A DNA stretch of 37,962 nucleotides, taken from NCBI GenBank assembly GCA_013213905.1, contig JABSSQ010000103.1, forward strand, positions 1 to 37,962. Reading direction: 5' to 3'. Position 1 is the stretch's first letter. Each line of letters begins with the position of its first letter. Positions 1 to 37,962 of the stretch are shown here, piece after piece. Below the pieces are notes generated by a model. It saw nothing but the letters and a program-made list of their open reading frames with translations. It searched no databases and had not been told where the DNA came from. The position numbers and the translations under genes were made by a program. The stretch comes from Verrucomicrobiales bacterium (GTDB taxonomy: Bacteria > Verrucomicrobiota > Verrucomicrobiia > Verrucomicrobiales > DEV007).

Positions 1-2
1 CC

Positions 3-239
3 CAGATTGGATACCTCAAGTTGATCGACCCCGGCTACACCGACTATGTCGTCGGGGAAATTGGTAAATACTATGAGGGAGCCGGGCTGAGTGCGGATGA
101 AATGACTCAGATCGAGGAAGGAGCCCGCAAGACTTATGGATTCACCAGTTGTCTGCTTCATGCCGGGCTGGGTGCATTTTTTACAGGCATCATTTCGACT
201 TTTATTATCGTGGCTTTCCGGCTGCGCCTTCGCCGATGA
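3..239 (+). CDS. DUF4199 domain protein, C-terminal part (5' truncated by window edge)
   Basis: The reading frame is open from the first bases of the window to a TGA at 237-239, so only the last 78 residues of a longer gene are present; the ATG at 21 is probably internal. The visible part begins with a YLKLIDPGY-type segment, continues with a charged helix, and ends with one hydrophobic membrane segment followed by a basic RLRLRR tail. This is the usual ending of DUF4199 inner-membrane proteins, whose function is unknown. The stop overlaps the ATG of the next gene by ATGA, which suggests translational coupling. The family call rests on the C-terminus only. Confidence 0.6.
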   Translation, partial: QIGYLKLIDPGYTDYVVGEIGKYYEGAGLSADEMTQIEEGARKTYGFTSCLLHAGLGAFFTGIISTFIIVAFRLRLRR

Positions 240-814
240 AGTTATCCCGTAAACAGGTGGTGGCTGCGGCCGCCGTGCTTTTGATTGTTCCGGCGATCGG
301 CTGGTTCTTGATGGTGTCCTTCGGTCTGGTGGCCCGTCCCGGGGAAAAATTGGCGCCGCCTTTCAATATGTCCGACCGCATCGCGACGATTGAGGTCGTG
401 GAGAGTGGAGAGGGCGATTTGAGAGCCCGGTTCGATGGTTGGAAGGAAGGCGATCCTCAATTGTCAGGCGAAGAGTTCTTACGCGAACTGTATGCCCGAA
501 CCCGCGATCTGCCTCGAGTTTACAAGTGGCTGGACGTCACTTCGATGGCCGGTGTGCTGTGGGTGTTGTTCGGATTTGTTGGTCAGGCCGTGTTCATGGG
601 GCGAATGATGGCTCAGTGGTATGCGAGCGAAAAGGCGCAGAGTTCCGTAGTGCCGCCGATCTTCTGGTGGTTGAGTCTCCTCGGATCTTCCATGCTGATG
701 GTCTATTTCATCTGGCGAAAAGAGATCGTGGGATTTCTCGGTCAAAGCACCGGCTGGTTCATCTACATCCGTAATCTCTGGTTTATATACGGTAAGAAGT
801 CGGGGGATAAATGA
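236..814 (+). CDS. Lipid A biosynthesis N-terminal-domain (LAB_N) membrane protein
   Basis: A 192-residue protein. The ATG at 236 was preferred over an upstream in-frame start at 149 because it overlaps the preceding stop (ATGA) and is followed at once by a basic N-terminus and a membrane helix (residues about 6-28). A hydrophilic region, probably extracytoplasmic, follows (about 35-95). The C-terminal half resembles the LAB_N domain: a GQAVFMGR...QWYASEK stretch, SVVPPIFWWLSLLG, then a FIYIRNLW ending. LAB_N domains occur alone or beside lipid A and glycolipid enzymes; their biochemical role is not settled, so involvement in envelope lipids is inferred. It overlaps the next gene by 4 bases. 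Confidence 0.78.
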   Translation: MKLSRKQVVAAAAVLLIVPAIGWFLMVSFGLVARPGEKLAPPFNMSDRIATIEVVESGEGDLRARFDGWKEGDPQLSGEEFLRELYARTRDLPRVYKWLDVTSMAGVLWVLFGFVGQAVFMGRMMAQWYASEKAQSSVVPPIFWWLSLLGSSMLMVYFIWRKEIVGFLGQSTGWFIYIRNLWFIYGKKSGDK

Positions 815-1191
815 GCTCCGAAAACGAGAGGCCAAATTTCCGAGAATCGAGGATTCCAACACGGTTGGCACCGGCCGCGGATGTGACAGAGGAGGAGTAT
901 CAGGTAGCTCGCATCCACCAGGGACTGGTGTTGCTGACGACCGGAATCGGGATTTTTGTTGGGTGGCTGATGTTCCACCAAAAGTGGGTTGTGATATCCA
1001 TCCCGATTCCAGGGCCTTTTACAAGTCCCGCGATTTTCGGGGTGGTGTTCCACGTAGCGGCGAGATACTGTTTTTCCAAGGCCTCTGAGTTGAAGACAGC
1101 GAGACTTCGGATGTATCCGGAATACAAACGCTTCAAGGTCGCCAGTGAAGCTTTTGCCAGAGATGCCGAAGAGAATTCAAATCATCCTTGA
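811..1191 (+). CDS. Small two-helix membrane protein of unknown function
   Basis: A 126-residue protein whose ATG overlaps the stop of the LAB_N gene (ATGA at 811-814). An N-terminal soluble segment of about 35 residues precedes two hydrophobic stretches (about 38-55 and 62-85), then a basic, charged C-terminal tail. I recognise no family. The tight overlap with neighbours suggests one operon from the window edge to 1421 and therefore a membrane-associated role, which is inference from position only. Confidence 0.65.
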   Translation: MSSENERPNFRESRIPTRLAPAADVTEEEYQVARIHQGLVLLTTGIGIFVGWLMFHQKWVVISIPIPGPFTSPAIFGVVFHVAARYCFSKASELKTARLRMYPEYKRFKVASEAFARDAEENSNHP

Positions 1192-1193
1192 GA

Positions 1194-1421
1194 ATGAAAA
1201 CGATTGCCCGTTTCACGACGCTCGAAGAAGCCCAGATTGCCAAGCTGACCCTGGGGGCTGCCGGGATCGAGGCCTTTATTCCCGACGAGATGAGTGCCGG
1301 AGTCGCTCCTATGTTTTTTGTGAATAAGCCAGGAGTGCGGTTGCAAGTTGTCGAAGCGGATGAGGCGGCAGCGCAGACTGTTCTCGACGGCAATATTGAA
1401 GATGCTGGCGAGTCTTCGTGA
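1194..1421 (+). CDS. DUF2007-like small protein
   Basis: A 75-residue protein beginning MKTIARFTTLEEAQIAK. The layout (short beta strand, helix entered at EEAQIAKLTLGAAGI, beta strand EAFIPDE, then GVRLQVVEADEAAAQTVL) resembles DUF2007 domains, small ferredoxin-like folds sometimes called putative signal-transducing proteins; no reaction is known. The ATG at 1194 starts 2 bases after the previous stop. An in-frame TTG at 1188 would overlap that stop and cannot be excluded. It is the last gene of the apparent operon. Confidence 0.6.
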   Translation: MKTIARFTTLEEAQIAKLTLGAAGIEAFIPDEMSAGVAPMFFVNKPGVRLQVVEADEAAAQTVLDGNIEDAGESS

Positions 1422-1472
1422 TAGTTGGGTTGGCATCTGCCTGAGCTGCGATGCCCCGGGTAGCGGCGGTTG

Positions 1473-1532
1473 CTGCCAGATTAGAGTAGACTTCAGTGCT
1501 CGACTGCCAGATTAGGGTGGACTCAGTGCTCG
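1473..1532. repeat. Imperfect tandem duplication, two units of about 30 bp
   Basis: Positions 1473-1502 and 1504-1532 are near copies, each starting CTGCCAGATTAG and ending CAGTGCTCG, separated by one base. They differ at two A/G positions and by a single-base indel. The repeat lies in the 164-base gap between the DUF2007-like gene and the SYLF gene. No hairpin or coding potential is evident. It may be a local duplication or a paired binding site. Confidence 0.7.
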
Positions 1533-1585
1533 GAATTACTTAATATTTATGGTCAGTTTAGAAATCTGAAATAACTGAAAATCAC

Positions 1586-2308
1586 ATGAAAACCGCATCG
1601 ATCACAATTCAAATGGCCTCGGCTTTGCTCATCGGGGCCATCAGCTTCGGCACCCTCGGCGATCAAGCTGAAGCGCAAATCATCAAAAGAAATCCCGAGA
1701 AACTTGAGACTCGTATTGGCGATCACCGCCTGCGATTTGAGCAGCGACAGCTGCGTCAAGGACAGGCGATTCCGGCACAGGTGCTGGCCAATGCCAAGGG
1801 AATCGTGATCATGCATCATTTCCGGGCCGGATTTGGTGTCAGTGCCGATCTTGGTGGAGGTGTTGCCATGGTCCGCAAGGCAGACGGCAAGTGGTGTGCG
1901 CCCGCTTTTGTTTCGATCGGGAAAGGCGCGATCGGACCTATGGTAGGCGCTGATGAGTCTGTGACGATTCTCTGCCTGATGACTGATGAGAGCCTTCGGC
2001 TTCTCAAGGGCGGAGGTGCTGGTGGTGCCGGAGTCAATCTCGAGGCGGTTGCCGGGCCACTTGATGCTGGAGGCGATATTGGAACCGTGTCAGCACGTCA
2101 GCCGGTGTTGGTTTATTCAAACGCCCGGGGAGCCTTTATCGGTGCTTCGCTCGGTGGCGGTGCTCTTGTTGGTGCCAAGCAGCGAAATGCGGCCCTTTAT
2201 GGTCTGACCATGGAGCAGATCCTTTTTGGTGGCAATGCCAAGATGACGCCTGCAGGCGAGGCACTCGCTATTTCGGTTGATAAGGCAGCGGGCCTCTGGA
2301 AGGAATAA
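1586..2308 (+). CDS. Secreted SYLF/YSC84-domain (lipid-binding) protein
   Basis: A 240-residue protein with a signal peptide (about residues 1-30, ending near QAEA). The rest matches the bacterial SYLF (Ysc84, DUF500) domain: a helix with IPAQVLANAKGIVI, then glycine-rich strands (FGVSADLGGG, GGAGGAGVNLEAVAGPL, FIGASLGGGALVGAK) and a C-terminal helix. SYLF domains bind phosphoinositides in eukaryotes; bacterial exported versions are thought to act at the envelope, but the role is unproven. No clear ribosome-binding site precedes the ATG. The gene stands alone and is closed by a strong terminator at 2337. Confidence 0.85.
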   Translation: MKTASITIQMASALLIGAISFGTLGDQAEAQIIKRNPEKLETRIGDHRLRFEQRQLRQGQAIPAQVLANAKGIVIMHHFRAGFGVSADLGGGVAMVRKADGKWCAPAFVSIGKGAIGPMVGADESVTILCLMTDESLRLLKGGGAGGAGVNLEAVAGPLDAGGDIGTVSARQPVLVYSNARGAFIGASLGGGALVGAKQRNAALYGLTMEQILFGGNAKMTPAGEALAISVDKAAGLWKE

Positions 2309-2336
2309 AAGCGTCCCCAAACCGGTTTATGTCGAG

Positions 2337-2366
2337 AGAGCCGGGGGCAACCCCGGCTCTTTTTTT
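2337..2366 (+). terminator. Rho-independent terminator after the SYLF gene
   Basis: A perfect 10-bp stem (2337-2346 with 2351-2360), a GCAA tetraloop, and a run of seven T from 2360. There is no A tract on the left side, so it should act on plus-strand transcription only. It separates the SYLF gene from the convergent DUF1080 gene, whose stop lies at 2376. Confidence 0.93.
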
Positions 2367-2375
2367 GCCTCAGAC

Positions 2376-3809
2376 TCAGTAGGGAAGCTCGCGAATGTAG
2401 AGGTTTTTGAAGAAGAGTTCGCTCCCGTGGTGTTGAAGCTCAATCTGATCGGCCCGGGGAAGTGGCGTGGTTCTCGTTTTGTCCCAGTAGTTCTCAAGGA
2501 CGGTGCGGTCGACGACCTGCTTACCGTTGAGCCAGATAGAAACGCGGTCTCCGACCATGCGGACGAGGAATGAATTCCACTCTCCCGGCTTTTTATCGGC
2601 ATTGGCGAGGGGACGATTGCTGGCCTGGCGGTTGTTCCAGAGGCCGCCGGATCCGAGGTTTCGCCCGGTGCGATAAGCGGTGACCCAGTCCTCGGAGGCG
2701 GAGGGCGTGGAGCCGTCCTTGGTTCGGGCATCCCACGGGTCCCAGATCTGGATTTGAGGTGTGCCGCGAAGGTAGATCCCGCTGTCAGCACCGGGTGGGA
2801 TCTTGTAGTCGACGTAGAATTCGAAATCGCCGTAGTCTTTATCCGTGCAGAGTGACTGCCCTTTTCCGTCATAGGTCAGGACCCCGTCAACGACGCTCCA
2901 GTGTTCCTTCATGACTTCATCGGCTGCCGCCTGGGCTTCGGTGAGGGCTTTCCCTTTCAGCGCCCGACGCTCGTTCGCGTTCTTGTGGGCGAGGCCTTTC
3001 CAACCCCCGAGATCCTTGCCGTTGAAGAGGGCGGAGAATCCTTTCGGAGCTGTGTTGTCAGGATTGTCCTTCAATATCGGAGGGCTTGGAGCGAAGTCAG
3101 CGACGCGGATGTCCTTGAATTCGACATGATCGCTGTGACCGCAGAACTGGATGTGACCCTGGCGACTCTTCAGTCCGGAGTGTGGTCTGCCATCGAGCGG
3201 CGTGAGCTTGTCGAGGTAGGCGTCGAGAATGACGGCTCCGTTGAGCACCACTTTGACATGGTCCTCGATGCAAATGACCGTCTGCTCATTCCATTCGCCA
3301 ACCGGCTTCAGGTAACCGGTTCTGGCAGGGAAAACCCCGTAGATGGAACCGTGCACCTGCCAGGGCTTGAGCCAGGTCAGTTTTTTTCCGTCTTTGGTCT
3401 CGGAGACATAGCGCTGACCATCATGGTCGAGGATCTGCAGTTCCATGCCGGCATAGGCGGCGTTTTGTCCTGACGGAACACGAATGCCAAGTCCGTTGTT
3501 GCCACTTTCAGTCAGCTTGAACTGGAACTGGAAAACGAAGTCGGAGTATTGCTTTTCGGTTTCCAGGAGTTTGGCGCCCTTTTGGCAGACTAAAACTCCG
3601 TCTTCGACGACATACTTTTCGGTATCGCCCTGCCAACCTGTCAGGTCTTTGCCGTTGAAGAGTGTTTGCCAGTTATCAACCGAACTGAGCCGCTCCAGGG
3701 TGGCCGCGCCTTCGAGCTTGTTGGCATCAGGCTTGGGTTTCTTGTCTTGAGCGGTGAGCGGTAGCGCCAGGATAGAAAAGGCGGCGAAAAAAGCGGGGGC
3801 GAATCTCAT
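2376..3809 (-). CDS. Secreted protein with two DUF1080 (3-keto-disaccharide hydrolase-like) domains
   Basis: A 477-residue protein with a signal peptide ending near LPLTAQ. The start at 3809 was preferred over 3845 because it places a short basic N-terminus before the hydrophobic core. Two DUF1080 domains follow, each opening with an LFNGKDL-GGW or LTGW signature (about residues 50 and 258) and containing DSGIYLRG-like or GLGIRV-like strands. The concanavalin-like fold includes 3-keto-disaccharide hydrolases and is greatly expanded in PVC bacteria. The protein probably binds or cleaves sugars outside the cytoplasm. It is the last gene of the minus-strand stretch, 87 bases after the desuccinylase-like gene. 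Confidence 0.88.
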   Translation of the reverse strand: MRFAPAFFAAFSILALPLTAQDKKPKPDANKLEGAATLERLSSVDNWQTLFNGKDLTGWQGDTEKYVVEDGVLVCQKGAKLLETEKQYSDFVFQFQFKLTESGNNGLGIRVPSGQNAAYAGMELQILDHDGQRYVSETKDGKKLTWLKPWQVHGSIYGVFPARTGYLKPVGEWNEQTVICIEDHVKVVLNGAVILDAYLDKLTPLDGRPHSGLKSRQGHIQFCGHSDHVEFKDIRVADFAPSPPILKDNPDNTAPKGFSALFNGKDLGGWKGLAHKNANERRALKGKALTEAQAAADEVMKEHWSVVDGVLTYDGKGQSLCTDKDYGDFEFYVDYKIPPGADSGIYLRGTPQIQIWDPWDARTKDGSTPSASEDWVTAYRTGRNLGSGGLWNNRQASNRPLANADKKPGEWNSFLVRMVGDRVSIWLNGKQVVDRTVLENYWDKTRTTPLPRADQIELQHHGSELFFKNLYIRELPY

Positions 3810-3896
3810 GCGACCCACTTGAGCGGAACGCCGCCGGTAAGGCAATCACGCGGTTGCGGGGCGGAGAGGTCCCTCTCGGGAACAAGTGACGTTCTG

Positions 3897-4955
3897 CTAG
3901 TGCAGAGGCGCCGTATGTTCCTCCATGATTTCCTCACTGCGCTGGATGTGGGCTTCGGCTTTTTCGGGGTTGTTGGTGGTGGCGATGTGAAAAAGGGCAT
4001 CTCCTTCGTCCACAGTGGCAAGGCGGTTGAACCCGATGACAACCCCGTCAGTCTCCGTTGTCAGCGGAGTCTCACGGCGCCCCAGGGGGTCACCGACGAC
4101 ACCGAGTTTGGTATCCGGTCCGACCGCCTGACCGAGATCGACGTTGTTGGAAAAGAGGCCTCCCTGGGGAGCTCTCAGCCACTGGGTCCCCGTGGCAACC
4201 ACCGTTTTGGATTTGGGCTCCGATTTGCGGCGCGGCGGCGGAAGCATCTCGAGATGCTCCAGCACATTGAAGGTGCCTCTCAGGCCATAGCGAATCGAGG
4301 CAGAATCGAGGCGTCCGGCCTCGCCGGCTTCGTAGAGTAAGGATGGTATCCCGAGTCGCCCGAACTGATAACGGAGGGAGCCCTCTCGCAGGGCGGTTTC
4401 AATGATCACGGGCGGTTTGAATGCCTTGGCGAGCGCCATGCTGTCCGCCTCGGATCCGGTCACACGAATCTGGGGAAGGTTAGGGCGACCGGTGGCGCCG
4501 GCGTGATAATCAATCGCGTAGTCAGACTGGTTGACCACTTCATCAATGAAAGTGGAGGCGAGCCGTCCACCGAGTGATCCCTCGGTGGAGCCGGGGAAGA
4601 GCCGGTTGAGGTCGCGTCGGTCAGGAAGGTATCGACTGCGATTGAGAAAAGCCGGCATGCAGACCACCGGTATGACCAGCAGTGAACCTCGCAGGCTTTG
4701 AAGCCGGCGTGACTTGAGGAGGCGACGGAGAATCTCGACGCCGGTAAGTTCATCACCATGAATTCCGGCAGTGAGGAGAAGGGTGGGGCCGGGCTTGCGA
4801 CCGCGTCTGACATGGACACACATGTCGACGGGTTGATAGTCGAGTTGTGAGCCGACGGTAAGATCGACCACGCCTTTCTTGCCGGGTTTGAAGGACTGCT
4901 TCCCGATGACTAAGGGATCGCTGTAGCTCGCCAGATGAGATTCTGTGTCACTCAC
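3897..4955 (-). CDS. Succinylglutamate desuccinylase/aspartoacylase-family zinc hydrolase (M14-like)
   Basis: A 352-residue protein starting at GTG. Zinc-binding residues of the family are visible: HGDE at residues 66-69 (His66, Glu69) and a third histidine at about 151 in DYHAG. The substrate-binding DLNR motif (115-118) and a probable catalytic Glu in LLYEAGEAG are also present. A beta-rich C-terminal region (about 255-330) is typical of the AstE/AspA-like group. The reaction would be amide hydrolysis of an N-acyl amino acid or a glutamyl-type bond. Its position 46 bases after rimK and near a RimB-type gene matches a recurring arrangement and suggests work in peptide or glutamate-tag metabolism rather than arginine catabolism, for which no other ast gene is present. 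Confidence 0.83.
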   Translation of the reverse strand: MSDTESHLASYSDPLVIGKQSFKPGKKGVVDLTVGSQLDYQPVDMCVHVRRGRKPGPTLLLTAGIHGDELTGVEILRRLLKSRRLQSLRGSLLVIPVVCMPAFLNRSRYLPDRRDLNRLFPGSTEGSLGGRLASTFIDEVVNQSDYAIDYHAGATGRPNLPQIRVTGSEADSMALAKAFKPPVIIETALREGSLRYQFGRLGIPSLLYEAGEAGRLDSASIRYGLRGTFNVLEHLEMLPPPRRKSEPKSKTVVATGTQWLRAPQGGLFSNNVDLGQAVGPDTKLGVVGDPLGRRETPLTTETDGVVIGFNRLATVDEGDALFHIATTNNPEKAEAHIQRSEEIMEEHTAPLH

Positions 4956-5001
4956 CGTATTAGAATGGGCGTTGAGTTATGGTTCCGCAAGAGTGGAATG
5001 C

Positions 5002-5916
5002 CTAGCCCTTGCCGCGAGTTCGGGTGCGGGTTGCCGCCGGCTTGTTGGCATTCTTTTCAATCAGGTCGATGATCATTCCGGCCACGTCTTTCCCGGTTGC
5101 GGTCTCAATTCCTTCCAGACCCGGGGAGGAATTCACCTCCATGACGACAGGGCCGTGGTTGGAGCGTAGCAAATCAACCCCAGCAACGTTGAGGCCCAGG
5201 ATCTTGGCGGCGCGGACCGCGGTGGAGCGTTCCTCCGGCGTGATCTTGGTGACCGAGGCGGTTCCGCCACGGTGAAGGTTGGAACGGAATTCGCCCTCCT
5301 TGGCTTCGCGCTTGATGGAAGCGACCACTTTGCCGCCGACTACGAAGCAACGGATATCAGAGCCTCCGGCTTCCTTGATAAATTCCTGCGCGAGAATGTT
5401 GGCGTTGAGTCCCCGGAAGGCTTCGATAACGGATTCCCCGGCCTTTTTAGTTTCAGCCAGAACCACCCCGACCCCCTGGGTTCCTTCAAGCAGCTTGATG
5501 ACAAGAGGGGCGCCTCCGACCTGCTTGATGAGATGTTCGGCAGCCCTGGGGTCGTGGGCAAAGGTAGTCACCGGCATGCCGATGCCTTTGCGGGCGAGCA
5601 GTTGGAGGCTGCGGAGTTTGTCCCGGGCACGGGTGATGGCAACCGACTCGTTAACCGAGTAGACTCCCATCATCTCAAACTGGCGCACCACGGCGCAGCC
5701 GAAAAAGGTGTAGGTGGCACCGATGCGGGGAATGATGGCGTCGTAACCTTCGAGCTTCTCTTCGCCGAGGTAAATGCTGGGGCGTAGGGAGGTGACCTCC
5801 ATGTGGCACTTCAAGTAGTCGATCACGCGAACATCATGACCGCGTGCGATCCCGGCCTCATAGAGTGAGTTCGTCGAATAGAGTTTCTTGTTACGCGAAA
5901 GGATGGCGATCTTCAT
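5002..5916 (-). CDS. rimK: RimK-type ATP-grasp ligase (ribosomal protein S6 L-glutamate ligase family)
   Basis: A 304-residue protein, the usual RimK length. The N-terminal pre-ATP-grasp domain begins [15 protein letters not shown] and contains [13 protein letters not shown]. The ATP-grasp region carries [17 protein letters not shown] (nucleotide-binding loop), [20 protein letters not shown] and the metal-binding [14 protein letters not shown] near residue 270. In enterobacteria and pseudomonads RimK adds glutamates to the C-terminus of S6; whether S6 is the substrate here cannot be seen. The C-terminus is extended by a basic [13 protein letters not shown] tail. It lies 32 bases after the RimB-like gene. 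Confidence 0.93.
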
Positions 5917-5948
5917 GGAGGCGCAGGAGGAGGAATAATCAAAACCGT

Positions 5949-6458
5949 CTACTGAAGCACTTTCGGGCGCTGACTCAGCAAGTAGGATGTGCCGGAATTG
6001 ACAACAAAGCGTCCCTTTAGCGCAGTTCTTCCGAGAAGCATCCTGAATTTCATGTTTTTCCGATTGGTGAGGCTGATCTCCGTTTCGAACCGGTGTTCAC
6101 CGATGATGACGGGGAGGGAGATAAAAGGGCGGATTTCCTCTTTGCCTCCGGAATCTCGAACCGATCGATAGCTGGAGAGAGGCAGATCACAGGCAAGGGA
6201 AAAGCTGGGATCGCGGTGCATGGGGTGAGCCTGAAATCGAACCCGCTCGATTCCCTCATTGGACTCATAGATCTCCACTTCAGAACTGTGAAGCGCCGAC
6301 GTGCGAGCCCCGGTGTCGACCTTGGCTTTGATCACGCGAATGTCGAGATCGGGGATGGCGAGGTACTCACGCCATCCGATCTGCGGCAGTTGGGTAGGAG
6401 CGGTTTTCACGCGCCAATGATAAGGTGAAATCGGCGCCGCCCAAACGGATTTTGTCAA
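5949..6458 (-). CDS. rimB: Retropepsin-like protease/RimB-type protein (PF05618 family)
   Basis: A 169-residue protein. The aspartic-protease signature [11 protein letters not shown] places the candidate catalytic Asp at residue 48. A conserved MLLGRTAL stretch follows near residue 140, as in the family once annotated as ATP-dependent zinc proteases. In Pseudomonas the RimB member acts together with RimK, and the gene directly precedes rimK here with a 32-base gap. The first 16 residues look unlike the family; an in-frame GTG at residue 17 (plus-strand 6410) is an alternative start. The gene symbol is transferred from context and motif only. Confidence 0.82.
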
Positions 6459-6514
6459 CGAAAGTCAAAGCTGGCGGGACGAGACATTCTTGCCCCGGAA
6501 ACAAAAGCCCGCAC

Positions 6515-6859
6515 CTATCCCGGAGGCCACTGCATCTGGCGACCGGAGAGAAGGTGGACGTGAAGATGAGGCACGGCTTCGCCTCCGAGTTTTCCGTTGT
6601 TGATCACCAGACGGAATCCTTCGTCGGTGCTGTTGAACCCGAGATCCGCCGCGACTTTTTGCGCGGTGAGGAGCAGGTGACCCAATACGGCTTCATCCTC
6701 GGGCTCGGCTTCGCCTACCCGAGGGATCGGCTTCTTGGGGATGACAAGAATGTGAGTCGGGGCCTGCGGCGAGATGTCTTTGAATGCCAGCGCTCTGTCG
6801 TCCTCGAAAACGATGTCGGCAGGGATCTCTCGGGCGATGATTTTCTCAAAAAGAGTCAT
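6515..6859 (-). CDS. HIT (histidine triad) nucleotide-binding protein, HinT-like
   Basis: A 114-residue protein of typical HinT length. It begins with [19 protein letters not shown] and ends with the histidine triad [11 protein letters not shown] (His98, His100, His102), followed by MQWPPG. HinT proteins hydrolyse purine nucleoside phosphoramidates and aminoacyl-adenylates in the cytoplasm; His100 would be the nucleophile by family analogy. It starts 6 bases after the preceding ATP-cone-like gene, so the two are probably co-transcribed. No residue of the triad is missing. Confidence 0.93.
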
Positions 6860-6865
6860 GGCTGA

Positions 6866-7429
6866 TCAGGAAGCGATCATGAAAGTCATCTCCGGACTGA
6901 CAGCTGAGGCGTGGGCCTTGGCCTGGTCGAGGAAGTCTGAGATTTCCTCGTGCAGACTATCGCAGCGTTTGGACCACTTCTTGGTGGCAACGAGGCGTTT
7001 CACACAGGGCTTGATGCCGTGGCACTCAACGCGACTGACGCCACCGTAAGTTGCGGATTGGAGCTGCTCCTGAAGCAGTTGAAAGAAGACGAGTTCGTAT
7101 CCGGTGCCGGCCCGGCGGGCGAGTTCGCTGAGTGAAATGCGAACCGGTGGCGGGGTCTTGTCGATGTTCTCCGCGACATCGGTCAGACCAAACTTGGCGA
7201 GCGTCTTCTCGATGCGCTCAAAAAACTCCTCGGAATCAATCACCGTGCCCTTGTAGTGGTCGGCGAGGAAGCGTTCGACACCCCGCGAGATGTCTTCGGC
7301 GAGCCAGGCCGGAACGTCAGTGCCCTGGGTGGCATTGGTGAGAGTTTCGGTGATCCAGTCTTTCTGGCATAGGGCAAGGCTGGCGGAGCCGATTCGAATG
7401 AACGGGAGCGCCTGTGGGAGTGCGATCAT
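6866..7429 (-). CDS. Protein of unknown function with an ATP-cone-like N-terminal region
   Basis: A 187-residue protein between nrdR and the HIT gene. Residues about 18-85 have the pattern of an ATP-cone: a WITETLTNAT helix, EDISRGVERFLADH, then DSEEFFERIEKTLAKFGLTDVAENI, comparable with the DeIqdlVEkaLmkaG-xx-A part of ATP-cones. The first strand, which normally reads VxKRDG, is not recognisable, so the match is partial. The C-terminal part carries a CHGIKPC pair and a later Cys and may bind metal. Adjacency to nrdR, whose own effector domain is an ATP-cone, suggests nucleotide sensing. This is inference; I know no characterised homologue. Confidence 0.55.
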   Translation of the reverse strand: MIALPQALPFIRIGSASLALCQKDWITETLTNATQGTDVPAWLAEDISRGVERFLADHYKGTVIDSEEFFERIEKTLAKFGLTDVAENIDKTPPPVRISLSELARRAGTGYELVFFQLLQEQLQSATYGGVSRVECHGIKPCVKRLVATKKWSKRCDSLHEEISDFLDQAKAHASAVSPEMTFMIAS

Positions 7430-7516
7430 GGGTTACTTTCTGTGGGAACGGTGGGGCGGTTTCGGTTGAGTCTGTCTGTGAGTGTGTCGTGTCTGTCGGT
7501 CGCGTCGTCTGGAGAA

Positions 7517-8020
7517 TCAGTTCTTCTGCCCGGCTTCGAAAAGATCGGGCTGGAGAACATTGTCGAGAGGGGAATTCTCGAGTGATTCGATGACTTCGCT
7601 GAATTCACCGACGTCCTGGAATTGTCGGTAAACGGAGGCGTAACGAACGAAAGCAACCGGATCGATGTTCTGAAGGCGGGACATCACCTTTGGACCAATC
7701 ATCCGGCTGGGGAGTTCTTTGAGGTTCTCCGATGTCAGTTCGTTAACGATCTCGTCGACAGCGGATTCGAGCACATCCAGGGAAACCGGGCGTTTTTCGC
7801 AGGCCTTGATGAGGCCACTGAGGAGTTTGTCGCGCTTGAAGGGTTCCCGGGTGCCGTCCCGCTTGATGACGAGAATATCGCGTCGTTCGACTTGCTCGTA
7901 GGTGGTGAATCGGTGGCCGCAGTCCAGGCATTCCCGTCTCCGGCGGATGGAAAATCCATCCTTCGAAAGGCGGGAATCGATGACCTTGTCATCTAGACTG
8001 CTACATTTCACACAACGCAT
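7517..8020 (-). CDS. nrdR: NrdR, repressor of ribonucleotide reductase genes
   Basis: A 167-residue protein of normal length. The N-terminal zinc ribbon has Cys3, Cys6, Cys31 and Cys34 (MRCVKC, ECLDCGHRFTTYE) with the basic FSIRRRRE stretch. The ATP-cone begins VIKRDGTREPF (about residue 51) and ends with VAFVRYASVYRQF (about 134). NrdR binds nucleotides through the cone and represses nrd genes at paired NrdR boxes. No ribonucleotide reductase gene is in the window. Three box-like sites lie directly upstream (8062-8149), suggesting autoregulation. The C-terminal extension of about 30 residues is acidic. Confidence 0.97.
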   Translation of the reverse strand: MRCVKCSSLDDKVIDSRLSKDGFSIRRRRECLDCGHRFTTYEQVERRDILVIKRDGTREPFKRDKLLSGLIKACEKRPVSLDVLESAVDEIVNELTSENLKELPSRMIGPKVMSRLQNIDPVAFVRYASVYRQFQDVGEFSEVIESLENSPLDNVLQPDLFEAGQKN

Positions 8021-8061
8021 GCTTCGAGCGTGTCATTTTTGCGACGCTGGGCTCAGAATTG

Positions 8062-8077
8062 CAACAAGATGTAGGGG
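8062..8077. promoter_or_regulatory. NrdR-box-like site 1 (weakest)
   Basis: CAACAAGATGTAGGGG matches the general NrdR consensus ACACwATATATwGTGT at about 10 of 16 positions when read on the minus strand. It shares a 17-base segment with site 3, differing at one base. Its centre is 32 bp from that of site 2, about three helical turns, a spacing known for paired NrdR boxes. Confidence 0.5.
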
Positions 8078-8093
8078 TGTCAACGCCAAAACA

Positions 8094-8109
8094 CCACAAT
8101 ATATTGGTT
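8094..8109. promoter_or_regulatory. NrdR-box-like site 2 (best match)
   Basis: CCACAATATATTGGTT matches the published NrdR consensus ACACwATATATwGTGT at about 13 of 16 positions and has a perfect CAATATATTG palindromic core. It lies 74 bases upstream of the nrdR start. The downstream flank of this intergenic region is the 3' end of a convergently unrelated, same-strand gene, so nrdR is the only obvious target. Confidence 0.7.
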
Positions 8110-8133
8110 TTTGAGCCCGAAAATGGCCCTCGA

Positions 8134-8149
8134 ACACAAGATGTTGGGG
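8134..8149. promoter_or_regulatory. NrdR-box-like site 3
   Basis: ACACAAGATGTTGGGG, read on the minus strand, fits the consensus at about 12 of 16 positions. It has a CAACATCTTG-type core instead of the ATATAT core. Its centre is 40 bp from site 2. Confidence 0.55.
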
Positions 8150-8197
8150 TGTTTGTTCCGGAATGGTGAAATATCCGGAGAAGGTAAGGCAGCGGGC

Positions 8198-10873
8198 CTA
8201 GGGATCGAGATGTTCCAATTTCGTCATCAATCGGGAGACGAGAGCGGTCCAGCCGGTCTGGTGGCTCGCTCCGAGCCCTTTTCCGGTCTCGGCCTGGAAA
8301 TACTCGTAGAAATGAATCAGCTCCGCTTCGGGGCGGTTTTCGCCATGCAGCTCAGATTCTCCATGAGCCGGTCGTTTTCCAGTTTCTGGATTCAGGAGGA
8401 AGAGCGAGATGAGCCGCTCGCCGATGCGCTTGGCCGCTTCTTTGAGCGTGACGAGTTCCCCCGATCCGGTTGGGAATTCGACCTTAAAGTCATCACCGTA
8501 GAAGTGGTGATACCTCTCAAGGGCCTCGATCAGCAGATAGTTGGTGGGAAACCAGATCGGCCCTCGCCAGTTGGAGTTTCCTCCAAACATGGGAGAATCC
8601 GACTCACCGGGATTGTAGGACACGGAATGCTTGCCGTTCTCGAGGTCGACGGAGAACGGGTGCTTTTCGTGGTATTTGGACAGCGAGCGGATCCCGTAGG
8701 GCGAGAGGAACTCCTCTTCGTCAAAAAGGTAGCCCAGCAAGGTGGTGAGCCGCTCCTTGGAGCAGCAGGAGAGAAGGCGCTTTTTCCCGTCGTCTCCGGT
8801 GGTTAAAACACATTCGGCGAGGTGGGAGCGGTGTTCGAGGAACCAGTTGGTGCGTTCGTTGAAGCCGGAGAGTTGCTCGAGGTGCTGCTGGTCGAGAATT
8901 TCGACGGCGATCATGGGAAGAAGTCCCACGAGAGACCTGACTTCGAGGGGGCGGCGTTTTCCTCCCTTATTGAGCCAGTCGTAGTAGAATCCGCCCTCTT
9001 CGCACCAGAGGCCCTTGTGACGCCCGTGCCCGTTGATGGCGAGCGTGATGGTCACGAAGTGCTCGAAGAACTTTGAAGCCAGGTCTTCGTAGGACTTGTC
9101 CTCCTCGGCGAGCTCAATGGCCATCGCCAGCATGGTGGTGCAGTAGAAAGCCATCCAACCGGTTCCATCTGCCTGGTCGAGACTTGCGCCGAAGGGCAAT
9201 CCTTCGGATCGATCGAATACCCCAATGTTATCCAGCCCGAGGAACCCGCCCGAAAAGAGGCTGTTGCCATCTGGGTCCTTGCGATTGACCCACCAGGTAA
9301 AGTTCATGAGGAGCTTTTGAAAGGCCGAAGCGAGGAATGACAGGTCGCGGTCGCCACGATCTGCCGCAATTTTGTAGACCCGCCAGACGGCCCAGGCATG
9401 AACCGGTGGATTCACATCGCTGAAGTTCCATTCATAGGCAGGAAGCTGGCCGTTGGGGTGCATGTACCATTCACGCAGGAACAGGCTGAGCTGGCGCTTG
9501 GCGAAATGGGGATCGATTTCCGCGATGGGTAGCGTGTGAAAAGCGAGATCCCAGGCGGCATACCATGGATACTCCCACTTATCGGGCATGCTGATGACAT
9601 CGCGATTGAAGAGGTGGTTCCAGTCGCTGTTGCGGCCGTGCTTCCGCTGGGGTGGTGCCGGGTTGTCAGGATCTCCGTCAAGCCAGTCGTTGACGATGAA
9701 ATGGTAGAACTGCTTCGTCCAGAGAAGTCCGGCGTAGGACTGTCGCAAAACCGCGTTTTCGCTCTCGGGAAGCTCGGCGGGACGCCGGGCGGCATAGAAC
9801 TCGTCGGCTTCGCTCTTTCGTTCCTGGACGGTGTTAGCAAAATCGTCACCGAACAGAGAATCACGGTCAGGTGCTGTGTCGCGACGCGTCAGACGCAAAC
9901 GGATTTCAACTGACTCGCCGGGGGAAAGCGTCTTCGGCACCACGGCAGCGGCTTTGGTGCCGGTCCTGGTCGGGTTGAGCTTGGTGCGGTCTTTCTCGAT
10001 TAAGGCTTTGTGGAAGGCGTCTTTGAAAAACTCGGGACCACCTTCTTGAGGCTTCTTTCCCCAGAGTTCGGGATTGGTTTCGTTGTCGGTAAACCAGAAC
10101 TTGGCGTCTTCGTCGATGGCGAACTGGTAAGGGGGGAGGGTGTCATGCCGGGTAACGAACATGCCGTCCTCCATTTCGATGAGTGGTTTGCTCGTCATGT
10201 CCTCGCCCTGGCGATCCCAGGCCCAGGTGTTGCGGAACCAAATTGTGGGTAGCAGGGTAAGCTTGGCTGTCTTTGGGCCGCGGTTGGTCACCTTGATGAC
10301 AATGAGAAGATCTTCCGGGCCGGCCTTGGCGTAGGTGGTTTCAATATCAAAAAAGCGGTCATCATCGAAGACGCCGGTGTCTTCGATTTCGTATTCAGGT
10401 TCGCTGCGGCTTCGGGTGCGATTGGTCGCGATGAGGTCCTCGTAGGGGAATGCCTTTTGAGGATACTTGTAGAGTGAGCGTGCGAAGGAATGGGTTGGGG
10501 TGGAATCCAGATAGTAGTAGAGTTCCTTCACGTCTTCGCCGTGATTGCCTTCGTGGTTTGTCAGGCCAAAGAGGCGCTCCTTAATGACGGGGTCTTTGCC
10601 GTTCCAGAGGGAAAGGGAAAAGCAAAGCCGGCAGTATCGGTCAGTCCATCCCATGAGGCCCTCCTCGCCCCACCGATAGGCACGTGAGGAAGCGTGCTCG
10701 CGGGGAAAACTGCGCCAGGCGTCGGAGTTCGCCGAGTAATCCTCCCTGACAGTGCCCCATTGACGCTCAGAAAGGTAGGGGCCCCAGAGTTTCCAGTTGG
10801 TTCTTCTGACAGGGTCTTGTTTGAGGCGGATCGACTCTGGGTCGTTGAGAGAAGTCAGGTAGAAACTGGTCAT
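8198..10873 (-). CDS. GH63-family glycoside hydrolase (glucosidase-like)
   Basis: An 891-residue protein without a signal peptide, so probably cytoplasmic. Family signatures include KLWGPYLSERQWGTVREDYS near the N-terminus, a WEYPWYAAWDLAFHTLP block at about residues 430-445 whose Asp is the likely general acid, the FLGLDNIGVFDRS segment, and SNWRGPIWFPTNYLL near 765-780. GH63 enzymes hydrolyse alpha-glucosidic bonds; bacterial members act on glucosyl-mannose, glucosylglycerate or similar compounds, and the substrate here is not predictable. The gene is separated from the MFS gene upstream by 102 bases and from nrdR by 177 bases. Confidence 0.9.
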   Translation of the reverse strand: MTSFYLTSLNDPESIRLKQDPVRRTNWKLWGPYLSERQWGTVREDYSANSDAWRSFPREHASSRAYRWGEEGLMGWTDRYCRLCFSLSLWNGKDPVIKERLFGLTNHEGNHGEDVKELYYYLDSTPTHSFARSLYKYPQKAFPYEDLIATNRTRSRSEPEYEIEDTGVFDDDRFFDIETTYAKAGPEDLLIVIKVTNRGPKTAKLTLLPTIWFRNTWAWDRQGEDMTSKPLIEMEDGMFVTRHDTLPPYQFAIDEDAKFWFTDNETNPELWGKKPQEGGPEFFKDAFHKALIEKDRTKLNPTRTGTKAAAVVPKTLSPGESVEIRLRLTRRDTAPDRDSLFGDDFANTVQERKSEADEFYAARRPAELPESENAVLRQSYAGLLWTKQFYHFIVNDWLDGDPDNPAPPQRKHGRNSDWNHLFNRDVISMPDKWEYPWYAAWDLAFHTLPIAEIDPHFAKRQLSLFLREWYMHPNGQLPAYEWNFSDVNPPVHAWAVWRVYKIAADRGDRDLSFLASAFQKLLMNFTWWVNRKDPDGNSLFSGGFLGLDNIGVFDRSEGLPFGASLDQADGTGWMAFYCTTMLAMAIELAEEDKSYEDLASKFFEHFVTITLAINGHGRHKGLWCEEGGFYYDWLNKGGKRRPLEVRSLVGLLPMIAVEILDQQHLEQLSGFNERTNWFLEHRSHLAECVLTTGDDGKKRLLSCCSKERLTTLLGYLFDEEEFLSPYGIRSLSKYHEKHPFSVDLENGKHSVSYNPGESDSPMFGGNSNWRGPIWFPTNYLLIEALERYHHFYGDDFKVEFPTGSGELVTLKEAAKRIGERLISLFLLNPETGKRPAHGESELHGENRPEAELIHFYEYFQAETGKGLGASHQTGWTALVSRLMTKLEHLDP

Positions 10874-10975
10874 GAAGCGGATTGATCCTGGTGGAATGCA
10901 TGAACCATGCCCGACGGCTCAAAAGAATGATCCATTACCCCAGTATCACTGGCTAACGATTCGGGTGTGAGCAGG

Positions 10976-12226
10976 TTACGATATGTTTTCGTGGTCGGCT
11001 CGAAGGTCACGATGATTGAATTTGCTCGCTCTAAAGGATCTCGCAGCGATGATCGCAGCCAGGACGACAATGCACGCGCTGCAGAAGAACGCGGCTCCGG
11101 GGAGAATGAAAGGAGCGTGTTTGCTGATAAAGTAACCGAAGACCCCGGTCGCGAGGGGTGGCCCCATAAAACCGGCTACGCTCTGCAAGCTGGTCAACGA
11201 GCCCTGAATGCCACCCTGCTCATCGGCGCCAACTGTGATTGAGACCATTCCCTGGATTGCCGGAACCGCCAAACCTCCGAAAGAACCGAAGACAATGATG
11301 GGGTAAACCATCCACGGTTCTGAGGAGAGACCATAACCAACCATAGATGCGGCCATAATCAGCAGCCCTCCAACGGCCGCATTTCGCTCACCGATCTTGG
11401 GGATAATAACTCGCGAAAGGCCGCCCTGGACGATCGCACCTGTGAGCCCGACGAGCGCCAGCGAGAGTCCGGTCTCTTTTGTGCTCCAGTCATATCGGAA
11501 TGCCGTGTAAAGTACCCAGATCGACGGATAGATTTGATGAGCGACGCTGCTGAGAAAATAGCTGATGGAGAGGCCGTGGACGAGTGGCTTTTTGCGCAGT
11601 TCCAGCAGTGCTCCGACCGGGTTGGATCGCCTCCATTGAAAGGGGCGGCGGTTCTCGGGTTTGAGTGACTCAGGCAGAATAAAGACCCCGTAAAGCCAAT
11701 TGATCAGGGTAAGGGTGCCCGCTGCGTAGAAGGGCAGCCGCAGATTTTCTTCACCCAGCCAGCCGCCGAGAGCCGGGCCAAAAATGAATCCAAGTCCAAA
11801 AGCGGCACCGATGATGCCAAAGTTAGCGGCCCTCTTTTCTTTCGGGCTGATGTCGGCAATGTAGGCAACGGCGGCCGCAAAATTTGCCCCGGTGATTCCT
11901 GAGATGATGCGGGCGATGAAGAACCAGGCCAGGGTGGGGGCCCATCCCATGAGGAAGTAGTCGATGCCTGAACCAAACAGGGAGATCAAGATCACCGGCC
12001 TTCGCCCGAAGCGGTCCGAAAGGCTTCCGATCACTGGAGCAAAGACGAACTGCATCAGGGAGTAGATCCCTGCCAGGGCGCCGAACATGTAGGAGGCGTT
12101 ATCAATTCCACCAGCGGTGAGCTCATCGATGAGCCTCGGGAGGATAGGAATGATCACGCCCAATCCCAGCACGTCCAGAAAGAGCGTGATGAAGATGAAA
12201 ATAAGTGCCGGTCGGGGGCGAGTCAT
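10976..12226 (-). CDS. Major facilitator superfamily transporter, TCR/Tet-like
   Basis: A 416-residue inner-membrane protein with about 12 hydrophobic helices. It opens with FLDVLGLGVIIPILP, typical of the TetA-like branch, and has the MFS motif A GSLSDRFGRRPV between helices 2 and 3 and a motif C-like GAAFGLGFIFGPALGG in helix 5. The family exports drugs, sugars or metabolites by proton antiport. The TetA resemblance is structural and does not show tetracycline resistance. Starts at ATG with no visible Shine-Dalgarno. It lies between TerC and GH63 genes on the same strand; the latter suggests a possible sugar link but gives no proof. Confidence 0.9.
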   Translation of the reverse strand: MTRPRPALIFIFITLFLDVLGLGVIIPILPRLIDELTAGGIDNASYMFGALAGIYSLMQFVFAPVIGSLSDRFGRRPVILISLFGSGIDYFLMGWAPTLAWFFIARIISGITGANFAAAVAYIADISPKEKRAANFGIIGAAFGLGFIFGPALGGWLGEENLRLPFYAAGTLTLINWLYGVFILPESLKPENRRPFQWRRSNPVGALLELRKKPLVHGLSISYFLSSVAHQIYPSIWVLYTAFRYDWSTKETGLSLALVGLTGAIVQGGLSRVIIPKIGERNAAVGGLLIMAASMVGYGLSSEPWMVYPIIVFGSFGGLAVPAIQGMVSITVGADEQGGIQGSLTSLQSVAGFMGPPLATGVFGYFISKHAPFILPGAAFFCSACIVVLAAIIAARSFRASKFNHRDLRADHENIS

Positions 12227-12265
12227 GCACCGGTTAGGGATATCTGCTGAATTTGGAGGGCGGGC

Positions 12266-13078
12266 TCAGGAGTGAGCCTCTTCCGCTTCAGCATGAGCCA
12301 GTTTATCCTGTTTGGCGAGCAGGCGCTTTTGGTATCGGCTCTGAACGACGTCGGTGAGAACAAGAACAGCGATGACAAAATAGAAGGTCGTTTTGGTCAT
12401 TTGGTGGACCTCGTGACCGAAGAACTTGAGATGAGCAAGGTGACCTCCCTCGGTCAGCAGCATGATGCCTACGATGAGCAGAATGAAGAGACCCAGCACT
12501 TCATACATGCGGTTCTTCTGTAGGAATTTGGAAACTTTGTCAGAGAGCCAGATCATGAGAATACCGCCGATAACGATTGCGGTGGCCATGACGACAAAGT
12601 TCTTGGTGAGAGCCATGGCACTGAGGATCGAGTCAAAGGAGAAAACGAGGTTCATCAAGACGATCCAGGTAATGACTGAAGCAACCGACTTGGTCGACCC
12701 CTCACCGACGTGACCTTCGTGTCCCGGATTGATGGCGATCATATGAAACACCTCCTTGATGGCTGTGTAGATAATGAATCCTCCACCCGCCAGCACGATA
12801 AGGGAGTGTACGGTGAACTCCCCGGAAACAAACGAAGTGTTGATGGTGAAGACCGTGGCCTGGACCTTGTCGATCACGGCCTTGAGGATGAAGAGCAGGC
12901 CGATCCGAAGAAAAATCGCCAGCCCGATACCGAGTTGGCGAACTTTCGCCTGCTTTTCTTTCGGTGCCCTTTGGGACTCAAGAGAAATGTAGAGGAGGTT
13001 ATCGAAGCCCAGGACTGCCTGAAGCAGGACGAGCATGAGCAAGGTAAAGAGGTTCTCCACGGTAAAGAGATCAGCCAT
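12266..13078 (-). CDS. TerC-family integral membrane protein
   Basis: A 270-residue membrane protein with about seven helices. The two hallmark acidic motifs of TerC proteins are visible: LGFDNLLYIS in helix 1 (near residue 25) and LVFSFDSILSAMALT in the middle (near residue 148). TerC-like proteins have been linked to tellurite resistance, metal (manganese) efflux and membrane protein metalation at the secretion machinery. No other ter gene is present, so a general metal-handling role is more likely than tellurite resistance. Residues 127-130 carry a HEGHVGEG loop that might contact metal. Confidence 0.87.
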   Translation of the reverse strand: MADLFTVENLFTLLMLVLLQAVLGFDNLLYISLESQRAPKEKQAKVRQLGIGLAIFLRIGLLFILKAVIDKVQATVFTINTSFVSGEFTVHSLIVLAGGGFIIYTAIKEVFHMIAINPGHEGHVGEGSTKSVASVITWIVLMNLVFSFDSILSAMALTKNFVVMATAIVIGGILMIWLSDKVSKFLQKNRMYEVLGLFILLIVGIMLLTEGGHLAHLKFFGHEVHQMTKTTFYFVIAVLVLTDVVQSRYQKRLLAKQDKLAHAEAEEAHS

Positions 13079-13151
13079 AAAAAGAGCAGGTCGTCAGGGG
13101 CCTGTGCGGCACCCCGATCAAAGCGTATCAGGAGGACGACTCAAACCAAAA

Positions 13152-14495
13152 TCAGCGTGATTCTTCGCTGAGCGGATGAAGGCGGTTGGTGAGTGGGAAA
13201 TAAGCCCGCTTCATCGTCGCCCCTGCCTGCCAAACCCCGTGAATCAATTCGAGAGCTTTCATGGCGCGCTCTCCGGAACTCTCGGGTTCGCGATCGGTTT
13301 CAATCGCATCGAGAAAGTCCTTGATCACTCTCCGGTTGGCCGAGTCCATACCCGTGAGTTTCTCGAACATGGGATGGTATTCACCGTCTACCTCCGGCCA
13401 CTGTTTCCAGGTTTCAAAACGGTCAGTTGACCCGGGATCGCCTCGTTCGAGAAGTGAGAAGGTGGGCGGGTGATTGGCGAAGAGCCGCATGGTTGACTTG
13501 GTGCCAATAAACTCAATACCCCACGAACCGACGACGTCACGATAGCGTTCGTCGGAAATGAAGGTCACGCTGATTCCGGAATCCATCACGAACTCGGCCC
13601 GGATGGAGTCGCCCAGTAATGGGCCGAGATTTTCTTTCTTAGACTCGTGTGCATCTTCAGCGATGGCAGGCGATCCATCTTTGGAAATGCGGGCGGTGCA
13701 ATACTGCACCTCTCCACCGAAAAGGCGTACGATATCAAAAAGGTGGGTCCCGAGAACGAGCATGTCCTCACCTCCGACACGATGATCCATCTTGCCGTAA
13801 ACCCGCATTTCGAGCAGCTCGCCAATCAGTTCTTTTTGCTCGGCGTGAAAGCGTTTCAAGTAGGGATCGCAGCGCATCTGGTGGGCGACAGCAATCTTGA
13901 GATGGTTATCCTCGGCTAACTTGAGCAGTTCATCGGCCTCTTTGAGAGTTCGGGTGAAGGGCTTCTCGCAATATACGTGTGCCCCGGCGATGAGAGCGGC
14001 CTCGACCATGGCGTGGTGCTGGTCAGTCCATCGAGGCGCTACTGCGACAATGTCAGGTTGCTCGTTTTCAAAGAGTTCCCGATAGCTCTCGTAGCCATTA
14101 ATCGCTCCTGTCTTGGTGTGGGCTTTCTCGAGACCAACATCGTCTTCGTCTGAAATAGCGACGAGACGGACGCCGTCGAGTCGGTTGAAAACAACATCGA
14201 GACCGTGACCAAAGTTTCCAGCCCCGGTATGGCCAAGGACAGCAGCCTTGAGGCCTTTGAGTTCGATGATCTCCTCTTCAGCCGGTTCCGGCTCGGGATA
14301 AGGCTCTTCTGGAACGGAAGCCTCCTCAACGGGTTCCGCGACCGCTTCCGCTTCCGCTGGCGGCTCTTCCGGTTCCACTTCTTCTTCCTCGGGTTTCGGC
14401 TTCGGAGAAGCCTTTGCCCCGGGAATCATTCCAGCAGCCGCCATGCCGGCACTGCCATAGAGAACCGTTCTCCTCGTTAATTCGTCGTCGCCCAT
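13152..14495 (-). CDS. Gfo/Idh/MocA-family oxidoreductase with Tat-like signal and Glu/Pro-rich linker
   Basis: A 447-residue protein. The ATG at 14495 was chosen over 14537 because it begins a Tat-type leader: MGDDELTRRTVLYGSAGMAAAG. Between the leader and the NAD(P)-binding domain lies a linker of about 50 residues made almost entirely of Glu, Pro, Ala and Val (about 30-78). The dinucleotide fold starts at LKAAVLGHTGAGNFG and the family EKP motif appears in HVYCEKPFTRTL. C-terminal domain residues include DMLVLGTHLFDIVRLFGGEV. The family oxidises or reduces sugars and sugar alcohols. Export with bound cofactor fits Tat transport. Confidence 0.88.
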   Translation of the reverse strand: MGDDELTRRTVLYGSAGMAAAGMIPGAKASPKPKPEEEEVEPEEPPAEAEAVAEPVEEASVPEEPYPEPEPAEEEIIELKGLKAAVLGHTGAGNFGHGLDVVFNRLDGVRLVAISDEDDVGLEKAHTKTGAINGYESYRELFENEQPDIVAVAPRWTDQHHAMVEAALIAGAHVYCEKPFTRTLKEADELLKLAEDNHLKIAVAHQMRCDPYLKRFHAEQKELIGELLEMRVYGKMDHRVGGEDMLVLGTHLFDIVRLFGGEVQYCTARISKDGSPAIAEDAHESKKENLGPLLGDSIRAEFVMDSGISVTFISDERYRDVVGSWGIEFIGTKSTMRLFANHPPTFSLLERGDPGSTDRFETWKQWPEVDGEYHPMFEKLTGMDSANRRVIKDFLDAIETDREPESSGERAMKALELIHGVWQAGATMKRAYFPLTNRLHPLSEESR

Positions 14496-14584
14496 GATAT
14501 ACGGTCTGACAATAAACCTTCCAAGAATTTCTGGCAATGCTCAAAAAATGCGGCTGGCGGGGGATCTTACGGGGGATCTGGAAG

Positions 14585-15007
14585 CTATTTTTCCCAAAGG
14601 GGGAAGGTGCCATGAGCCGTTGAGCTCATTGCCTCGATCAGTGACTCGGAATCAAATCCGGGCAAACTCACGATCTTTTCGGTGAGTGGCGCGAGTCCGG
14701 GCGCTCCCTGCGGGATAACGGCACCGGAGTTTTCAGAATCGTAGAACACCCAGAAGACATCGGGGAGTAACGGCCCGTCTTCGGTTGTGAGGATGTCGAC
14801 TTTGACCAGTTTTGCCCAGTCAAACGACTCAACGGAGCCGTTGGGGCGAATACAAGTGATTTGGGTGCCTTCGGCCTTGACGTCAAAAAGGCTCTCCTCG
14901 GGAATGAACTCCTCCGTCTTCCTGCCACGAAACGCAATCCAGAGAGCGATGGCTGCAGCAGCTAAAAGGGCAATGAAGATCTCCACATGTATGAGGTAGT
15001 CCTGCAT
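14585..15007 (-). CDS. Small single-helix anchored protein of unknown function
   Basis: A 140-residue protein with one N-terminal membrane helix (about residues 7-26) and a soluble domain. The C-terminal pattern GPLLPDVFWVFYD, followed by IPQGAPG, LPGFDSESLIEAM and FPLW, recurs in small uncharacterised bacterial proteins that I recognise as a type but cannot name. The domain appears to be an alpha/beta fold facing the cytoplasm if the helix is a simple anchor. It is divergent from the methyltransferase gene across 115 bases and is the first gene of the long minus-strand stretch. Confidence 0.7.
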   Translation of the reverse strand: MQDYLIHVEIFIALLAAAAIALWIAFRGRKTEEFIPEESLFDVKAEGTQITCIRPNGSVESFDWAKLVKVDILTTEDGPLLPDVFWVFYDSENSGAVIPQGAPGLAPLTEKIVSLPGFDSESLIEAMSSTAHGTFPLWEK

Positions 15008-15122
15008 GACTCTTGGTTCTTGGTAGACGAGTGAGACGCCGAATCATTTCACGGATTCAGTTTCGCGAAGTGGCGATGCCGCGATCAGGGCTGTTTCCGT
15101 CTTTTGTTTTCCGGGGAGAAGA

Positions 15123-15851
15123 GTGATCTTCGAAACGATGTCCCCCCGAATCGGATACGCGGCTGTTTTGCTGTTTCTTTCAATTCCCTGCTTTGGCGAA
15201 GAAATCTACTCTTACAAAGATCCGACAAGGGATGGCACCGGTAAGATTTACATGGGGCGGGAGATCTCCCAGGTGGTGAGTCAGCATGCCATTCGCTGGC
15301 TGGAGCGTCCGGATCGGGAAGAGGAGGAAAGACCTTCCCTGGTCATGGAGAACCTGGAACTCGACCCTGACGACGTGGTTGCCGATATCGGTGCGGGTTC
15401 TGGCTATTTCACCTTCCTCATGGCGCCGCTTGTTCCCGAGGGCAAGGTGCTGGCGGTGGATATCCAGCCGGAAATGTTGAAATTTATCGAGGGGAAGAAA
15501 AAGCTGGAGAAAGCTCCTAACGTTGAAACAGTTCTGGGTACGATAGAGGACGTCAACCTCCCTGATGACAGTGTCGACCTGGTCATCTTGGTCGATGCCT
15601 ACCACGAGTTTTCCCATCCCCGCGAAATGGCGGAGTCGATCGCAGAAGGGCTCAAACCCGGGGGGCGACTCGTTTTTCTGGAGTATCGTGGAGAAGACCC
15701 TTCGGTGCCGATTAAGCCACTTCACAAGATGACCGTACAACAGGTTCAGCGCGAGATGGACGTGGTTGGTCTCGAGTTTGTCGAAGTGCGAGACTTTCTG
15801 CCGATTCAACACTTTATCGTTTTTCGTAAACCCGCCAATTCCACTCCATGA
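15123..15851 (+). CDS. SAM-dependent methyltransferase-like protein with an N-terminal signal sequence
   Basis: A 242-residue protein starting at GTG 15123 or at ATG 15138, which begins MSPRIGYAAVLLFLSIPCFGEE, a clear signal-peptide-like segment. The class I methyltransferase fold is intact: motif I VVADIGAGSGYFTF (about residue 83), acidic LAVDIQPEM after strand 2, DDSVDLVILVDAYHEF (motif IV region) and LKPGGRLVFLEYRG. The substrate is unknown. An exported SAM-dependent enzyme is puzzling because SAM is cytoplasmic; the hydrophobic segment may instead be an anchor. It overlaps the beta-propeller gene by 4 bases. Confidence 0.87.
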   Translation: MIFETMSPRIGYAAVLLFLSIPCFGEEIYSYKDPTRDGTGKIYMGREISQVVSQHAIRWLERPDREEEERPSLVMENLELDPDDVVADIGAGSGYFTFLMAPLVPEGKVLAVDIQPEMLKFIEGKKKLEKAPNVETVLGTIEDVNLPDDSVDLVILVDAYHEFSHPREMAESIAEGLKPGGRLVFLEYRGEDPSVPIKPLHKMTVQQVQREMDVVGLEFVEVRDFLPIQHFIVFRKPANSTP

Positions 15852-17080
15852 AGCTTCCAATCGCTGTCGCTATCATCGCCTGCCACGTCGGCATCAGTCT
15901 CGCCGAGGACAACTGGCATCAATTCCGGGGCCCAACCGGCCGTGGACATTCCGAAGCGACAGGACTCCCAACCGTGTGGGACGAGAGTAACATTGCCTGG
16001 AAAACGGAGCTGAAGGGTGCCGGTCAATCATCCCCGGTCAACTGGGGGGATCGCCTCTTTCTGACGGGTGCTTCAGACGACGGTTCAGAGCGATTTGTGA
16101 TGGCCTACTCGGTTTCTTCAGGTGAACTGCTCTGGGACCAGTCGGTGCCTTGCGAGATCCCCGAGGAGTTTCATAAAATGAATTCACAGGCAACACCGTC
16201 CTGCGCCACGGACGGGAAGACGGTTGTTGCCTTTTTCGGGCCGGGAGGGCTTCATGCTTTCACGGTTGAGGGGAAGAAGAAATGGTCCGTGGACCTTGGT
16301 GATTTTCCCGGCACGTGGGGGATTGCCGCCTCACCGATTATCCTGGAGGGCAAAGTGATCCAGAACTGCGATGCCACCGGGATTTCACGACTGGTGGCTT
16401 TGGACCTGGAGACCGGAGATATTCTCTGGGATTCGCCCCGTGAGGACAAACCCAAGGGAGGATGGAGCACGCCAATCCTGATCGAGCACGGAGGAAAGCG
16501 TGAACTTGTCCTCAACGGAGAGTTCGGAGTTCGCGGGTATAATCCTGATACCGGCGAGGAACTGTGGTTTTGCGAAGCGTTTAATGGTCGTGGGTCCCCG
16601 GTTCCTGACTTTTATGATGGGAAACTCTACGTGGTCAACGGGAAGCCGGGTGACACCTATTGCGTCAAGCCGGGCGGCTCCGGAAACGTGACCGAGAGCC
16701 ACATGCTCTGGCATGCATCTCGAAAGGGCGGGCGTGATTTGCCGTCCCCGGCAGTGGTGGACGGCACCTTGTTCATCAGTAGCATGAGCGGGATCGCCAC
16801 GAGCTATGATGCTGCGACCGGTGAACCCTATTATGTGGAGCGATTGGGCGAGGGAGTGGAGATTGCTGCGGCACCCCTGGTCGCCGACGGGCTGCTCTAC
16901 CTGCAGACTGTTCACGGCGGCGATGTGATCGTGGTTCGTCCGGGGAAAGCACTGGATATCGTTTCGGTAAATTCGCTGGGCGATTCAGCCAAAGAAGAGA
17001 CTTTCAGGGCCACCATCGCTCCCATTGGTGGGAAGCTATATCTCCGCTCAGGCATGACTCTCTATTGCGTGGCGAAGTAG
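15848..17080 (+). CDS. Secreted PQQ-like beta-propeller protein
   Basis: A 410-residue protein with a signal peptide (about residues 1-19, ending SLAED). Repeated WD/PQQ-like blades are visible: WHQFRGPTGRGHS, NIAWKTELKGAGQSSPV, GELLWDQSV, KKKWSVDLGDFPGTWGIAASP, GDILWDSP, TGEELWFCEAF. The DNWHQFRGP opening is common in outer-membrane-associated or periplasmic propellers of PVC bacteria. No dehydrogenase active-site residues are apparent, so the role is probably binding or scaffolding. The ATGA overlap with the methyltransferase indicates coupled translation. Confidence 0.9.
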   Translation: MKLPIAVAIIACHVGISLAEDNWHQFRGPTGRGHSEATGLPTVWDESNIAWKTELKGAGQSSPVNWGDRLFLTGASDDGSERFVMAYSVSSGELLWDQSVPCEIPEEFHKMNSQATPSCATDGKTVVAFFGPGGLHAFTVEGKKKWSVDLGDFPGTWGIAASPIILEGKVIQNCDATGISRLVALDLETGDILWDSPREDKPKGGWSTPILIEHGGKRELVLNGEFGVRGYNPDTGEELWFCEAFNGRGSPVPDFYDGKLYVVNGKPGDTYCVKPGGSGNVTESHMLWHASRKGGRDLPSPAVVDGTLFISSMSGIATSYDAATGEPYYVERLGEGVEIAAAPLVADGLLYLQTVHGGDVIVVRPGKALDIVSVNSLGDSAKEETFRATIAPIGGKLYLRSGMTLYCVAK

Positions 17081-17238
17081 GGAGGCGCCGATTCTCTCTG
17101 CAAACAGGCGCACTCCCGAAAGAAAGCGATTTACCCGGCGCAATGGGGGTGAATCGTCACCAAATCGCGTTGTTAAAAGGTCTGGACTTGCTGCTTGATC
17201 ATCTTTAACCTCTCCGACCCGTCCGGGAGTATTTTGCT

Positions 17239-17865
17239 ATGACTATAAAAAATCTTCTTCTTACTGCTTGTGTCACGACCTTTCTCGCGCTTTCCGCCCA
17301 GGCACAAAGCGGCGGTGTCGCCATTCTGGACATTGATGCCGTCGCCCGTGAGCTCGGGGTCGAAGATCAGGTTCGGGTGGATCTCATCACGATGCAATCC
17401 GACCTCAACGCTGAACTCCAGCGGACCCAGGCAACGATGCAGGCCCAGATGAACAATGTTGAACAAGGCGCCGGAGAGAATCCTTCCGATGTGGATCGTC
17501 AGAAGGTCCTCCAGACCAATCAGCAGCTGAATCTCGAGTTCAATCGCCTCAAAAATCAGGCTCAGCAGAACCTCGCCCAGGAGCGCGTCCGCATGATCAA
17601 TGAATTTCGACTTCGCCTTGAACCGGTTGCCCTGATGGCTGCTAAGAAGAAAGGACTCGACATTGTTCTCATGAAGACCACGCCGCCGGTATTCACTTAC
17701 TCAAGAGAGGTTGATATCACCGAGGAAACCACCAAGCTGGCGATCGAAGCTGGGATGAAAGTGGAGTTATCCGAAATCGATGCGACCGATGCCGACGCTA
17801 TCGAAGATGCCGGCGCTACCGAAGAAATAGAGACTTCCGGGAGCACTGAAGCCCCTGCCGAGTAA
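17239..17865 (+). CDS. OmpH/Skp-family periplasmic chaperone-like protein
   Basis: A 208-residue protein with a signal peptide ending near SAQAQ. The mature part starts VAILDIDAVARELGV, a short beta strand, then long Gln/Glu-rich coiled-coil helices (about residues 50-130), and a final strand GLDIVLMKTTPPVFTYS, the layout of Skp/OmpH jellyfish chaperones. A helix and an acidic Ala/Thr/Glu tail (about 178-208) extend it beyond the family norm of about 170 residues. Skp holds unfolded outer-membrane proteins in the periplasm. The gene does not sit next to bamA or lpxD as in enterobacteria. It lies 45 bases before the next oxidoreductase gene. Confidence 0.85.
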   Translation: MTIKNLLLTACVTTFLALSAQAQSGGVAILDIDAVARELGVEDQVRVDLITMQSDLNAELQRTQATMQAQMNNVEQGAGENPSDVDRQKVLQTNQQLNLEFNRLKNQAQQNLAQERVRMINEFRLRLEPVALMAAKKKGLDIVLMKTTPPVFTYSREVDITEETTKLAIEAGMKVELSEIDATDADAIEDAGATEEIETSGSTEAPAE

Positions 17866-17910
17866 TTCGACGATCAAGCCCGGTCAGGTTGTGATTTTTT
17901 CTTTATCATT

Positions 17911-18987
17911 ATGTCAACAAAAGTAGGTGTTATCGGTGCGGGCGGAATGGCCCAGTACCATATCGATGGATTCCGCAAGGCAGGCGCTGATGTCGTCGCC
18001 ATGGCGGATGTGAATCTGGAAGCGGCCAAAGCTTCCGCTGAGAGCTACGGCATTCCGAATGTCTACGGCGACGTTGCCGAGATGCTCGAGTCGGATATCG
18101 ATGCTGTGTCGATCATTGTTCCTAACAAGTTCCACGCGCCTCTCGCGATCCAGGCTCTCAACGCTGGCAAGCACGTCTTCTGCGAAAAGCCTCCGGCGCT
18201 CAATGCCGCGGAGGTCGAAGAAATGATCACAGCCCGTGATGCTGCCGGCAAGCAGCTCATGTTTAACTTCAACAACCGTGCCCGTCCTGAGTCTCGCGAG
18301 ATGATGAAGGCGATCAACGACGGCGTGGTCGGTCGAATCAACTCCGCCCAGGCCAAGTGGGCGCGTCGCACTGGTATTCCCGGCTTCGGTGGTTGGTTCA
18401 CCACGAAAGCTCTTTCAGGTGGTGGTCCCGTGATTGACCTTCTTCACATGCTCGACCTCGCCATGTATTTCATGGGCAATCCCAAGCCGACTTATGTGAT
18501 GGGCAGCACCTTCGATGATCACATTTCCGATAAGCAATTCAAGGGTCCCTGGGGCATTCCTGACAATGCTGACGGTGTCACTGACGTGGAGTCCGCTGCC
18601 CACGGATTTGTGATGTTCGAAACGGGTCAGACGCTCAGTTTCCAGATGTCCTGGGCCGAAATGATCAAGCGCGAGGAAGTTTCCGTGGTTTTCCAGGGTG
18701 TCGAAGCAGGTGGTAAGGTCGAGCGCCTCTTCGGCGAAGACGGCCTCGACGAGACTGCCATCGATACCTGCGAACTCTATCTGCAGGAAAACGGTGAGCG
18801 CGTCGATAAGACGATTGAAGTGGAAGAATGTGAGGACATGGGCCGCATCAACTCCGCAGCGAACTTCATCGAAGCAATCGAAGGCAGCGCCGCACCGCTT
18901 AACAATGCTGAGCAGGGTCTCGCCCTGATGCAGATTATCGACGCTGTTTACGAGGCTGCCGAGTCAGGTAAGCCGGTCGCGATCTAG
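17911..18987 (+). CDS. Gfo/Idh/MocA-family oxidoreductase, cytoplasmic
   Basis: A 358-residue protein without an export signal. The Rossmann motif VGVIGAGGMAQYHI is at residues 5-18, the EKP motif at residues 92-94 (FCEKPPALN), and a catalytic-domain segment GGGPVIDLLHMLDLAMYFMG contains the His expected near the active site. Members use NAD(P) to interconvert inositols, glucose derivatives or other sugars; the substrate cannot be inferred. The leader before the ATG is a T-rich sequence without a Shine-Dalgarno. It is followed by a bidirectional terminator. Confidence 0.9.
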   Translation: MSTKVGVIGAGGMAQYHIDGFRKAGADVVAMADVNLEAAKASAESYGIPNVYGDVAEMLESDIDAVSIIVPNKFHAPLAIQALNAGKHVFCEKPPALNAAEVEEMITARDAAGKQLMFNFNNRARPESREMMKAINDGVVGRINSAQAKWARRTGIPGFGGWFTTKALSGGGPVIDLLHMLDLAMYFMGNPKPTYVMGSTFDDHISDKQFKGPWGIPDNADGVTDVESAAHGFVMFETGQTLSFQMSWAEMIKREEVSVVFQGVEAGGKVERLFGEDGLDETAIDTCELYLQENGERVDKTIEVEECEDMGRINSAANFIEAIEGSAAPLNNAEQGLALMQIIDAVYEAAESGKPVAI

Positions 18988-19009
18988 CGGAGATCCTAAG
19001 CAATCTTTG

Positions 19010-19041
19010 AAAAAGGCGGGGAAGTGATTCTCCGCCTTTTT
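19010..19041. terminator. Bidirectional terminator between convergent genes
   Basis: A hairpin with left arm 19010-19023 and right arm 19028-19041. It has a 10-bp AAAAAGGCGG/CCGCCTTTTT base, four more pairs including one G-U, and a GTGA loop. T tracts exist on both strands, so it can end both the oxidoreductase (+) and the acetyltransferase gene (-, stop at 19059). Confidence 0.92.
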
Positions 19042-19058
19042 TGTGCCCTGCTCGCAGA

Positions 19059-20198
19059 TCAGCGCGACTCGGCGAAATAGCCGATTCGAAGAATACGATT
19101 CTTCAATGCCTTCAACGAGTAGGCGAAGTGATAGGCAGCAGCCATTGGCAGAAGGGACAGGGCTTTGGGAATGATAACAATGCGGTCGACGTAGTAGTGA
19201 TCCGTCTCCCATTGGGTCTTGTAGGTCTCGCTTCCGAGGAGCATGTCGAGTCGAAAGTGTGTAGGATTGAACTGATCGATGACAAACTTGCACGTCGCGA
19301 TGAGGAGAAAACCACCCGGGGCAAGGTGGGCATGCTTTCGATCGTAGTCAGTGATGTAGTAATAGAACGCGTTTTCCGTTGCATAGCCCATGCAGAAGGC
19401 GATCAGCTCATCGTCCTTTTTTAAAAGAGAGAGCAGAAAGGATTTCTGAGTTTGAGTCTGGAGCCACAGGTATCGGGTAAAGAACGTGTCGGCAAAGGGA
19501 GATTCACCGGAGCGAAGTTGCTGATTCTCACGATGCAGTTGACCAATCGCTTCAAGGTCCGCCTCTGTCACCTCAGGGGCCCAGAGGTGCAGAACCTCGA
19601 AATTGCCGTCTTCAGCTTTGATTCGGTTATTACTCGAATTGAATTTACGTCGCTGTCTTCGCGGTATCACCCTGAGGAAGCCATCTCCGTCCGGGGTTTC
19701 CAGATCAAAGTCGGCGACGACGCAGACTCCGAAGTAACGTTTGCAGAGCCAGGCGCCCTTAAGGGGAAGGGATTTCCGGATGGCATCGGAGAGAAAGTTG
19801 AATTCGGGAACGTGACCGGTGATGAAGACAAGCTTCTCCTTCACCGCATAGTCGATGGCGGTTTTGAGCAATTGGCAGGCATCGTGCGAATTGCTGGCCA
19901 GAATGTCCTGGTAGTCGATATGGTTTTCAGAGAGGGTCAGCAATTTTCGCCCTTTGCGATAGAGCGGCAGAATTCCGGCGAGGCCACCATCGTCTTGAAG
20001 CTCAAAAATTACGGCTTGCTGGGCCGGGCTGATTTCCGTAGCGACCTGGTCGAGCAGAGATTGCATCGCGGGGATCCAGGTTTCTGGACGGCAAAAGGGA
20101 GGCTCCTGCGACAGTTTTGCTGCCAGGGAGAGCCATTCATGGGAACGTTGAGCAATTTCGTCCCCTGTATTCAAGGTATGAACGTTAACGAGCATCAC
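19059..20198 (-). CDS. BioF2-like GNAT acetyltransferase (CelD-type)
   Basis: A 379-residue protein from GTG 20198, or ATG 20195 one codon later. It resembles the Acetyltransf_6 (BioF2-like, formerly CelD) family: an N-terminal domain with LAAKLSQEPPFCRPETW, an RRQRRKF basic stretch at about residues 180-186 in front of the GNAT core, a YATENAFYYYITDYDRKHAHLAPGGFLL block near 280-310 (typical SPG- or APG-containing acyl-CoA site), and HFRLDMLLGSETYKTQWE. These proteins appear in exopolysaccharide and cell-surface glycoconjugate synthesis. There is no polysaccharide cluster next to it, so the substrate is open. Confidence 0.83.
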   Translation of the reverse strand: MMLVNVHTLNTGDEIAQRSHEWLSLAAKLSQEPPFCRPETWIPAMQSLLDQVATEISPAQQAVIFELQDDGGLAGILPLYRKGRKLLTLSENHIDYQDILASNSHDACQLLKTAIDYAVKEKLVFITGHVPEFNFLSDAIRKSLPLKGAWLCKRYFGVCVVADFDLETPDGDGFLRVIPRRQRRKFNSSNNRIKAEDGNFEVLHLWAPEVTEADLEAIGQLHRENQQLRSGESPFADTFFTRYLWLQTQTQKSFLLSLLKKDDELIAFCMGYATENAFYYYITDYDRKHAHLAPGGFLLIATCKFVIDQFNPTHFRLDMLLGSETYKTQWETDHYYVDRIVIIPKALSLLPMAAAYHFAYSLKALKNRILRIGYFAESR

Positions 20199-20269
20199 AA
20201 GATTCCGTCAATCTAACTCAATTACGGAATATCGCGTAATTATAAAAATTTAGAAGATCAAAGGTCGGG

Positions 20270-23134
20270 TTAGAAGCTTTGAGGTGTCCTCCTAATTGGT
20301 GGTTTGTCATTCTTATTTCCGCGCTGATCTCTTCCTCGCTTCGGCTCGGCAGAGGGATCGAAGTTGGGATTAGGGACTGTAGTACGGGGCGCGCCGGTGC
20401 TCGACTGCCAGTTGTGGAGGGCTTCGAGCAGGGTTTTTGCCTGGCCAGGCGCGGCTTCGGCGAGATTGCGGGTTTCGCCGGGATCAGTAGAGAGGTCGTA
20501 GATTTCAAAGGATTGCGTTTCGAACTGTTCGATCACTTTCCAATCACCCATTCTCATCGCACTGCTGGGGCCGCCACCGCCGATGTAACTTGGGAAGTGC
20601 CAGAATACACGGTCTCGATCGAGGCGAGTGCTCGCCCCGGAGAGGAGTGGGGCTAGGCTTTCACCATCGAGAGGGTGGTCGGCGTGTGGTTTGAGGCCTG
20701 CGAGATCGAGCAGCGTTGGGTAGATATCCATTGAGAGCATGGGTTCTGAGGTCATACCCTGCTTGACTCCCGGGCCCCAGATGGCAGTGGGCACCCGGAT
20801 TCCGCCTTCGTAGAGAGTGCCTTTACCCCCGGCGAGTGGTTCGATGTAGCGCCTTGTGCCGCCGTTGTCGGAGTGAAAAATAACGATGGTGTTATTGGCT
20901 TGCCCTTGGTCGCGCAATGCATCGATGACGCGGCCTACATTGGAATCTGTTGCGTCCACCGTGGCCGCATAGTCAGGATCTTGTGCACCCTTTTTGCGAT
21001 ACTTTTCTACCAGCTCCGGCTTTGGCTCAAAGGGGGAATGCACGGCGTGATAGGCCATGTAGAGAAAGAAGGGCTGGTTCTTCTGGTCTGACATCCATTC
21101 GATTCCGGCCGTGGTCAGTTCATCGGTGAGATACTGGCCTTCGTCATTGAAAAAGCGATCTTTGTCGAAGCCCACATCGCGAGGTTGTTTGAAGATATCG
21201 AAGCCCTGGCCAGTGGGTGTGGTCGGGCCGTCTCGTCCCCTACCAAGATTCCACATGCCGAACATGCCGGTGGCGTAGCCACCTGACTTGAGAGCTTCCG
21301 CAATGGTGACAGATTCGGTGGCGAGTTCGGCGTTGCTCTGAGCGGCGAGAACCTTGTGATGAGGAGATCCCGGGGTGTGGCGGTCATCGACCACGGTGTA
21401 GACGCCGTGCCGTGGCGGGTATTGTCCGCTCATCAGGCAGGCCCGGGTGGGGGCACAGTTCGGGGCGCTGGCGTAGGCGTTGGTGAAGATCATGCCCTGG
21501 CGGGCCATTTCATCGGTACGTGGCGTTTCGATGATCTGGTTGCCGGTGAATCCCATGGCGTTCCATCCCATGTCGTCGATGAGAAAGAGAACAAAGTTAG
21601 GGCGATCCGGGAGAGGGGTGGGGACTTGAGTGGGGGAGGTTGCGGGAGCACTTGGGGTGTTGTTGGTGCCGTCATTGTCAGGCGGATTGCGGCGCGTCTT
21701 GTCCGCCTCTGCGGGCTTCGCCTTTCCCGATTTCATCCTCTCGACTTCATCTTTCGAGAGGCGCTGATCACCGTTGAGGTCTCCGCGCTGAAAGAACTTC
21801 CTGAATTGTGCGGCCAGTTCTTCGGCAGAGATACTGCCGCTTCTATCCTTGTCGAGTTCGCTGGCATGCTGTTTGACGAAACCACCCAGGGGTGATTTGA
21901 TGCCACCTGCAGATTGGCTCTCAACGGGGGTGATATCCCCGCTCTTGTCTACGTCGTAAGCGAGGAAGACGCGGCGCGCCTCCTGCATCAGTTCTCCCTG
22001 GTAGTCGACGACGCCGTCTTCGTTCGCATCGAGTTCGGCTGCGTGAACGGCCAACCAGGCTTGGCGGGGGCCGTTGTCAGCGGCAGGGCGAATTTCTTCC
22101 TTCCCTGGGGCGCCGGGTTTGCTTTTTCCTCTCTGGCCGCCTTTGCCCTTCTTTCCTCCAGGCGGGCGGTCGCTCCCTTTGCCGCCGTTGTTGGCTTGTC
22201 GCTGGTAGGACTCTTTCATGGCATTGCCTGCAGGATCGAAGAACTCAAAATCAGCCCCGGTGTCCGTGACCTCGTAGTTGATTTGGTGTGTCTCGCCACG
22301 CACCTTATATTCAAGGGAATAGCCCTCGGCCAAAGTTCCACTGAATCCGGTGATCTCGGCTCCGCGCAGTGGTTGAAGGAAGGGGCGGACGCCCTGAGCA
22401 CGAGGACGATCCTCGAGATCTGCGGCCCCGCGGAAGTAGGCCATCATGTAGGGATTCTCCAGATTGCCGATGTAGCGGTAGATTCCTTCGTCGTCGAAGT
22501 AGCCATGGCATTCGTCGAGTGGTTTGTCATTGGCAGGATCTTCGAGGTAGACCGGGTGACCATCCAGGCCGAACGCGATGGGATTGCCCTTGCTGGCGAT
22601 TCCCTCGAGATGAGAAGGTGCAATGTGATAGTGATAGTCATCAGCACGCCCGCAGTGGCCGCCCCATTCATCGAGTTCTCCTCCGAGGTAGGCGTCTTTG
22701 CCACTCTGGGTGAGAGCGTGAAAGATGGGGATGCCGTTGACGGCAATGGCGATCGGGCCGAGCAGAGTAAGCGCCTGGGGTTCTTCGAGGACGGTTGGAT
22801 TGAGGGGGAGGGCGAATCGATTGTCCCCGACGTAGGCGTGTGGCAAAGGAACCTGCTGCTGCCAGGCGGTGATCCCGCGCATCATGTCGTGATCCGGGAG
22901 TCCGTTGGATTCGATGTAGAGAAAGTCGTCGTCCCAGGATAGGCCGAGGCGGTTCTTGAATGGCTCGAATGCAGCCACCGTGGCCGGGATCGGACCTCCG
23001 GGATTGTCGAAGGTGCGTTCACCCGGAAACTCTGCGGCATAGGGGGAGAGATTGGGGGCGATCGCGGCAATTGTGAGAGGGATTGCGACCGCGGTGAGGA
23101 GGAGTGAGGCAAAAGCGAAAATAAGGGTCTTCAT
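20270..23134 (-). CDS. Secreted fusion: YHYH domain, four EF-hand loops, degenerate sulfatase domain
   Basis: A 954-residue exported protein. Residues about 1-35 are a signal sequence. A YHYH domain spans about 55-300, with the motif DDYHYH at 165-170. A Lys/Gly-rich linker (about 313-346) follows, then four EF-hand loops beginning at Asp369, Asp394, Asp428 and Asp452; the first lacks Glu at position 12. After a Pro/Thr linker a type I sulfatase domain starts at about 510: Asp520/Asp521, the formylglycine site C560-A-P-T-R564, His699, Asp756/Asn757 and Lys771 are present. The usual GKWHLG is GMWNLG at about 626-631, so the catalytic Lys and His are Met and Asn. It may bind rather than cleave sulfate esters. 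It follows the small accessory gene by 20 bases. Confidence 0.88.
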   Translation of the reverse strand: MKTLIFAFASLLLTAVAIPLTIAAIAPNLSPYAAEFPGERTFDNPGGPIPATVAAFEPFKNRLGLSWDDDFLYIESNGLPDHDMMRGITAWQQQVPLPHAYVGDNRFALPLNPTVLEEPQALTLLGPIAIAVNGIPIFHALTQSGKDAYLGGELDEWGGHCGRADDYHYHIAPSHLEGIASKGNPIAFGLDGHPVYLEDPANDKPLDECHGYFDDEGIYRYIGNLENPYMMAYFRGAADLEDRPRAQGVRPFLQPLRGAEITGFSGTLAEGYSLEYKVRGETHQINYEVTDTGADFEFFDPAGNAMKESYQRQANNGGKGSDRPPGGKKGKGGQRGKSKPGAPGKEEIRPAADNGPRQAWLAVHAAELDANEDGVVDYQGELMQEARRVFLAYDVDKSGDITPVESQSAGGIKSPLGGFVKQHASELDKDRSGSISAEELAAQFRKFFQRGDLNGDQRLSKDEVERMKSGKAKPAEADKTRRNPPDNDGTNNTPSAPATSPTQVPTPLPDRPNFVLFLIDDMGWNAMGFTGNQIIETPRTDEMARQGMIFTNAYASAPNCAPTRACLMSGQYPPRHGVYTVVDDRHTPGSPHHKVLAAQSNAELATESVTIAEALKSGGYATGMFGMWNLGRGRDGPTTPTGQGFDIFKQPRDVGFDKDRFFNDEGQYLTDELTTAGIEWMSDQKNQPFFLYMAYHAVHSPFEPKPELVEKYRKKGAQDPDYAATVDATDSNVGRVIDALRDQGQANNTIVIFHSDNGGTRRYIEPLAGGKGTLYEGGIRVPTAIWGPGVKQGMTSEPMLSMDIYPTLLDLAGLKPHADHPLDGESLAPLLSGASTRLDRDRVFWHFPSYIGGGGPSSAMRMGDWKVIEQFETQSFEIYDLSTDPGETRNLAEAAPGQAKTLLEALHNWQSSTGAPRTTVPNPNFDPSAEPKRGRDQRGNKNDKPPIRRTPQSF

Positions 23135-23154
23135 GACTGCCGGGGATTTAAGTT

Positions 23155-23892
23155 TCAGCGGTTTGAGGAGTCAATGTGACCACGTGGCCAGTCAGCAGGT
23201 GGCATGGGAGCGCCGTTCGGTGGGCTTTCGATGGTGGTTCGAAAGAGGACGGTATTGTCGAGTGCGAGGTCACCGGTCCAGATCCATTGGGCGCCTTCGA
23301 AGTCGTTTTCGTAGAACGGACTCTTGGGGCTGACCGCTTCTTCGGTGTGCTCCGTGGCGTTCTCCCAGGCAGAATCATCAAAATCAACTGCGAACCAGTT
23401 TTCTGGAATCGGTTTGTGCGTGGTTTCGGGGTTCTCCATGTCCCGGTTGATCGGGCCATGAAAGAAGCTCTTCGCTCTCCAGGACGCATTGCTCACTGTG
23501 CCATCGCTGAACTTGAGGATGAATCCGCCGTCTCCAAGGTTGGAGTTGTTGTATTCGAGGCCCGTGTCAAGATCGGCATTGTCTTTCGCCATCACCGCAA
23601 TGGTCATGGGGTATTCGGGCAGGATGTCGACGGAGACGACGTTGTGAGGAATGAATGAAATCGAGTCGACCATGACCAGATTTCCATTGATGTAGAGTTT
23701 GAACCAGTTATCAGCATAGACGTTGGCTCTGAGTGTGTCGTCGATCCTGGGCTTGTTGACGCGAGGGCCCGAGCCTCCTTTGCCTCCCTTTGCTTTTTCT
23801 TTGCGGGGAGGGCGCTCATTTTGGGCTTCGAGAGAGGCTAGCGGAGAACAGGCCAACGCGAGGCAGGTTATTAGAGTGGGGAGTTTCTTCAT
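23155..23892 (-). CDS. Small secreted galactose-binding-like accessory protein
   Basis: A 245-residue protein. The ATG at 23892 (MKKLPTL) was preferred over 23925 because a signal peptide begins there and ends near SLEAQ. A short Lys/Gly-rich region (about 28-43) precedes a beta-rich domain. Two stretches resemble jelly-roll sugar-binding modules: NWFKLYINGNLVMVD early on, and VDFDDSAWENATEHTEEAV followed by WIWTGDLALDNTVLFRTTIE later. The NxxVSVDILPEYPMTIAVMAKD segment is distinctive. I know no function. It lies between two sulfatase genes, 79 bases after the first and 20 before the second, and is likely co-transcribed with them as a secreted partner. Confidence 0.75.
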   Translation of the reverse strand: MKKLPTLITCLALACSPLASLEAQNERPPRKEKAKGGKGGSGPRVNKPRIDDTLRANVYADNWFKLYINGNLVMVDSISFIPHNVVSVDILPEYPMTIAVMAKDNADLDTGLEYNNSNLGDGGFILKFSDGTVSNASWRAKSFFHGPINRDMENPETTHKPIPENWFAVDFDDSAWENATEHTEEAVSPKSPFYENDFEGAQWIWTGDLALDNTVLFRTTIESPPNGAPMPPADWPRGHIDSSNR

Positions 23893-23971
23893 GGCTTCAG
23901 ACTGGCAGCGGGAGATTTTCAACAAATGACGGTGAGATTACAGGGATGAAATGTTGGCAGGAGCGTTGAGT

Positions 23972-25432
23972 TCAGTGCTTTGGCTTCTTGTTAGCTCTTC
24001 CCTTTCCTCCTTTGCCTCCTCCACCTTTCTTCTTGTTGTTGGATCCCCGGATATCAGGGGCGTTGTCAGGATCAAATTCCGGATTGGGGGAGGGAAACTG
24101 AGCGTTCACCTTTTCGAGGTAGGCATCCATGCGGGACTCGAGATTGGCAGCGATGTCAGGTTGGGTCGTGGCCAGGTTTCGGGATTCGCCGATGTCTTCG
24201 CTGATGTTGAACAGCTTCAGTGAGCCGTTTTCATAGTGGCGAATCAATTTGTAGTCGCCGAGGAAGAGAGCGGTGTGAGGGGAGTCACCCTGGTAGTGAG
24301 GAAAGTGAAAAACGAGTTCCTTTGAAGGGCGTTGGACGGGGGTATTACCTCCTTCGAACAGATGGGTGATGGAGCCGCCTTCGATGTTCTCGGGCAGCGG
24401 TTCCGTGACGCCGGCGAGTTCGCAAAAGGTATTGAACAGATCAAAGCCGACGACTCGATCATGGCACCAGGAGTCGGGGGCGATTCCCGGGCCTCGCACG
24501 ATGAAAGGCACTCGAATACCGGCCTCCCAGACATCCCCTTTGCCGCCTTGAAGCAGTCCGCGCACTCCACCTCCGTTGTCGGACATGTAGACGACGTAGG
24601 TGTTGTCCCGCAGTCCCAGTTCGTCGAGGCGCTCTAACAAAAGACCTATCCCGCGATCGAGGTCTTCGGTGATGGCGGCACGGCCGATCTCTTTTTCGTT
24701 CCCTTTTGGATTGAGTTGGCTGTACTTCTCAACCAGCGCTTTCGTTGCATTCTGCGGGTAGTGAAGCGCGTGATAGTAGCAGGTAATGAAGAAAGGCTTG
24801 CCGGCATCGTGACTTTTCTCCATGAAGGCAGCGGCGCGTTTGCCCATCCCGAAAATATCGACTGGATTGGGTTCGACGAACGGGGCGGCATCCTGGTTCC
24901 CGGTTTCGCCGTCGCTTTCGTGGTATCCATGAGATTCAGGCCCGCCCCCTGCGAGGTGCCATTTTCCATAAAGAGCTGTCGCGTATCCGGCGCGTTGCAG
25001 GATTTCTCCAATGGTGACTTCTTCTTCGGGGATGCGCTTATTGATGGTTGGGGAGATCAATCTAAATCCATCCTCAGCTGTCATAGTAGGCGCTGCCTTT
25101 GTCCAATTGAGCTGCGCCGGGCTCTTGCCTGTCTGCAGGCTGATTCGAGTGGGAGAACAAACCGGTGCCGGAGAATAGGCCGCGGAGAATCGTCGCCCTT
25201 CTGATGCGAGGCGCGCGAGATTGGGCGTGTCGATGTAGCGATGAGCGGATCCCGGGATGTCGGGGTGCATCTGACAGGACAGCCCGTTCCAGCTTTGGTC
25301 GTCTGCAAGCAGGAAGAGGATGTTTGGGTGATCGTCAGAGTGAGCGATATTGATCGATAGCAAAACCAGGGCAAAAATGGGCAGGGATGGGCGCATGGGG
25401 CGTTGCATCATATAGCGAAGCATGGACTTCAT
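23972..25432 (-). CDS. Secreted type I sulfatase with Lys/Gly-rich C-terminal tail
   Basis: A 486-residue protein. The start at 25432 (or the nearby Met at 25423) was chosen because a signal peptide ending near IAHSDD follows; the frame is open 123 codons further upstream but that part is low-complexity and non-conserved. Catalytic motifs are complete: Asp44/Asp45, the formylglycine site C92-S-P-T-R96, GKWHLAGGG near 167, HALHYP for the distal His, SDNGGG, and a Lys in GGKGDVWEAGIR. It hydrolyses a sulfate ester after Cys92 is oxidised by a maturase not in this window. The last 23 residues form a basic Lys/Gly tail like that of its two partners. Confidence 0.93.
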   Translation of the reverse strand: MKSMLRYMMQRPMRPSLPIFALVLLSINIAHSDDHPNILFLLADDQSWNGLSCQMHPDIPGSAHRYIDTPNLARLASEGRRFSAAYSPAPVCSPTRISLQTGKSPAQLNWTKAAPTMTAEDGFRLISPTINKRIPEEEVTIGEILQRAGYATALYGKWHLAGGGPESHGYHESDGETGNQDAAPFVEPNPVDIFGMGKRAAAFMEKSHDAGKPFFITCYYHALHYPQNATKALVEKYSQLNPKGNEKEIGRAAITEDLDRGIGLLLERLDELGLRDNTYVVYMSDNGGGVRGLLQGGKGDVWEAGIRVPFIVRGPGIAPDSWCHDRVVGFDLFNTFCELAGVTEPLPENIEGGSITHLFEGGNTPVQRPSKELVFHFPHYQGDSPHTALFLGDYKLIRHYENGSLKLFNISEDIGESRNLATTQPDIAANLESRMDAYLEKVNAQFPSPNPEFDPDNAPDIRGSNNKKKGGGGKGGKGRANKKPKH

Positions 25433-25610
25433 GACAGTTTGATTACGCTGCTTGAAAAGAGTTTCCGGCGTAAATGCTGGTGAAGAAGGGAGAGTGTCTC
25501 TGCGTCTGCCTTCGGCCCGATTGCGGATGTGCTGATCGCACATCGAAATCAGGCAGCTTCGTTGCTTGGTTGATGTTGCGCGAACGTGGAGGGTGTCTAT
25601 AGTTCGAGAT

Positions 25611-26924
25611 ATGCGTGTATATTTGTTAGAACTCTGGGCTGTTCTTCTCTTTCTGACATGGGGAAGCTGGTTCGTCATGGCGGATGATGAGGAATTATGG
25701 AGAACCTGGACCAGCACAGCGGGGACTTCGATTGAGGCCAAGGTCGTTCGTGTGGGTGCCACCGATGTCACCTTAGAAAGACGGGATGGTGTCAAATTCA
25801 CTGTGGGCTGGGAGCAATTGTCAGCCGACGATCAGAAACTGCTCGCAGAGCTCTCGCTGGAGTCGTTGAAGAGCAGTTTAGTTTCGGAGACAAAAGGCAA
25901 TACCTCGATTGAATCACTAGGTGCGACGGCAGGGGAAATCAGCGGCCCAATTCTCTGCGCTGCCAACAGCGAGGCCTCCTACTTTCTCTATCTGCCCGTG
26001 GGATTCCACGATGGGCGCGAATGGCCGGTCTGCTTTGTGATGGCCGCAGGAGGCGGCAAATCTTCGAAGAGTCTGGATCGCTATACCGCGATCGCCGATC
26101 GGCTCGGGATCGTGCTGGCGCTCTCCGTCGAATCCAAAAACGGCTTTGCGGGGTCAGATGCAGCGATGCGCTCCATGGTCGACGACGTTTTTGAGCGAGT
26201 GCCAGTAATCGAAGGATTGGGGATGTCGACGGGCATGTCTGGCGGCGGACGGATGGCCTATCTTCTGGCAGAGGGCGACAACCGGATCGAAGGCGTACTG
26301 CCCTGTGGTGCCGGCGGAGGCGTCTACATCGAGGCGAAAGACTTTCGACAGGCGGTCCTGCGCAATTCAACCTATGTCTACAGCCTTGTTGGAACGAATT
26401 GCTTCAATCGCACCGGAGCCTACCAGACTCACCAGAAATTGCCTGAGGATTGCCGACTTCGCTTCTTTCCCGGCAAACACACCTGGGCGAAGGGACCCGT
26501 ACTGGACCAGGGCGTTGCCAGAGTGCTGGGTGCTCTGCTGGAGGGGGCGGAGCACGAAACGGCTCTCGCTTTGCGACAGGGCTACATGCTGACCATGCTG
26601 GAGATGGCCGGAGATATGGTGGAGGCAGAGCCCTGGGAAGCCGCCTACTGGGCTAAATATCTGGAGAGCTTTCCCTCTGGGAATCAGGTGCTGACTGAGC
26701 GAGCGAGTCAATTGAGACAACAGGTTGAATCTGATCCGCGAGTCGGCCTGGCGCAACAGGCCGAGAGGGCGATTGAGCAGCACGCGGGATCGTTCTTCGA
26801 GGTGTTTTACACCGAAGACAAGAAAGAAAACCCCGCTCGAAAAGCAGCCGCCGAAAAGGCAGCTGAACCTTTTTCTTCAATTCCTCATGGAGAACTGATT
26901 CTTCTGCTCGGGGAGAAATGTTGA
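25611..26924 (+). CDS. Exported SHD1-like domain plus alpha/beta-hydrolase protein
   Basis: A 437-residue protein. The ATG at 25611 was chosen over 25566 because the hydrophobic leader (residues 4-23) starts just after it. An SHD1-like module (about 29-80: RTWTSTAGTSIEAKVVRV, then QLSADDQKLL), common in PVC exported proteins, precedes an alpha/beta-hydrolase region. The nucleophile motif is GMSGG with Ser210, and a candidate catalytic His is H290 in GKHTWAKG. The fold resembles poly(3-hydroxybutyrate) depolymerase- or feruloyl-esterase-like carboxyl esterases. A helical tail of about 120 residues is not assigned. The gene diverges from the sulfatase operon across 178 bases, which must hold both promoters. 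Confidence 0.75.
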   Translation: MRVYLLELWAVLLFLTWGSWFVMADDEELWRTWTSTAGTSIEAKVVRVGATDVTLERRDGVKFTVGWEQLSADDQKLLAELSLESLKSSLVSETKGNTSIESLGATAGEISGPILCAANSEASYFLYLPVGFHDGREWPVCFVMAAGGGKSSKSLDRYTAIADRLGIVLALSVESKNGFAGSDAAMRSMVDDVFERVPVIEGLGMSTGMSGGGRMAYLLAEGDNRIEGVLPCGAGGGVYIEAKDFRQAVLRNSTYVYSLVGTNCFNRTGAYQTHQKLPEDCRLRFFPGKHTWAKGPVLDQGVARVLGALLEGAEHETALALRQGYMLTMLEMAGDMVEAEPWEAAYWAKYLESFPSGNQVLTERASQLRQQVESDPRVGLAQQAERAIEQHAGSFFEVFYTEDKKENPARKAAAEKAAEPFSSIPHGELILLLGEKC

Positions 26925-27106
26925 GCTTCGGTGCTTAGGTAAATCCGATCGAAGGAGGCCGATTGGTAATTGGCGTTTCCGTGACGCGAAACCACGGAAA
27001 ATTGCCGCATTTCGCCGTGTTGCATTTTGCAGGCGAATTGCTTACGCTCGCTGTCCCTCCGGGATCTGATTGAACGTGGGGATCTCTAGAACCGCAAAAC
27101 CTCTTT

Positions 27107-28270
27107 ATGAATCGAAAACTACGCATGGGAATGGTCGGTGGCGGCCGTGGTGCCTTTATTGGCCAGGTCCACCGCATGGCAGCCAACCTCGATGGCAAAA
27201 TTGAACTCGTCGCCGGAGCGTTTTCCTCCGATCCGGAGAAATCCAAGCTTTCCGGAGAAGACTTCTTCCTCGATCCCGACCGCGTCTACGGCAGCTATCA
27301 GGAGATGGCGGAGAAGGAAGCGCAGCGCGAAGACAAGATCGACTTTGTCTCCATCGTGGTGCAGAACTTCCTTCACTTCGACGTCGCCAAGACCTTCATC
27401 GAAGCCGGTTTCAACGTGATTTGCGACAAGCCGATGACCCTGACCTACGAGCAGGCGCTCGAGCTTCGCGAGATCGTGAATCACTCCGATCAGATCTTTG
27501 CCCTGACTCACAACTACACCGGTTACCCGATGGTCAAAGAGGCCAAGCGCATGGTGAAGGACGGTGAACTCGGGCGTATTCTCAAGATCGTCGCCGAATA
27601 CCCGCAGGGATACGCCGTGGGCGATGTTGAGGGTGAAGGCCAGGGCAAGATCAATAGCTGGCGTTCCGATCCCAAGATTGCCGGTATTTCCAACTGCATG
27701 GGTGACATTGGCACTCACGCTCATAACCTGATCCGTTACATCACCGGACTGGAGATCGATGAGATCTGCTCTGACCTGACGGCGTTTATCCCGGGCCGTG
27801 AGCTCGATGACGATGGCAACAACCTGGTCCGCTTCGAAGGCGGCGCTAAGGGCATCATCCACGCCTCGCAGATATCCAACGGAGACGAGAACGCACTCAA
27901 TATCCGTGTCTACGGCACCAAGGCGTCACTCGAGTGGCATCAGGAAGATCCGAATGAGCTGATCGTGAAATACGCGAACGCTCCCCGCAAGATTTACCGC
28001 CGCGGTAATGACTACATTTCCGAGGAAGCGGCCGGCCACGGTTTCACCCGTACGCCATTCGCTCACCCGGAAGGTTTCATCGAGGCGTTTGCCAATATCT
28101 ACCTCGCTGCGGCACAGGCCATGGCGGACAAGATCGACGGTAATCCAGCTCCAGAAGGCGGTTACGACTTCCCGGGCGTCGACGATGGTGTTGCCGGGTT
28201 GGCCTTCATCAAGGCCGCCGTGGAAAGCTCTGCTTCGGAAGAGAAGTGGTGCAAGTTTCCCGCGGTTTAG
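27107..28270 (+). CDS. Gfo/Idh/MocA-family oxidoreductase, cytoplasmic
   Basis: A 387-residue protein. It has the Rossmann GMVGGGRGAFIGQVHR motif at residues 8-23 and a DKP motif (107-109) in place of the usual EKP. A substrate-domain block ISNCMGDIGTHAHNLIRYITG contains the putative active-site Asp and His. Other features are HNYTGYPMVKEAKRMV and PHxG-like APEGGYDFPGVDDG near the C-terminus. The full family architecture is present, with a longer C-terminal part than the 358-residue paralogue at 17911. Substrate unknown. A pyrimidine-rich CCTCTTT segment, and no Shine-Dalgarno, precedes the ATG. The convergent gltX lies downstream across a hairpin-rich gap. Confidence 0.92.
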   Translation: MNRKLRMGMVGGGRGAFIGQVHRMAANLDGKIELVAGAFSSDPEKSKLSGEDFFLDPDRVYGSYQEMAEKEAQREDKIDFVSIVVQNFLHFDVAKTFIEAGFNVICDKPMTLTYEQALELREIVNHSDQIFALTHNYTGYPMVKEAKRMVKDGELGRILKIVAEYPQGYAVGDVEGEGQGKINSWRSDPKIAGISNCMGDIGTHAHNLIRYITGLEIDEICSDLTAFIPGRELDDDGNNLVRFEGGAKGIIHASQISNGDENALNIRVYGTKASLEWHQEDPNELIVKYANAPRKIYRRGNDYISEEAAGHGFTRTPFAHPEGFIEAFANIYLAAAQAMADKIDGNPAPEGGYDFPGVDDGVAGLAFIKAAVESSASEEKWCKFPAV

Positions 28271-28586
28271 GGCTCGAGCAATTGAAGAAGTGGCCGATGC
28301 CGTGACGTGTTCGTGTTTCGGTCAGGGCACGTTCGATTTGCCGTGAATTAGGTGCTGGCGGAGATGAAGCGTCAGGTCGGGAAGCTACGAGCGTCAGCTC
28401 GGGTAGCCGCGAGCGGCCCGCTCGCGGATGGCGGGCGTTGTTTGGAGCGAGCGGTTTTCAACCGTGGTGCGGATGGCGGTCGTGCGGGAGCACGCCCCTC
28501 CACGCGTGAGGGGCGGAGATGTGAAGGTGTGGAGGGGCTGGCTCCTGCCTGCCCGAAATACATGTGGATTCGACTCTTTGAGAGGC
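28271..28586. repeat. GC-rich intergenic region with a chain of hairpins
   Basis: A 316-base gap between two convergent genes with no credible ORF. From 28384 to 28515 at least four inverted repeats are packed together: 28384-28407 (GCTAC and GAGC arms), 28407-28427 (a 10-bp CCGCGAGCGG arm pair with one base between), 28452-28464 (CGGTT/AACCG), and 28493-28515 (CGCCCCT/AGGGGCG around CACGCGTG). The near-repeated phrases GGATGGCGG also occur (28426 and 28471). It has the look of a dispersed palindromic repeat cluster and may end transcription from both sides. No other copy was noticed in the window. Confidence 0.65.
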
Positions 28587-29954
28587 CTACACCTTCTCCG
28601 AAAAGCCGCGCAAGCGTTTGAGCACTTCCTCTTTACCGAGCAGTTCCAGCACGGGCACGAGGTCGGCTCCGCCCATGGCGCCCATGACGGCGACACGGCA
28701 GGGCATCATGAGTGCCCCCATCTTGGCACCGATGGATTCAGCGGCGGTTCCGATGGCGGGCTTGATGACATCGGCATTCCAGTCGGAAACGCCTTCGAGT
28801 CCGGTGATGAGGGCCTGGATCACGTCGGCCATGCCGTCGCGACTGACGACTTTTTCCACGGCGGCATCATCGTATTCGACGGTGTCGGCGAAAATGGTGG
28901 CGATCACACCGGGAACTTCGCTGAGCAACTGAGCGCGCTCACGGGCGAGCTCGAGGGCCGCGGGGACGCGGGCGTCGTCGGTCGGGATGCCGGCCTTTTC
29001 GAGGAAGGGGGCGGACGCCGTCGCCAGGTCTTCGGGTGAAAGCTGTTTGAGGTGCTCTCCGTTGACCCAGAGGCATTTGTCGTAGTCGAACTTGGAATTG
29101 GATTTGTTGATGCCGCTGAGATCGAAGCGTTGCTGGAGTTCTGCAAAGGAGAAGATCTCCTGGTCGTCCTTACCGGACCAGCCGAGCAGGGCCATGTAGT
29201 TGTTCACCGCGTCGGGGAGAAAGCCGTTCTCCTGGTATTCGTGAATGAGTGCACCCTGGTCGCGCTTGCTCATTTTGGAGCCGTTCTGGTTCAGATTGAG
29301 CGGGATGTGGGCGAAGGTGGGGGGCTCGACACCGAAGGCCTCGAAGAGGGCGAGGTGCTTCGGGGTGTTGGAAAGGTGATCTTCTCCTCGAATTACGTGA
29401 GTGATGCCCATCTCGATGTCGTCGACGACATTGACGAAGTGAAAGATGTAACCGCCGTTGGGGCGTTTGATGACGATGTCAGGATTGGCGGGGACTTCCT
29501 GTTTGGTTTCGGGATCGAAACGGGTGGAGCCCTGTTCCTTGAGATTCACGGAGACGTCGCCGCAGACCTGGTCGTTCACGGTGATGGTCTTGTCCGGTAC
29601 TTCGAAACGAATGGCGCCTTCGTCTTCGTAGACGAGGCCGGCTTCTTCGAGCCGGTCAAGGTAGCGGTCGTAGATGTCGACTCGCTTGCTCTGACGGTAA
29701 GGACCACGATCACCGCGGCTTTCGTTGCCGCCCAGAGCCGGACCTTCATCCCATTCGAGTCCGAGCCACTTGAGTCCGTCGAGGATGACGTTCATGGAAT
29801 CATCCGTGCTGCGTTCGGCATCGGTGTCTTCCACACGCAGGATGAATTGCCCGCCGTGACGCTTGGCGTAGAGCCAGTTATACAGGGCGGTGCGGGCACC
29901 TCCGATGTGAAGGAAGCCAGTGGGAGACGGGGCAAATCGAGTACGAACGCTCAT
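28587..29954 (-). CDS. gltX: Glutamyl-tRNA synthetase
   Basis: A 455-residue class I synthetase. The HIGH-type motif is PSPTGFLHIGGART (residues 9-22) and the KMSKS-type motif is SKMSKRDQGAL at about 228-238. GPYRQSKRVDIY, VIRGEDHLSNTPKHL and the helical anticodon-binding domain (about 300-455) are as expected. It charges tRNA-Glu in the cytoplasm; if the organism lacks GlnRS it would also mischarge tRNA-Gln, which cannot be judged from this window. The length is normal. Convergent with the oxidoreductase at 27107; its promoter lies in the 80-base gap at 29955-30034 or beyond. Confidence 0.97.
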   Translation of the reverse strand: MSVRTRFAPSPTGFLHIGGARTALYNWLYAKRHGGQFILRVEDTDAERSTDDSMNVILDGLKWLGLEWDEGPALGGNESRGDRGPYRQSKRVDIYDRYLDRLEEAGLVYEDEGAIRFEVPDKTITVNDQVCGDVSVNLKEQGSTRFDPETKQEVPANPDIVIKRPNGGYIFHFVNVVDDIEMGITHVIRGEDHLSNTPKHLALFEAFGVEPPTFAHIPLNLNQNGSKMSKRDQGALIHEYQENGFLPDAVNNYMALLGWSGKDDQEIFSFAELQQRFDLSGINKSNSKFDYDKCLWVNGEHLKQLSPEDLATASAPFLEKAGIPTDDARVPAALELARERAQLLSEVPGVIATIFADTVEYDDAAVEKVVSRDGMADVIQALITGLEGVSDWNADVIKPAIGTAAESIGAKMGALMMPCRVAVMGAMGGADLVPVLELLGKEEVLKRLRGFSEKV

Positions 29955-30034
29955 TGCGGGGAAGGTGCCGCAAAGTGGCCGCGGGTCAACCGGTGAGTCG
30001 ATCCGCAGCCGAAAGTTCGCGGGCCACTGAAGCC

Positions 30035-32602
30035 TCAGGGCTTCTGGAGAAGATTGAGGTCGTGGATGGACCAGTAGAGTTTGTGGCTGCCGGTCTGAGT
30101 GATCTTTACAAATTTGACCTCCTGTTCCGGAAACTCGACGACGAGTTTTGGTGTCTTTCCGTCGCGCAGCTTGATGGGCTTAGTCCACTTCTTTCCATTG
30201 AGCGAGAATTCAATCTTGCAGCCGCGAGGGTAGTCTCCCCGGGATTTGGCTGAGTCGGCGATTAATCCGACGACTGTCTCTGGTTGAGGAAGCTCCAGCT
30301 GGAACCACATCTCTGGCTCCATGCTTTGGCCAGTGGTGAAACGTGTCGCGAGATCTCCGTCGATAGCGTTTTTGGGATCGCCCGAACTGTGCTGATGACT
30401 CGCGGTCACTTTCCAGTCGCTCCGGTCGTCAAAAATTTGAGGCACACTGGCGTGGAGTTCGGATTCGGTCCAGGCGGTGGTGCGGTCGGCATTGGCTTTC
30501 CGGATCTGCTTCACTTCCTCCTCGGTCACAAAACCGAGATCGTTGCCGAAGCTGTTCTTGATGTAAGAAACGACGGACGCGACCCACTGGTCACCGTTGG
30601 AAGCCATCGAGATCATCTCTCCGGGGTAGCTCTTGCCTTCGACGGGGCCGGTGAGGCCGTGAAGAACCACCTTGGGAGCGAGCTCACGGTGGCCGGCGAT
30701 GATCTTTGAACCGACCAGGGAAGGCGCGAGACGCAAGTCGTCGCCTCCGGGGATGGGCATGCCTTTGCCGTCTCCACCGTGGCAGGCGAAACAGAGAGCT
30801 TCATAGACGATTTTGCCTTCTTTGTAGAGGGTGAGTTGTTCAGGGGTGAGCTTCTCGGGAGCCGCCTGACCGCCCTTGAGCATCTGATTACCGATCGCAT
30901 TGACTCCGGCGCTGTCGCTGCCCGCTATGGTCGTGGCGGTAAATTCCTTGTGATCCGGAAAATCGAGGAACTTGGCAGTAAGCATGGACTGGATCACCAC
31001 TTCGGGATCGGTGTCGGCGGCCATGGCCTTGAAATCGGTTTCGAAATCTTCGTTTCCGGTTTTGTGGAGGGTTTCTCCGGCGCGGATGGCGGCGCGGCGG
31101 ACGGAGGCGTGTTCGTCCTTGAGCTTTTCCCGGAGAAATGTCGGAGTGAGCGTGCCAAGGCCTTCCAGGGTCCAGATGGCGTGCATGCGGGCGAGGTCGC
31201 TCTCGCTTTCGCGGGCCATCTTCACGAGGGCCGAGGACACCGAGGTGTCGCCGTGCAAGATGATCAACTTCTGCGCATTGTCCCGCCACCAGCCGTTGGG
31301 ATGCTCAAGGTGAGCCACGAGCTGCTGAGGTGTTTCGTCCAGCATGTTCGGCCGTGGTCCGGGCTCGTAGTCGTCGTGGACGAGGCGGTAAATGCGGCCG
31401 CGCTGGATGTTCTTGGCAAAGCCATAGTCGTCGATCACGCCGCGCAGGTAGCTGCCGGGCTTGGTCCAGTTGCCTTGCTGGATGATGCCGCGATACATGT
31501 CGACAATGTAGAGGGTTCCGTCGGGACCGGTCTGGGTGTGAACGGCACGGAAGTTAGGGTCGGTGGAGCGGATGAACTCGCGACCGGGATCGGCGTTGCT
31601 CAGGTAGGTGATCCCATCGCGAACTTCGACCTTGGAGCGGCGAATGAGTCGACCCACGGGCTCGGAAAAGAACAGATCACCCTTGAGTTCGTCGGGCAGG
31701 CGGTCTCCGCGAAAGATGCCCTCACCACAGGTGGCGGTGAAGTGATTGAGGGTTTGATCCTCCGGACGGAAGCGCTTCGTCCCGCCCTGGACATCAGGGA
31801 TGCCGACAAGGGGAAGAACCTCTCGATAATCGGCCGGAAACTGGTCCGGCACATTGAAGGCGCCGTAAACGATGGGCTGCTGGAAGTTCAGCGGACCGCG
31901 TTCTCCGCCGGCATTGACAAACCAGGGCTTGCCGTGGTCGTCCTGACAGAGGCCCCACTGGCCGCCGTTGGAAGCGGTGGGCTCTTTGAGAGCGAGGCCG
32001 CCGGGATTGTGGCGCAGGCGGTAGGCGTTGTAGGTGGTGTAGATCCAGTTGTCCATCGACCAGATCAGGCCGCTGGGTTGGTGCTCCATGTTGCCGCCGC
32101 GAGGGCCGCCTTCATACCAGAGTGTTTTCTCATCGGCAACGCCGTCACCGTCAGTGTCGCGATACCAGAAAATATCGAGCGTATTGGTCTCGTTGATGAG
32201 AGCCCCGTTATGGAGTGGTAGGACCATGCGAGGCAGCAGCAGGTTGTCGGCAAAGATAGTGTGCTTGTCCATCCTCCCGTCGCCGTTAGTGTCTTCATGA
32301 AGGGAGACGCGACCTTTGCTTTCCTGTTCGCCAGTAGCGTCAGCATCCTGCATGTAGGTGCTCATTTCGACGACATACATGCGACCGTTTCCGTCAAAAG
32401 CGCAGGCAACGGGTTCGGTGATCTGTGGTTCAGTCAGGACCGGCTCGAGGCGGTATCCTTCCGGAAGCTCGAAGGTCGCGAGACTGTCTTCGACCGAAAG
32501 ATAGGGGAGGGTTCCGGTTGGCTCATAAATCTTCACATCGGTCGCAAAAAGGGAGGCTGCAGAGGAGGCGGAAAGAAGGAGGGAAAGTAGGAGTGCTTTC
32601 AT
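30035..32602 (-). CDS. PVC-type c-type cytochrome with beta-propeller, HEAT-like and discoidin-like domains
   Basis: An 855-residue exported protein; the start could also be ATG 32611, three codons earlier. A signal peptide (about 1-20) precedes a long beta-propeller region (about 40-405) with VACAFDGNGRMYVVEMSTYM and several DxNGDG-type calcium-like loops. Helical HEAT-like repeats occupy about 425-545. A single heme-binding C-F-A-C-H motif lies at about 604-608, with Met ligands likely in EMISMAS, and a discoidin/F5-8-type sugar-binding region ends the protein (about 730-855). This architecture is characteristic of Planctomycetota and Verrucomicrobiota membrane-bound or periplasmic dehydrogenase-like proteins of unknown substrate. 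Divergent from a sulfatase gene across 195 bases. Confidence 0.92.
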   Translation of the reverse strand: MKALLLSLLLSASSAASLFATDVKIYEPTGTLPYLSVEDSLATFELPEGYRLEPVLTEPQITEPVACAFDGNGRMYVVEMSTYMQDADATGEQESKGRVSLHEDTNGDGRMDKHTIFADNLLLPRMVLPLHNGALINETNTLDIFWYRDTDGDGVADEKTLWYEGGPRGGNMEHQPSGLIWSMDNWIYTTYNAYRLRHNPGGLALKEPTASNGGQWGLCQDDHGKPWFVNAGGERGPLNFQQPIVYGAFNVPDQFPADYREVLPLVGIPDVQGGTKRFRPEDQTLNHFTATCGEGIFRGDRLPDELKGDLFFSEPVGRLIRRSKVEVRDGITYLSNADPGREFIRSTDPNFRAVHTQTGPDGTLYIVDMYRGIIQQGNWTKPGSYLRGVIDDYGFAKNIQRGRIYRLVHDDYEPGPRPNMLDETPQQLVAHLEHPNGWWRDNAQKLIILHGDTSVSSALVKMARESESDLARMHAIWTLEGLGTLTPTFLREKLKDEHASVRRAAIRAGETLHKTGNEDFETDFKAMAADTDPEVVIQSMLTAKFLDFPDHKEFTATTIAGSDSAGVNAIGNQMLKGGQAAPEKLTPEQLTLYKEGKIVYEALCFACHGGDGKGMPIPGGDDLRLAPSLVGSKIIAGHRELAPKVVLHGLTGPVEGKSYPGEMISMASNGDQWVASVVSYIKNSFGNDLGFVTEEEVKQIRKANADRTTAWTESELHASVPQIFDDRSDWKVTASHQHSSGDPKNAIDGDLATRFTTGQSMEPEMWFQLELPQPETVVGLIADSAKSRGDYPRGCKIEFSLNGKKWTKPIKLRDGKTPKLVVEFPEQEVKFVKITQTGSHKLYWSIHDLNLLQKP

Positions 32603-32797
32603 GGGTATCATTTAAATCAAAGCGCCGCTGAGGAGGGGCTTCGGAGTGGGAGCGGTGAACCTACGACCGAAGAAGTGATCTAAAACCGCATATTGCGTGG
32701 AAAATCTTTTGATTTGCGCCAAGTGTGGCGTGATTCCGCAGAATTTGAGCACTCGTAAGTTTGGGTTCTGGGATAGAAGATATGACCCTCTTTAAAG

Positions 32798-34147
32798 ATG
32801 ACCTCAAAATCCTTGATTCTCTTGATTGCTCTTGTTTTCTGCGCCATTGCCAGCCGCGCGGAGTCTCCCAACATTATTCTGATCCTGACTGATGATCAGG
32901 GTTGGAGTCAGCGTTCCGGACTAATGGATCCAGAGGTCGCGGATTCCGGTTCAGACTATCTTGAGACTCCAGCGATGGACCGGATCGCGAATGAGGGAAT
33001 GCGGTTTACCAGTGGCTATTCCCCGGCTCCGCTTTGCACCCCGACCCGACGCAGCATTCTTTGCGGGACCAGCGCGGCTCGGTCGGGATCTGAATTTGAG
33101 AGTGTCTGGGTTCCGGCCGAACACCTGACCATCCCGAGGGCCCTGAAGAAAGCGAATGCGGACTACCAGTGCGCGCACTTCGGTAAATGGGGAGAGAAGA
33201 TGATCTCATCTCCCGAGGAATGCGGCTACGACGTCAGTGACGGACATACCGGAAACGTGACTGGCGGGATGGCTGACAAGATGGAGCCAGCCCATATCGT
33301 TGCTGACCCGAAGCGGACTGATTCGGTGACGGACCGCACCATTGATTTCATGCGCCAGCAGGCAAAAGCGGGGAAGCCCTTTTACGCGCAGGTGAGCTAT
33401 TACGCGGTCCACCTCAGGATCGAGTTGCTGGAGGCATCGCTGAAGAAGTACCAGGATAAAGGGGCTCCGGACCGCGCGTATTCACCCGGTTGGGTTGGAA
33501 TGCTCGAGGAGATGGACACTGCGATCGGGCGGATTCTCGATGAGGTCGATGCACTGGGCATTTCTGAAAACACCTTCGTCATTTTCACCACGGACAATGG
33601 CGGACGCGGAGTGGTGCCCGGCGGTGATCCGGAGAGTGCGGCGCCAAACGTGCCTTTGTCAGGGGCGAAACACTCGTTGCTGGAAGGTGGCATTCGGGTG
33701 CCGTTCCTGGTTCGTGGTCCTTCCATTGAAGCGGGTTCGGTCTGCCGGGTTCCCGTGGTCGGATACGATTTCCTGCCGACTTTCTATGATCTGGCGGGAG
33801 GTACCGGTGAGCTTTCCGCGGAAGTGGATGGTGGCAGTTTTGCTACGTTGCTGGAAAAGCCGGAAGCAGGTCCGGTGAAACGTGCCGTAGAGGGAATCGT
33901 GTTTTCCCGCCCACGGCAAGGAAACGCGGCAATTCGTGATGGTAACTGGAAGCTCCTGGCTGAAATCGATAGTGAACGCCAGATACAGTCCGTCCAGCTT
34001 TTCAACGTGAACAAGGATATTGCCGAGTCGAAGGACTTATCCTCGAAACAACAAGAGAAGACGAAAGAATTAAGGAGCCGGTTGGAATCTTTTCTCGAGT
34101 CTCATGAGGATCCGTCACCGACGATGAAAAAGCGCAAGGGGCCCTAG
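32798..34147 (+). CDS. Secreted type I sulfatase, GKWG variant
   Basis: A 449-residue protein with a signal peptide ending near ASRAES. Metal ligands Asp32/Asp33 and the formylglycine motif C80-T-P-T-R84 are clear, and TTDNGG plus GAKHSLLEGGIRVPF give the later metal and Lys residues. The GKWHLG motif reads GKWGEK, so the His expected two residues after the Lys is Gly; the segment HFGKWGEKMISSPEECGYDVSDG resembles a recognised PVC sulfatase subgroup with HFGKWG. The substrate is unknown. Upstream is CTCTTTAAAG with no Shine-Dalgarno. Confidence 0.9.
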   Translation: MTSKSLILLIALVFCAIASRAESPNIILILTDDQGWSQRSGLMDPEVADSGSDYLETPAMDRIANEGMRFTSGYSPAPLCTPTRRSILCGTSAARSGSEFESVWVPAEHLTIPRALKKANADYQCAHFGKWGEKMISSPEECGYDVSDGHTGNVTGGMADKMEPAHIVADPKRTDSVTDRTIDFMRQQAKAGKPFYAQVSYYAVHLRIELLEASLKKYQDKGAPDRAYSPGWVGMLEEMDTAIGRILDEVDALGISENTFVIFTTDNGGRGVVPGGDPESAAPNVPLSGAKHSLLEGGIRVPFLVRGPSIEAGSVCRVPVVGYDFLPTFYDLAGGTGELSAEVDGGSFATLLEKPEAGPVKRAVEGIVFSRPRQGNAAIRDGNWKLLAEIDSERQIQSVQLFNVNKDIAESKDLSSKQQEKTKELRSRLESFLESHEDPSPTMKKRKGP

Positions 34148-34202
34148 GGTTTAGCGAACGTTTTCCCGGGGATTTATGCCGACGCGCGCCCCGATAGCCT
34201 GT

Positions 34203-34230
34203 GTTGGCTAAGCCAACTAGCGCATACAGG
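34203..34230. promoter_or_regulatory. Nested inverted repeat upstream of an oxidoreductase gene
   Basis: GTTGGCT (34203-34209) and AGCCAAC (34211-34217) form a perfect 7-bp inverted repeat with one base between. CCTGT at 34198-34202 is mirrored by ACAGG at 34226-34230. It lies 76-103 bases before the Tat oxidoreductase start. A dyad operator is possible; no repressor is identified. Confidence 0.35.
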
Positions 34231-34305
34231 TGGAGAGGAACGTTTGCGCGGAAGTTCTCGACTCATACCTTAGACGTGTGGCATCATAGCCCGCTCGATA
34301 CCAGA

Positions 34306-35763
34306 ATGAAAAAGATCTCACGTCGTAATATGGTCAAAGGGACTGCTGCAGCCGCAGCGGCCTGGAATTTTCAAGTTGTTCCCAGCCGAGTTTTCGGTGC
34401 GAACTCCAAGTTAACCCTCGGAGCCATTGGCACAGGCGGCAAAGGCGTCGCAGACATTCAGGGCTGTGATGATGCCGGCTTTGAAATCGTATCCCTCTGT
34501 GATGTGGTCGACGTCGCGCAGTATCCAAATGTAGAGGGTCGCCTTGAGAAGCTAGTCGGTACACGCGCCAAGTATCCGGACGCTTCTTTCTACATGGACT
34601 GGCGCGAGATGATCTACAGTGAAGGCGACAAAATCGATGCTGTCACCATTTCTGCTCCGGACCACGTCCACGCGCACCCTGCCATTGCTGCGATGCGTGC
34701 CGGCAAGCATGTCTACTGTCAGAAGCCTCTTTCTCACAGCATCTGGGAAGCTCGCGCCATGGCCAAGGTGGCTGCCGAAACGGGTGTGGTGACTCAAATG
34801 GGTAATCAGGCTCATGCGAACGATCACATGCGCCGCTGCGTTGAGCTGATTCAGGCCGGCATCATTGGGGACGTTCGTCAGGTTCATGTCTGGACCAACC
34901 GCCCGATTTGGCCTCAGGGCATCCCCGAATACCCGGAGGCGGAGCCTGTGCCGAAGCACATCGACTGGGACCTCTGGCTTGGACCAACAGAAGGGGTCGA
35001 ATTCAGCACGAAGATTTTGCCGTTCAACTGGCGAGGTTACTGGGAGTTCGGGACCGGTGCCCTCGGTGACATGGCTTGCCACATCATGGACATGAGCTAC
35101 TGGGCCGCTGATCTCGGGGCCCCGACCAGTGTGGAAGCGATCAGCGCCGATGGTCGTGGTGCCATGAGTGATATTTCTCCGCCAACCTGGTCGACGATCA
35201 CTTACAAGTTCATGGATCGAGGCGACAAACCGCCGATTAAATACGTCTGGTACGACGGCTACAAGGACGCTGTGTTTAATCCTGACAAGTGGGCGCTCGA
35301 AAGCTCGGTCGACCCGTCAAAGAGACCTCAGGAGCGCAACTTGCCGCCGGACAGCATTCTTTCCGGTCAGGGACCCAACGATGGCAACAGCTACGGTTGC
35401 GTTGTCATCGGGGATGACAATGCTCGTCTCTACTTTGATCGCAGCAAAGACACCTGGATCGTGAAGCCTGGCAGCCGCCTCGACGGCTTCGAAGTGGAGC
35501 AGACGATTCCGCGTGCCCGTGATGAGGATCCCTACAAAGAGTTCTACGATGCCATCGTGGCAGGTGATCCAAAGGGAGCGCTTTCCAACATGCACCACTC
35601 CGGGCCATTCACTGAGATGGTTCTGCTGGGTAACCTCGCGGTTCGCCTCAACAAAGAGGTGGAGTGGGATGCTAATACGCTCAGCTCTCCGAACTGCCCC
35701 GAAGCCGATAGCTTGGTTCGCCGTCCTTATCGGAAGGGTTGGGAACTCGACGTTGAGGTATAA
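34306..35763 (+). CDS. Gfo/Idh/MocA-family oxidoreductase with Tat signal peptide
   Basis: A 485-residue protein. The start at 34306 rather than 34201 gives a twin-arginine leader MKKISRRNMVKGTAAAAAAW. The NAD(P)-binding motif is LGAIGTGGKGVADI (residues 38-51), and the EKP-type motif is CQKPLSH (138-144), the Gln variant usual in exported paralogues. A large C-terminal domain carries GALGDMACHIMDMSYWAADLG and ends in SLVRRPYRKGWEL, as in the Planctomycetota-rich subfamily. It would be exported folded with its cofactor. The gene lies between two sulfatase genes on the same strand and ends with a strong terminator. Confidence 0.93.
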   Translation: MKKISRRNMVKGTAAAAAAWNFQVVPSRVFGANSKLTLGAIGTGGKGVADIQGCDDAGFEIVSLCDVVDVAQYPNVEGRLEKLVGTRAKYPDASFYMDWREMIYSEGDKIDAVTISAPDHVHAHPAIAAMRAGKHVYCQKPLSHSIWEARAMAKVAAETGVVTQMGNQAHANDHMRRCVELIQAGIIGDVRQVHVWTNRPIWPQGIPEYPEAEPVPKHIDWDLWLGPTEGVEFSTKILPFNWRGYWEFGTGALGDMACHIMDMSYWAADLGAPTSVEAISADGRGAMSDISPPTWSTITYKFMDRGDKPPIKYVWYDGYKDAVFNPDKWALESSVDPSKRPQERNLPPDSILSGQGPNDGNSYGCVVIGDDNARLYFDRSKDTWIVKPGSRLDGFEVEQTIPRARDEDPYKEFYDAIVAGDPKGALSNMHHSGPFTEMVLLGNLAVRLNKEVEWDANTLSSPNCPEADSLVRRPYRKGWELDVEV

Positions 35764-35783
35764 CCGAATCCCAATTCATGGAA

Positions 35784-35816
35784 GGGTGTCGACAGAGCTT
35801 GTCGGCACCCTTTTTT
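35784..35816 (+). terminator. Rho-independent terminator after the Tat oxidoreductase
   Basis: An 11-bp stem (35784-35794 with 35800-35810, one G-U pair), a five-base GAGCT loop and six T. It lies 21 bases after the stop codon and 19 bases before the next sulfatase start, so that sulfatase needs its own promoter or read-through. Confidence 0.93.
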
Positions 35817-35834
35817 AATGTCCAGATCCCGGCT

Positions 35835-37340
35835 ATGAAACTGACTCAGCTATTGCCCACTCTATTGGTTTTCGTTTTGTCCTTCTTCTCAGCGGATGCC
35901 GGTGACAGACCCAATGTGATCGTGATCCTGGCGGATGATCTTGGATACGGAGATGTCGGGGCCTACAATTCCGAGTCGCAAATCGCAACTCCCGCGATGG
36001 ACCGATTGGCAGCTGAGGGCATGCGTTTCACTGACGCGCACTCTCCTTCTGCGGTCTGCACCCCGACACGCTACGGGCTCCTGACTGGTCGCTACTGCTG
36101 GCGCACCCGGTTGAAGAAGGGAGTGCTGTGGGGGATTGATCCGGCGTTGATGGATCCTGAAAGAGCGACGGTTGCAGACCTCTTTAAGAAGGCTGGGTAC
36201 GCAACGGCCTGCATCGGCAAATGGCACCTGGGCTTCGATTTTTATGATGCCGAAGGGGAGTTGCTACCCAACAATCGTGAGTATGAACGAACAGCGGGTG
36301 CAGATCGTGTCGACTATAGCCGTCGTATCGGGAAGAGCCCCCAGGAATACGGGTTCGATCAAAGCTTTGTGATCACGGGGTCTCTGAATATGTTTCCCTA
36401 CACTTACATCGAGGGAGACCGAATTGTTGAGTCGGCGAGTGAATTCAAGCCACGCACCCCTCACAATATCACGATCATCAGTGGAGGGCCGATGGCACCG
36501 GATTTTGACTTTGAGGCGGTGGTCGACGTTTTCGCTGAGAAGGCGGAAGCTTTTGTCAGATCTTCAGTGAAGAACGGAGATCCATTCTTCCTCTACTATC
36601 CACTGACGGCGCCGCACAAACCGGTGCTTCCAGCGAAGCGTTTTCAGGGAAAATCCGGCTTTGGCATCTACGGAGATTTCATTCTGCAGGTCGACGATGT
36701 GGTGGCACGCATCGATCAGGTGCTGGAAGAGACTGGTAGACAAGAGAACACGCTGATCGTGGTGACGAGCGACAACGGGTCCTTCATGTATCGCCTGTCC
36801 GATGAAGCGCCGGATCACCTCGATGATTTCACAGCGACTGGTTATCGTGCCGAAAACCATCAGTCGAATTATCACTGGAGAGGAACGAAGGCCGACATCT
36901 ACGAGGCAGGTCACCGGGTTCCTATGCTGGTGCGTTGGCCCGCAGTAGTGGAGGCCGGAACAGTGAGCGAGGAGACTGTGACGCTGACAGATTGGTATCG
37001 AACCTTTGCTGCAATGCTTTCACAGGAGGTCAGAGAGAACGAAGCAGAAGATAGTATCTCGCTGATTCCGTTACTAACGGCGGAAGGGGAATGGCAACGA
37101 CCGCCAGTGGTACATCACTCTTTCAGCGGCATGTTTGCGATTCGCGATGGGGACTGGAAGCTAATCGCGGGCAACGGATCCGGGGGGCGCGAGAATCCGA
37201 AAGGTAAAGCCTTCGAAAGGCCCTACCAGCTATACAATCTCAAGCAGGATCCTTCAGAAACGAAGAACCTGATCGAGCAGCACCCTGAAATCGCGGAACG
37301 ACTTGAGGGGGATCTGGAACAAATTCGGGGAGTGGAGTAG
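35835..37340 (+). CDS. Secreted type I sulfatase (arylsulfatase-like)
   Basis: A 501-residue protein with a signal peptide ending near FFSADAGD. The start at 35835 was chosen over 35778 since the latter would fall within the terminator sequence of the previous gene and lacks a signal peptide. All motifs are intact: Asp34/Asp35 (ILADDLGYGDVG), formylglycine site C75-T-P-T-R79, GKWHLGFDF, TAPHKP for the distal His, TSDNGS, and GTKADIYEAGHRVPM. It is the largest simple sulfatase here and resembles arylsulfatase A-like enzymes. Its stop lies 7 bases from the convergent gene that follows. Confidence 0.94.
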   Translation: MKLTQLLPTLLVFVLSFFSADAGDRPNVIVILADDLGYGDVGAYNSESQIATPAMDRLAAEGMRFTDAHSPSAVCTPTRYGLLTGRYCWRTRLKKGVLWGIDPALMDPERATVADLFKKAGYATACIGKWHLGFDFYDAEGELLPNNREYERTAGADRVDYSRRIGKSPQEYGFDQSFVITGSLNMFPYTYIEGDRIVESASEFKPRTPHNITIISGGPMAPDFDFEAVVDVFAEKAEAFVRSSVKNGDPFFLYYPLTAPHKPVLPAKRFQGKSGFGIYGDFILQVDDVVARIDQVLEETGRQENTLIVVTSDNGSFMYRLSDEAPDHLDDFTATGYRAENHQSNYHWRGTKADIYEAGHRVPMLVRWPAVVEAGTVSEETVTLTDWYRTFAAMLSQEVRENEAEDSISLIPLLTAEGEWQRPPVVHHSFSGMFAIRDGDWKLIAGNGSGGRENPKGKAFERPYQLYNLKQDPSETKNLIEQHPEIAERLEGDLEQIRGVE

Positions 37341-37347
37341 CGGGAGC

Positions 37348-37638
37348 TTACTCGCGGTGAGTCATCTCGTAGAGCGCAACGTCGTCTATCTTGCCCTCGG
37401 ATGCGGCCTGGAAGGCCTTGATGTGGGCCGTCTCCATGTGGTCCTGCCAGAGTTCACGGGATTCCCAGTTCTCGTAGAAGAGAAAATGGTTGGGATCTTC
37501 GTTGTCTTCGTGGAGGTCGTATTGAAGGCAGCCTGCCTCCTCAAGGGTTGGAGGGATCAATCCCTGAAGTCCGGCCAGGATCTCTTCGCGGTGCTCAGGA
37601 TTGACTCGGATATCGGCGACAATGGTGAGTTTTGACAT
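37348..37638 (-). CDS. Antibiotic-biosynthesis-monooxygenase (ABM) domain protein
   Basis: A 96-residue protein. The ATG at 37638 (MSKLTIVADIRV) was preferred over 37677, which adds a low-similarity leader. The dimeric ferredoxin-like ABM fold is recognisable from KLTIVADIRVNPEHREEIL, then GCLQYDLHEDNEDPNHFLFYENWES, with the DPNHFLFYENW core of the family. Members act as quinol monooxygenases or have unknown roles. The stop is 7 bases from the end of the convergent sulfatase gene, so no terminator fits between them. Confidence 0.88.
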   Translation of the reverse strand: MSKLTIVADIRVNPEHREEILAGLQGLIPPTLEEAGCLQYDLHEDNEDPNHFLFYENWESRELWQDHMETAHIKAFQAASEGKIDDVALYEMTHRE

Positions 37639-37798
37639 AGTTAAGCCTGAGATAATCGAGGTGCGAGAAGCGTTCAAGATGATTCGGGCCAGGAAGTGAG
37701 ACAGGGCCTGAGATAAAAGGGTGCGTGATCAGGCATGTATTTCGCTGGTTCACTCCCTTGCTTCCTCAGATCTAGCCCCGTATGATCGCGGTTCTACC

Positions 37799-37962
37799 AT
37801 GATGAAAGAAGTCCCCCGAATCTTCTCTGCAGCGGTGGCTGCAGTCTTCCTTATTTCACCTGTTTCCGCCGCTGAGGTGGAGTCACCCTATGCCAAGGAC
37901 AAAGGCGGTACCGAAGCACAGTTTGTCAGGGTGGCCCTGGCCGGCGAAAAGCGCACGCTGAC
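37799..37962 (+). CDS. Secreted protein, N-terminal fragment (3' truncated by window edge)
   Basis: An ATG at 37799 (or the next codon) opens a frame to the window end, 54 codons. The product begins MMKEVPRIFSAAVAAVFLISPVSAAEVESPY, a signal peptide, then VRVALAGEKRTLT, a phrase like the start of galactose-binding/discoidin modules in PVC exported proteins. The rest is outside the window, so the identity remains open. Confidence 0.5.
   Translation, partial: MMKEVPRIFSAAVAAVFLISPVSAAEVESPYAKDKGGTEAQFVRVALAGEKRTL

Follow-up and report, generated by a model that had tools for sequence, protein, structure and literature searches.

A sulfatase-family clade with Met/Asn in place of the Lys/His pair, found within a putatively secreted YHYH-associated gene module of Verrucomicrobiota

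Genes and domains at the locus

The window, meaning the whole 37,962-nucleotide stretch of a Verrucomicrobiales genome that we analyzed, carries the genes P and X and a fusion gene, which lie in this order on the minus strand. S denotes the sulfatase-like domain of the fusion protein and the clade to which it belongs, and MxN and KxH denote the residues at the two positions discussed below. The features are as follows.

23972 to 25432, minus strand: P, an ordinary S1 sulfatase and the partner of S, its CSPTR and GKWHL motifs both intact; likely ATG at 25432, the longer reading frame from 25801 being an in-frame extension
23155 to 23892, minus strand: X, predicted secreted protein of about 245 aa without a match in Pfam or NCBIfam, separated by 20 bp from the fusion gene downstream
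20270 to 23134, minus strand: fusion gene, 954 aa with an ATG start, in the order signal peptide, YHYH, EF hands, S (MxN sulfatase-like)
23057 to 23134, minus strand: predicted N-terminal signal peptide or hydrophobic anchor, residues 1–26, judged by eye from the sequence
about 22190 to 23056, minus strand: YHYH domain, residues 27–315, from Pfam PF14240 and alignment A4
22625 to 22636, minus strand: YHYH motif, residues 167–170
21725 to 22054, minus strand: EF-hand region, residues 361–470, with loops at 369, 394, 428 and 452
20345 to 21610, minus strand: S domain of the S1-type sulfatase fold family with MxN, residues 509–930
21443 to 21457, minus strand: formylglycine motif CAPTR, residues 560–564
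21356 to 21397, minus strand: clade-specific loop TVVDDRHTPGSPHH, residues 580–593, at the position of the S1_16 Trp79 pocket wall
21242 to 21259, minus strand: GMWNLG, residues 626–631, with Lys replaced by Met627 and His by Asn629

The reading frame of the fusion gene is uninterrupted over its whole length, and GC3 is level along its domains except in a short C-terminal tail. Pfam models matched the protein above their curated cut-offs: YHYH (PF14240) at residues 107–198 (E 3.4e-10, 40.6 bits against a cut-off of 25), EF-hand_1 (E 2.7e-10) and EF-hand_5 at about residues 384–466, and Sulfatase (PF00884) at residues 512–813 (E 1.4e-62). The unusual order of these domains in one open reading frame, which an earlier note on this DNA had described, is real. 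On re-reading, the positions given there for the motifs and loops were correct (DDYHYH at residues 165–170, the four EF loops, Cys560 and GMWNLG), and the secretion it proposed agrees with the signal peptide visible by eye. By the criterion of 12-residue loops with an acidic position 12, the EF-hand region has two canonical loops, those at 394 and 428, and two near-canonical ones, the loop at 369 having Glu at position 13 instead of 12 and that at 452 having Gln in place of Gly at position 6. In relatives, homologous EF regions separate S from YHYH or from P.

The X family has 24 relatives within the same module. No match to X was found by a profile search of the PDB, and none of its relatives was found in viral contigs. 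The predicted structure was too poor for use (mean pLDDT 52, pTM 0.55), and its Foldseek matches were not significant, the best being a weak N-domain resemblance to the alpha-L-rhamnosidase 3w5m (E 0.11); X is possibly a carbohydrate-binding-like beta-sandwich by this model. A scan around the locus revealed no promoter-like sites, and terminator-like sites only at chance level. Elsewhere in the window, positions 30035–32611 encode a haem-binding protein of the PVC type that combines DUF7133, HEAT repeats and cytochrome c and ends in an F5/8 type C domain, and two more sulfatases lie downstream at 32798–34147 and 35778–37340, together with GFO/IDH/MocA oxidoreductases. Such neighborhoods are common in sulfatase-rich Verrucomicrobiota.

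Conservation of the Met/Asn pair in clade S

Formylglycine sulfatases hold the sulfate and the nucleophile with a lysine (LysA) and a histidine (HisA). Of the features that mark the S1 superfamily, S has the sulfatase profile over the domain and the C/S-X-P/A-X-R maturation motif, and lacks the Lys/His of GKWHLG. Relatives were collected by searching GTDB contigs and 57 related genomes with the protein; those from this first search, at 57–65% identity, all carried Met and Asn. A profile (A1) built from seven S relatives matched strongly, once per genome, in 23 of the 387 genomes of the order, and further matches came from several more families in the phylum. Once the rule was fixed, a class-wide scan added six unseen members (L120–L125), all with MxN. 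M627 and N629 are thus present in 32/32 genomes with clade S (25/25 tree members, L070 and 6/6 held-out members), each with one copy. The replacement of Lys and His reported in the earlier note is right, and a change private to this protein or a sequencing error, which that note had allowed for, is excluded. Below a clear score gap (515 versus 457 bits), all 18 of the next-best matches examined had Lys/His; L087 and L092, considered as members at 444–446 bits, were rejected because they have KxH, and were assigned to the outgroup. A pattern-limited scan of GTDB contigs, the one scan that reached other phyla, gave no MxN member beyond Verrucomicrobiota.

The median pairwise identity within clade S is only 60%. 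D520, D521, C560, P562, R564, H699, D756, N757 and K771 are invariant in the clade, 6/6 held-out members included, which bears out the earlier statement that Cys560 and the metal ligands are retained; the Cys, Pro and Arg of CAPTR were the same in 24/24 alignable members and 6/6 held-out ones. In the maximum-likelihood tree, clade S forms one side of a branch with support of 100/100, recovered in 200/200 bootstrap trees checked, and sits within the KxH sulfatases. One origin of MxN suffices to explain this single well-supported branch, and S is, as judged from the tree, descended from a KxH sulfatase. The clade has a loop of its own, V582-D583-x-R585-H586-x-P588-G589 (consensus VDxRHxPGxP), which is invariant or nearly so in 25 members and absent from KxH relatives. 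The same holds for R632, G633, K658, D659, H696 and R761, and D583, R585, R632, K658, D659, H696 and R761 are new clade-invariant polar residues little used in the KxH outgroups. H586, H592 and H593 vary, with Tyr, Gln or Met, in some held-out members and so are not essential. From these alignments, the active site of S looks as if it had been rebuilt and then kept under selection, rather than decaying.

The best match of S was the S1_16 kappa-carrageenan sulfatase AMOR_S1_16A (PDB 9fo1; 306 bits, E 4e-90, residues 509–929), with which it shares the formylglycine motif, the metal ligands and the H/K general-acid pair (PMC11760155). In contrast, the S1_16 signature residues Trp79, which walls the sugar pocket, His125 and His149 (AMOR numbering; PMC11760155) are all absent, being replaced by V581, N629 and Q650, and S further differs in Met/Asn instead of Lys/His, in the new loop 580–593 and in its fusion to YHYH and EF hands.

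Gene linkage, fusions and the YHYH domain

Among the 387 genomes scanned, S was accompanied by YHYH in 22 of 23 genomes (Fisher p 7e-14) and by P in 20 of 23 (Fisher p 4e-15), shared ancestry inflating both p-values; P was missing from G050, G075 and G079. The genes were also close together, S and YHYH being less than 20 kb apart in 19 of the 22 genomes with both, and S and P in 18 of 20. P and YHYH also co-occurred in the absence of S, as in the P-YHYH-X loci L094–L097. Two further genomes carry the YHYH-EF-sulfatase combination as one reading frame: L116 in exactly this form, and L114 with X preceding it. P, S and YHYH-X are adjoining genes in L088, L108, L110, L112 and L115, P is fused to EF and S in L093 and L100–L102, an X-YHYH-EF reading frame is followed by an S gene in L117, and a YHYH-X fusion is also among the arrangements. 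This variety of fusions supports the module independently of the Fisher p-values. A search of relatives for conservation, as the earlier note had proposed, thus found the MxN pair to be invariant but not the exact domain order, since YHYH and EF-sulfatase are separate genes in same-genus relatives. Absence of the fusion from close relatives, which that note took as counting against its proposal, is partly what we observed: in the same-genus genome G004 the parts are separate and about 13 kb apart, though their association persists. The substitution is firmer, and the exact fusion weaker, than had been claimed.

The AU test rejected a single clade of the fused YHYH-S forms (p 0.006, the group having been named after the tree was seen), so the fusion arose at least twice or was repeatedly undone. 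The four-part module of P, X, YHYH and S is well supported as conserved, which suggests a real, undescribed extracellular system and not a one-off broken enzyme. Latescibacterota and Gemmatimonadota MAGs (L036, L038–L040) have YHYH beside X-like and sulfatase genes, L038 having close copies of P. In one genome group a histidine kinase/response regulator pair flanks the module, and in another group the flanking gene encodes an ECF-type sigma factor (L099:6049-8242; L096:7251-9370; L110:13873-14406). The signaling role that the earlier note suggested for the fusion protein is unsupported, the regulators near some loci being separate genes.

In the YHYH domain, the equivalents of His163 and Asp168 and the first YHYH motif were invariant in 32/32 relatives (alignment A4). 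The family here has two motifs; in the window (YRYI) and in seven relatives the second reads YRY[VI], and the remaining 24 keep it intact. This degenerate motif is another loss of His, itself conserved, in the same protein as MxN. A structure predicted from a 5-row alignment was too poor for use (mean pLDDT 35), and a profile search of the PDB with YHYH gave no match. For the YHYH proteins of jumbo-phage tails, a role as zinc-dependent hydrolases acting against peptidoglycan has been predicted (PMC7824862). The window domain belongs to the same Pfam family as these proteins (PF14240), and the His and Asp residues conserved in it are consistent with the metal site predicted there (PMC7824862); unlike the tail-associated phage proteins, it accompanies sulfatases and X in predicted secreted bacterial proteins, and unlike the usual YHYH domain, its subgroup has lost one of the two motifs. 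YHYH is also fused to a PhoD-like metallophosphoesterase (L036:5692-8301) and, in L102, L106 and L115, to a PEBP domain (PF01161), no PEBP gene being seen among the window proteins scanned. A divergent YHYH subgroup occurs in very large open frames of up to about 5,350 aa (G010:C69:35488-36285, G058:C11, G136:C27). Our literature search found no paper naming YHYH together with sulfatase.

Possible function of S

The earlier note had regarded the retention of Cys in the absence of Lys/His as hard to explain. However, the phosphonate monoester hydrolases/phosphodiesterases, RlPMH among them, do likewise: they keep the formylglycine nucleophile and have the same two positions replaced as in S, by Tyr and Thr/Asp (PMC5488252). 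In the sulfatase SpAS1, every His103 mutant loses at least tenfold sulfatase activity and gains phosphoesterase activity (PMC5488252). The parallel to S is drawn by analogy, since Met/Asn is not Tyr/Thr/Asp. S itself was rejected as a member of the phosphonate monoester hydrolases by these residues and by its score of 82.5 bits against the cut-off of 900 of the PehA model NF045661.

We give a probability of roughly 0.5 to the reading that S is a hydrolase that uses formylglycine, its active site reworked and its specificity shifted off ordinary sulfate monoesters; it would belong to a secreted module and act on the same substrate as P. This reading is favored because S keeps the maturation motif and the leaving-group acid. 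Maturation of Cys560 is possible in the producer, whose genome encodes proteins of the FGE family (PF03781). In S, the sulfate-gripping Lys and the formylglycine-flanking His have been permanently exchanged for Met and Asn, along with the gain of the new loop. In the proposed mechanism, FGE would convert Cys560 to formylglycine, the metal and the formylglycine hydrate would attack the substrate, and H699/K771 would protonate the leaving group. The retuned pocket would probably not act on a plain sulfate monoester, and the likeliest target may be an altered ester, for instance a phosphodiester or phosphonate, in the extracellular glycan that P desulfates. YHYH, with its predicted metal site, and X may position or process this shared glycan, and the EF hands may form a calcium-stabilized spacer between catalytic domains.

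The earlier view that the protein is not an ordinary enzyme is plausible, whereas a sulfate-binding or signaling protein is not the best reading. A weaker contender, though one to be taken seriously, is that S has become a pseudoenzyme: it would bind sulfate or sulfated glycans, target or regulate P and YHYH, and keep its metal site for binding. Both Lys and His are gone, and in choline sulfatase the Lys102Leu mutant has no detectable activity (a cost of more than 10.7 kcal/mol) and His104Ala costs 4.4 kcal/mol (PMC5870055); by analogy with the Lys-to-Leu cost, a loss of all catalysis by S is credible. The frequent fusion of S directly behind an intact KxH sulfatase (L093, L100, L101, L102) is a common layout of an enzyme with a binding module, the loci that have P-YHYH-X without S make S look accessory, and some of the retained residues would be expected in a binding protein too, since they also bind sulfate. 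However, neither Cys560 with its complete maturation motif nor the general-acid pair varies or drifts in 32 genomes, and formylglycine has no evident use in a binding domain.

It is unlikely that S is an ordinary carbohydrate sulfatase in which loop 582–593, R632 and R761 stand in for Lys/His. In favor of this, the solved structures closest to S belong to carbohydrate sulfatases (S1_16), the clade has many conserved basic residues that are new, and P is a neighboring sulfatase, but the S1_16 signature is missing, and no sulfatase for sulfate monoesters came up in our literature search that has replacements at both positions. Although the assembly behind the window is fragmented (535 contigs), an assembly or sequencing artefact of the metagenome is highly improbable: for the motif it is refuted by the identical MxN in 32 independently assembled genomes, and for the fusion it is opposed by the recurrence in L114 and L116 and by an open, in-frame gene with even GC3 outside its tail. 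Carrying the reworked-hydrolase reading further, we hold it tentatively, at a little under even odds, that S represents the founding clade of a new subfamily of formylglycine hydrolases, which would have a Met/Asn site and a reaction other than sulfate-monoester hydrolysis, in an undescribed secreted YHYH-X-P-S module for glycan processing, part of which (P, YHYH, X) also occurs in Latescibacterota.

What seems to be new, in a family that is itself known, is a sulfatase clade with a replaced catalytic pair inside an undescribed secreted module. The repeated fusions place the uncharacterized YHYH domain in putatively secreted sulfatase systems. To our knowledge, this is the first strong functional context for YHYH, a domain so far considered chiefly in connection with phage tails. 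Possession of the Lys/His pair is taken to define a sulfatase, and all S proteins are annotated as sulfatases in genomes. A deep, invariant clade that has the formylglycine machinery but not Lys/His offers a natural test of whether this pair sets sulfate specificity, as the SpAS1 mutants suggest.
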